Positions 1-48,372 of a stretch of DNA of 48,372 bases are shown here, one piece after another. Every line of letters starts with the position of its first letter. Positions within the stretch are counted from its first letter, which is position 1. Below the pieces are notes generated by a model that saw nothing but the letters and a program-made list of their open reading frames with translations, searched no databases and was not told the DNA's origin. The translations under genes were made by a program, and so were the position numbers. The DNA comes from Leptolyngbya sp. 'hensonii' (GTDB taxonomy: Bacteria > Cyanobacteriota > Cyanobacteriia > GCF-001939115), in NCBI RefSeq assembly GCF_001939115.1, contig NZ_MQTZ01000060.1, forward strand, positions 1 through 48,372. Direction: 5' to 3'.

Positions 1-269
1 GGCGTAGCTTGCTTCTGCGGTAGCAGTAGGGCTGTTCGCGCCAGCGTTGCGAAGCAATACTTCAAAGAGCAGGGAGGAGCCGCAAAGCTCGACGGGCGAT
101 GAACCCGGATGGGGGAGCCAGCAGTCGGCGCTTAATTGCACAGCCAGCCCTGGACATCAATTCTCTGGAATTGAACCGTCTAAACCCCTTTGGAGAAACG
201 CCCCTTGCGGACCCGCATGAGGGGTGTTGTGGGGACGGGGAGGGAAAACCTCCCTGTTACCCGATTAGA
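1..269 (+). ncRNA. Structured-RNA-like mobile element remnant (omega-RNA/HEARO or group II intron tail)
   Basis: This GC-rich stretch folds into consecutive helices. A small hairpin CTGC-GGTA-GCAG lies near 15-30. A helix pairs ACGCCCC with GGGGTGT (G-U tolerated) around a TGCG/CGCA hairpin near 198-230. A strong stem with a short A-rich loop, GGAGGGAAAACCTCC, sits near 238-255 and is followed by ACCCGATTAG. This layout recalls the RNA of IscB/IsrB-type elements (HEARO, omega-RNA) or the domain VI end of a group II intron. No canonical domain V hairpin is visible. No IscB, TnpB or reverse-transcriptase ORF follows. The short ORF running through it is best read as spurious. The 5' end lies outside the window. 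The class assignment is recall-based and uncertain. Confidence 0.42.
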
Positions 270-303
270 CTGCGGCAGATTGCTTTAAGGCATGCATGAG
301 CAT

Positions 304-359
304 GGTGCGTTCCAAAAATCTATCGGCAAGGTAGAAGGAGTTGCAGGAGGGAACGCACC
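304..359. repeat. Interspersed inverted repeat (GGTGCGTTCC type)
   Basis: GGTGCGTTCC at 304-313 is the perfect inverse of GGAACGCACC at 350-359, with a 36-bp spacer. The outer sequence GCACCCTAC resembles interspersed palindromic repeats common in cyanobacterial intergenic DNA. It lies between the structured-RNA-like segment and clc. Confidence 0.55.
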
Positions 360-381
360 CTACAAGATCGGCGATCGCACT

Positions 382-387
382 TATAAT
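382..387 (+). promoter_or_regulatory. Possible -10 element upstream of clc
   Basis: A TATAAT hexamer sits about 80 bases upstream of the clc start, just after a GCGATCGC octamer. No convincing -35 box is visible, so this is only a candidate for a type II cyanobacterial promoter. Confidence 0.25.
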
Positions 388-469
388 AGATTGACGAATC
401 GCAGCTTTAAATGTATCGGGTTATACAGAATTCCGAACTCTCTTGACCTAACTGCCGACAGGAACCCTC

Positions 470-1681
470 ATGAGACAAAACCCTATTACACTCACTCGCT
501 CTGTATTGCTATGGACGGCACTTGGCATTATCTGCGGTTTATTTGCTGCAATGTATTGGGTAGTACTGATCCATTTGATGCGAGGATTTGAACACGTTGA
601 CGGGCTTTCTCTGCTGATTGTTATGCCAGCGGTTGGTTTACTGATTGGCTTCGTGATTCATTGGTTAGGAAATCCTGGCGAAATTGGTTTAATCATCGAT
701 AACATTCACCTAAATGGTGGGCGATTAGCCATGCGCGAGAATCCTTCTATGATTCTGTCATCGCTCATCAGCATTGCGAGTGGTGGCAGCGCAGGCCCAG
801 AAGCTCCGATGGTGCAGGTTACAGGTTCAATAGGTACATGGTTGGCCGACCGATTTCGATTACGCGGAGACGCTCTACGAACGCTGAGCATTGCGGGTAT
901 GGCATCAGGGTTTACTGTTTTATTTGGTGCTCCGTTAGGGGGTGCATTTTTTGCTCTAGAAATTCTCCATCATCAACGTGTCGTCATGTACGCTGAAGCT
1001 ATCTTGCCTGCTGTGGTAGCAAGTTGTGCAGGGTACACCATTTTTGTAGCCATTACAAAGTTGGGCATTGGCCCAATCTGGCATCTTCCTCAATACAGTG
1101 TCACAAACCTTTTTGATTTTTCCGAAGCTATTATCTATGGAATGATAGGTGCGATCGCAGGTTGGCTCTTTATTACAATATTTCGGAGTTGTGAGCGCTT
1201 ATTTGGGTTACTACCCAACCGCATTTACTGGAGAACAACCGTTGCAGGGTTAGGGTTAGGGTGCTTGGCTGTTCTATTTCCCATGACTCGCTTCTTTGGC
1301 GAACATCAACTTGAAACGATTCTTGAGAAGAACTTTACGCTTTCGTTCTTGATCATTTTGGCGATCGCTAAAATGCTTGCAATTAGCCTAACGGTTACAG
1401 GGGGGTGGCGCGGAGGAATCATCATTCCCCTCTTTTTTACAGGAGCGTGTTTGGGAAAAGTGGTGTCTATGTCCCACGTTGGAGTCAATGAAACCTTAGC
1501 TATGATTTGTGTAATGGCAGCTCTCAACTCAACTGTGACAAGAACTCCAATTAGCACAACTCTGCTACTTGCTAAGTTAACAGGATTTAATACATTTACC
1601 CCTATTCTCTTTGCAAGTATAGTAGGCTTTTTTCTGGCTCCTCGATATCCCTTTATTGCCTCACAGCTAACCACTAAATGA
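470..1681 (+). CDS. CLC-family chloride channel / H+:Cl- antiporter
   Basis: This is an inner-membrane anion channel or exchanger of the CLC family, 403 aa. It has about ten hydrophobic segments. The selectivity-filter signatures are recognisable: a glycine-rich GSAGPEAP segment near residues 105-112 (the GREGP-type motif), the following GxxxG-rich helix AGMASGFTVLFGAPLGG, and GGIIIPLFFTGACLG near 317-331 (the GxFxP-type motif). No C-terminal CBS pair is present, so it is a short core-only member. The ATG at 470 directly precedes the first hydrophobic segment. The gene stands alone and converges on the toxin-antitoxin pair. Whether it is a channel or an exchanger cannot be decided from this reading. 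Confidence 0.85.
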   Translation: MRQNPITLTRSVLLWTALGIICGLFAAMYWVVLIHLMRGFEHVDGLSLLIVMPAVGLLIGFVIHWLGNPGEIGLIIDNIHLNGGRLAMRENPSMILSSLISIASGGSAGPEAPMVQVTGSIGTWLADRFRLRGDALRTLSIAGMASGFTVLFGAPLGGAFFALEILHHQRVVMYAEAILPAVVASCAGYTIFVAITKLGIGPIWHLPQYSVTNLFDFSEAIIYGMIGAIAGWLFITIFRSCERLFGLLPNRIYWRTTVAGLGLGCLAVLFPMTRFFGEHQLETILEKNFTLSFLIILAIAKMLAISLTVTGGWRGGIIIPLFFTGACLGKVVSMSHVGVNETLAMICVMAALNSTVTRTPISTTLLLAKLTGFNTFTPILFASIVGFFLAPRYPFIASQLTTK

Positions 1682-1825
1682 GAAACCCTGTATAACTCTT
1701 TGGACCCATTGCAAATAATTTTTATGCCGGTCTAACGGGTCTGTTGAGCGGCTGTCATTAACTTTTGCCATAACACCGATCAACTTTGTCAGTCCGCTCC
1801 AACAGATTTGTTCTACTGCTGGCGC

Positions 1826-2089
1826 TTATGAGTAAAATTGCTCGTACTCGTCATGATCACCGATCCAAAACCATGTCACCGTGTCACCTTCCAAGATTCC
1901 AAGAGCACGATGGCTTCGTGTCACTCGCACAGACCAAATGCCCTCCTCGCTGTTAATGCACTTGAAATGCAACGATGGATGAAATGGGTTCTCAGCCCAC
2001 AAACGGTATGCTTTTCGCGCCCCTGCCCTCACGGAACTGCTTAATTCTCGATACCTCAACCAAAAAGAAGGTAGCGTCGCAGACTTCAT
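1826..2089 (-). CDS. RelE/ParE-like type II toxin
   Basis: This 87-aa protein has the size and composition of RelE/ParE-superfamily toxins. An N-terminal helical part (RYRELSSSVRAGARKAYRLW) is followed by a beta-sheet region with HPSLHFKCI, WSVRVTRSHRALG and a terminal WFWIGDHDEYE. This matches the usual fold layout in which Arg/His side chains face mRNA or gyrase. Its ATG overlaps the stop of the upstream antitoxin gene (ATGA), the usual translational coupling of such pairs. Whether it cleaves ribosome-bound mRNA or targets gyrase is unknown. Confidence 0.75.
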   Translation of the reverse strand: MKSATLPSFWLRYRELSSSVRAGARKAYRLWAENPFHPSLHFKCINSEEGIWSVRVTRSHRALGILEGDTVTWFWIGDHDEYEQFYS

Positions 2090-2316
2090 AGTTGCTCATA
2101 GTCCATCGGCACCGATTGCCCTGCTGCAATTTCTTGCTTCGCTTTCCGGGCTGCCGCAACTAGATTACCCTGTGTTCGTTGAAATGAGGCATCCCAACGC
2201 TTTTCATCTTCTAAATCCGCAATGTAGTCTCGGATGTGTTCTACAACTTTTTCCTGCAACTCATCGGGCAAGGATTCGACCATCTTCACGATCGTGGCAA
2301 TAGCAGCAGCAGACAT
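2086..2316 (-). CDS. Antitoxin partner of the RelE/ParE-like toxin
   Basis: This 76-aa acidic, helix-rich protein (VESLPDELQEKVVEHIRDYIADLEDEKRWD) lies immediately upstream of the toxin, with a 4-base ATGA overlap. The SLPDELQEKVVEHIRDY segment is typical of small cyanobacterial antitoxins paired with RelE-like toxins. The C-terminal part (QEIAAGQSVPMDYEQL) would be the toxin-wrapping tail. By analogy it should neutralise the toxin and autoregulate the operon. No DNA-binding fold can be assigned with confidence. Confidence 0.7.
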   Translation of the reverse strand: MSAAAIATIVKMVESLPDELQEKVVEHIRDYIADLEDEKRWDASFQRTQGNLVAAARKAKQEIAAGQSVPMDYEQL

Positions 2317-2499
2317 AGATTCCTCAAGAATAATAGTTTGCCACTTCTATTTTACAATCTGGCATTCACCAGCCATGATGAGGTTAGACCATGATCCCGG
2401 TTCTCTGGTTCTGATTCAACACTTGCTGTTCAACAACTTGAACTCAGAGGCTACCAAAACCCTTGAACGAAGCAGTAGAACAATTTATTGTACAGAGTA

Positions 2500-2630
2500 T
2501 TTCTGTAGATCCATCCGTATTGGGTGAATCAACGAATGCTTTGCTGTGTATCCACCCCAGATAGGCTGGATCTACAGTAGAACTGCTGTGTATCTGCCTT
2601 GATTGGGGTGGATCTACAGCAAAGCTCAGC
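2500..2630. repeat. Cluster of alternating inverted GGATCTACAGC-type units
   Basis: Five related units alternate in orientation: CTGTAGATCCATCC, GCTGTGTATCCACCCC, GGCTGGATCTACAG, GCTGTGTATCTGCC and GGGGTGGATCTACAGC. The outermost strong pair is a 21-bp near-perfect inverted repeat (2538-2558 against 2605-2625, two mismatches). A weaker pair is nested inside. The block can form a large cruciform or nested hairpin. It may be a palindromic repeat element or a binding-site array. Confidence 0.65.
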
Positions 2631-2923
2631 ATATTTTTCATACTTCTATGTCGGGGAAATAAATTCAAGCTATTTCCGAGCCTGAGCACCATGGCCCTCA
2701 AAGACTCAATGGAACAGCCCGGAAGGCCCGATCGTTCCCCCTCGCAATGCCCTCCCAGACCCATGCGCTGCTGGCTGCAAAAGCCCGATCGTCCTCAACA
2801 CCGATCGCATGCCGCCTGCAACAGCACGCCTGCATCGGGTGCGGGGAAATGGGAGCACGATCGCACTCTTCCCCACAGTCGATAGTAATGCAATGGATGA
2901 CGCTGCATTCAAACTGTCAGTCA

Positions 2924-3060
2924 ATGCATTTGAATGTGCTCTATGAACAATGCTTCAAGCATAGAGCACATTCAAATGTGCGGTTCATGCATTCGAATAT
3001 GCTCTATAGACAATGCTTCGATCATCGAAAACATTCGAATGTGAAGTGCATGCATTCGAA
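2924..3060 (+). repeat. 63-bp tandem repeat with internal inverted repeat
   Basis: The motif ATGCATT recurs at 2924, 2987 and 3050, exactly 63 bp apart, giving two full units and the start of a third. Unit 1 contains a perfect 19-bp inverted repeat (2927-2945 against 2960-2978) around a 14-base spacer. Unit 2 keeps it in degraded form. Because 63 is a multiple of three, the plus-strand reading frame through it encodes 21-residue repeats of the type HSNxLYxQCFxHRxHSNV. No credible start or conserved flanking protein supports a gene. Confidence 0.8.
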
Positions 3061-3159
3061 GGCGATCGCTCGACAATCCCGCTGCAAAGCGTACAATTCA
3101 TCGAGAGCATCCCAGTTTTGCAAGGTTGCCCACCCAAGGGGAAGCCGCTGCGCGTCTAC

Positions 3160-3248
3160 ATCCCCCAGCCCCTTCTCCCAAAGAGGGAGAAGGGGAGCCA
3201 GATTCAAAGTCCCTCTCTCGTTCTGGGAGAGGGATTTAGGGAGAGGGC
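3160..3248 (-). repeat. GC-rich MITE-like palindromic element (copy F)
   Basis: This is the same family as the copies in the helicase and methyltransferase genes, but oriented on the opposite strand. Hairpin 2 has 11-bp arms CCCCTTCTCCC / GGGAGAAGGGG (3169-3179, 3185-3195) with loop AAAGA. Hairpin 1 has CCCTCTCCC-type arms with a 5-base loop and one mismatch. It sits in non-coding DNA downstream of urtE. Confidence 0.8.
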
Positions 3249-3360
3249 TACAAAAGTGGGATGCACTCCAATTCATCATGGACACTTTGCCATCTCAAGG
3301 AGCAAGACTCACCCTGAAACTTGCAACACTGAAAGGCATCCACAACGATCGTTCAGGCCA

Positions 3361-4116
3361 TTAAACAGCCAGAAATCTCTGAATCACTTCATTGCTTAGT
3401 TCACGGGTTGGGCCTGATGCTACGATGCCGCCCTTCTGCATGGCATAGTACCAGTCGGCCTGGCGGACAAAGTGAAGATGCTGTTCCACCAGTAGGACGG
3501 AGACACCCGTGGTTTCGACAATCCGCCGCACGGCAGCTTCGATCTCCAGAATGATCGAGGGCTGAATTCCTTCCGTGGGTTCATCCAGCACCAGTAAGCG
3601 GGGTTGACCCATGAGGGCGCGGGCGATCGCCAGTTGCTGCTGTTGTCCGCCGCTCAGATCACCGCCCATGCGGGATAGCATCGTCTTCAACACTGGAAAC
3701 AATTCGAAGATCTCTTCCGGAATCTGCTGGGTTTTGGACCGTTTGGTCAGAGCTTCCAGGCCCAGGATCAAATTTTCCTTGACCGTGAGCCGGGGAATGA
3801 CATCCCGGCCCTGGGGCACATAGCCAATTCCCAGACGCGCCCGTTGGTCAGGGGTTTTGCGATTGATCTCCTGTCCGGCCAGACAAACTGTTCCCAAGCG
3901 GGGAGAGAGCAGACCCATGACAGTCTTTAAGAGGGTCGTTTTGCCAACCCCATTGCGACCGATCAGGCAAACCATCTTGCCTGGTAGAACGTTCATGTCT
4001 ACGTTCCGCAAAATATGACTTTCGCCATAATACACATTCAAATTATTGATCTGCAGGAGCGGCATCGGCGGGTCTGAGATCGCGGGGGGCATCAGGGAAT
4101 CATTCACGTGAACCAT
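3361..4116 (-). CDS. urtE: Urea ABC transporter ATP-binding protein UrtE
   Basis: This is one of two cytoplasmic ATPases powering the high-affinity UrtABCDE urea importer, 251 aa. It shows Walker A GRNGVGKTT near residues 53-61, signature LSGGQQQQLAIARAL and Walker B LLVLDEPTEGIQP, the last very characteristic of the LivF/UrtE subfamily. The ATG at 4116 has a good upstream AGGAAAG, so the slightly long N-terminus (about 17 residues before MPLLQINNLNVYYG) is plausible. It is last in the urt operon, 31 bases after urtD. Confidence 0.93.
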   Translation of the reverse strand: MVHVNDSLMPPAISDPPMPLLQINNLNVYYGESHILRNVDMNVLPGKMVCLIGRNGVGKTTLLKTVMGLLSPRLGTVCLAGQEINRKTPDQRARLGIGYVPQGRDVIPRLTVKENLILGLEALTKRSKTQQIPEEIFELFPVLKTMLSRMGGDLSGGQQQQLAIARALMGQPRLLVLDEPTEGIQPSIILEIEAAVRRIVETTGVSVLLVEQHLHFVRQADWYYAMQKGGIVASGPTRELSNEVIQRFLAV

Positions 4117-4147
4117 AATCTTTCCTAAGAGTTATTTTCCCATTACT

Positions 4148-5281
4148 TTAATGACTGGCTTCGGCTTCCAATCGACTGACCGCTTCACCAGGCAAATCCA
4201 ACAGGGTCAACAGGGTCTGGTAAGCAGAGGATTCTGACTCATTCACCAAAGCTCCATTGCCAGCACGGCTACTGGCACGAATCACCTGATAAGCCAGTTT
4301 CAAAACCATCTCCCGTTCCGCCACCGTCTGCAATTGTGGGACCAGATCCTCAATGGAAGCACTTTGCAGGAGATAATCCCGTAACTCATGCTGCAACTGC
4401 TCTTGCTCATCCCGATCGTGGGCAAACTGGTAACTGAGGTGCTGGAGCAGCAGGGTTTCTTCTTCAGGAGCCAGATCGCCATCCGCCCAGGCCATAGCTG
4501 CGACAATATGCAGGATCTTCATCTGCTGGGCCGAAATTGAGGATTGTTGACCCAGATATACTTCAATCACCCTGGGGTCATTCTGGACCTCATCCATACT
4601 GCCTTCACAGAGCACAGATCCCTGATGCAAGACGGTGACCTTGCGGGCAATCTGGCGAACAAATTCCATGTCATGTTCAATTACCATGATGGAATGGCTC
4701 TCCGCCAAGGCCAGCAGCAGTTCTCCCACCTGTTCAGTTTCTTCATCGGTCAGACCGGCGACTGGCTCATCCACCAGCAGGAGATCGGGAGACTGGGCCA
4801 CCAGCATGCCAATTTCTAGCCGTTGTTTTTCCCCATGGGAGAGTAGCTCCGCCGGAATATCTGCCTTGAGGGATAGGCCGATCGTCTCCAACAGACCAGA
4901 TACCGTGCGCCGTTCTCCAGCGGACGATCGACCGAACAGGGCGGCAAAGACGTTCTTCTCACGGGCACAGGAGAGTTCCAGGTTTTCCCGAGGCGTCAGC
5001 TTCAGATACACTCTGGGAGTCTGAAACTTGCGGCCAATCCCCATACGGGCAATCTGATGTTCCGAGTAAGCCCGCAGATTACGCCCTTTGAACAGAACCT
5101 GCCCTGTGGAGGGCTTGGTCTTGCCCGTGATTACATCCATGAAGGTGGTTTTACCAGCCCCATTCGGTCCAATCACGACGCGCAGTTCTCCCACATCCAT
5201 GTTGAAACTGAGGTTATTGATGGCCTTAAAGCCATCAAAACTAACTGTCAGATTCTCGATTTCCAAGATTTTTCCGCTCAT
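4148..5281 (-). CDS. urtD: Urea ABC transporter ATPase UrtD with C-terminal TerB-like domain
   Basis: Residues 1 to about 250 are a LivG/UrtD ATPase with Walker A GPNGAGKTT, a degenerate signature LLSHGEKQRLEIGM, Walker B LLLVDEPVAGLTDEE and H-loop IEHDMEFV. From about residue 254 the protein continues for 120 residues that do not belong to an ABC domain. That part begins MKILHIVAAMAWADGDLAPEEE, the acidic ADGxxxxEE pattern of TerB/DUF533-like helical domains. The total is 377 aa against about 250 for a bare UrtD. The ATG at 5281 (MSGKILEIENL) is preferred over an in-frame start at 5305. It overlaps the urtC end by 41 bases. The extra domain may couple metal or stress sensing, but this is unproven. 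Confidence 0.9.
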   Translation of the reverse strand: MSGKILEIENLTVSFDGFKAINNLSFNMDVGELRVVIGPNGAGKTTFMDVITGKTKPSTGQVLFKGRNLRAYSEHQIARMGIGRKFQTPRVYLKLTPRENLELSCAREKNVFAALFGRSSAGERRTVSGLLETIGLSLKADIPAELLSHGEKQRLEIGMLVAQSPDLLLVDEPVAGLTDEETEQVGELLLALAESHSIMVIEHDMEFVRQIARKVTVLHQGSVLCEGSMDEVQNDPRVIEVYLGQQSSISAQQMKILHIVAAMAWADGDLAPEEETLLLQHLSYQFAHDRDEQEQLQHELRDYLLQSASIEDLVPQLQTVAEREMVLKLAYQVIRASSRAGNGALVNESESSAYQTLLTLLDLPGEAVSRLEAEASH

Positions 5282-6449
5282 ACTCCACTTCCGGATCAGT
5301 TTCAAGGCTGGGATAAGTAATCAGGGCTGGCCGACGGCCCAAGAGCGATCGCAGCAAGAGGATACCATCGGTTCGCATCCAACCCAGTAACCCACTGGGC
5401 AGTACCGTCACAACCAGCAAGAACAGGGCTCCCTGGAAAAACAGCCAGAAAGCTGGAAACTGTTCGCTCAGCAGGGTTTTAGCAAAGTTGACAACCAGGG
5501 CACCCAAAATTGCCCCCAGCAGTGAACCCCGTCCACCGACAGCGACCCAGATCACCATCTCGATCGAGAAGGCCACATCCATCGCTTTGGGGGTAATGAT
5601 CCCCGATTGAACCGTGTACAGGGCTCCCGAAATTCCAGCCAGAGCTGCGGAAACGGCAAACACAAACACCTTGTACCAGGTTGGGTTATAGCCGGAGAAG
5701 CGCACCCTGGGCTCGTCATCCCGAATGGCGACCAGCATCCGGCCCATGCGTCCACTGGTGAGCCAGCGACAGAGGGCATAGGCTCCCATCAGGAAAAGAA
5801 TGCTGAGGGCATAGAACATCGTCTGAATCTTCGGATCACTCACCTGGATCCCAAACAGCAGCGAAGTATCCGTCTTCAGGCCATTGGTTCCGTTAATCAG
5901 CTTCTGCTGCCCATTGAAAAAGTTGAAGAATACGATCAGAGCCGCCTGGGTCAGGATGGAGAAATAAACACCGCGAATCCGATTACGGAAAACCAGATAG
6001 CCAATCAACCCGGCCACGATCGTCGGAACCACTACGATCGCCACCAGGGTGAAAGGAAAGGAGTAAAACGGCTGCCAGAACAGGGGCAATTGATTCACTC
6101 CGTATAGGGTGAAGAACTCTGGGATCTGACCAGTCGGAAGCTGGAGTTGCAGATACATGGCCAGGGCATAGCCCCCCAGGGCGAAGAAAATGCCATGCCC
6201 CAAGCTCAGAAGCCCGGTATAGCCCCAAATCAAATCAATACCCAGAGCCACGATCGCCAGGGACATATACCGTCCCAACTGGTTGACCCGCACCGTCTGA
6301 CCTATCCCATTCAAAATCGGCGGAATCACCAGTAGGAGCACCAGGGCAAGGGCAATGACAATCCCTGCTTCTAGCAGCAGATATCGCTTTTTTCGGCCCC
6401 CCAATGAGGCTGGGGCTTCGGTTTTGGGTTCTATCGTTTCTACCGTCAT
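5241..6449 (-). CDS. urtC: Urea ABC transporter permease UrtC
   Basis: This is a LivM-type inner-membrane permease of the urea importer, 402 aa. It has many hydrophobic helices and the family hallmarks WGYTGLLSLGHGIFFALGGY near residues 74-93 and the cytoplasmic EAA-like loop GRMLVAIRDDEPRVRFSGYN near 225-244. The basic N-terminal stretch GGRKKRYLLLE precedes the first membrane segment. It starts 9 bases after urtB and overlaps the urtD start, so it lies centrally in one operon. Confidence 0.93.
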   Translation of the reverse strand: MTVETIEPKTEAPASLGGRKKRYLLLEAGIVIALALVLLLVIPPILNGIGQTVRVNQLGRYMSLAIVALGIDLIWGYTGLLSLGHGIFFALGGYALAMYLQLQLPTGQIPEFFTLYGVNQLPLFWQPFYSFPFTLVAIVVVPTIVAGLIGYLVFRNRIRGVYFSILTQAALIVFFNFFNGQQKLINGTNGLKTDTSLLFGIQVSDPKIQTMFYALSILFLMGAYALCRWLTSGRMGRMLVAIRDDEPRVRFSGYNPTWYKVFVFAVSAALAGISGALYTVQSGIITPKAMDVAFSIEMVIWVAVGGRGSLLGAILGALVVNFAKTLLSEQFPAFWLFFQGALFLLVVTVLPSGLLGWMRTDGILLLRSLLGRRPALITYPSLETDPEVEYERKNLGNRESDS

Positions 6450-6458
6450 GAAAACCCC

Positions 6459-7613
6459 CTAAGCATCTACCGTGCGTCCCTTCTGCGGGAACAGACCGGC
6501 AGGGCGGAACTGAAGAAAGACCACAATCAGGGCGAAGACCAGAACCTTCGCCATACTGGAGGTGGCAAAGAAATCAAAAATAGCAGTGAGATCAGCACTG
6601 AAGCTGACCAGAGGCTTAAAGGCGTTAGAACTGATGACAAAATTAACCAGGCCAATGGCGGTAGCGGCAACGATGCTACCCACCAACTTGCCCACACCCC
6701 CCACGACGACCACCATAAATGTGTCTACGATGTAGGCCTGTCCTGTATTCGGACTGACCGAACCCAGGAGACTCACCGCACAACCCGCAATACCGGCCAG
6801 CCCTGACCCGATCGCAAAGGTGAGAGCATCTACCGTCTTGGTGGGAATCCCCAGACAGGAACTCATCTCCCGGTTCTGGGTCACAGCCCGAATTCGCAAT
6901 CCCCAGGCGGTCTGGTTCAGAAACCAGTAGATACCCAGCACACAGGCGATCGTCAACACAATGATAAACAGACGGGTGTAGGGCAACTGATAGGTCCCGA
7001 CAATTAACCCGCTCCGCAGCCATTTTGGAGCAGTGACATCCACCCCCTGCGTTCCAAACCAGGGCTTGGTTGCAGCCAGTTTGTAGGTCGCCCCCAGAAT
7101 GTTAGAGACGGTGATAGCAATGCCTGAACTGATCACAAACATCAGGGTGGCTAACCCGTTACGCCAACGGGCCAGATCAGCCCGTCGATCGATCGCCCAA
7201 AGGGAGCCAAAAAAGAATAGACAAAACAGCACAATACCGGCAACGAGCTGCCAGCTAACGCTGCGAACAAACTGTTGCAGAATCAGACTTACCCCCCAGG
7301 TTGCCAGCAGGGTTTCCAGAGGCCGCCCATAGAGGTAGCGGACCACGCCTCGCTCCAGCAGCAACCCCAGCAGGGCAGTCACAATGAAGGCTGCGATCAA
7401 TGCCAGGAAGATATACAGATCTGCGAAGGCCGTCTTCTTCAGCGCATTCTGCACCACAAAGGTTGTGTAAGCGCCCAGCATCATGAGTTCGCCATGGGCC
7501 ATGTTGATGACCCCCATGAGCCCGAAGACGATCGCCAGTCCCAAGGCCGAGAGGAGTAGCACTGAGGCAATACTCAGCCCACCGAATAACGGTTCCAGAA
7601 GTCCTTCAAACAA
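6459..7613 (-). CDS. urtB: Urea ABC transporter permease UrtB
   Basis: This LivH-type permease is the partner of UrtC in the membrane channel. It has about ten hydrophobic segments and the diagnostic LGLAIVFGLMGVINMAHGE close to the N-terminus, plus the EAA-like loop RAVTQNREMSSCLGIPT. The TTG at 7613 (384 aa) is preferred because AGGGAG lies 7 bases upstream and the protein then starts at the usual position. An upstream in-frame ATG at 7685 would add 24 residues lying inside the urtA-urtB stem-loop, which is unlikely. Confidence 0.92.
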   Translation of the reverse strand: MFEGLLEPLFGGLSIASVLLLSALGLAIVFGLMGVINMAHGELMMLGAYTTFVVQNALKKTAFADLYIFLALIAAFIVTALLGLLLERGVVRYLYGRPLETLLATWGVSLILQQFVRSVSWQLVAGIVLFCLFFFGSLWAIDRRADLARWRNGLATLMFVISSGIAITVSNILGATYKLAATKPWFGTQGVDVTAPKWLRSGLIVGTYQLPYTRLFIIVLTIACVLGIYWFLNQTAWGLRIRAVTQNREMSSCLGIPTKTVDALTFAIGSGLAGIAGCAVSLLGSVSPNTGQAYIVDTFMVVVVGGVGKLVGSIVAATAIGLVNFVISSNAFKPLVSFSADLTAIFDFFATSSMAKVLVFALIVVFLQFRPAGLFPQKGRTVDA

Positions 7614-7636
7614 CGATTTTCTCCCTAACACAATGA

Positions 7637-7692
7637 ATAGATTTTGGATTCTGAACCTACTCCAGGTCTGTAGCCCAAAATCCAAAATCTAT
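7637..7692 (-). terminator. Stem-loop between urtA and urtB (attenuator candidate)
   Basis: A perfect 14-bp inverted repeat (7637-7650 and 7679-7692, ATAGATTTTGGATT and its complement) encloses a 28-base loop. It lies just before the preferred urtB start. A hairpin after the binding-protein gene often stabilises its mRNA or reduces read-through, so that more UrtA than permease is made. No long U-run follows. Confidence 0.45.
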
Positions 7693-7800
7693 CTAAAATT
7701 TGTCATTGGTCATGAGTCATTTGGACTGACTTGATCGTTGGGTTATCAATCAAGAATTCGGGTCCCAATCCTCATGCTCCAAATAACTAATGACTAATAA

Positions 7801-9123
7801 CTAGACCTTATACTTGCCGCCTTTCTTCGAATCGGACCAGTCGCAGGCGTAGCCCTTGGTTTCAGTAACGTACTGGTTCCAGGGGATTGGCTTCACGGCT
7901 TCTTTGGTCTCAAACACCACATCGAAGAGACCATCTTCCCGCACCTGACCGATGCGGACGAACTTGGAAATATGGTGGTTAGCATTCATCGTGATTTTAC
8001 CTTCCGGAGCGTCGAAGGTCTGGCCATAGGCAGCTGCTCTAACCTTTTCCAGATCATCAGCAGTGCCTGCCTTCTCAACCGCTTGTTTCCACAGGTAGAC
8101 CATAATGTAAGCGGCTTCCATCGGATCGTTCACCACCCGATCAGCCCCGTACTTGGCCTTGAAAGCTTCCACGAACTTCTTACTGGCAGGAGTATTCACA
8201 GTCTGGAAGTAGTTCCAGGCTGCGTAATGGCCTTTCAGGTATTCCACCCCGATCGCCTTCACCTCTTCTTCTGCGATACTGACGGACATGGAGGGATACT
8301 TATCTGGACCCAGACCAGCACCCTGCAACTGCTTGAAGAAAGCTACGTTGCTGTCCCCGTTTAAGCTGTTGTAGATCACGCCGCCATCGGGCATGGCTGC
8401 TTTGATCTTGGAAATAATTGGGGTCACTTCGGTGTTGCCCAGGGGAATGTAGTCTTCACCCACAACCTTGCCCCCTTTCGCCGCCAGTTGGGCTTTGATG
8501 ATGGTGTTGGCGGTACGGGGGAAGACATAGTCTGAACCCACGAGGAAGAAAGGCTTACCCTTGTATTTCTCCAGTAACCAATCGATCGAGGGCTCAATTT
8601 GCTGGTTGGGTGCTGCTCCCGTGTAGAAAATATTCTTGGAGCATTCCTGGCCTTCGTATTGCACCGGATACCAGAGCATGTGGTTCTTGGATTCGAAGGT
8701 CGGCAGCACAGCCTTGCGGCTGGCGGAAGTCCAGCAACCAAAGATGGTGACCACCTTGTCCTGATCGATCAGCTTCTTCGCTTTATCGTTAAAGGTGGGC
8801 CAATCGGATGCCCCGTCTTCCTTGACAAATTCGATCTGCTTGCCTAAGACACCGCCTGCTTTGTTGATTTCTTCGATCGCCAGTTCTTCAGCATCAACAA
8901 CACTCTTCTCACTGATTGCCATCGTGCCACTCAGGGAGTGGAGAATACCAACCTTAATGCCGCCACCACTGGCTGCCGGAGATGCCGAGGGAGAAGTGGT
9001 TGGGGACGCCGGACTCTCGGTCGTGGTGGGAGTCGGAGGTGTGCATGCTTTCAGCAGAATGCTGGTTCCTAACGTAGCGGAGCCGTAGAGCAAAAATTTA
9101 CGCCGCCCAAATTGCCTTGACAT
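7801..9123 (-). CDS. urtA: Urea ABC transporter substrate-binding lipoprotein UrtA
   Basis: This periplasmic urea-binding protein is 440 aa. The N-terminus combines a twin-arginine-like RRKFLLYG with a lipobox ending in LLKAC (Cys near residue 27) and a Ser/Thr/Pro-rich linker, so it is probably a membrane-anchored lipoprotein. The mature part is a Leu/Ile/Val-type binding fold. It has [37 protein letters not shown] and [17 protein letters not shown], typical of UrtA/FmdD. It is first in the urt operon, separated from urtB by 187 bases, and preceded by an NtcA-type site. Confidence 0.95.
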
Positions 9124-9203
9124 GGGGTTGTTCTCTCCTCACAAAATAAGCGATATCACTTAAGGACTACACAATAAGGTGAGGTACCTGAGATTGATAT
9201 TTT

Positions 9204-9217
9204 GTATCCAAGATTAC
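9204..9217 (-). promoter_or_regulatory. NtcA binding site upstream of urtA
   Basis: GTATCCAAGATTAC matches the NtcA palindrome GTA-N8-TAC exactly and lies 80 bases upstream of the urtA start. NtcA is the cyanobacterial global nitrogen regulator and is known to activate urt operons during ammonium limitation. A TAN3T-type -10 candidate (TATTGT on the minus strand) lies 27 bases downstream, slightly beyond the usual 20-24 spacing, so the exact promoter is uncertain. Confidence 0.7.
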
Positions 9218-9335
9218 AAAACCCCATCTTGCTGCAAATAAATTCATTGGACAGGTAAGATTTTTACCCCTTTGTACGGATGTCAGCCCCGCAAGTAGGC
9301 TTGCAATCGGCTGTCACCTGCATTGTGCTACTGGA

Positions 9336-9369
9336 CATTCCTGTCTAGTGAGGCCACTAGACAGGAATG
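9336..9369 (-). terminator. Perfect 15-bp hairpin downstream of the cupredoxin gene
   Basis: CATTCCTGTCTAGTG (9336-9350) is followed by AGGC and its exact complement (9355-9369). It lies 63 bases past the cupredoxin stop and before the urtA promoter. It would insulate the two minus-strand units. No T-run follows on either side, so Rho-independent termination is not proven. Confidence 0.5.
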
Positions 9370-9432
9370 GATACCACAGGTGCAGTGGTCCCCATGATTA
9401 ACACACTGAGGATTGGCGATTTCTGTATATCC

Positions 9433-9888
9433 CTATTGCACCAGGAGTTTGCCTCTCATCCCGGCTTCCGTATGGCCCGGAATTGGGCAACGCACCTCGT
9501 ACTGACCGGCCTTGAGGGGAATAAAAACCCATTCGGCGATGGCTGCAGGTTTTAGCTCCAGCTCATGGATGGCCCCCTTAACCTCCACCCGGCCTGCTTC
9601 TACTTTCTGGGTCCAGATGCCATCGGCAAAGTCTTTGGCCGTGAAGTAGTGTTTCTGAGGGCTGGGATTGCTCAGAATCAGTTTGTAGCGTTTGCCCGTC
9701 TGAAATTCCAGATAATCAGGCCCAAATTTCAACTCATTGGCCTCATTGCCCAGGCTAACTGTGACCTCGATCGGAGCCTGTTTGAGAGGATCGGCAGGAG
9801 CAGCCATGACTGGGGGGATAGCAAGACCGAGCCATATCAGCAGTCCTAACAGGACGCACAGAACTCTCACGATCGGGTGGGTTTGCAT
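9433..9888 (-). CDS. Secreted cupredoxin-like copper protein
   Basis: This 151-aa exported blue-copper-type protein has an N-terminal signal peptide (hydrophobic core LCVLLGLLIWLGLAIPP, cleavage near VMAA-AP). The type 1 copper ligands fit the family: a His in QKHYFTAKDF, then Cys, His and Met in RCPIPGHTEAGMRG. The loop is longer than in plastocyanin, so it is a plastocyanin-like cupredoxin rather than photosynthetic petE. The ATG at 9888 has AGGGAG 7 bases upstream and is preferred over an in-frame start at 9951. A role in periplasmic or lumenal electron transfer or copper handling is inferred. Confidence 0.82.
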   Translation of the reverse strand: MQTHPIVRVLCVLLGLLIWLGLAIPPVMAAPADPLKQAPIEVTVSLGNEANELKFGPDYLEFQTGKRYKLILSNPSPQKHYFTAKDFADGIWTQKVEAGRVEVKGAIHELELKPAAIAEWVFIPLKAGQYEVRCPIPGHTEAGMRGKLLVQ

Positions 9889-10203
9889 CAAGTTCTCCCT
9901 TACAGTCTTGATTGAGCAACTGATTGAAGCCGGGACAGAGGAAGACCACATGCACGAGGCAGAATTTAGGAATCAGGCATCGGCCTCTTCTCTGGCTTTA
10001 TTCTCTGCCATCCCCCCTGGAGATCTCTCCTTATGTACAGAATCTCATAGAAATTGGGTTCCAAGGAGCGAACTTGCATTAAATCCCCACTTGGGAGGGG
10101 TAGCCCGCAGGGCTGGGGGAGTTCAGTGGGCCAGAAACCCTCTGCCACCTGTCTCCCGGCTTCTGACTCCCACGATATCGACCCTGGGTGCAGTCGATCG
10201 CTC
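9889..10203. other. Intergenic region, no gene seen
   Basis: About 315 bases separate two minus-strand genes. I see no RNA gene, strong hairpin or credible ORF. The promoter of the cupredoxin gene is expected here, but no clear box is visible. Confidence 0.5.
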
Positions 10204-13035
10204 CTACTTGGAAGCGGCGGATACCGGACCGGCGGTCACAATCACCAGTCGATCGGGATGAATTAACTCCTTGATCGCCTGATTCACCTGGACCGGTGTG
10301 ATGGCATCCACCTTAGCCGGAAACTGGCGCAGCTCATCCAGGCTCAGCCCATAGACCTGATTCATCAGGATGACTTCCGTCAGATTATCGGGATCGGCCA
10401 GATCGACTGGGTAGCTGTTGGTGAGAGCCCGTTTGGCAGTTGTCACCTCATCCGGAGTCACACCCACGTCTCGCAACTGTTCTAGAAGTTTGACTGTGGC
10501 CACGATCGCCCGCTGGGCATCTTCTGGAGCCGTTTGCATCTGGATCAGGAAAGGCCCCTTCTGCTGACCAGCGGCAAAGAAGCTGTAGATGCCATAGGTC
10601 AAGCCCTGGCGATCGCGAATCTCCGTTCCCAACCGGCTGGATAGGGTACTCCCGCCAAGGATTTCATTCAAAACCAGAGACGGATAGTAGAGAGGATCGC
10701 GTCGGTTAATCCCCTGGTAGCCCAGGAGCGTAACCGATTGCGTTTTCCCAGGCATGTCTGGGGTTAACCGGACAGGACTCTTGGGCAGGCTCACCGAGGG
10801 ATAGGTGACCGCTGGGGGAGCCCCAGCCGTTTTCCAGAGGCCCAGTTCTCGCTGCAGCAATTGCTTCACAGTCGCTGGATCAAAACTGCCCACCAGAGCG
10901 AGCACTGTAGCATCTGGCCGATAATGCTCCTGGTAGAAACGCACCATCCCATCCCGGGTAATCCCTTTCAAACTGGCTTCTGTGGGAAAGGTGTGGAACG
11001 GATGATTATTCGGATAGACCGTTTGTTGGAAGACCCGTCTGCCCAGGCGAGCCGGATTATCCAGTTCCAGCTTTAACCCGGTCAGAGCTCGCTGCCGACT
11101 CAATTCCAGTTCCTGGGCTGGGAAACTGGCATTCTGCACCACATCTGCCAGGGTACTGATTAGAATTGGCAAATCACCATCCAGGGCAATGCCACCCACG
11201 CTAACACCTTCCCGGTTGGCACTAAAGCCCAGACGGGCCCCCTGGTTTTCCAGCGTCTGCGCCAGGGTCAGGGCATCCTTCGTGCGGGTTCCATTCATCA
11301 GGTTACCCGCAGTTAAGCTGGCCAGACCGGCTGATTCGGGGGTGTCAAATTCTGCCCCAGCTCGAATATATCCGCTCAGGGTGACAGTGGGGGTGCTGCG
11401 ATCGGGCAACAGTAACACCTTTAACCCGTTAGGCAAAGTAAATGACTGGGGCAGGGCCTGTGTCGATTTCACGGCGTCAGCATTGGCGGGGGGCAGGTAT
11501 TTTGCCACTTCTGCCGGATCAACCGGTTGACCAGGACTGAAATTCTCCGTTATCGGAACTGCACCAGAGGACCCTACACCAGGGTTACCCGCTTGCTGCA
11601 AGGGTTCAAAATAACCCACCGTTCTCTGGATAGGTTGCAAATAAGTTTTGGCAACACGCTGCACATCAGCGCTCGTGACCTGCTTCACCGCAGCCAGAAT
11701 TTTATCGGTATAGCGATAGTCACCGGTACTGATCTGGTCGTTGCCCAGTTGAAACGCCTGACTGGTGATATCCCGATTCTGGAGGATGGTAGAAGCCAGC
11801 AGTTGAGCTTTGGCTCGATTCAGTTCTGCCTCAGTGATGCCCTTTTCCTGCAGGGTTGAGATTGTCTGGAGAAAAACCTGATCAATCTTCTCTAAGGATT
11901 GCCCGCTCACAGCCGTGGCATACAGGGTATACCATCCCCCTGCAATCAGATTGGCTGTATATCCACCTGTCGCGCTGGTCAGCCCTGTTTCAATCAGAGC
12001 CTGGTACAGTCGGGAACTCCGGCCTTCCGTCAGAACCAGATCCATAACCTGAAGGGCAGGAATGTCGGGGTGGGCCACTGTTGGCAGGGGATACACCATC
12101 TGGATCAGGGGAGCACTGCCCCGTTCCCGCAGGACGATCGGCGTAGTTGGTTTCGTCTGTGCCGGAACGGTTGCCTGAGTCGAAGCCAGGTCTTTCCGCT
12201 CCCCTGGAGAACGGCCTGCAATCTGACCAAAGCTCTCTCTCACCCGCTTCAAGGTCGGTTCAGTCTGAAAATCCCCCACAATCACCAGCACGGCATTATC
12301 CGGATGATAGTAGGTGCGGTAGTAGGCGCGGACCTGCTCTACAGTAAATTGCTCCACATCGGCCTTGGTGCCCCCGATCGGTAACCCGTAGGAACTATCT
12401 GGAAAAGCAGTGCGTAACACCGTCCGGCGCAGGCGATAGTCAGGACTATTCTCATAGCCTTGCAACTCAGAAATGACGACTCGCTTTTCACTGGTCAGTT
12501 GATCGGCATCAATGATGGAATTCTGCATCCGATCGGCTTCCAGAACCAGGAGCGCGTCCAGTTTATCCCGGCGGACGGTACCAAAGTAGGCAGTCTGATC
12601 GTAACTGGTAAAGGCATTGGAGGAACTACCCAGGGCGCTGAACAAACGGCCAAACTGGATGGGACGGCTCTGGGTCCCCTTAAATAGGAGGTGTTCCAGT
12701 TGGTGTGCGATGCCGTTAATTCCAGGGGTCTCATCCCGTGAGCCGACCCGATACCAGACCTGCACGGTCACAACAGGAGCGGTATGGACTTCTTTGGTCA
12801 GGACAGTCAGCCCATTTTCCAATACCGTCTTCTTGACGCCCTGAGTCAGGGAGAGGGAACCCGGTTGTTGATCGTTGGATTGTCTGACAACGATCTCGGG
12901 GGGTTGCAAAGCCTGAGGAGTTTCGAGGCCAGTGGTCTGACTAAACCCGGCAACCGGAGAAAAAAATAGAACTGCACTCAGACCGATCGCGAATAGGAGG
13001 AAAGGTAGATGGAATCGATGACTGCGATTCAACAT
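10204..13035 (-). CDS. M16-family zinc metalloprotease, two tandem domains
   Basis: This 943-aa insulinase/processing-peptidase-like protein has an N-terminal signal segment (LPFLLFAIGLSAVLFFSPVAG) that predicts export. The first M16 unit carries the inverted zinc motif HQLEH near residues 109-113. It is followed by the M16 C-terminal domain. A second M16 repeat begins near residue 540 (FTLPNGLKVLLLPD) and lacks HxxEH at the equivalent place (AGLASLTAGNLMNGT). This active-plus-inactive layout is usual for fused M16 clamshell proteases. It lies 16 bases from the mnmG stop, so it is probably co-transcribed or fortuitously adjacent. The substrate is unknown. Confidence 0.9.
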   Translation of the reverse strand: MLNRSHRFHLPFLLFAIGLSAVLFFSPVAGFSQTTGLETPQALQPPEIVVRQSNDQQPGSLSLTQGVKKTVLENGLTVLTKEVHTAPVVTVQVWYRVGSRDETPGINGIAHQLEHLLFKGTQSRPIQFGRLFSALGSSSNAFTSYDQTAYFGTVRRDKLDALLVLEADRMQNSIIDADQLTSEKRVVISELQGYENSPDYRLRRTVLRTAFPDSSYGLPIGGTKADVEQFTVEQVRAYYRTYYHPDNAVLVIVGDFQTEPTLKRVRESFGQIAGRSPGERKDLASTQATVPAQTKPTTPIVLRERGSAPLIQMVYPLPTVAHPDIPALQVMDLVLTEGRSSRLYQALIETGLTSATGGYTANLIAGGWYTLYATAVSGQSLEKIDQVFLQTISTLQEKGITEAELNRAKAQLLASTILQNRDITSQAFQLGNDQISTGDYRYTDKILAAVKQVTSADVQRVAKTYLQPIQRTVGYFEPLQQAGNPGVGSSGAVPITENFSPGQPVDPAEVAKYLPPANADAVKSTQALPQSFTLPNGLKVLLLPDRSTPTVTLSGYIRAGAEFDTPESAGLASLTAGNLMNGTRTKDALTLAQTLENQGARLGFSANREGVSVGGIALDGDLPILISTLADVVQNASFPAQELELSRQRALTGLKLELDNPARLGRRVFQQTVYPNNHPFHTFPTEASLKGITRDGMVRFYQEHYRPDATVLALVGSFDPATVKQLLQRELGLWKTAGAPPAVTYPSVSLPKSPVRLTPDMPGKTQSVTLLGYQGINRRDPLYYPSLVLNEILGGSTLSSRLGTEIRDRQGLTYGIYSFFAAGQQKGPFLIQMQTAPEDAQRAIVATVKLLEQLRDVGVTPDEVTTAKRALTNSYPVDLADPDNLTEVILMNQVYGLSLDELRQFPAKVDAITPVQVNQAIKELIHPDRLVIVTAGPVSAASK

Positions 13036-13051
13036 AAGATTTCGAGTTACT

Positions 13052-14971
13052 TTAGGGGTCGGTTGTTATGTAAGAGAACTGTCGGGATTGGGTTTCCAGG
13101 TAGATCAGGAGGGCATTGACATCAGCCGGGTTGACGCCGCCGATGCGGGTCGCCTGACCGATCGTCAAGGGTCTAATCTTGGAGAGCTTTTCGCGGGATT
13201 CTTTCGAGAGGGTGGTGATGGCGCTATAGTCCAGATCGGCAGGGAGGGGACGATGTTCCTGGCGGCTGATCTGGTCGATCTGATACTGCTGGCGCTGCAG
13301 GTAACCCGAGTATTTGATGTCGATCTCAGCTTCCTCTTTCTCCATGGGGTCCAGGGCAGGATTGCCCAGACCATACCGTTCCAGGTCAATGTAGTGGAAC
13401 GCCGGACGACGGAGCAGATCGGCCAGGGAAATCCCGCCCTTGATCGTCTGCTGGGTTTCGACCTTAATCTGCTGTCCGATCGGGTCGTGCTCTTTGACGC
13501 GAATTTCATGCAGCCGTTCTTTTTCCGCAGCGATGTTGGCCTGTTTGCGGGTGAACAGGTTCCAACGCCGATCGTCGATCAGCCCAACTTCCCGGCCCAG
13601 GGGGGTGAGCCGCTGGTCCGCGTTGTCGGATCGTAGCAGCAACCGGTATTCCGATCGGGAGGTGAGCATGCGGTAGGGTTCCCGCAGGTCTTTGGTACAG
13701 AGGTCATCGATCAAGGTACCGATGTAGCTCTGTTCCCGGGGGAGGATGATCAGAGACTGACCCCGCACAAACCGGGCCGCATTGACGCCAGCAAGCAGTC
13801 CCTGGGCCGCCGCCTCCTCATAGCCGGTAGTACCATTGATCTGACCAGCACAGAACAGCCCTGCAATCGCCTTGGTCATCAGGGTGGGGTAGCACTGGGT
13901 GGCCGGAATGTAGTCGTACTCGACCGCATAGGCAGGCCGTAGCATGGTGCAGTTTTCCAGCCCTGGTAGAGAGCGCAGCATCTGCAGTTGCAGAGTCTCG
14001 GGCAAACCCGTGGAAAACCCCTGAATGTAAAGGTCAGGAATATCCCGGCCTTCTGGCTCAATGAAAATCTGGTGGCTCTCCTTGTCGGCAAATCGAACAA
14101 TCTTGTCTTCAATACTGGGACAGTAGCGGGGGCCTCTGGCATCGACCCAACCGCCATACACAGGAGACAGGTGGAGGTTTTCCCGAATCAGGCGATGGGT
14201 TTCTGCCGTAGTCCGGGTCAGGTAACAGTTCACCTGCTCCCGCTCCACCCAGACTGTAGGGTCGAAGCTGAACCAGCGCACCTCAGTATCGGGGGGTTGG
14301 GGTTCCAGGCGAGTATAGTCCACCGATCGGCGATCGACCCGGGCAGGGGTGCCCGTCTTCAGGCGACCTGTTTCAAAGCCTAGCCGATTCAGGGTATCGG
14401 TCAGACCCACTGCTGCAAACTCCCCAGCCCGACCCGCTGCCATGGACTTATTGCCCACCCAGATGCGCCCCCCCAGGAAAGTGCCAGTGGTCAAAACCAC
14501 AGCCTGACACTGGAATGCTACACCGAAGTAGGTTTGAACGCCAATCACCTCTCCATTCGGTCCCAATACCAGATCCGTCACCATGCCTTCCCGCAACACC
14601 AGGTTTTCCTGGTTCTCCACAATGCCCTTCATGACTGCGGCATATTCCCGCTTATCTGTCTGGGCTCGCAACGCCCACACCGCTGGTCCTCGGGAGGAGT
14701 TGAGTAGACGTTTTTGCAGATAGGTGCGATCGGCCATCTTGCCAATTTCACCCCCAAGAGCATCTACCTCATGCACCAGTTGGGATTTGGCCGGTGCCCC
14801 CACAGAAGGATTGCAGGGTTGCCAGGCAATTTTGTCCAGGTTGAGGGTGAGCAGGAGGGTCCGGCAACCCAATCGAGCTGCGGCTAGGGCGGCCTCACAG
14901 CCAGAATGGCCCGCACCGACCACCACCACATCGAAAGCGTCTTGAAACTCCACAGATGAATCCAGAGTCAT
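13052..14971 (-). CDS. mnmG: tRNA uridine-5-carboxymethylaminomethyl modification enzyme MnmG (GidA)
   Basis: This FAD-dependent enzyme works with MnmE to install the carboxymethylaminomethyl group at U34 of certain tRNAs. The dinucleotide-binding motif [13 protein letters not shown] lies close to the N-terminus. The family blocks [46 protein letters not shown] and [21 protein letters not shown] are all present. The ATG at 14971 gives 639 aa, the usual length. A TTG at 15037 overlapping the upstream stop is a less likely alternative. It follows a small membrane-protein gene on the same strand. Confidence 0.96.
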
Positions 14972-15033
14972 GGTTTGTCCGCAAGGATGAGCCGTTCCAT
15001 CCAATTCTAGCGGCTCCGATCGGTCGGATTGGC

Positions 15034-15471
15034 TCAACTGCGATTTTCTGTCCAGAGGGCTTCAGCGGTGGCTTTACTGTCTAAAGGCAGAAAGAGTTCA
15101 AAAGGGGTGCCATTGCTGTGAATCGTCAACCGCGTATATTGAAACGACAGAAAGCTCCAGACATCAATCCCAGTGACCGTTGACCAGGGCAGTAATACAG
15201 GGGTATGGGCAAAGCGGAACAGTTTAATCAGCGCAACATAAATGCCCTCGCGGGCCAGCACCACCTCCAGGCCCCCGTTGTAATTAGTCAACGGTCCAAA
15301 ACTGCCACTGCACCAGTAGTACTCCTGGCCGATCGGTTTTTGATCGGTGCCATAGCGATCGGCCAGAGCCGACCAGCCAAATCTGGAGATAATCCACAGG
15401 GAGGCCAGCATCACACCTATAAAGAGGAGCAAAGAGCACACTAGTAAAAGCAGGGATAGCATAAATTTCAA
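15034..15471 (-). CDS. Hypothetical membrane-anchored protein
   Basis: This 145-aa protein is of unknown function. One long hydrophobic segment (residues 3-29) anchors it in the membrane. The rest is a compact beta-rich domain with [33 protein letters not shown] and [12 protein letters not shown], resembling small PH-like domains. It ends at the edge of mnmG and may share its transcript. I do not recognise a named family. Confidence 0.65.
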
Positions 15472-15725
15472 AGGGACTATAGGGTTGTCAATGGCTTTGC
15501 AGCGGTAACCTTAACGATTCCCTCACAAGTTCCTCAAGTTTCCCGCTTAAGCTCCAGGTAGAGTTGAAATGCCATTAGGTGAGTCATCTCCATCTGTATC
15601 ATCACCTGTGACGGGCTCAGATTAAATTTGGTATCAATATCGCCTATTAATCCTTTGCCAACCTATCGCATTCTGTAGGAGAGTTGCTCAGATTATCGCA
15701 GGAAATAAAACGCGGAGGAGAAGCC

Positions 15726-16661
15726 GTGTTACCGATTATCTATACTGATGAGTTTCTACTCCATGATCCTGGGAATTTTCATCCTGAATCACCGGCCCGC
15801 CTGTCAGCAATTACGACTGTGCTCAGAACGCTACCCTGGAAAGAGCACCTGGACTGGCGATCGCCGTCCAGCCCTGAGGTTAGAGGGGATATGCTGCTGC
15901 ATATCATCTATCACATTCACACAGAGGGCTATGTCGAGGCTGTGAAACAGGTGGCCCATCAGGGAGGCGGCAATCTCGATCCGGATACGGTGGTTTCACC
16001 CCACACCTATGAGGTGGCGCTGCTGGCTGTGAATGCCTGGTTAGATGGGGTGGATGAGGCGCTGATCGCTGACAGACCGGTTTTTGTCCTGGCCCGTCCC
16101 CCAGGGCACCATGCCCTGCGCGATCGGGGCATGGGGTTTTGCATTTTCAACCATGAGGCGATCGCATCCCACTACGCTCTGACGCAGCCAGGCTGCCAGC
16201 GGGTGGCCATTCTGGATTGGGATGTCCATCATGGGAATGGAACGCAAACCCTGGTTCAACATCATCCCAGTATCGCCTACTGCTCGTTGCATCAATCTCC
16301 CCTGTTTCCGGGAACCGGGCGATCGAATGACCGGGGACCCTTCGGCAATGTGCTGAACATTCCGATGCTGCCTCAAAGTTCTATTGCAGACTATAAACCC
16401 GCCTTTGAGCGACAAGTGGTGCCATTTCTATCGAATTTTCAACCTGATTTGTTGATTGTGAGTGCTGGTTATGATGCCTGTACAACGGATCCCCTGGCCG
16501 ATATTTGCCTGGAACCAGAGGACTTCGGGTTGTTTACCCGATATTGTTTACCCATTACTCGGCGCATTGTGTTTGGTCTGGAGGGGGGGTATGACCCACC
16601 AGCTCTAGCCCAGTCTGTTGTAGCAACGATCGAACCCTGTTTAGGCGTCATCAATGATTAA
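15726..16661 (+). CDS. Histone deacetylase/acetoin-utilisation-like zinc hydrolase
   Basis: This 311-aa member of the arginase/deacetylase fold hydrolyses an amide of an acetylated (possibly polyamine or protein) substrate. It has the start-region motif FHPESPARL, the charge-relay ARPPGHHA and the zinc/active-site motif [13 protein letters not shown]. It also has the SAGYDA zinc-ligand loop and the C-terminal [15 protein letters not shown]. The GTG at 15726 has GGAGGAG 5 bases upstream and is preferred over a TTG at 15684. The acyl-CoA synthetase/GNAT protein follows after 47 bases, so the pair may act on opposite sides of protein acetylation. That link is inference. Confidence 0.9.
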
Positions 16662-16708
16662 TTGATGCCCTCCCCTGTTCCACCTTTAGCAGCCAAGAGG
16701 CACGTACT

Positions 16709-19465
16709 ATGCAGACTTTCAACCCATCCAAGACTGATCCCACCTATGATATTTTGCGCTCTGAGCGCCAACCCCTCAACACCATTTTTGCGCCCCAAAC
16801 AGTTGCGCTGATTGGGGCCACCGATAAACCTGGCAGTGTCGGACGCACCCTGTTGTGGAACCTGGTCAGTAATTCCTTCGGGGGCACGGTATACCCAATC
16901 AATCCCAAGCACCGGAATGTGATGGGGATTCAGGCCCATCCCAATCTGGCAGAGGTTCCGGAACAGGTTGACCTGGCGGTGATCGCAACACCAGCCCCAA
17001 CTATCCCAGCCATTATTCAGGAATGTGTGGATGCTGGCGTTAAAGGGGTAGTGATTGTTTCTGCCGGATTTAAGGAAATTGGTCCAGCGGGGATTGAGCT
17101 GGAGAAAAAGATCTTCGAAACGGCCCGGGGGAAACTGCGGATTGTCGGTCCCAACTGTCTGGGGGTGATGAATCCCCATAGTGGGCTGAATGCGACATTC
17201 GCTAGTGCAATGGCCCGTCCCGGCAACGTTGGATTTATCAGTCAGAGCGGAGCCCTCTGTACTTCGATTCTGGACTGGAGCTTTCGGGAAAATGTCGGGT
17301 TCAGTGCCTTTATTTCGATCGGCTCCATGCTGGATGTGGGCTGGGGGGATCTGATCTACTATCTGGGCGATGATCCCCACACCCAGAGCATTGTGATTTA
17401 CATGGAATCCGTCGGAGATGCCCGATCGTTCCTCTCGGCAGCCCGCGAAGTAGCCCTATCGAAGCCCATCATTGTCATCAAAGCAGGACGGACTGAAGCC
17501 GCCGCCAAAGCATCTGCTTCCCATACGGGAGCCCTGACCGGTCGAGATGAAGTACTGGATGCCGCTTTCCGCCGATGTGGCGTGTTACGGGTGACCAAGA
17601 TCTCAGAGTTATTCAACATGGCCGAAGTTCTGGCCAAGCAGCCCCGGCCCAAAGGCCCTCGTCTGACAATTATCACCAATGCCGGGGGACCGGGGGTTCT
17701 CGCCACGGATTACCTGATCTCCACCGGTGGTGAACTGACTACGCTCTCGGAAGAAACGGTTGAGTCCCTGAACCAGACGATGCCCACTTTTTGGAGCCAC
17801 AACAATCCGATCGATATTCTGGGAGATGCAGATCCGAAAAGATACACCACAGCACTGGAGATTGCTGCTAAAGACCCCAATAGTGATGGCCTGCTGGTCA
17901 TTTTGACACCCCAGTCCATGACTGACCCGACCCAGACTGCGGAGCACCTGAAAGCCCATCTGGAGAGCCGACAACCGGGGATGAAAACGGGTCCGATTCT
18001 GGCCAGTTGGATGGGGGGAGCTGAAGTTCTGGCTGGGGAATCGATTCTGAACCGCGCCAGTATTCCCACCTATGCCTATCCCGATTCAGCGGCGCGGGTG
18101 TTCACCTACATGTGGCAGTACAGCTACAACCTGCGGGGCTTATACGAAACTCCTCTGATGCCAGACGGGGAGCATGAGAACCGGGCCCTGGCAGCCAGCC
18201 TGATTCAACAGGTTCGGGCATCAGGCCGCACCCTCCTGACTGAATATGAGTCCAAGCAAATTCTGGCTGCCTACGGTATTCCTGTGGTGGAAACCCGTGT
18301 TGCCACCTGTGAAGAAGACGCGGTGGAACTGGCGAATAACCTGGGCTATCCAGCGGTGCTGAAGCTCTATTCGGAAACCATTACCCACAAAACCGATGTG
18401 GGTGGCGTCCGCCTCAACCTACCAGATGCGGAAACGGTTCGGCGGGCCTATCGGGCTATTCAGACCTCGGTCAGTGAAAAGGCTGGACCGGAGCACTTTG
18501 GCGGGGTAACGGTCCAGCCCATGCTGAAACTGGAAGGGTATGAGCTGATTGTGGGTAGCTCCCTCGATCCCCAATTTGGTCCGGTGCTCCTGTTCGGAAC
18601 TGGGGGACAACTGGTGGAGGTGTTCCGCGATCGGGCGATCGCGTTGCCTCCCCTAAACACCACCCTGGCCCGTCGCATGATCGAGCAGACCCAAATCCAC
18701 AAAGCACTGCAGGGGGTACGGGGCAGAAATGCGGTTGACCTGGCCGCTCTAGAACAGCTCCTGGTTCGTTTCAGCCAACTGGTCGTCGAGCAACGCTGGA
18801 TTAGGGAAATTGATATTAATCCTCTCTTGGCGGCTCCACTGGGTACTAGCCGCTCTCCCCTGCTAGCCCTGGATGCGCGCATTGTGCTCCATGACCCAGA
18901 GGTCCAGGAAGAGGCGCTGCCCAAACTGGCGATTCGGCCTTATCCCACCCAATATGCCGCCCCCTGGACCTTAAAGAATGGGAACCCGGTGATGATTCGT
19001 CCGATTCGTCCGGAGGATGAGCCTCTGGCCGTGCAATTCCATGAAACCCTTTCAGAGCAAAGTGTTTACCTGCGCTATTTCCACTTAATGAAATTGAGTC
19101 AGCGGACTGCCCATGAACGGATGGCTCGACTTTGCTTTATCGATTACGATCGAGAGATGGCTCTAGTAGCTGATTACAAGAATCCTGAAACTGGGAAACA
19201 TGAGATCCTGGCGATCGGTCGCTTGAGTAAGCAGCATGGGGTGAGTGAGGCGGAGTTTGCCATGCTGGTCAGTGACCCATTCCAGCGGCAGGGTCTGGGA
19301 ACTGAGATTCTGCGGCGTTTGTTGCAGGTAGGTCGAGCTGAAGGGCTGACACGGATTACCGCAGAGGTGCTGGCTGAAAATGTGGCCATGCAGCGGGTCT
19401 GTGAGAAGGTGGGTTTCCGCTTCCGGCGAGGAGCGGAGATTACGAAGGCGGAGATTGATTTGTAG
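16709..19465 (+). CDS. ADP-forming acyl-CoA synthetase-like protein fused to GNAT acetyltransferase
   Basis: This 918-aa multidomain protein starts with a CoA-binding Rossmann domain at about 25-155 ([21 protein letters not shown]). Succinyl-CoA-ligase-like domains with the [19 protein letters not shown] loop follow. An ATP-grasp domain spans about 510-720 ([26 protein letters not shown]). A GNAT domain lies at about 760-910 ([19 protein letters not shown], acetyl-CoA loop RQGLGT). This matches the Pat-type protein lysine acetyltransferases whose inactive synthetase half senses CoA metabolites. Whether the synthetase half still makes acetyl-CoA cannot be told. It lies just downstream of a deacetylase-like gene. 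Confidence 0.9.
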
Positions 19466-19524
19466 AGGGATAAGCCGCTGAGTCGGGCAGGATGCAGAAT
19501 ACCCAATGCAGGGCTTGATAAACA

Positions 19525-20238
19525 CTATCTCTCATTATCAATGCTTGCAGCTTTTTGGGTGTGTGATATTTGAGCATCTAAGCAGCGTCGCACAATCTCA
19601 TCTATATCCAAACCAACAATGCCTTGCTCTTGTAACAATGGGTTGCTAGAGCTAGCAAAGGTAACTACGGATTTTCCTGCCGAAATCAGGCTTTGGGCAA
19701 AAGCTAGGGTTTTGCTGTTGGGGGAGGCGTAGGCAATAAAGATGGTGTGAGCGATCGTCCCAATCATTTCATTCCTTTTGCCCGCCAGTTCAGCCGTTAC
19801 GCGGGGATAGCTTGCACTAAAGGGCGAAATTAAAAGTAAACGATTTTCGCCAATTGCCTGTTTTTGCTCCGGTGAGAGGCGGATTTTGGAAATGCTACGG
19901 GCAGGGCAGTGGATGATAGGTTGGGTGCTACGCAGCATTATTTTGAGGCAGTCTTGTTCGATGGGGGTGTGTAAACCGCTGATGACGGGAATTTCTGCAT
20001 CTCGCAAGCTCTGAGCAAGGTCATAGGCTTTGAGGATAAGGTCACCAGGACATTGCTTGGAGCAGAAGAGAGCGATGGGGTTTTGGGAGAGCAAATCAAG
20101 ATTACCGATCGCATTCAGAATTGGTGGCGTTTTGAAAGCAACACAGGTTTTGAGTGGAGCAGGATAGGCTAGATGATCGGGGGCGATCGTTTGCAGAGTT
20201 AGAGCGGCATCATGCATGAGAAACTTGCTATTCGTCAA
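19525..20238 (-). CDS. DprA/Smf-like SLOG-domain protein
   Basis: This 237-aa protein has the nucleotide-binding SLOG/Rossmann features of DprA: ALFCSKQCPGDLILKAYDLAQSLRD, VISGLHTPIEQDCL, LLISPFSASYPR and AGKRNEMIGTIAHTIFIAYA, then SLISAGKSVVTF. It is shorter than true DprA and lacks a winged-helix tail, so it is more likely a SLOG protein of an accessory system than the competence factor. The TTG at 20238 overlaps the xisI stop (TTGA). An ATG at 20217 is an alternative. It is last in the island's transcription order. It may bind nucleic acid ends or a nucleotide signal. Confidence 0.72.
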   Translation of the reverse strand: MTNSKFLMHDAALTLQTIAPDHLAYPAPLKTCVAFKTPPILNAIGNLDLLSQNPIALFCSKQCPGDLILKAYDLAQSLRDAEIPVISGLHTPIEQDCLKIMLRSTQPIIHCPARSISKIRLSPEQKQAIGENRLLLISPFSASYPRVTAELAGKRNEMIGTIAHTIFIAYASPNSKTLAFAQSLISAGKSVVTFASSSNPLLQEQGIVGLDIDEIVRRCLDAQISHTQKAASIDNER

Positions 20239-20570
20239 CTCACTGCAAAACCATCATATTGGCGCATGAAGGGTGAGTGATAAGCCAAGACAATATCTTC
20301 TCTAGGGATTCCTCGTTCCAATAGCTCGTTGGCGACACCCACTTCTGTGCCATCATACTGAATCCAGACTTTGTTGTTTTTCAGATCGATGTGAATTAGA
20401 ACGCCGTAAACACGACTTTTTTGGAGCCAGCCCGTTCGCAAGACCTGGTAGCGATCGCGTTCTTGATCGAATAAAACTTCCATTTCAATTTCACCATAGG
20501 CAGGTTTAATTTTGCTATGGGCAAGTAGGGTTTCCTGAATGATTTGGCGGTACTGAATTACTTTATCCAT
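20235..20570 (-). CDS. xisI: XisI-like protein
   Basis: This 111-aa protein closely matches the XisI family first named from the Anabaena fdxN excision element. It starts MDKVIQYRQIIQETLL and contains YGEIEMEVLFDQERDRYQVL, VYGVLIHIDLKNNKVWIQYD and the C-terminal IVLAYHSPFMRQYDGFAV. It overlaps xisH by 13 bases, the usual arrangement. Cyanobacterial genomes hold many xisHI pairs away from fdxN elements, so an excision role here is doubtful. A toxin-antitoxin-like or defence accessory role is possible. Confidence 0.9.
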   Translation of the reverse strand: MDKVIQYRQIIQETLLAHSKIKPAYGEIEMEVLFDQERDRYQVLRTGWLQKSRVYGVLIHIDLKNNKVWIQYDGTEVGVANELLERGIPREDIVLAYHSPFMRQYDGFAVS

Positions 20571-20971
20571 TGAATGATCCTCCTGTCTTCTACGTCATAG
20601 ACAACTAAGTAAAGTTGATATTCCACAACTCCTTCTTGAATGAATCTAAGGCGAAAAAATTCTTCGTAGGTTTGGCTGGGAACTGCTAGATAGAGTATTC
20701 TGGCTGGTTCTTGAGATCGCAATGCCCGACGATAATTGAGGTACTGTCCGACAGCCATATGAAATTCAGAGATGGCTGAGGGATTGGTAAAGCTTTTTAC
20801 CTCTACAGCGATTTTTTCGGTACCCCGTTCGGCGGCAAGTAGGCGTTCAGCGCCCAAGTCAATTTGCATTTGGACATCGCCGTAGGCTACGGGAAAGGGA
20901 TCGTGGGTAATTTGCCAGCCCTCAATCAGGAGAGCTTCTTTAACCACATCATGGAAAAGATCTTTTGCCAT
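20558..20971 (-). CDS. xisH: XisH-like putative endonuclease
   Basis: This 137-aa XisH family protein opens MAKDLFHDVVKEALLIEGW and carries QIDLGAERLLAAERGTEKIAVEVKSF, the D...ExK arrangement of PD-(D/E)XK nucleases, then AVGQYLNYRRAL. Its ATG overlaps by one base (TGATG) a stop codon belonging to a duplicated fragment of the methyltransferase 3' end. It is translationally coupled to xisI downstream. Nuclease activity is suggested by the motif, not shown. Confidence 0.88.
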   Translation of the reverse strand: MAKDLFHDVVKEALLIEGWQITHDPFPVAYGDVQMQIDLGAERLLAAERGTEKIAVEVKSFTNPSAISEFHMAVGQYLNYRRALRSQEPARILYLAVPSQTYEEFFRLRFIQEGVVEYQLYLVVYDVEDRRIIQWIK

Positions 20972-21078
20972 CAGTCATCACCTCCTGAATCTCTGCCCAT
21001 GCGGTATTTGATGTCGTAGTTGATGATGAAGTCGAGTGCTTCGTCGGTGAAGCCGTAGTGTTGGGCAAGGACGCGATC
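20971..21078 (-). pseudogene. Duplicated 3' end of the methyltransferase gene
   Basis: These 108 bases match the last 36 codons of the adjacent methyltransferase gene (21597-21704) with about five mismatches, including the stop codon. The fragment reads LAQHYGFTDEALDFI...RMGRDSGGDD and has no start of its own. Its TGA overlaps the xisH ATG by one base. That is the same junction geometry as at the real methyltransferase end. Confidence 0.9.
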
Positions 21079-21304
21079 ACGAAATACCTGCCAACCGACC
21101 CATTTCGACGCTGACGGCATCAAAGCGGTTATCGCTAGGATGATAGGCTAAAAGTTCCATGCCAATGGGTTCGCCTGTCGTTCCATCTTTGATTAGGATG
21201 ACTCCATCACCTAGCTCTGTGGCAATTTGATTTTTGCGGGGAGGTTGCCAGAAAACGGTTAACAACTCCATTTCGGGTTCGTAGTAGATTTTTACTTGTG
21301 CCAT
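21077..21304 (-). CDS. DUF2283-like small protein (probable antitoxin partner)
   Basis: This 75-aa protein starts MAQVKIYYEPEMELLTVFW and continues with DGVILIKDGTTGEPIGMELLAY, a pattern typical of DUF2283 proteins (YDxexDxlyi...GivldyD-like). The ATG at 21304 has AAGGAG about 8 bases upstream and is clearly better than the longer in-frame start at 21394. It overlaps the preceding gene by 13 bases. The last two bases of its stop codon as read in the repeat copy mark the edge of the 108-bp duplication. DUF2283 genes often pair with DUF4258-type genes. The antitoxin role is inferred. Confidence 0.72.
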   Translation of the reverse strand: MAQVKIYYEPEMELLTVFWQPPRKNQIATELGDGVILIKDGTTGEPIGMELLAYHPSDNRFDAVSVEMGRLAGIS

Positions 21305-21597
21305 AAGGTTTCTCCTTCTTTGATTGCATCGGTTTGGTAAGCGGTAATCAGAAATCCATCTCCGTTTAATCGGCGGGCAACAGCAACGACCCATCGCTTT
21401 TCTTTCAAAGTTAGGTAAAACAGCAACAGGTTTGGATCTCGGCTACTGCGACGAATTTCATCGGGACTGTTCAGCGCTTGTCTGACTTCGGCTTCGAGAT
21501 CGGCAATGTCTGGATGTTTGACGATTAGCTTTTGCCAATATTCTTCTGAGGTGCGGACGGTGAAGTTTAGGGGGGTGAGAATTTCAAATTTACTCAT
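21292..21597 (-). CDS. DUF4258/RelE-like small protein (probable toxin partner)
   Basis: This 101-aa protein is of uncertain family. It reads HPDIADLEAEVRQALNSPDEIRRSSRDPNLLLFYLTL and then KRWVVAVARRLNGDGFLITAYQTDAIKEGETLWHK. The early helix, the DPNLLLFY strand and the final TAYxTDxIKxGxxLW are typical of DUF4258/phage-barnase-like RNase-fold toxins. The ATG at 21597 overlaps the methyltransferase TGA by one base (TGATG), and a TTG precedes it. With the downstream DUF2283 gene it forms a compact toxin-antitoxin-like unit. Confidence 0.65.
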   Translation of the reverse strand: MSKFEILTPLNFTVRTSEEYWQKLIVKHPDIADLEAEVRQALNSPDEIRRSSRDPNLLLFYLTLKEKRWVVAVARRLNGDGFLITAYQTDAIKEGETLWHK

Positions 21598-24500
21598 CAA
21601 TCATCACCCCCGGAGTCTCTGCCCATGCGGTATTTGATGTCGTAGTTGATGATGAAGTCGAGTTCTTCGTCGGTGAAGCCGTAGTGTTGGGCAAGGACGC
21701 GATCGATTTCGTCAATGATGGGTTTTGATTGAGATGCGGAAAACTCTTCGTACTCAATTAAATCACCATCTTTTGTTTTGATGGTTTTATTCTCAGCATT
21801 TACCTTCAGGTCTTCCATTAATTGCTGGTTCAGATTTACTAACTTCTGATCATGAACAAGATTATCCGTAATTGGAAATCCTGAAGCTAGCTTATCGCTC
21901 AAATGGAAACAATCTCCATAAGCGATGAAGTAAGCATAGAACAAACTGCTGTTTAACAGGGCACAAGCAATATTTGCAACTGCTTCTGATTCAAAATATA
22001 AGTAACGTCCATGAGCAGGCGCACCAACCACTCCATTTTTTGCATAGTGGGGAAGTCGGGTCGTGATTTTAGCCCAGTATTGAGTCGCTTCTTGATAGAA
22101 AATAAAATCGTCTGATTCTTGTTTAGCTGTTAAATTTCCAACTGTGCCCTTACTATTAGCTGTGATCTTACTAAAAAGAGTTTCCTGTAGGCGATTTGCG
22201 TATTTGGGAAATTGGTCAGCATAAATTAGCCTTCCTAAAATTTCGGCATATTCTATTTGATAAAACAGATAATCTCTAACTTGTGATGCCCATCGCTGAT
22301 AGCGGCTAACAATTAATTTTGCAGAGTTAGATGATTTCCTCGTTTGAGCAATAAAGATGCTACTCCTACAATGCTCTAAATCCTTAAACAATTTGCCTGG
22401 TCGGTCATCAAAGGGAATGGTAAGGAGATACTGAGAATGCTGACGCAGCATATCTCTTAATATGACCATTCGAGATGAACTTACCAAAAGTAACTGAACA
22501 ATAAAACTAGCCCAACCCAATTGAGCAGAGAGTTGTAAAATTCTCTCAGTACATAGCGCATACAGATTTCCACATTTCTCTGAACGGAAATTTAGAAGCG
22601 TATACTGAGATTTTTTGACTGCGGCATATTCTTTCCAGGGTGGATTGCCAATAATCACATCAACGCCACCGAGATCGACGATGCTATAAAACTCTACAAA
22701 CCAATGAAACGGTTGATGGCTGTCGCGCCATTTTTCAAAGGCAGTGGGTTTACTCACATCAATGCCGTATTCGCTGGCAAGGTAGTGATTCAGTTCCTCA
22801 TTCAGTTCTGCTAAGCGTCGCCGCAGTTCTTTCTTAGCGGTGCGAAAATCCCCCACATCCATGCCAAATTCCGTTTGCATTTGCCGGAACCGTTGAAAGG
22901 CACGGTCTGCCAGTTCCGCTTTTTCGTTAATGCGGCTGGCATCGTCTTGCAGGTCTAGCTTCAGTTGGTCACCGTCTTGTTTTATCGCTTTGCGGACTTC
23001 CTCTAAACTGGCAAACCCCACCAGGGTATTCCCGGCGCGAATGTTGAAGTCAATATCCGGCAAGGGTTCCAGCCCAAAGTTTTCCTTCTTCGGTTGCGGT
23101 TCCATCTGTGCCACCAGCTTCAAAAATAGCCGTAGCTTACAGATTTCCGTCGCTTCCTCCATGATGTCTACGCCATAGAGGTTGTTCAGCATGATCGACT
23201 TCAGCACAAAATAGCGGGGGTTGGGATGCTTCGCCATCTCCGCCAACACCTTGCGGAAGTATTCGTAGCGGGGTTTGCCCTCACTGCCCCTCACCCTAAA
23301 TCCCTCTCCCACAAGGGGAGAGGGACTTTGAGCTTCCGGTTCCCCTTCTCCCCTCTTGGGAGAAGGGGTTAGGGGATGAGGGCGAAAGGCTGCACGAATT
23401 ATTTCAAGAACCCCATTCAGGTCAGTTTCAACTTGCTGACTAGAAACTCTGACAAACCTTAGCTCTAAGGATTCCAGCAGCTCTTGACGCTGTTGGTCAT
23501 ATTCTTGCTGAGTTTCATGTACAGCCCCATCTACTTCCACGATTAACCGCTCGGCACCGCAGAAAAAGTCTACGATGAAGGCTCCGATCGGTTGCTGTCG
23601 TTTGAATTTACGCCCGTCTAATTTGCGTCCTCGTAAGGCTTGCCAAAGAATGGCCTCGCTTGGGGTGGGTTGCTTGCGAAATTCGCGGGCAACTTCGGTC
23701 ATGCGTTGACGAAGGGCAAGGGAAATTTCCCAATAGTCGGGATCAGTCTCTTGCCTGGAATTGGCCTCACTGCCCCTCACCTTAAATCCCTCTCCCACAA
23801 GGGGAGAGGGACTTTGAGCTTCCGGTTCCCCTTCTCCCAAGAGGGGAGAAGGGGTTAGGGGATGAGGGCACAATCGCGCATCGTCCTCATCGACAAACCC
23901 CTGCATCCGCTCCAAACAAGCGGTATACAGCGGTTCCAAAATATTCAATGCCGCGAACAAAAACGCCCCCGATCCGCAGGTGGGGTCAAGCACCGAGACT
24001 TGTTCAATGGCTTGATACAACGCCTTCAGCAAATCCGAGCTTTCGCAACTGGTGATCACATCCTGGGTAAATTGGCGAATATCCAGGTTGTAAGTAATCA
24101 GGTCATTAATCTGGGTGACTTCTCCTGCTGCCAGCTTTTGCCGAAGTTCCATGCAGCGTTTGCGTCGCGCCACATGCTCCCGCCAGGTTTCTGTGGGCAG
24201 GGCAAACCCTTCAGCGGCAGGCTTATTCCAACCGCCCCGTTGCGACACATCATTGATGCCAGCGGCAATCTCAGTCGGGAGTTCAAGATCTACCCCATGA
24301 CGAACCGCCGGATAGATGTAATGGTCAGGATTTTCTTGCAGGAGTTGCCAGATAGAACCCTCACCCCCAGCCCCTCTCCCAGGTAGGGAGAGGGGAGCCG
24401 AACCGTCTTGTTCCCCTTCTCCCAAAAGGGGAGAAGGGGTTAGGGGATGAGGGGGCTTAAACGCTGCGGGACAACGCTTTTTCGCCGCATCAAACAAAAA

Positions 24501-25574
24501 GGGAAGAATCGTATTTTTGCTAATGTATTCGGTGATGTCTTCCTTGGTGTAGTACGCCCCCATTTGCTTCTGGTTGATGTACTTCTCAAAGATGTAGCCC
24601 AACACATCAGGGTTGATTTCGTTTTGGTTACGGAGGGGTCGGTCGTCTAAGTGCCAGTCGTACTCATCAAAAAAGTTAAACACTTGCTCAAACGCTGCAT
24701 CGGGAATTTGCAGGGTGCGATCGTACTTTTCCTCCAACTGATGCACCTCAAACAAGCCGCCATTCAGATAGGGAATTTTGCCCAGCAATTTATCTAATTC
24801 AGGATTGCGATCGGGCTTGCCTAACCCCTCATGAAACAGCTTCAGCAAAAACTGTCGATAAAAGGAATGAAACGTATCCGTCCCCCATTCTGCCTGACAC
24901 CGCTTAAGCCGATTTCGCAGATAATTGATATCGCCATCCAGAAAGTTTTTCTTTTGGATGAAGTAGACAAACATCAAACGGTTCAGCATCAACGACGCAT
25001 ACCAGGTGCGATCGAATTCTGACTGAATGCCTTGAATAAATTTAAGAAATTGCCCGTGTTCTTTTTCAAATCGGGTAAAGAATTTCTTAGTAACTTTTTC
25101 AACATCAAAGGCTTTTTTGACCCTTTGGGCAACTTCAACCAGGGTTAGCTTTTCCTCTTCGGCAAAAGCGATCGCCAATGCCTCTAACTTCTGCAACAAC
25201 CGCTCGGCAGACTGCCCCACTTGATATTGCTCAAATCTGGGTGCCAACGGTTTCCCCGGCTCCTGTCGCACCCACATCCAGGTTTGTTGGGTTTTGCCCT
25301 TGTCTGCAAACATCAATAGGTGCGATTTGCTGTAGTCCGTCAATTGGCGATCGAGCTTCACCCGAATCGGGCGGGCTGGAATTTCTGGGGTGATGCACTT
25401 GAATACAGTGAAGCCGCGTTTTTGAGCAATAGACACCACATCAAAGGGTTCGCCATCCACCTCAAAGGGTAGAGTAACGCGATCGACCGTATCCCAGCCC
25501 AGTTCTTCAATGAACAGAGACTCAAAATCAAACTTCTGGAGATACGTTTGGGCGCGGTTACGGTGAAGAGGCAT
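21597..25574 (-). CDS. Eco57I-like N6-adenine DNA methyltransferase with in-frame DUF559 domain and repeat insertions
   Basis: This 1325-aa protein is probably the modification (and perhaps recognition) subunit of a restriction-like defence system. Motif I VLDPTCGSGAF lies near residue 530 and motif IV IIGNPPW near 980, the order of Eco57I/class I adenine methylases. The C-terminal part resembles target-recognition regions. Residues 374-406 are a GC-rich repeat peptide (PHPLTPSP...GEG). Residues 569-604 and 731-765 are two further copies flanking a DUF559 endonuclease domain (about 605-730). All three insertions are in frame, and the two around DUF559 fall between motifs I and IV. The ATG at 25574 lies 9 bases after vapC. 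Activity of the modified enzyme is uncertain. Confidence 0.88.
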   Translation of the reverse strand: MPLHRNRAQTYLQKFDFESLFIEELGWDTVDRVTLPFEVDGEPFDVVSIAQKRGFTVFKCITPEIPARPIRVKLDRQLTDYSKSHLLMFADKGKTQQTWMWVRQEPGKPLAPRFEQYQVGQSAERLLQKLEALAIAFAEEEKLTLVEVAQRVKKAFDVEKVTKKFFTRFEKEHGQFLKFIQGIQSEFDRTWYASLMLNRLMFVYFIQKKNFLDGDINYLRNRLKRCQAEWGTDTFHSFYRQFLLKLFHEGLGKPDRNPELDKLLGKIPYLNGGLFEVHQLEEKYDRTLQIPDAAFEQVFNFFDEYDWHLDDRPLRNQNEINPDVLGYIFEKYINQKQMGAYYTKEDITEYISKNTILPFLFDAAKKRCPAAFKPPHPLTPSPLLGEGEQDGSAPLSLPGRGAGGEGSIWQLLQENPDHYIYPAVRHGVDLELPTEIAAGINDVSQRGGWNKPAAEGFALPTETWREHVARRKRCMELRQKLAAGEVTQINDLITYNLDIRQFTQDVITSCESSDLLKALYQAIEQVSVLDPTCGSGAFLFAALNILEPLYTACLERMQGFVDEDDARLCPHPLTPSPLLGEGEPEAQSPSPLVGEGFKVRGSEANSRQETDPDYWEISLALRQRMTEVAREFRKQPTPSEAILWQALRGRKLDGRKFKRQQPIGAFIVDFFCGAERLIVEVDGAVHETQQEYDQQRQELLESLELRFVRVSSQQVETDLNGVLEIIRAAFRPHPLTPSPKRGEGEPEAQSPSPLVGEGFRVRGSEGKPRYEYFRKVLAEMAKHPNPRYFVLKSIMLNNLYGVDIMEEATEICKLRLFLKLVAQMEPQPKKENFGLEPLPDIDFNIRAGNTLVGFASLEEVRKAIKQDGDQLKLDLQDDASRINEKAELADRAFQRFRQMQTEFGMDVGDFRTAKKELRRRLAELNEELNHYLASEYGIDVSKPTAFEKWRDSHQPFHWFVEFYSIVDLGGVDVIIGNPPWKEYAAVKKSQYTLLNFRSEKCGNLYALCTERILQLSAQLGWASFIVQLLLVSSSRMVILRDMLRQHSQYLLTIPFDDRPGKLFKDLEHCRSSIFIAQTRKSSNSAKLIVSRYQRWASQVRDYLFYQIEYAEILGRLIYADQFPKYANRLQETLFSKITANSKGTVGNLTAKQESDDFIFYQEATQYWAKITTRLPHYAKNGVVGAPAHGRYLYFESEAVANIACALLNSSLFYAYFIAYGDCFHLSDKLASGFPITDNLVHDQKLVNLNQQLMEDLKVNAENKTIKTKDGDLIEYEEFSASQSKPIIDEIDRVLAQHYGFTDEELDFIINYDIKYRMGRDSGGDD
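23281..23383 (+). repeat. MITE-like palindromic element, copy A (inside methyltransferase)
   Basis: This is a two-hairpin element bounded by inverted CCCTCACCCTAA / TTAGGGGATGAGGG termini. Hairpin 1 is CCCTCTCCC-ACAAG-GGGAGAGGG. Hairpin 2 has 11-bp arms CCCCTTCTCCC / GGGAGAAGGGG with loop CTCTT. It reads in frame on the minus strand as PHPLTPSP...SPSPLVGEGFRVRG. Confidence 0.88.
23767..23870 (+). repeat. MITE-like palindromic element, copy B (inside methyltransferase)
   Basis: It is nearly identical to copy A. The differences are one base in the left part and the loop of hairpin 2, which reads AAGAG instead of CTCTT, the exact reverse complement. In frame it encodes PHPLTPSPLLGEGEPEAQ and SPSPLVGEGFKVRG. 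Confidence 0.88.
24358..24453 (+). repeat. MITE-like palindromic element, copy C (inside methyltransferase)
   Basis: This is a more diverged copy. Hairpin 1 is CCCCTCTCCC-AGGTA-GGGAGAGGGG. Hairpin 2 has the conserved 11-bp arms with loop AAAAG. It encodes in frame PHPLTPSPLLGEG and LSLPGRGAGGEG at methyltransferase residues about 374-406. Confidence 0.85.
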
Positions 25575-25583
25575 AGCGTAGAC

Positions 25584-25991
25584 CTATGGGGGCGCAATCA
25601 ACAAAACTTCAGGGAAATAGGTACGGTAGCGAGTTGCGTCTCTTGTTAACAGATTCAACCCAGCAACCATTGCGTGGGCACCAATATAAAAATCTGGTAA
25701 GGGCGATCGCCGTTCTCCACTGCTCTTTCGATACCTCAGAAAAGCTTTTCCTGCTAGAAAAGCAGCTTCATAGGGCAACGGCTCTCGCTGGAAAAAAGAC
25801 TGAGGCAACGCCGCTTCTAATTCTGCAAGTTGTGTAAACCCGATCGATAGTTCTGCATAAATAATCGGATTAATCAGCAAACTGCCCTGTTCAGCACAGT
25901 CAGCCAATTGCCTCGAAGACCAATCAAACCATGTCTGATCCTCGGTCAAAACATCAAGAATGACATTACTATCCACCAAAACACTACTCAT
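25584..25991 (-). CDS. VapC-type PIN-domain ribonuclease toxin
   Basis: This 135-aa PIN-domain protein has the acidic catalytic residues in place: D7 in SVLVDSNVILDVL, E in NPIIYAELSIGF, D in LPDFYIGAHAM and D in LLTRDATRYRTYFP. The YRTYFP ending is typical of VapC. It overlaps the upstream antitoxin by ATGA and ends 9 bases before the methyltransferase start, so it sits inside the defence operon. By family it should cleave tRNA or rRNA when released from its antitoxin. Confidence 0.9.
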   Translation of the reverse strand: MSSVLVDSNVILDVLTEDQTWFDWSSRQLADCAEQGSLLINPIIYAELSIGFTQLAELEAALPQSFFQREPLPYEAAFLAGKAFLRYRKSSGERRSPLPDFYIGAHAMVAGLNLLTRDATRYRTYFPEVLLIAPP

Positions 25992-26203
25992 TCATTGCCC
26001 CGCGTTAAGTTCAGGATTGCATCCGTGGTCATTCCGGATGTGGCTTTACCCCGCATGGCTGCAACCATTGCTGCTCCCCGTGGCTGGGGTAAATTTTCCT
26101 GATAACGCCAGGTGAGAAAATCTAAAAATACCTTCACTTCTGCTAAAGCGGGCTGTGGTAGCTGCCGAATCATTTCTAAAATTTGGGTTTCAGTGGTTGA
26201 CAT
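25988..26203 (-). CDS. VapB-like antitoxin
   Basis: This 71-aa protein starts with a helical segment EMIRQLPQPALAEVKVFLDFLTWRY, typical of DUF2281/VapB-type antitoxins, then a Gly/Met-rich middle and the toxin-binding tail TTDAILNLTRGNE. It starts 38 bases after the helicase stop and overlaps vapC by four bases (ATGA). Expected role: neutralise the PIN toxin and repress its own operon. Confidence 0.82.
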   Translation of the reverse strand: MSTTETQILEMIRQLPQPALAEVKVFLDFLTWRYQENLPQPRGAAMVAAMRGKATSGMTTDAILNLTRGNE

Positions 26204-26241
26204 AGAAAAACTCCATTGATCAACAAAAATTTACCTCTACT

Positions 26242-29200
26242 TTAGCCTTGGAATAATCCCATCGAACAGATAATCTGTGCTCCGTCTCGCCGTTCCTCCG
26301 GGTTGATCACACACAGGGCATCGTGCTCCCGCAGAAACGTCACCAGTTTTGCCAACTGTTCATCACTGATGCCTGCTTTGAATTCCCGGTTGAGGCGGGC
26401 GATCGCATTTTGCTTCAACGGATGCTGGTTGATCTCCTCAATCGCCCGTTCCAGGCTTTCCCACTCTGTCCCCATTGCCAGTAGAGGTGTAGATTCTCGA
26501 ACGTATTGCGTATAAGCCATCAGACGATCGTAAGTCCGTGCAGCGGCACTGCGCTTATTGCCCAAGGTGCCCGCCACCGTTTTGGTTTGCTCCGCGATCA
26601 ATTCCGCCCCCCGTGTCACGAGTTTATGATGTTGGGGATGGCGCGGCAAAGGCGGGGTATCAATGCTGCATCGCGCCATACGGAGAATCCGCATCTGAGA
26701 CTGGGTGACGCTGTTGCCGTCCTTGTCCACCCATGCCAAAGCATCGGTGCCGTCATTTGTGCGGAGATACAACAACACGCCCTCTGGATCAGATCCCGTC
26801 GGTTCGTGATCGCGGGTGGAGTACACCACATCCGGTAATTTCTCGATCATGCCCTTCAGCACAGGGTTGGCATCGATCGCGCTTTGCCAGATCTGCAACG
26901 CCTCGGAGGTCAAATCCACATCCCCTTCTTCTGCCTCATCCAGCACCCCCGATCTCTCGTTGTAGAGATTCAGCAGCATCTCCCGCGCTTGCTCATCCTC
27001 AAAAAAGGCTTCATCGGTGCCTACCACTTCTTGATTTTCGTTGAGGCGATCGCGCAATCGTCCTCGCAGGTTAATTAGCCGCTCCACCCCCTCCGCAGGC
27101 AAAAATGAATAGCAGAGAATTTCGTCCGCCTGCTGCCCAATCCGGTCTACCCGTCCTGCCCGCTGAATCAGTCGGATAATCGCCCAAGGCAAATCGTAAT
27201 TGAGAATGATGGCACAATCTTGCAAGTTTTGCCCCTCACTCAACACATCCGTCGCCACCAAAACCCGCAGTTGCTCTGATGCTGGAATGGGTTTCTCATT
27301 ACTGATGGGACTAAACCGCCAAGCCAGAGCCGTCGGGTCAGCCGATTGTCCCGTTGCTAAGCCCACTTGCTGAATACCCTGGTCTTCGAGCGCTCTTGCC
27401 AGATACCGAGCCGTATCGGCAAACTGAGTGAAAATCAGCACCTTTTCCGTAGGATGCTGCTGTTGTAATAACTCCACCAGCGCCCCTAACTTGGCATCCG
27501 ACGATGGGTTCCAATTGCCTGCCAGTTGCAAAATTCCAATCAAAGCGGTGGCATCCTGCTGAAGATGCTGCTGCAACTCTGGACGAAACAGATTGGCACG
27601 AATCCACTTAAACCGACGGGAGTATTGCTCTCGATACAAACGATAGATTTCCGCTGCCCGTTGAGCGAAGTCCTCACTAGCCCTCACCCTAAATCCCTCT
27701 CCCAAAAAGGGAGAGAGACTTTGAATTTCTTGTTCCCCTTCTCCCTCCCTGGGAGAAGGGGTTAGGGGATGAGGGTCTTCCGTTTCCCAATCCTGGCTCA
27801 AGAGTGAATCGACCTCCTCGTCGTTGCCAACCTCGTCCAGCAACACGGCATCTTGGGTACCAATCGGCAGCGGAAGATCGTGGGCGATCGCATGAAGATA
27901 CACATAATTCCGCAGAATATGTCGTTCCAACGACTGGATAAAGGCAGCACCGCTACTCTCTAATCGCTTAAACAAATTCGTGCGGCAAAAGCCCATCAAC
28001 CGCTGCCCCGCATGGGAAAGATTGGCTAACAATTGCTCTTCCTCAATGCTAGCGATCGGGCTTGGCAAAGGCGCAATGTATAACCCCAATCCATAGCGAG
28101 GCAAATTGAGCGCGTTGATGATATCCACCACGCGATCGGCATACAGCCGAGCATAGGGATCGTGGGGTTCGACCATGGTGAATCGAACCGTCTGAGGACG
28201 ACGGATCGGGAAATAGGATCGCCGCCCATCGGCAAATTCCAGATAGTACCGTTCCCCGTCCTGTCTGGCATAGGTATTCTTGATAAAACTGCGTGTTCGT
28301 CGCACCATGTAGCGACTCATCAACTGCTGCCAGTCCTCCGGCTCTGGACTTTGCTCAAATGCCAAGAGCGATCGCACCGGGCTAGTGCTATGCCTGCGGC
28401 GGAACTGCATCTCACCGCCAATTCTGCGAATGTAGGCTTCTGGCTTAATGCCTAAGTCGGCATCCGGACGCAAAAATAACTGCAACTGAGCCGATAAGTC
28501 CAGATAGGTCTTGTTATAAGGCGTTGCCGTCAGCAAAATACATCGACTGCCACTCTGCTCAATGTAGTCTTTAATTGCTTGATACCGCTTACCCTCTTTG
28601 TTCCGCAGGTTGTGGCTTTCATCAATCAGCACCAACCGAAACCGTGCTGGCACATTGGGCAATTCCTGAATCGCTCGGCTAATCGGCACTACCTTGCCCC
28701 GCAAGCCATAGCGATCGATGTAACCCTGCCACATTTTTTCCAGGTTCTTCGGGCAGATAATCAGCGTACTGGTACCGTAGTCTTCCTCGCAGAGATGGGC
28801 GATCGCCGTCCCCACCAGAGTTTTGCCCAGCCCAACTACATCGCCGATGATCACCCCATTCCGTTTGCTGACATGGTGTGCGGCAATTTGCACCGCCGCT
28901 TCCTGAAAGGGCAACAGTCCAAAACTGGCAGGAGCGCGATACTGACTCAACCCATCCCGCGCTTCTTGAGATAGGTGATACGCCATTTTTAGATAGACAA
29001 AATAGGGCTTGAGTGATCGCCCCGCCCAACTTTCATCAATAATTTCTGCTAATTGCTCCGTAATATCCAAGCAAAAGCGATCGTCCCAACGCTCTTCAAA
29101 CCACTGCTTCAGCTTACTTGTATCATCCCGATCCACCACTTCCACATTTAGCTCACCCTGAGATCTCAGTCCAGAAAGGGTCAAATTACTGCTGCCCACA

Positions 29201-29670
29201 TAGCTAATGATGGGCGTGGCGCGATCGCGGCGATAAATCAGATACAGCTTGGCATGGAGGGGATGCCGCAAAAACAACTTGACCTGCAATTTGTGGGCGA
29301 GGAGTTGCGATCGCAACCGCTGCAAACCCTCCTCATCAGCGGTACTGGGAGCACCATAGGTTAGTTGCTGGCGGAACTCCTGTGCCATCAAGGTTTGTAA
29401 CCGAATCGCCTGCCCCTGATCAATCCGCTCTGGCTCAACCCCGATCGCTAACGCTTGCCGTAATTCCTCCTTCGGCAAACGGTACATCCCCACCAGCAAT
29501 CGACAAGCCTGCCCCTCACTACCCTCAAACCGCTCAATATCGGCATCAATTTGTCGCCATCCCCGCAAATTAAAATAGCCCACACAGAAATCAGCACGGT
29601 AGGCTTGCTTCAGGTAATGTTGCAACTCAGGCAGGATGGGTTGCTCGATATTGTCGTAAATACTGGACAT
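26242..29670 (-). CDS. SNF2-family helicase with N-terminal phospholipase D-like nuclease domain
   Basis: This 1142-aa protein has a PLD-like domain in residues 1 to about 230, with HAKLYLIYRRD (HxK) near 139 and VGSSNLTLSG. A SNF2/DEAD motor follows: motif I GDVVGLGKTLVGTA near 275, motif II DESHN near 350 and motif III LLTATPYNKTY. The helicase C-terminal lobe contains SEGQNLQDC and LIQRAGRVDRIGQ. Residues about 632-666, between the two lobes, are an in-frame copy of the GC-rich palindromic element. PLD-SNF2 proteins beside adenine methylases occur in restriction-like defence loci. Here it is the first intact gene of the operon. Roles in DNA translocation and cleavage are inferred. Confidence 0.88.
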   Translation of the reverse strand: MSSIYDNIEQPILPELQHYLKQAYRADFCVGYFNLRGWRQIDADIERFEGSEGQACRLLVGMYRLPKEELRQALAIGVEPERIDQGQAIRLQTLMAQEFRQQLTYGAPSTADEEGLQRLRSQLLAHKLQVKLFLRHPLHAKLYLIYRRDRATPIISYVGSSNLTLSGLRSQGELNVEVVDRDDTSKLKQWFEERWDDRFCLDITEQLAEIIDESWAGRSLKPYFVYLKMAYHLSQEARDGLSQYRAPASFGLLPFQEAAVQIAAHHVSKRNGVIIGDVVGLGKTLVGTAIAHLCEEDYGTSTLIICPKNLEKMWQGYIDRYGLRGKVVPISRAIQELPNVPARFRLVLIDESHNLRNKEGKRYQAIKDYIEQSGSRCILLTATPYNKTYLDLSAQLQLFLRPDADLGIKPEAYIRRIGGEMQFRRRHSTSPVRSLLAFEQSPEPEDWQQLMSRYMVRRTRSFIKNTYARQDGERYYLEFADGRRSYFPIRRPQTVRFTMVEPHDPYARLYADRVVDIINALNLPRYGLGLYIAPLPSPIASIEEEQLLANLSHAGQRLMGFCRTNLFKRLESSGAAFIQSLERHILRNYVYLHAIAHDLPLPIGTQDAVLLDEVGNDEEVDSLLSQDWETEDPHPLTPSPREGEGEQEIQSLSPFLGEGFRVRASEDFAQRAAEIYRLYREQYSRRFKWIRANLFRPELQQHLQQDATALIGILQLAGNWNPSSDAKLGALVELLQQQHPTEKVLIFTQFADTARYLARALEDQGIQQVGLATGQSADPTALAWRFSPISNEKPIPASEQLRVLVATDVLSEGQNLQDCAIILNYDLPWAIIRLIQRAGRVDRIGQQADEILCYSFLPAEGVERLINLRGRLRDRLNENQEVVGTDEAFFEDEQAREMLLNLYNERSGVLDEAEEGDVDLTSEALQIWQSAIDANPVLKGMIEKLPDVVYSTRDHEPTGSDPEGVLLYLRTNDGTDALAWVDKDGNSVTQSQMRILRMARCSIDTPPLPRHPQHHKLVTRGAELIAEQTKTVAGTLGNKRSAAARTYDRLMAYTQYVRESTPLLAMGTEWESLERAIEEINQHPLKQNAIARLNREFKAGISDEQLAKLVTFLREHDALCVINPEERRDGAQIICSMGLFQG
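27673..27776 (+). repeat. MITE-like palindromic element, copy D (inside helicase)
   Basis: Hairpin 1 is CCCTCTCCC-AAAAA-GGGAGAGAG. Hairpin 2 has the conserved 11-bp arms with loop TCCCT. It encodes in frame PHPLTPSPREGEGEQEIQ and SPFLGEGFRVRASE, the same phase as the copies in the methyltransferase. Confidence 0.87.
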
Positions 29671-29859
29671 GGATTTTATACAGAGCAGGATTTTGGGCTG
29701 ACGTGATCAATCATATCCGGCAGGTTTTCAATTGGCTAAACGCTACCCTTTGCCCTGCTGAGAATCATGAAGTGCAGTCCTACCAATGCTCACGCCCTGA
29801 ATTTTCAATGCCAACCAGAAGAACTTCAAGCACCGCCCCAACAGATAACCTAAGCGGCA
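29671..29859. other. Non-coding region upstream of the helicase
   Basis: No gene is seen. An 11-bp direct repeat TAACCTAAGCG (29846-29856, 29864-29874) straddles the edge of the intron-like remnant. The promoter of the defence operon may lie here, since the upstream toxin locus is degraded. Confidence 0.4.
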
Positions 29860-29930
29860 CAGTTAACCTAAGCGAAGGGATCGCTCCCTCCGCTCGGCTT
29901 CAAAACCGTGCGTGAGACTTTCACCTCACA
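29860..29930 (-). mobile_element. Group II intron 3' remnant (domains V-VI)
   Basis: On the minus strand TGTGAGGTGAAAGTCTCACG followed by CACGGTTTTGAA is the right part of a typical cyanobacterial domain V. The next hairpin, with 9-bp arms GCGGAGGGA / TCCCTTCGC (29872-29893) and a GCGA loop, then TTAGGTTAAC, fits domain VI. The 5' strand of domain V is missing where it joins the broken PIN gene, and no reverse transcriptase is present. Confidence 0.7.
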
Positions 29931-30298
29931 GGACAAATCATCATGGCGGTCAGTATTTCTGAGACTGCTTGCCGCGCTTGCTCAACACTCCGGGTATGCC
30001 TGTGTGAGATATAGAAAATATCCGTTAGGAATGAGAATTAAATAACACCGATAAACTTCTGCTTGCCCTCACCCCCCTGCCCCCTCTCCCGCCGGGAGAG
30101 GGGGAGGGGTTGGGGGTTGGGGGTGAGGGCTGAAAATCTCGGAGTTATTAAATCCACGATCCTTAGTGTTGTTGCTGTAACATAGCCGACAATCTCGCCT
30201 ACATCGATTGCCTGAAACAGCAGTTCCGCATTCTGAGAAAATGGCTCTCGTTGCAATAAAAAATCCAGAACAATGTTGGTATCAACTAAAACTCTCAC
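29931..30298 (-). pseudogene. Broken PIN-domain (VapC-like) toxin gene
   Basis: The start encodes MRVLVDTNIVLDFLLQREPF and continues to GYVTATTL, a normal PIN domain. A 130-bp element then interrupts it. The PIN sequence resumes beyond the element as DIFYISHRHTRSVEQARQ and ICPV before running into a group II intron remnant. Removing the element and one target-site copy restores TTLTDIFYIS, the usual PIN sequence. The 3' third is lost. The first-frame ORF through the element is 86 codons and ends in repeat-derived residues. The toxin is therefore almost certainly inactive. Confidence 0.85.
30029..30158. mobile_element. 130-bp MITE with target-site duplication in the PIN gene
   Basis: The element has imperfect terminal inverted repeats (TTAAATAACACCGATAAA-type at one end, TTTAATAACTCCGAGATT-type at the other) around a GC core. 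The core hairpin is CCCCCTCTCCC-GCC-GGGAGAGGGGG bounded by CCCTCACC / GGTGAGGG. It is flanked by ATCCGTTAG (30020-30028) and ATCCTTAG (30159-30166), a probable 9-bp target duplication with one base lost. It carries no gene. Confidence 0.8.
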
Positions 30299-30525
30299 TG
30301 AAGAGACTTCTCCACCCGTCTCTCTTCCAGCATCACTGCCACTTCTTCATCAGTCGGCGCAGGCTGCTCTGTTTTCAACAATCCCCTCATCCGTCGGATT
30401 GCACCGGAACGGTCAGACTGAGCAACCGTTGTATCTTGCAAGGACTCAACAATGGCAGAGATCAGTGCGAGGCGATCGCTGGGCGGCAATTTGAAGATTT
30501 GTACTTTTAGTTCTTGTGACAACAT
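30295..30525 (-). CDS. Antitoxin of the broken PIN toxin (orphaned)
   Basis: This 76-aa helical protein starts MLSQELKVQIFKLPPSDRLALISAIVESLQ, a common pattern of cyanobacterial antitoxins partnered with PIN or RelE toxins, and ends in a basic/acidic tail. It overlaps the PIN gene start by four bases (ATGA). The toxin is degraded, so this gene may be an orphan antitoxin still able to repress or cross-neutralise. Confidence 0.7.
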   Translation of the reverse strand: MLSQELKVQIFKLPPSDRLALISAIVESLQDTTVAQSDRSGAIRRMRGLLKTEQPAPTDEEVAVMLEERRVEKSLQ

Positions 30526-30876
30526 AAATTGCTCCCAGATTCAACGGGATTTACCATCTAGTATGAGCGATCCTATCCTTAATGACCAAGCTGATGGCGA
30601 TGTTACGGCTTCCAGCCACTTGTTCACTTTCCAAAAGAGCTTGGTTGTGACTAGACGACTCTCGCTGTCCAACTATTAATAGACTGAAAAACTTTTCGCC
30701 TCAGATCCCAATTTCGGATGGATAGGCAGAAAGAGTCAACATAATCCACTTAATTTACTGTTTGGGTAGATTATTTCCACATAATATTCACACTAAAACT
30801 GGATAGTCCAAATCTTTCCGAATATTTTCAGATTCCCTGCAGAGATGCACGGCAATTTTATCTAAGATTGATCGGG
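30526..30876. other. Intergenic region, no gene seen
   Basis: About 350 AT-richer bases lie between the antitoxin and pdxH. They probably contain the antitoxin promoter. No RNA gene or strong palindrome was recognised. Confidence 0.45.
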
Positions 30877-31521
30877 TCAGGGAGACAGCCGTTCTAGGGT
30901 CCAGGTCCGATCGCCCCGGAACCGATAACACAACCGATCGTGCAGGCGACTGGGCCGCCCCTGCCAGAATTCGATCGCCACAGGACAGACGCGATAGCCG
31001 CCCCAGTGGGGCGGACGGGGAATCATGCGACCCTGATACTCTGCCTCGACCCTCTGCAGCCCCTGCTCCAGAAAATCCCGATCGGGGATAACCCGGCTCT
31101 GGGGCGACACCCAGGCCCCTAACTGGCTGCTCAGGGGACGGATCTGAAAATACTCATCTGACTCGGCCTCAGAGACTTGTTCCACTGGGCCTGCGATGCG
31201 AACCTGACGCTCCAGTTCATGCCAGAGGAATACCAGAGCTGCCTGAGGGTTGTCGCGCAACTCCTGCCCTTTGTGGCTTTCATAGTTGGTGAAGAAGGTG
31301 AAGCCCCGATCGTCCACCCCTTTCAACAGCACGATGCGGGCAGACGGAACACCGTCTCGGCTTGCAGTGGCTAGGGTCATGGCATTGGGTTCGGGCAACT
31401 GAGCGGCGATCGCCTGGTCAAACCACAACTGAAACTGGCGAATTGGGTCGGGGTCAACTTCGGTTTCAGTCAGGGCTTCAAGTTTGTAGTCTTTGCGTAA
31501 ATCGGCGATGGATAGGGTCAT
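30877..31521 (-). CDS. pdxH: Pyridoxine/pyridoxamine 5'-phosphate oxidase
   Basis: This FMN enzyme oxidises PNP or PMP to pyridoxal 5'-phosphate, the last step of B6 salvage/synthesis. The family blocks are present: [13 protein letters not shown] at the start, [21 protein letters not shown] (FMN binding), [13 protein letters not shown], and the C-terminal [24 protein letters not shown] and the final WTLERLSP. The ATG at 31521 gives 214 aa, the usual length; an upstream in-frame start would overlap the preceding gene. It begins one base after the stop of the B2-type protease gene, so the two are probably co-transcribed although functionally unrelated. Confidence 0.96.
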
Positions 31522-31522
31522 A

Positions 31523-31954
31523 TCATTTTTCAAAGGGGGCGAAAACCTGATGAATGTCTGCCTGGTCATTTAACACCTGTCCCTCATACTCAACCCAGGC
31601 ATGGGCAGAGAGATCGGCAGCGGTTTTGCGGACCCCAATCCGTAAAGCAGTGGAGACTCCCGCCTGACGGAGCAGCCACCAGAGGACCAGCGATCGCTGC
31701 AGGCAATTGGCTCGAAAAGGACAGTAACGGGTGGCCAGATGGATCATCTGGAGTCTGGCGTGCAGATGAGTGGGGTCAGCCGGGGCTGGTGCAGGACCGC
31801 GATTGAGGTAATCCCAGACGCGCCGGAAACCCAGGATCTGTAGAGCCAGGGCCATGCCTGGCAAGAGGAACAGGGTCGCCAGAAAGGTGCGGCGATCGGC
31901 CCAGGACAATTGCCAGAAGGTCTGGCATTTATGAGTGAATTTCCACCAGCCCAT
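31523..31954 (-). CDS. Lasso-peptide B2-type transglutaminase-like protease
   Basis: This 143-aa member of the B2/transglutaminase-like family cleaves leader peptides of ribosomal peptides. The catalytic triad fits: Cys in [19 protein letters not shown], His in [10 protein letters not shown] and Asp in [16 protein letters not shown] hydrophobic segment ([20 protein letters not shown]) precedes it. The ATG at 31954 (MGWWKF) overlaps the PqqD-like gene; a TTG at 31960 is possible. No cyclase (asparagine-synthetase-like) or precursor gene is visible nearby, so the substrate is unknown. Confidence 0.8.
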
Positions 31955-32213
31955 GTTCAATTAACTGTTCTACCAGGTGTTGCAAATCCTGACGCAACAA
32001 GTCTGCATCCACATCATACTCAGTCAGTAGGGTCTCATAAGCTGCCTGAATCGAAGTCGATTGGGTTAGAGCTGACCACATGCGGGTACCCATTTCATTC
32101 AACCCGAAATAGCGCTCTGTATTCAGATTCAGAATGACGGATTCACCATCCAGTTCCCGGACCAGCACATCGGGGGGAACCCGGGTGCCTTCTGTAAAGG
32201 TGATTGACATCAT
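31929..32213 (-). CDS. PqqD-like RiPP recognition element (B1-type)
   Basis: This 94-aa PqqD-family winged-helix protein binds leader peptides of ribosomal peptides. It has VILNLNTERYFGLNEMGTRMW, the family signature of a beta strand followed by the xYFxLNxxGxxxW motif, then [27 protein letters not shown]. The ATG at 32213 has CAGGAGGT 7 bases upstream, which decides the start over a longer upstream ORF. It overlaps the B2-type gene, forming a B1-B2 pair as in lasso peptide clusters. Confidence 0.82.
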   Translation of the reverse strand: MMSITFTEGTRVPPDVLVRELDGESVILNLNTERYFGLNEMGTRMWSALTQSTSIQAAYETLLTEYDVDADLLRQDLQHLVEQLIEHGLVEIHS

Positions 32214-32256
32214 TCTGCAAACCTCCTGTCTCAAGCATTCTGCGATCTGGATACGG

Positions 32257-35200
32257 TTATAGTGCATCCTCGCCAAAATAGCGAGATGAATCTGGCAATC
32301 CGTAGCCACCCCCCCCTGGGGTCTCAATCACAAACACATCTCCCGGTTGCAGGGCGATCGTGGCCGTACTGCCCAATTCCGTCGTCGTCCCATCGATTCG
32401 CTCGACCCAGGTGCGCCCAGGGGCAGCAGCCAGCCCCCCAGCCAGTCCAAAGGGGGGAATAATCCGGCGATTGGCCAGAATGCCTGCGGTCATAGCGGCC
32501 CGAAACTGAATCCGCCGGATTACCCCATGGCCGCCCCGGTGCTTACCCTGGCCGCCGCTGTGGGGGCGTATGGCAAAGCTCTGGAGGAGGACTGGGAACC
32601 GCCATTCCAGCACCTCTGGATCGGTGAGGCGGGAATTGGTCATGTGGGTGTGGACGGCATCTGTGCCATCGAAATCGGGTCCGGCCCCGGAGCCCCCGCA
32701 GAGGGTTTCATAGTACTGGTAGCGATCGTTGCCAAAAGTAAAGTTATTCATCGTCCCTTGGGAGGCGGCCATCACCCCCAAAGCCCCATACAAGGCATCA
32801 ACGATCGCCTGGGAGGTCTCCACATTGCCCGCCACCACCGCAGCCGGATAGTGGGGATGCAACAGACAGCCCTCTGGCACGATCACCTCCAAGGGTCTAA
32901 GACACCCGGCATTGAGGGGAATCGCTTCCGTCACCAAGGTGCGAAAGACGTAGAGTACGGCTGCCTTACAAACGGCCAGGGGAGCATTGAAGTTGTTGGG
33001 TTCCTGAGGAGAAGTACCCGTAAAATCAATCCGGGCACTACGAGTTGCGGGCTGTAGGGATACGGTAACCTGAATCTGGCTGCCATTATCCATCCCATAG
33101 GTAAAGCGCTGTTGCGTTAACCGCTGGGCCAACTGGTCCAACACCCGCCGCACGGCAGCCTCTGCCTGCTCCTGGACAAAGCCCATATAGGTCTGCACTA
33201 GGGCCAGTCCATGCTGCTGGACCAGATGCTGCAGTTCTCGCACACCCCACTCGTTAGCGGCGATCTGGGCCTTCAAATCGGCGATATTCTGGGCCGGATT
33301 GCGGGCCGGATAGGGGCCTGCGGTCAGGAGATCCAGGAGTTCCTGTTCCCGGAACTGGCCCCGATCGACCAGTAGCACCCGGTCTAGCAACACGCCTTCC
33401 TGATCCAGACTGGTGCTGTGGGGGGGCATGGAACCGGGAGTGATGCCCCCGATATCGGCATGGTGCCCTCGGGAAGCCACATAGAAAGCAGGACGGCCAG
33501 GATGGCTCTCCTGACAAAACACCGGTGTAATTACGGTCACATCTGGGAGATGGGTGCCCCCGTCATAGGGATTATTGAGGACATACACATCACCGGGGAC
33601 CAGGGTCGCACCGTGGGAGGCCATCAGAGCCTGGACACTTTCCCCCATAGAGCCGAGATGGACGGGGATGTGGGGCGCATTGGCCACCAGTTGCCCCTGC
33701 TGATCAAAAATGGCGCAGGAAAAGTCCAGCCGTTCCTTGATGTTGACGGAGGAACTGGTGTTTTGCAGGGTCAGTCCCATCTGTTCGGCGATCGACTGAA
33801 ACTGATTGCTCAAGACTTCCAGCAGTACGGGGTCCGGGGTTTGGGGCAGAGCTGCGGTGGGGAGGGACAATACAGGAGCGTCAGCAGGGCAATGCCGACG
33901 CAGCACTACCTCCCCCCGATCGGTCACCTGAGCCAGCCAGCCCGGTTCCAGGATGGTCGTGCTGGTGGTGTCGAGGAGGATGGCGGGACCAGCGAAGTGA
34001 TCGCCCGGTTGCAAATCCTGCCGCTGGAAGACGGGGGTCGTCTGCCAGTGATCGGCGCTATACATCGGCACCTGGGCGATCGCCACTGGGGCTCCCTTGC
34101 GCGATCGCGCAAGGACGGGCTCTGGTGGGTGGGGCATCTGACCCACGACCTCAACCGCCACGGCCTCGACGATCAGAGGGCGGCTGCTCGAGGTAAATCC
34201 ATAGCGTTGCTGATGGGCCTGGGTGAAGCGATCGATCAGGGTGGCCCGCTCCCCGAACTCAACAATCAGGGCTGAATCAGTACCCTCATAGCGCAGATGT
34301 ACCCGGGGCAATACTGCCAGGGTTATGTCCAGTCCCGTCGGGGATTGGCGGGTGAGTTCCCCAGAGGCCGCTGCCTCCAGTGCGGCCAGAATAGCCTTCA
34401 GTTGGGGCATGAGCGCCTCGGTGAGCGGGGCTTCCACAGCCCGTTCGCGCAAAACGCGCAGACTGGCCAGCCCCATCCCATAGGCGGATAGAACCCCTGC
34501 ATAGGGATGGATAAAGACCTGTTGCATCCCCAGGGCCTCGGCAATCAGGCAGGCATGTTGGCCACCGGCTCCGCCAAAACAACAGAGGGTGTAGTCCGTG
34601 ACATCATAGCCGCGCTGCACGGAGATTTTTTTGATTGCTGCTGCCATTTTCTCGATGGCGATCGTCAAAAAGCCCCTGGCCACCTGCTCTGGAGTGCGGT
34701 GATCCCCTTTCGCCGACTGAATCTGGCGAGTCAACTCCGCAAATCGTTCCTGGACGATCGCCTGATCCAGGGGTTGATCACCGCCAGTCCCGAAGATCCT
34801 GGGAAAAAACTCCGGTTGCAGTCTCCCCAGCATGACGTTACAGTCCGTCACTGTCAGGGGTCCCCCATTGCGATAGCAGGCTGGCCCCGGATAGGCTCCA
34901 GCAGAGGCTGGCCCCACCCGATAGCCCGTATCCTCAAACCGGAGCATGGAGCCTCCCCCGGCTGCCACCGTATGGATCGCCATCATGGGCGTTCGCAGGC
35001 GTACCCCAGCAACCTCCGTCTCAAAGGTGCGTTCGTACTCTCCCCGGTAATGGGCCACATCGGTGGAGGTGCCTCCCATATCGAAACTGATGATGCGATC
35101 GAACCCCGCCCTGAGACTGGTTTCGACTGCACCGACAATGCCGCCAGATGGTCCCGACAGGATGCTGTCCTTGCCCTGGAACGATCGGGCCTCCGCCAGT

Positions 35201-35952
35201 CCCCCGTTGGATTGCATGAACAGCAGGGAGGGGAATCTGTTCCCTGAGGCAGAGAGGGATTGACTAACCTGCTCCACATAGCGACGCAGAATTGGGGAGA
35301 GGTAGGCATCCACTACCGTTGTATCCCCCCGGCTAATCAGCTTCATCAGGGAACTGACGGCATGGGACATGGAGATCTGGGTAAAACCAACCTGGCGGGC
35401 CAGGGCTGCCACCTGCCGTTCATGATTGGGGTAGCGGTAGCCGTGTAGGAACACGATCGCGCACGATCGAAACCCATCGTCATACGCGCCCCGTAGAGAC
35501 GCGATTAATCCTGTCTCTACGGGGCGCGTGATGGGGACCAATTCTTCTCCCTGGGCCGAATATCGTTCCTCGACCTCGATCACCCGTTCATAAATCATCT
35601 CCGGCAAGACAATCTGGCGAGCGAAAATGTCCGGGCGATGCTGGTACCCGATACGCAGGGCATCCCCAAAACCTTGGGTGATCAGCAGCAGAGTACGATC
35701 GCCCTGGCGTTCCAGCAAAGCATTCGTGGCCACAGTAGTTCCCATCTTGACCACGGCAATCTGGTCTGTGGGGATGGGTTGGTCGGATACCAGCCCCAGA
35801 AGGTCTCGGATGCCCTGAATGGCTGCATCCCTATACCGGCCTGGATTTTCTGACAGTAATTTGTGGAGAATTAGCTGTCCATCGGGTCGGCGAGCAACAA
35901 TATCGGTGAACGTGCCACCCCGATCGATCCAGAATTGCCAGCCTGTGGTCAT
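32257..35952 (-). CDS. 5-oxoprolinase (fused HyuA/HyuB hydantoinase-like)
   Basis: This 1231-aa ATP-dependent enzyme opens 5-oxoproline to glutamate in the glutathione cycle. The N-terminal HyuA half starts [19 protein letters not shown] and includes [15 protein letters not shown] and [18 protein letters not shown]. The HyuB half from about residue 730 has [28 protein letters not shown] and [16 protein letters not shown]. The length matches single-chain oxoprolinases. Residues about 142-157 are encoded by a perfect 46-bp interspersed palindrome inserted in frame. The ATG at 35952 is preferred over an upstream start that would run through a leader hairpin. The PqqD-like gene follows after 43 bases. 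Confidence 0.92.
35484..35529. repeat. 46-bp perfect palindromic repeat inside the oxoprolinase gene
   Basis: The 17-bp arms ACGCGCCCCGTAGAGAC and GTCTCTACGGGGCGCGT enclose a 12-base spacer GCGATTAATCCT. The GTAGAGACGCGATTAATC core is a well-known cyanobacterial interspersed repeat type, normally intergenic. Here it lies in the coding region and keeps the frame (residues [15 protein letters not shown]). Confidence 0.85.
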
Positions 35953-35967
35953 AGGATTTTCCAATCG

Positions 35968-36000
35968 CCCCGTGAGATATGGATAAACCGTCTCACGGGG
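35968..36000 (-). promoter_or_regulatory. Leader hairpin before the oxoprolinase start
   Basis: The inverted repeat CCCCGTGAGA / TCTCACGGGG (10 bp, 13-base loop) sits 15 bases upstream of the ATG on the minus strand. It could influence translation or be a small palindromic repeat. No known riboswitch was recognised. Confidence 0.35.
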
Positions 36001-36167
36001 CTCGACAAAAGAGAAGCCCCACCTATGCACAAATTGCAGCAGCAGATGGAGCTTGGACGCAGTTAGGAGGTATCTTAGAATTCCAGGGTAACTGCCCCCC
36101 CTGGAGAGTGGCGAAGTCTTAATAAGTTCTTAATCCGTTGGAGTATCCCTGTTTCCAGACAACCTTT

Positions 36168-36983
36168 TTAAGGCTTGGGCAAGGCCCCATCCAGAGAGAT
36201 AAATGGCAGGGCCCCATTGCCCCCTAGAACGGTTGGGAAGTGGCCATCCCACTTTTCGATCGCCTGCTTTTGCAACAGTTCCGGCGTCAGGGTTTCCCGC
36301 AGTAACCGCTGTGCCTGAGCTGTGCCCTGAGCGCGGTTGACTTCCGCTTCGGCTTCGCGGGTGGCTTTCACCGCGACGAATTCGGCTCGTTTCGCTTCCT
36401 GTTCGGCAATCTGCTTGGCCTCCACTGCTTCACTGAAACGATCGGAGAAATGAACTCCCACCAGGGAAATATCATCGACCCCGATATAGTAATTGGCCAA
36501 CCGACCCGTCAGGGATTGATCAACCCCTGCTTTGACCTCTTCCCGCTTGGTAATAATCTCCTCAGCGGTGTACCGGGCCATCACGGCTTTCAAAACTTCT
36601 TCGACTGCGGGGTTAATGATCCGCTGCACCACCTGGTTTTCATCCCCAATCTCTTGAAACATGACATTAGCCTGGGTGGGCACGATATGCCAGTTTAGGG
36701 CCACATCGGTAAACACATCCTGCAGGTCTTTGGAAGCAGCCTGGGTCGGGATCTGGTGCTTTTGCACCCGCACACTCAATTTCTGGACGGTGTTGATCAC
36801 AGGCACAATGGGGTGAATCCCTTCTCCCAGAACTTCTGGTAGGACTCGACCAAATTGCATCACAACTCCACGTTCCCCCGCATTGACAATCACAAATGGT
36901 TTCAGAACGGTCACCATCAGGAGGAGGAGCAAAGCCAGGATCAGGGAGATCGTCGCGGTTCTGGAGGAATCAGTTGATTTCAC
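36168..36983 (-). CDS. SPFH/prohibitin-like membrane protein (paralog 1)
   Basis: This 271-aa Band 7/SPFH protein has one N-terminal membrane anchor (ISLILALLLLLMVTVLKPFVIV). The prohibitin-type core follows: VNAGERGVVMQFGRVLPEVLGEG, the DVALNWHI strand, AVEEVLKAVMARYTAEEIITKRE, and the coiled-coil AEQEAKRAEFVAVKATREAEAEVNRAQG. Such proteins form large membrane rings and modulate proteases or membrane domains. It is the second of two adjacent paralogs of identical length (271 aa each) and lies 60 bases downstream of the other. They are a likely heteromeric pair like prohibitins 1 and 2. Confidence 0.9.
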   Translation of the reverse strand: MKSTDSSRTATISLILALLLLLMVTVLKPFVIVNAGERGVVMQFGRVLPEVLGEGIHPIVPVINTVQKLSVRVQKHQIPTQAASKDLQDVFTDVALNWHIVPTQANVMFQEIGDENQVVQRIINPAVEEVLKAVMARYTAEEIITKREEVKAGVDQSLTGRLANYYIGVDDISLVGVHFSDRFSEAVEAKQIAEQEAKRAEFVAVKATREAEAEVNRAQGTAQAQRLLRETLTPELLQKQAIEKWDGHFPTVLGGNGALPFISLDGALPKP

Positions 36984-37043
36984 AGCTTCTTTCCTTATGG
37001 ACGGGACAGTGGATAGGAGACGGTGCAGTCATATGGCCCTGCC

Positions 37044-37859
37044 TCAGTTTTTCTGAACTGAGGAGAGCTTACCGGGATCGATATTGATAAATGGCAGGGC
37101 TCCATTTCCCCCCATGACGACGGGAAACTGGCCATTCCATTTTTCGATCGCCAGCTTTTGGAGCAGTTCTGGTGTCAGGGTCAGACGCTGCAGGCGCTGG
37201 GCTTCAGCCTGTCCCTTCGCTCGATTGACTTCGGCTTCAGCTTCCTTGGCAGCCCGTTGGGCAATAAAGTCTGCCTGTTTGGCCTGTTGCTCAGCGATCT
37301 GTTTGGCCTCGATCGCCTTATTAAACTCTGCCGAGAAACTGACATCAACCAGGGAAACGTCGTCGATGATAATACCGTAAGGCTTCAGCCGTTCCCGGAT
37401 CTGGTCATCGATCTCCCCTTTCAATTCAGTCCGGCGGGTGATAATTTCCTCGGCTGTTTTCTTGGCTGTTGCAGCTTTGACCACCTCTGAAACGGCGGGC
37501 GTGATAATGCCGTTGACAATTTGACCCTCATCTCCGACCTGCTGGAAGACCCGATTCACCTTCAGGGGATCAACGTGCCAGTTGACAGCGATATCTGCGG
37601 TGACGTTCTGCAGGTCTTTAGAGGCCGCTTCTGCTTTGACATCATTCTTCTGGACCCGCACGTTAATTTTCTCGATCGTAGTCACGATCGGGACGATTGG
37701 ATGTAAGCCCTCATCCAGGATTCTGTCCTGGACTTTGCCGAACTGCATGATCACACCTCGTTGTCCGGCATTCACGATGGTGAAGGGGCGAAAGAGTAAT
37801 GCTCCAAGGATCAGCACAACCCCTCCAGTCAGATAGAGAGGATAGGTAGAAGATTTCAT
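37044..37859 (-). CDS. SPFH/prohibitin-like membrane protein (paralog 2)
   Basis: This 271-aa protein has the same architecture as its neighbour: N-terminal anchor YLTGGVVLILGALLFRPFTIV, core VNAGQRGVIMQFGKVQDRILDEG, DIAVNWHVDPLKVN, AVSEVVKAATAKKTAEEIITRR and coiled coil AEQQAKQADFIAQRAAKEAEAEVNRAKG. Both end with a TPELLQKxAIEKWxGxFPxVxGGNGALPFI block, which shows a tandem duplication followed by divergence. It is transcribed first. Confidence 0.9.
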   Translation of the reverse strand: MKSSTYPLYLTGGVVLILGALLFRPFTIVNAGQRGVIMQFGKVQDRILDEGLHPIVPIVTTIEKINVRVQKNDVKAEAASKDLQNVTADIAVNWHVDPLKVNRVFQQVGDEGQIVNGIITPAVSEVVKAATAKKTAEEIITRRTELKGEIDDQIRERLKPYGIIIDDVSLVDVSFSAEFNKAIEAKQIAEQQAKQADFIAQRAAKEAEAEVNRAKGQAEAQRLQRLTLTPELLQKLAIEKWNGQFPVVMGGNGALPFINIDPGKLSSVQKN

Positions 37860-37974
37860 CGCATCAGAACCTCATTGTTGGTACTTAAGAACGAGGATTA
37901 CATAAAGTGGAGATTTGGAGGCAACGCCCCTGCATCCCCATGATTCACTCTATTGAATCCATGATCCTTAACAA

Positions 37975-38049
37975 ATCAAATGACCCATGACATTTAACAG
38001 GAGTCATCGGTGCTTCACCAGGGACTCAACCCATCAAATGACCCATGAC
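37975..38049. repeat. Pair of 17-bp direct repeats
   Basis: ATCAAATGACCCATGAC occurs at 37975-37991 and 38033-38049, 58 bp apart, between the SPFH genes and the phosphatase. Similar ATGACTAATGAC-type strings are frequent in cyanobacterial spacers, and a related string lies between urtA and urtB. No function is evident. Confidence 0.6.
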
Positions 38050-38057
38050 CACCCTGT

Positions 38058-38720
38058 TCAAGTTTTAATCTTTCGATCTTGAGGATAGGGATATTCCCGC
38101 AATAGGGCGAGTACCGCTCGGAGTTGGGATTCTGTCGGCATGGACAAGGGGTGAACTTGTTTCAGCCAGTTCAGGGCCTCCCACAACTCCAGATTGCGGT
38201 AGCGGCATAGATAGGCAATGCAAACGGTGGGCGATCGTTCAATTCCGGCCAGGCAATGAACATAGATAGGCAGATGATGTTCAATACTGTGTTGAATCAT
38301 ATCCACTGCCGCCATTAACTGACTGGGCTTCATTTCGCTGCGGTAATGGCTGTCGGGGAGGACCAGGCGTAGGCAGCGAAAGCTTTGGCTCACATCTTCG
38401 GGTAAAGGTTCTTCAGAATTGGCGCACAGAGAGAGGACAACTCTGATATTGGCCTGGGCCAGTACGGCACTATCCCCTGGCTGGGGTGATCCGCCAACAG
38501 CTAGCTTGCCGGGAATGACCCAACTCATACGCAGTTTGCCCCGTCGGGCGGCTGCTTTCTGATAAGCCGCTTTCCGGGCGGGGGAGTGGTCACGAGCCTT
38601 CCTAAACGGAACGAAAAACTGCACGATCCGCCAGAGGAATTGCTTAAGGTGATAGAACGCTGTTTTTCGCACCCACTTATCCGCAGAGTGACTGAAGGAA
38701 GACCAGGACGACGGAACCAC
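38058..38720 (-). CDS. Dual-specificity protein phosphatase-like protein
   Basis: This 220-aa protein has the cysteine phosphatase signature VHCLAGIERSPT (HCxxGxxRS, Cys near residue 156) followed by VCIAYLCRYRNLELWEALNWLKQ. A general-acid Asp sits in LVLPDSHYRSEM. A basic/aromatic N-terminal extension of about 65 residues precedes MSWVIPGKLAVGGSP, where the phosphatase fold starts; the extension may be real or the start may be internal. The upstream position relative to a tyrosine-kinase exopolysaccharide pair suggests, but does not prove, that it removes phosphate from the kinase. Confidence 0.8.
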   Translation of the reverse strand: MVPSSWSSFSHSADKWVRKTAFYHLKQFLWRIVQFFVPFRKARDHSPARKAAYQKAAARRGKLRMSWVIPGKLAVGGSPQPGDSAVLAQANIRVVLSLCANSEEPLPEDVSQSFRCLRLVLPDSHYRSEMKPSQLMAAVDMIQHSIEHHLPIYVHCLAGIERSPTVCIAYLCRYRNLELWEALNWLKQVHPLSMPTESQLRAVLALLREYPYPQDRKIKT

Positions 38721-39257
38721 GACGCACAGAGATGCCCTCTTAAAAGGATGTAACTTTGATCAACACCGTTATAAATCACCTTTTCTGATTGATCTATGAC
38801 CGGAGTTGAACGGTTAGAGCAGATGGGCACATCTAGCTACATCTACATCTAGCTACATGTATATGTTGCCAACTAAATATATTGTCAACCAGATACCACC
38901 CAATTAGAACCCAGGAAAGAGCTGTCAGAGGGACTATAGGGGAATAGACAGGATCTGCAGCCAAACTGTTTCAAGAGAAACAGGATTCTTTAAGAAATAG
39001 GGCGATTAACCCTATGTTAGCAACCGTAACAATACTTGAACGCAGATAGTACCTACCAACGACCCGGAATATTGGGGTTGGGCTGGAAGATTGCACGAAT
39101 CTATTGTAAAAATGGCCGGATAGCAAGTAGTTTTAACGTCAACCTGCAAAACAGGATCTTTCCAATTTGTCAAGATGAGCTAAACTCACGGGTACAATAT
39201 TGCCCCCAGGGTCGATTGATTCAGAACACTGCTGCATTCGTTTAAGAGAGTTAAGTT
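38721..39257. other. Divergent intergenic region before the exopolysaccharide genes
   Basis: About 540 bases lie between the divergently transcribed phosphatase and export genes, so both promoters must lie here. An ATCTAGCTACAT direct duplication (around 38831-38860) is the only conspicuous repeat. No RNA gene was recognised. Confidence 0.5.
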
Positions 39258-40808
39258 ATGCGGAGACCTCAAAAAATACTGAAGCTCATGGGTAACACCC
39301 TCCTCCTGGGTGTGGTTGGCGTTGCCTGGTCCCCCCTCCCTTCCCTGGCTCAGGTCATGGAATCGGGGTCGGGGTCTCCCCCTACATCCATCCAACTGCC
39401 CGGAGCCACGCCACTCCCGACTGATGCCCCGGCTACCTCAGCCCCGGGGATGAAGCCATCGCCCCAGGTTCAACCGCTACCGCGCGATCGGCGATCGGTG
39501 CCCCTACCCCCGGTGCGTCGCCAGCCTGCCTATGTCACACCAGCTCAGGTGGAAGAAGGCTATACCCTAGGACCGGGCGATGCCATCAGAATCGACATCT
39601 TCAATGTTCCTGAATACAGTGGGCAGAACCAGGTGTTAACCGACGGCACCCTCAACCTGCCGCTGGTCGGTCGGGTTCCTGTGCAGGGGCTGACCCTGGA
39701 ACAGGCCTCTGCCGATCTGGCGACCCGCTACACCCGTTTCCTCAAACGTCCGGTGATTACGCTAACCCTGTTGACCCCTCGCCCGATCAAGATTGCGGTG
39801 GCAGGGGAAGTGAATCGCCCTGGGGCTTATCTGGCGGCAACGACTACCCCAACCGTGACCAAAATGTTGCAGGAGGCGGGTGGAACCACCCAGTTGGCCG
39901 ATATTCGGTTTATTGAAATCCATCGTCCCCGTCCTAAGGGGCGGGGGCCGGGACAGGTGATCCGGGTTGATCTGTGGCGGTTGGCTCAGGAAGGGGATTT
40001 GACCCAGGACTTACTGCTGCGGGATGGGGATTCTATTTTTGTGCCCCTGTTGACGGAAGTGAATCTGGCGGAAGCGACTCAAATTACCTCGACCAATTTC
40101 TCCAGCACAGACCCCCGGCCTCTGAATATTGGGATTGTGGGGGAAGTTTCCCGACCGGGTTCCTATAAGGTCACGATCGAAGGGGCAAGCAAAGCACCGA
40201 CAGTCACCCGTGCTATTCAGTTGGCAGGTGGAATTACTCAGTCGGCGGATATTCGACGGATTCAGGTGCGTCGGTTTACCAAGGCTGGGTCTGAACAATT
40301 GGTCAGTATTGATTTCTGGAAACTCCTGAAGGAAGGAGATCTGCGGCAGGATATTCCCCTGCAGGATGGGGATACGATCGTGATTCCCGTGGCCACCGAG
40401 TTAAGCACCGCCGAAGCGACCCAACTGGCCTCAGCCAGTTTCTCTCCTGCTGAGATTGTGATCAATGTGGTCGGAGAAGTGGCTCGACCGGGAGCCATCA
40501 AAGTTCCGCCCAATACGCCCCTGAATCAGGCGATTCTGGCGGCTGGCGGATTTAATAACAGGGCTGATCAGGGATCGGTCGATCTGGTTCGGCTCAACCT
40601 CAATGGCACGGTGACGAAGACCAGCATTGGGGTGGACTTTGCGAAAGGTGTTGGTGAACAGACGAACCCGCCTTTACGCAACAACGATACGGTGATCGTG
40701 AATAAGTCAGGGGTGGTTAGTTTTGGAGATACCTTTGGGACCATCTTTGGCCCGATCGTGTCCCCAATTACTGGCATCTTTGGATTGTTCCGATTACTGG
40801 GACTTTGA
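39258..40808 (+). CDS. Outer-membrane polysaccharide export protein (OPX/Wza-like, SLBB repeats)
   Basis: This 516-aa exported protein forms the outer-membrane exit pore for capsular or released polysaccharide. A signal peptide (LLLGVVGVAWSPLPSLAQ) and a Pro-rich linker precede the poly-export domain (about 100-175, GYTLGPGDAIRIDIFNVPEY). Three SLBB-like repeats follow, each with a VAGEVNRPG or VVGEVxRPG motif (about 184, 295 and 410). The C-terminus (FGPIVSPITGIFGLFRLLGL) is hydrophobic. GAGAG-type bases lie about 8 bases upstream of the ATG. It is followed on the same strand by the Wzc-like kinase, its usual partner. Confidence 0.92.
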   Translation: MRRPQKILKLMGNTLLLGVVGVAWSPLPSLAQVMESGSGSPPTSIQLPGATPLPTDAPATSAPGMKPSPQVQPLPRDRRSVPLPPVRRQPAYVTPAQVEEGYTLGPGDAIRIDIFNVPEYSGQNQVLTDGTLNLPLVGRVPVQGLTLEQASADLATRYTRFLKRPVITLTLLTPRPIKIAVAGEVNRPGAYLAATTTPTVTKMLQEAGGTTQLADIRFIEIHRPRPKGRGPGQVIRVDLWRLAQEGDLTQDLLLRDGDSIFVPLLTEVNLAEATQITSTNFSSTDPRPLNIGIVGEVSRPGSYKVTIEGASKAPTVTRAIQLAGGITQSADIRRIQVRRFTKAGSEQLVSIDFWKLLKEGDLRQDIPLQDGDTIVIPVATELSTAEATQLASASFSPAEIVINVVGEVARPGAIKVPPNTPLNQAILAAGGFNNRADQGSVDLVRLNLNGTVTKTSIGVDFAKGVGEQTNPPLRNNDTVIVNKSGVVSFGDTFGTIFGPIVSPITGIFGLFRLLGL

Positions 40809-40956
40809 ACGCTTTTTGTGCCAGTCCATGTTAAAACTTTTTGATAAGCTGGGTGGCAGGTTGACAATTCAGCTATCCTTATGCTCCAGTTTGTCTTACT
40901 TGCTCCCCTTGCGGGCCCACCGACTTGACCCAGCTCACCCATCCACAGGCTGAACT

Positions 40957-43287
40957 ATGCAGATTCAACCGTATAACTTTCCACCTCCTCCCACCCCAGC
41001 CCAGCCCCAACCCCTGCCGCTCACGTATTACGCTGCTGGGTACGAGCAAGATGAGTTCAACCTGAAGCAGTTTCTCGGCATTGTCCGGCGGCGCATCTGG
41101 ATTATTGCGGGGGTGGCCCTGGCGGTAACAGGCTCGATCTGGAGCTGGACCCTCACCCGCACTCCGGTCTACCAGGCTGGTTTCCAGGTGCTGGTGGAGC
41201 CAGTCACTAACCTGAGCAAATCCCCTGAAGTGTTGCTCTTTGGAACCCAATCCAGTTTTGACTACGCCACCCAGATTGAAGTCCTCCGGAGTCCACAAAT
41301 TCTGGCCGATGTGGTCAAACGGGTGCAAAAAACCTATCCCCAAATGAGCTACGGGGAACTGGCCGGTAAACTGCTGATTCGGCAGGTGCAGGATGAGGAA
41401 GGTCGGTCTACCAAGATTCTGATTGTGGAATATCGGGATAAGGACCCTCAGACCATCAAACTGGTGCTGGATAAGCTGGCAGAAGTGTATCTGCAGTACA
41501 GTATTGAGCTGCGTCAAACCAGCCTGCAGCAGGGGGTGCAGTTTGTGGAAGCGCAACTGCCAGATCTGCGTAAGCGGGTGAACCAGTTACAAACTGATCT
41601 GGAGCGCTTCCGGCAACGCTATAGTCTGGTGGATCCGGAGTCGCGGGGGGCTGATCTGGCCGGTCAGCTCAGCAATATTGAGCGCCAAAAGCAAGACACA
41701 CAGGCTGAACTGGCCCAGACACAATCGCTTTACGCTGCGTTACGCCAGCAGGTTGGGTATCAACCTCAGGAAGCGATCGTTGCCGCCTCCCTGAGTGAGT
41801 CGGGACGGTATCAAAACCTGTTGAACCAGCTTCAGGAAGTAGAACTCAAGATCGCTACGGAGTCTACCCGATTCCAGGCGGATTCTCCGAACATGCAGGT
41901 GTTGTTGGAAAAGCGTAAAAGTTTGCTGCCCTTACTCAATCTGGAATCCCAGCGGGTGTTAGGGGCTGGTCGATCGACCACGGCCAATCCTAATCTGACC
42001 GAAACCTCCATCGACCTGAGTCGCCAGATGATTGCGGCCTCCAACAAACTCAAGACCCTAGAAGTTCGGATGCAGGCCCTCACGACAACGGATCAGCAAC
42101 TGAAGCAGCAGTTTGCCCTGGTGCCCTCCCTAGCTCGCCAATATACGGACCTGCAGCGGGAGTTAAAGGTGGCCACCGAGAGTTTGAACCGCTTCCTCAG
42201 TACCCGGGAAAATCTGCAGTTGGAGGCCGCTCAGAGAGCCTTACCCTGGCAGCTTCTGACCACGCCTTATGTGCCGATTCTGCCCATTTCGCCCAATATT
42301 CCTCGCAACCTGACTGTGGGTGTGATTGCAGGCTTATTGTTGGGGATGGGAGCGGCCCTGCTGGCTGAGAAGCTGGATAATGTGTTCCACTCTGCCAATG
42401 ATCTGAAAGATACGACCCGATTACCGCTGCTGGGAATTATCCCCCATAGCCGAGATCTCCGATTGACCAGCCCGATGATGGGCCTGGAACAGGCCGATCG
42501 AACGGCAGGAAGTTTAGAACCCGCTACTGAGTCCCTCACCTTGGAAGATCCAGACGTTGCTGGGCTGACGAGAAGATCCCGATCGGGGTACTATAACGCT
42601 TCCCCTTTTATGGATTCTTTCCGATCTTTATATACCAACATTCGTTTTCTCAGTTCTGACGAGCCGATTCGCTCTCTAGTGGTTGGGTCAGCGGTACCTG
42701 CGGATGGAAAATCGACCGTCGCGGTGCATTTAGCCCAGGCAGCGGCGGCGATGGGTCAGCGCGTGTTGCTGGTTGATGCTGACTTGCGCCGACCTCAGGT
42801 GCATTCGATTATGAATGTGGTGAATATGCGTGGGTTAAGTAATCTGATTGCGGGTGATCTGGATCCGGAAGATGTGATTCAGCCTTCCCCGATGGAGAAC
42901 AACCTGTTTATTTTAACGGCGGGACAAATTCCACCTGACCCGACTAAATTGTTGTCTTCCAAGCGAATGCAAAATCTAGCAGAGCAATTCCGGAGCCAGT
43001 TTGATCTGGTGGTTTATGATACGCCGCCCCTGCTGGGCCTGGCTGATAGCAGTCTGCTAGCCACCCACACCGATGGGATTGTGCTGGTGGTGGGGCTGGG
43101 TCGGACCGATCGCTCGGTGCTGATGCAGGCTCTGGATGGGCTGAAGGTTTCGGCGGCGAGTGTGTTGGGGATCGTAGCCAATGGTGTTGAGAACTATACC
43201 ACCGGGGATTACTACCAGTCCTATTACCGTCGGTATTACGCTCAGGCTAAGCCTGCTATGAGTGAGGAAACCCCGGTGTCGGGTTAA
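40957..43287 (+). CDS. Wzc-like polysaccharide co-polymerase with BY-type tyrosine kinase
   Basis: This 776-aa inner-membrane protein controls chain length and export of exopolysaccharide. A Wzz domain has its first membrane segment near residue 50 (RRRIWIIAGVALAVTGSIW). A long periplasmic coiled coil (about 185-430) and a second membrane segment near 450 (LTVGVIAGLLLGMGAALL) follow. The cytoplasmic kinase has Walker A PADGKST near 581, Walker A' LLVDADLRRP and Walker B LVVYDTPP. The C-terminus carries a Tyr cluster (YYQSYYRRYYAQ), the autophosphorylation site of BY-kinases. It works with the export protein encoded 149 bases upstream. Confidence 0.95.
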   Translation: MQIQPYNFPPPPTPAQPQPLPLTYYAAGYEQDEFNLKQFLGIVRRRIWIIAGVALAVTGSIWSWTLTRTPVYQAGFQVLVEPVTNLSKSPEVLLFGTQSSFDYATQIEVLRSPQILADVVKRVQKTYPQMSYGELAGKLLIRQVQDEEGRSTKILIVEYRDKDPQTIKLVLDKLAEVYLQYSIELRQTSLQQGVQFVEAQLPDLRKRVNQLQTDLERFRQRYSLVDPESRGADLAGQLSNIERQKQDTQAELAQTQSLYAALRQQVGYQPQEAIVAASLSESGRYQNLLNQLQEVELKIATESTRFQADSPNMQVLLEKRKSLLPLLNLESQRVLGAGRSTTANPNLTETSIDLSRQMIAASNKLKTLEVRMQALTTTDQQLKQQFALVPSLARQYTDLQRELKVATESLNRFLSTRENLQLEAAQRALPWQLLTTPYVPILPISPNIPRNLTVGVIAGLLLGMGAALLAEKLDNVFHSANDLKDTTRLPLLGIIPHSRDLRLTSPMMGLEQADRTAGSLEPATESLTLEDPDVAGLTRRSRSGYYNASPFMDSFRSLYTNIRFLSSDEPIRSLVVGSAVPADGKSTVAVHLAQAAAAMGQRVLLVDADLRRPQVHSIMNVVNMRGLSNLIAGDLDPEDVIQPSPMENNLFILTAGQIPPDPTKLLSSKRMQNLAEQFRSQFDLVVYDTPPLLGLADSSLLATHTDGIVLVVGLGRTDRSVLMQALDGLKVSAASVLGIVANGVENYTTGDYYQSYYRRYYAQAKPAMSEETPVSG

Positions 43288-43319
43288 ACATCGACAGAGA
43301 CATTGCAGACCCAAAAAAC

Positions 43320-43349
43320 ATCAGAGACGTTGCTAGCAACGTCTCTGAT
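43320..43349. repeat. 30-bp perfect palindrome between convergent genes
   Basis: ATCAGAGACGTTGCT is followed directly by its exact complement. The AGAGACGTTGC...GCAACGTCTCT type recurs in cyanobacterial genomes. Between two convergent genes it can act as a bidirectional transcription barrier. Confidence 0.75.
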
Positions 43350-43387
43350 CGTCGGGCGGTGCGCCCATCTCCCTGTTTCATTACGGG

Positions 43388-44776
43388 TTAATGACGAGGC
43401 CATTTTGCCAGCCTTTGGGTGAGGCTGGGTTTGGTCGATGAAATTCCGCGATCGTGCCCATGGGGGCTGCCATTGCCATTACCGTTGGTATTGATGGGCA
43501 TTTCTGCTTCATAGTCGTTGTGGGCAATTGTTTTGGCTGTTGTGCGGAGCAGGTGGAGATATTTTTTGCCAATGATATCCAGCGTAAAATGACTCTCTAA
43601 ATACTGGCGTCCAGCTAAGCCCATGCGCTGGCACAGGTCAGCATCTGCCATCAAACATTGGATAAACGCAGCCAGACCCTGACTATCCCCAATATCGAAG
43701 GTGGCACCACAACGGGCATCAGCGATGATTGGACGCAGGTAAGAATGAGAGGCGCAAATCGCGGCGATCGGACGACCAGCAGCCAGACTGCCATAGAATT
43801 TACTGGGGGCAATCAGACCCTCCATATCAGGGCCAATACTGACTAAAGAGAGATCGCAGGCGGTCAAAGAGTAGGGAATGACCTGCTTATCCTGATAGGG
43901 TAGGAACAGGCAATTTTGCAGCCCTAGGGACTTCACTTCCGTGATACAACTTTGCCGTTTAGCCCCTCCTCCAATGAAGACAAACTGTACGGGCTCATCT
44001 CGAAGCAACGTGATAGTGTCCAGGATGGTTTCAATATCATGGCAGCGGCCCATGTTACCGGAATACAAAACAGTGAACTTATGGACCAGATTGTATTGAT
44101 GGGCGAACCAGTTATCAACTTTATTAATGGGCAGGATCCAATCGGGATTAGCCCAACTATGAATAACAGAAATTTTATCGGCGACTTCTGGGCATGCCTT
44201 AGTAATTCGGTCTTGCATGGTTGAACTCAAAACAATCAAAGACTCAGCTCGCCGCCATACCTTTCGGTTCATGGAGTTCCACAGACGGGTTAAGCCATGA
44301 TCGGGCTCAATGACTTTGAGTTCAACAGCAACATCTGGATACAAATCGTACAGAATACAAAGATAAGGCAGGCCAAAACAAACATTAGCGACATAGCCCA
44401 GAAAAGGCAGATAGGGCGGTGCAGTTGTCACCAGCAGAATATTTCGTTGGGGGGCAATTCGAAATAGGTGCAGCACCGATCGCAATGCGAATAGCAGCCC
44501 GTTGAGTGCTTTTCCTCGAATCCGCTGAGGCCAGAGACGTGCAGTTCGCGATCGCCGGACTAATGTCTGGTGAACATATTCCACAGTGGCAGCAGATTGT
44601 TTTTCAAAAGCATAACCGGGTTGTCCCGTAAATACCTGAATATGCACCCCATGTTTCGCCAGATAAGATACCAACTCTTCAATCAGTTGTCCCGTAGCGG
44701 CATAATCAGGCGGGTAAAATTGTGTAATCACACATAGATTAACCGAATGTTGATCCGGATTCTTTCCATTCCTCAT
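43388..44776 (-). CDS. Glycosyltransferase family 4 (WcaI/WbuB-like)
   Basis: This 462-aa GT-B fold sugar transferase probably assembles the exported polysaccharide. The N-terminal acceptor domain starts NLCVITQFYPPDYAATGQLIEEL. A hydrophobic middle (LGYVANVCFGLPYLCILYDLYPD) is typical of membrane-associated WcaI-like enzymes. The donor-binding domain has LYSGNMGRCHDIETIL, FIGGG and EGLIAPSKFYGSLAAGRP. The C-terminal tail is low complexity (NTNGNGNGSPHGH). It converges with the kinase gene. Confidence 0.9.
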   Translation of the reverse strand: MRNGKNPDQHSVNLCVITQFYPPDYAATGQLIEELVSYLAKHGVHIQVFTGQPGYAFEKQSAATVEYVHQTLVRRSRTARLWPQRIRGKALNGLLFALRSVLHLFRIAPQRNILLVTTAPPYLPFLGYVANVCFGLPYLCILYDLYPDVAVELKVIEPDHGLTRLWNSMNRKVWRRAESLIVLSSTMQDRITKACPEVADKISVIHSWANPDWILPINKVDNWFAHQYNLVHKFTVLYSGNMGRCHDIETILDTITLLRDEPVQFVFIGGGAKRQSCITEVKSLGLQNCLFLPYQDKQVIPYSLTACDLSLVSIGPDMEGLIAPSKFYGSLAAGRPIAAICASHSYLRPIIADARCGATFDIGDSQGLAAFIQCLMADADLCQRMGLAGRQYLESHFTLDIIGKKYLHLLRTTAKTIAHNDYEAEMPINTNGNGNGSPHGHDRGISSTKPSLTQRLAKWPRH

Positions 44777-44989
44777 GCCAATCTGCTACCGAGTAAAGGT
44801 TAATTGAAATATTTTCAAATTTTCTTTTTTGAGCATTCTATGCATCTGCCTTTCTCCCGTAGCATTCCTGTTAAAAATAACATCAGATCTCAGAATGATC
44901 ACGCCTTTTCTGGATTTTGATATCCTATGTTTTGAGGCTATCTTAACGCCTCTACTTAAGTGCGGGTAAATTGGAATACTTATTTACAG

Positions 44990-45979
44990 TTATTGCCTGG
45001 GAATGCAGGCAGGTAGCTGTTTCGCGACACAAATTCGCTGAAACAGCAAGGTCGCAATTGCTTGATTACCTGCCACTGTGAGATGGTCGTAATCACGAAA
45101 ATAAGCGGCAATCACATCAGCAGGGAGTTCTGACCAGATTTGTTGAACATCAACAATAGGAACATCCAGAGATTTCAGGATACTGAAAATAGGGGCTTTG
45201 TAGGGGGAAACCCACAATGCGGGCAGTAGACTGTAGCGCTGGGGAACGAACACGACAAAAATTGGCAGGGCTTGAGCACGAGCTAGGGCAATAATTTGCT
45301 GCAGATCTCGTTGATTGGCCTCCAACTGGGCAACCGGATCTACGGCAGTTGGAATTTCAGTTGAACCGGGCTGGAACCCTAACCTGAGGGCGATCGAGGG
45401 CCAGAGATAACGACCCATTACTTCCTGAATAGCAGAACCAGGGGGGCGATCGGGGTAATCTGGATCACGCCCGACCCGATCGGGGGTGCTAGTTGGTTGA
45501 ACCAGATCGTTATTCCCAATTTCTAAAATTAAAGCATCACTTGCAAAAGTTCCGAAGCGTTTGAGGTAAGCCAGCACATTTCCAATGCCCCAGGAGCCGG
45601 TCGAAGCATTGAGAACTTCTGCTGCGTGTCCGGCCTGCTGTAATTGGGTCTGAAACAGAGCAGTGATCGTTTGGGATTGGTCGATCGGGGCTCCACCGTT
45701 CAGGACTGAGTCACCGGTCATCAGGATTCTCAGCCGACCTGCCGGTTTGATCAGGGTGGTGGGATCTGAACGCTGGGAAAATTGATTGTAGGCAATTTTT
45801 CGACCAAACCGGACTTTGGACTGATTGGGCTGAAAGCGGTAGCCCAGATCGGGTTCTGCCTGCAGTAAAACTGGATCACCTAAACCAAAGCCCAGACGGA
45901 GGCTGATTTCGATCACAGCCACTATAACCAGGAACGCGATCGCACCCAAAAGTCGTCGATATCTTTTAGCACCCTTCAT
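44990..45979 (-). CDS. SGNH/GDSL-type hydrolase
   Basis: This 329-aa membrane-anchored esterase-like protein has a first hydrophobic segment LLGAIAFLVIVAVIEISLRLG. The catalytic blocks of the SGNH superfamily are present: Ser in ILMTGDSVLNGG (near residue 90), Gly in NASTGSWGIGNVL, Asn in LILEIGNNDLVQ and Asp/His in RDYDHLTVAGN (near 303). Such proteins often add or remove acyl groups on polysaccharides, which fits the surrounding glycosyltransferases. The substrate is unknown. Confidence 0.88.
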   Translation of the reverse strand: MKGAKRYRRLLGAIAFLVIVAVIEISLRLGFGLGDPVLLQAEPDLGYRFQPNQSKVRFGRKIAYNQFSQRSDPTTLIKPAGRLRILMTGDSVLNGGAPIDQSQTITALFQTQLQQAGHAAEVLNASTGSWGIGNVLAYLKRFGTFASDALILEIGNNDLVQPTSTPDRVGRDPDYPDRPPGSAIQEVMGRYLWPSIALRLGFQPGSTEIPTAVDPVAQLEANQRDLQQIIALARAQALPIFVVFVPQRYSLLPALWVSPYKAPIFSILKSLDVPIVDVQQIWSELPADVIAAYFRDYDHLTVAGNQAIATLLFQRICVAKQLPACIPRQ

Positions 45980-45994
45980 AGCTTGTAACAGGCA

Positions 45995-46825
45995 TCATGG
46001 TTGCTCATCCTGTTGGTTGTACAGGACTGCGTGCTCATCCTTTTTAGGTCGTAAGTTGCGAACAACGGTGCGGAGCATGTTGTCAACAGGATAGAGAACC
46101 TGATTCACAACTTCTTCTTTACGAGCTCGAAAAGAGGTGATGTGGTAATAATCTGTCCCATCCGGAGAGGCTTCTGTGAAGTAGTAAATGTTGATGGATT
46201 TGCGCGAATCTCCATCTGGGGTGTTGACGCGACGGTGCCCATGCCAGGACCGCCGATCGGTGGCGAAAATGGCCATGCGATTAAAGATTGGCAGAATGGC
46301 CACCGATCGGGACATATCCGGGTACCAGAGTTCCAGGTGTCCGCCCTTCTCCTCGGTCCAGTTCCGGTTGAGATAGAGGAGCAAGTTCAGCCGTCGATAA
46401 TGGTGGGTTACGGGATGGGAACTGTTGTCAATATGAACATTGAGGAAACATCCATCTCCTCCCTGGGCCAGACCAGAAGCATAGAGCTGAGGATCAGCCA
46501 GTAAGTCTGGCATGCCCGTGATCTGGGAGAGAACCTGCAACAGGCGTGGGGAATGGAGGTGCTCAAAAATAATCTTGCTAAAGATGGGATGAAATTTGCC
46601 GATGTCAGGGTCTTGAGCCTTGTGTTGACGGAAATCGCTGAGCACGTCCATTTCCGTCATTTGAGGGAAAACCTGGGAGGCTGCCATGGCGACTTCAGGA
46701 TCTAGCAGATCATCGACCACCAGATGCGGGAAGGGTTGAGCCTCACGAAATTGTTTGGCATACTGCTCAACATTTTTCTCTAATAGATCGTAATTTAGCA
46801 TCGGATTTTGGCTCCAATCCAGCAT
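45995..46825 (-). CDS. 2-oxoglutarate/Fe(II)-dependent oxygenase (prolyl-4-hydroxylase-like)
   Basis: This 276-aa double-stranded beta-helix oxygenase has iron ligands in LNVHIDNSS (HxD near residue 132) and a distal His in RRSWHGHRRV (near 195). The 2OG-binding Arg is expected in DSRKSINIYYFTE. Flanking blocks LNLLLYLNRNWTEEKGGHLELW and FNRMAIFATD are characteristic of this 2OG-FeII_Oxy family. It starts MLDWSQNPMLNYD; an internal ATG at residue 9 is possible. Found in a polysaccharide cluster, it may hydroxylate a sugar, lipid or peptide; the substrate is unknown. Confidence 0.88.
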   Translation of the reverse strand: MLDWSQNPMLNYDLLEKNVEQYAKQFREAQPFPHLVVDDLLDPEVAMAASQVFPQMTEMDVLSDFRQHKAQDPDIGKFHPIFSKIIFEHLHSPRLLQVLSQITGMPDLLADPQLYASGLAQGGDGCFLNVHIDNSSHPVTHHYRRLNLLLYLNRNWTEEKGGHLELWYPDMSRSVAILPIFNRMAIFATDRRSWHGHRRVNTPDGDSRKSINIYYFTEASPDGTDYYHITSFRARKEEVVNQVLYPVDNMLRTVVRNLRPKKDEHAVLYNQQDEQP

Positions 46826-46867
46826 TACAGTGATGCATCACCATACCGTAATCTGTCAAGGTTTTTG

Positions 46868-48091
46868 TCAGGAGGGGCACCAGAGATGGCGACTTTCCAC
46901 AATTGCCCCATAAGTCTCTGCCAGACGGTGAGCAATTTCATCCCAGGCATAGGTGCGGGTGGCATAGGCCCGCCCCCGATCGCCCATCGCCCGCCCCAGG
47001 CCGGGGGTGGTGAGGAGGGTGACGATCGCCGCTGCGAGGGCATCGCTGGTTCCAGGGACGACCAGACCGGCTCTGGCGGCTGCGACCTCTGGGGAGATCT
47101 GGATTTCTGGGGTAACGATGACGGGCAACCCCGCCATCATGGCTTCGGCCACAGCAATGCCAAAGTTTTCCGAGTAGGAGGGCAGAACAAACAGGTCAGC
47201 CCCCTGCAGGAGAAGTTGTTTGTCGAGGCCAGCGACGAAACCAGTCAGGGTGGCGCGATCGGTGAGGCCGAGGCTGGTCATCAGTTGTTCCAGGTAGGCG
47301 GTGTATTCAGGCTCACCTGAGCCCGCCAGGATGAGGTGAAAGGAGTGATGCTGGGCAGCTAGTTGACCGAGAACCTGGATCAGCAGGTCAGGCCGTTTCT
47401 TGTAATGGAGACGGGAGAGGTAGAGGACGATCGGGGTGTCTGGGGCAATCCCATAGCGATGACGTAACCAGTGGCCCGCCTCGGAGGAGACAGGTATCCG
47501 GTTCACCCCCAGGGGCAGGGTGATCAGGGGAGCCTGAACCCCAAAAGACTGGACATCCTGGGCTTCTCCAGCGGAGGTGCAGTGGACTCCTGCTGCTCCA
47601 TTCAGGTTGGATCGTTCCAGGAGGGTGGCATAGACCTGCTTCTTGAGACGACTCTGGGCTAGAGCCCAGGGACTGAGCTGGCCCATTACCCGCATGGTGT
47701 AGGGAACCTGTTGTAGACGGGCGATCGCCCCAGCACAGGTCGAGGGGTAGGAAAACAGGTAGTGGGTATTCAGCACATCGTAGTCCCGGATGTGCTTCCA
47801 GAGCCAGCAGGTGAGGCTGGCCGAGAAGACAAACCCCCGGTCTTTGCCCAATGCCAGCCGATCGATCGGCGGAAAGGATTGGGGAAAGAAATGTACGGGC
47901 ACGCCATCATAGTCCACTGGCTGATAGAGCGGTACTTCCAGGGGAGCCGAGCCATCCGCCCCATTGTCATTGGTGGTGGCGATTTCGGCGTCCACCCCCT
48001 GGGCTCGCAGGGAACGCACCAGGTTCAGGATCGCCTCGCTGGGGCCACCCCGACGCGGAGACACAGAGAGTGTCACATGCAGAATTTTCAT
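46868..48091 (-). CDS. Glycosyltransferase family 4
   Basis: This 407-aa GT-B transferase starts MKILHVTLSVSPRRGGPSEAILNLVRSL, the usual GT4 acceptor-domain opening. It has VLYLSRLHYKKRPDLLIQVL, LAGSGEPEYTAYLEQLM and the donor E-x7-E motif SENFGIAVAEAMMAGLPV. Its ATG overlaps the stop of the upstream glycosyltransferase gene by four bases (ATGA). Its 3' part (46934-47155) is almost identical to the corresponding part of that upstream gene. Confidence 0.92.
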   Translation of the reverse strand: MKILHVTLSVSPRRGGPSEAILNLVRSLRAQGVDAEIATTNDNGADGSAPLEVPLYQPVDYDGVPVHFFPQSFPPIDRLALGKDRGFVFSASLTCWLWKHIRDYDVLNTHYLFSYPSTCAGAIARLQQVPYTMRVMGQLSPWALAQSRLKKQVYATLLERSNLNGAAGVHCTSAGEAQDVQSFGVQAPLITLPLGVNRIPVSSEAGHWLRHRYGIAPDTPIVLYLSRLHYKKRPDLLIQVLGQLAAQHHSFHLILAGSGEPEYTAYLEQLMTSLGLTDRATLTGFVAGLDKQLLLQGADLFVLPSYSENFGIAVAEAMMAGLPVIVTPEIQISPEVAAARAGLVVPGTSDALAAAIVTLLTTPGLGRAMGDRGRAYATRTYAWDEIAHRLAETYGAIVESRHLWCPS

Positions 48092-48372
48092 GAGGTTACC
48101 TCCCTGACGTTCGGCCCGATAGTACTGTAGGCTCCAGCAAGCTTGGCGGCAATTTCATCCCAGGCATAGGTGCAGGTGGCATAGGCCCGCCCCCGATCGC
48201 CCATCGCCCGCCCCAGGCCGGGGGTGGTGAGGAGGGTGACGATCGCTGCTGCGAGGGCATCGCTGGTTCCAGGGACGACCAGACCGGCTCTGGCGGCTGC
48301 GACCTCTGGGGAGATCTGGATTTCTGGGGTAACGATGACGGGCAACCCCGCCATCATGGCTTCGGCCACAGC
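48088..48372 (-). CDS. Glycosyltransferase family 4, C-terminal part (cut by window end)
   Basis: This is the 3' end of a second GT4 gene. The visible protein begins within the donor-site helix AEAMMAGLPVIVTPEIQ and ends TIGPNVREVTS. Over 222 bases (48151-48372) it differs from the downstream paralog at only about two positions, then the last ~20 codons diverge completely. The true start lies beyond the window. The two genes are tandem, overlap by ATGA, and should be co-transcribed. Confidence 0.88.
   Translation of the reverse strand, partial: AVAEAMMAGLPVIVTPEIQISPEVAAARAGLVVPGTSDALAAAIVTLLTTPGLGRAMGDRGRAYATCTYAWDEIAAKLAGAYSTIGPNVREVTS

Follow-up and report, generated by a model that had tools for sequence, protein, structure and literature searches.

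Two adjacent, predicted family-4 glycosyltransferase genes of Leptolyngbya sp. 'hensonii', hereafter A (upstream) and B, form a mosaic in which near-identical blocks alternate with stretches of old silent divergence. Their identical runs are longer than those of shuffled data, the sampled relatives carry a single copy, and A and B are sisters in the divergent islands. The history that we consider likely is a tandem duplication in this lineage, later followed by patchy gene conversion between A and B. One family-4 gene would have been duplicated to give A and B head to tail, and the copies would have diverged until many silent sites differed. Gene conversion by homologous recombination would later have overwritten patches of one copy with the sequence of the other, either through four or more tracts or through a single event split by mismatch repair. 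We infer the mechanism of recombination and the number of events from the pattern of differences.

Two overlapping genes on two contigs

The window, i.e., the stretch of DNA that we analysed, is the whole of contig C60 (48,372 bp), in a genome of 5.94 Mb and 77 contigs. C60 ends inside copy A of a repeat. Since the window is the whole contig, the full extent of the upstream gene was hidden from the initial annotation. We located its 5' part by searching this genome at the DNA level; six places were listed, the window's own among them. Positions 1-889 of C21 (minus strand, at the contig start) matched B from its ATG to nt 889, with 91% identity, and the mosaic is visible there too. The C21 part stops, by homology to B, 47 nt short of the first base of the C60 part. 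Gene A would have 406 codons if the gap is as in B, codons 297-312 being incompletely assembled. Nothing else in this genome was close to either part of A; the next best proteins were 49% (C20) and 44% (C12) identical. The assembly broke within a tract that was probably converted, which concealed a tandem gene. The genes are the following:

46868..48091, minus strand: gene B, putative family-4 (GT-B fold) glycosyltransferase, 407 aa (ORF, Pfam, AlphaFold, Foldseek)
48088..48372, minus strand: 3' part of gene A, the upstream tandem copy, 94 codons (ORF and repeat)
C21:2-889, minus strand: 5' part of gene A, 296 codons (homology), with 47 nt unassembled before the C60 part
48088..48091, minus strand: overlap (ATGA) of the stop of A (TGA) and the start of B (ATG) (sequence)

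The N-terminal Glyco_transf_4-type and C-terminal Glycos_transf_1 domains scored above the Pfam cut-off in the whole of B (Glyco_trans_4_4 at 15-194, Glyco_transf_4 at 15-197, Glycos_transf_1 at 212-374), and in the two parts of A. These profiles assign both genes to the family-4 glycosyltransferases. The AlphaFold model of B (mean pLDDT 90.4) predicts a GT-B fold; the folding alignment included B, 25 of the 29 relatives, two paralogs, and the 5' part of A (L052, L053, L055, and L062 were left out). Foldseek, used with B only, returned GT4 matches, with query-normalised TM of 0.67-0.77 to the listed HepE, BshA, and PimB' chains. The predicted fold, the Pfam domains, and the domain order of A and B are common to the GT-B family-4 enzymes Anabaena Alr3699/HepE, BshA, and PimB', to which the Foldseek alignments have 18-23% identity.

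A mosaic of near-identical and divergent blocks

The two 3' segments that drew attention to this locus are indeed nearly identical. The repeat search gave a single direct repeat of 224 nt (99%, 46932-47155 and 48149-48372) with two differences: one in codon 379 (46957/48174), which is R in B and C in A, and a silent one in codon 354 (47030/48247). The initial annotation described the final 20 codons as unrelated, which holds for the DNA (39/60 nt differ) but less so for the protein, as 15/20 residues of codons 387-406 differ and five are common to A and B. The alignment of A and B is gap-free to codon 386; they differ at 82/889 nt in the 5' part and at 2/224 in the 3' part before similarity ends. 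The blocks, in the direction of transcription of B, are:

48029..48091, minus strand: old block, codons 1-21; 12/63 nt differ, 10 counted synonymous; synonymous p-distance 0.58
47963..48028, minus strand: putatively homogenised block, codons 22-43; 1/66 nt differs; synonymous p-distance 0.055
47807..47962, minus strand: old block, codons 44-95, N-domain; 41/156 nt and 16/52 aa differ; synonymous p-distance 0.54
47699..47806, minus strand: putatively homogenised block, codons 96-131, N-domain; 1/108 nt differs; synonymous p-distance 0
47687..47698, minus strand: old block, codons 132-135; 5/12 nt differ; synonymous p-distance 0.78
47507..47686, minus strand: putatively homogenised block, codons 136-195, N-domain; 0/180 nt differ; synonymous p-distance 0
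47459..47506, minus strand: old block, codons 196-211, around the interdomain linker; 21/48 nt and 8/16 aa differ; synonymous p-distance 0.75
47204..47458, minus strand: putatively homogenised block, B codons 212-296; 1/255 nt differs from A on C21; synonymous p-distance 0.015
46932..47155, minus strand: near-identical tract, copy B, codon 313 into codon 387; 2/224 nt differ (repeat search)
46868..46933, minus strand: divergent tail of B, codon 387 to stop; 39/60 nt differ in codons 387-406
48149..48372, minus strand: near-identical tract, copy A (repeat search)

With block edges set after the differences were known, synonymous p-distance was 0-0.055 in the five near-identical blocks (0.016 in codons 313-386, where 2/222 nt differ), 0.54-0.78 in the four old blocks before the tail, two of them short (four codons in 132-135, 16 in 196-211), and 0.92 in codons 387-406. 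Near-identical blocks make up 277 of the 390 codons compared (about 71%), and 275 of these 277 residues are identical. Because synonymous divergence switches along the gene from high to nearly zero and back, we favour conversion over simple duplication. Of the two options first offered, recent duplication or gene conversion, the second is supported; uneven silent divergence rules out a simple recent duplication. Identity over the whole gene had been named as the outcome that would speak against conversion. Instead, identity is patchy and interrupted by five islands: codons 1-21, 44-95, 132-135, 196-211, and the tail from 387. The check for conversion tracts, run on A and B, thus revealed near-identical tracts, silent sites included, flanked by old divergence.

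We compared the lengths of uninterrupted runs with shuffled data. In the C21 part, two stretches are identical over 182 and 179 nt; no run in 20,000 shuffles was longer than 125. When only silent changes were considered, the 5' part had two runs of 58 codons. The longest was reached in 63 of 50,000 shuffles, which makes it by itself only moderately rare, and the second longest in none of 20,000. Two longer runs, one of 304 nt and one of 97 silent codons, span the unassembled gap and are unreliable as support.

Relatives, gene order, and the age of the duplication

The relatives are a class-level sample in which this genome stands alone at the genus, family, and order ranks. The class search, with four candidates scored per genome, gave a match at E 1e-95 or better in 76 of 388 genomes, this one counted, and the best relative was 61% identical. 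The named relatives were at most 44% identical (8 loci). None of the 29 relative loci had a second B-type gene in flanks of about 1.5 kb (shorter in L039 and L043), the second matches being 24-29% identical. Wider regions (3.5-20 kb) from 12 of the same genomes had one B-type gene each. Sequence comparisons used 27 orthologs, i.e., the 29 relatives minus L053 and L055, which have a stop in the matched stretch.

The orthologs put two explanations of the blocks to the test. Their mean nucleotide identity to A or B in the near-identical blocks is 53-66%, and these blocks are therefore not constrained at the DNA level, which rules out this cause of identity. A simple duplication followed by locally fast protein change, e.g., by selection in acceptor loops and without any conversion, would place the islands where the protein is most variable. 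Islands 44-95, 196-211, and the tail are in fact the least conserved among orthologs (mean amino acid identity 0.27-0.46, against 0.51-0.69 in near-identical blocks). Yet, silent sites track the same blocks, codons 1-21 have ten synonymous differences for two changed residues, and ortholog conservation in that block (0.53-0.58) is not below that of codons 313-386 (0.51). Selection on the protein does not account for this, and we find the explanation hardly credible. The dN/dS of codons 44-95 is about 0.2 (0.186/0.958), which suggests constraint, with no sign of diversifying selection.

The duplication seems to be older than the tracts. In four pooled islands (93 residues) A and B are identical at 65/93 positions (70%), and the best ortholog reaches 0.524. 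We built a tree from these 93 sites with A, B, the 27 orthologs, two paralogs from this genome, and two named Leptolyngbya relatives, and A and B were sisters with a FastTree support of 0.993. This sisterhood, together with the 70% amino acid identity, indicates that duplication predated the tracts. A was nearer to 18 of the 27 orthologs, B to four, and five were ties. B may thus, as a weak indication, be the more changed copy; nearness to orthologs bears on the amount of change, not on the direction of the tracts.

Donors outside the pair were also considered. A third copy as conversion donor is ruled out, since no other gene in this genome is near-identical (49% identity at most). We also rejected the paralogs C20 and C12 as the origin of the islands (0.38-0.52 identity to either copy). 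The same alternation of blocks would arise if a recent whole-gene tandem duplication had been followed by recombination of five islands into one copy from the homolog of a related strain, and the sampled genomes include no close relatives. We regard this as unlikely: some five independent imports would be required, and their source would have to be closer to A and B than all 27 orthologs and C20/C12 (best 0.524 vs 0.70 between A and B). The GC3 of A and B differs in three short islands of few codons (132-135, 196-211, and 387-406), as imports might produce, but is about equal in codons 1-21 and 44-95. No near source of the islands was found among the 27 orthologs and the two paralogs, a set with no close relative.

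The locus looks like a cyanobacterial polysaccharide cluster, with genes that we take, by eye, to be Wza, Wzc, and Wzy. We used proteins of C21 and of C60 to search 12 relative regions (3.5-20 kb). Homologs of C21 and C60 genes occurred together on one contig around a single B-type gene in seven of them (L067, L068, L070, L071, L073, L075, and L077). In L067 the order was: homologs of three C21 glycosyltransferases (5453, 2849, 1704), one B-type gene, the methyltransferase (C21:942), the GDSL gene (window 44990), a glycosyltransferase (window 43388), and lastly Wzc and Wza on the opposite strand. L069 matched the C21 side only, L072 and L078 had only weak matches beside B, and L074 and L076 had B alone. 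Gene order in relatives supports the joining of C21 to C60 across the gap, and an ancestral state with one copy.

This order also bears on the reliability of the assembly. The contig ends inside an identical stretch with 47 nt missing, and an identical core is presumably hard to phase with short reads, so that reads of the two genes might have been merged, a few differences averaged out, and extra tandem units missed. The identity would then be partly or wholly false. We find this very improbable: C21 itself, at a distance from the break, contains near-identical blocks (66, 108, and 180 nt) bracketed by divergent ones, a pattern that merged reads would not easily produce. Moreover, the homologs of C21 and C60 genes share one contig in the seven regions above, and the assembly is rated 99.98% complete and 0.12% contaminated.

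Several features of the surroundings deserve mention. At L007 1-15000, a series of glycosyltransferase and methyltransferase genes on the minus strand, together with a membrane protein that is Wzy-like by eye, extends the Wza/Wzc-like cluster of the window onto another contig. The methyltransferase follows the single B-type gene in L067 and L070, and here (L007 942-1697) it lies ahead of A, with a 2OG-Fe(II) oxygenase gene (window 45995-46825) between B and the GDSL gene; duplication may have been accompanied by local rearrangement. A second B-type gene of this genome, 49% identical, lies in L009 (4513-6914) directly after a glycosyltransferase 58% identical to C21:1704-2852. Unlike in L009, a methyltransferase sits on C21 between that glycosyltransferase and the B-type gene. 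The window has another, more diverged tandem pair at 36168-37859: two neighbouring genes on the minus strand, of 271 codons each, whose similar proteins are presumably prohibitin/SPFH-like (by eye).

Distribution over domains and known cases of conversion

Codons of A and B differ at 51/195 positions in the N-domain, 14/16 in the linker stretch, 3/159 compared in the C-domain, and 20/20 in the tail. A single residue of the 159 compared in the C-domain differs. The Fisher test of N- against C-domain codon differences (1.2e-11) is descriptive, as codons within one tract are not independent. The donor-side domain thus appears almost homogenised, and the acceptor-side domain retains more differences. 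Near-identity is nevertheless not limited to the donor-sugar domain, as had been proposed: codons 22-43, 96-131, and 136-195 of the N-domain differ at 1/66, 1/108, and 0/180 nt. It had also been suggested that conversion could shuffle donor and acceptor specificities. Because the C-domains are nearly the same protein and most differences lie in the N-domain, we infer that one donor sugar and two acceptors are likelier. A and B would then use a common donor sugar nucleotide and different acceptors in exopolysaccharide synthesis.

The persistence of the islands has two readings. Recombination may pass poorly through diverged stretches, or selection may purge conversions there. In the model of B, codons 44-95 comprise an N-domain loop, strands 58-61 and 64-69, and a low-confidence loop at about 71-90. 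We tentatively suggest, as one possibility, that selection keeps the islands. Repeated conversion would hold the donor halves identical for the same nucleotide sugar, and overwrites of codons 44-95, the linker, and the tail would be purged. The pair would then provide one donor site with two acceptor heads, which would act one after the other in making a single polysaccharide. As a natural chimera set, with a near-identical donor domain and defined differing patches mostly on the acceptor side, A and B could be used to test which patches govern acceptor choice.

By title and abstract opening, none of the matches listed concerned conversion between cyanobacterial or capsule glycosyltransferases, and a printed case is possible. 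One paper on Neisseria protein-glycosylation genes contains the words 'gene conversion' (PMC6959607). Conversion between prokaryotic paralogs that leaves the parts for specificity distinct is known, and A and B are a further case. The genes of release factors RF1 and RF2 are not known to be in tandem. Their conversion was reported in Bacteroidia and Chloroflexi (PMC4530459). Like A and B, they are old bacterial paralogs with a converted domain of shared function and distinct specificity domains; they are essential translation factors with one nearly whole domain converted, whereas A and B are in tandem, with several tracts that touch both domains (PMC4530459). The mtrA-1/mtrA-2 genes of methanogen mtr operons are also duplicates in one operon, with a homogenised shared domain and another part that differs (PMC4632066). 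Their conversion, in Archaea, is said to persist through the history of the lineages, whereas A and B are known from one genome (PMC4632066). In Salmonella, conversion between tufA and tufB, which have 12 nucleotide differences, was measured in the laboratory (PMC5485169). These are, like A and B, duplicate bacterial genes of about 1.2 kb, and their tracts are shaped by mismatch repair; tufA and tufB are nearly identical, whereas A and B retain old divergence (PMC5485169).
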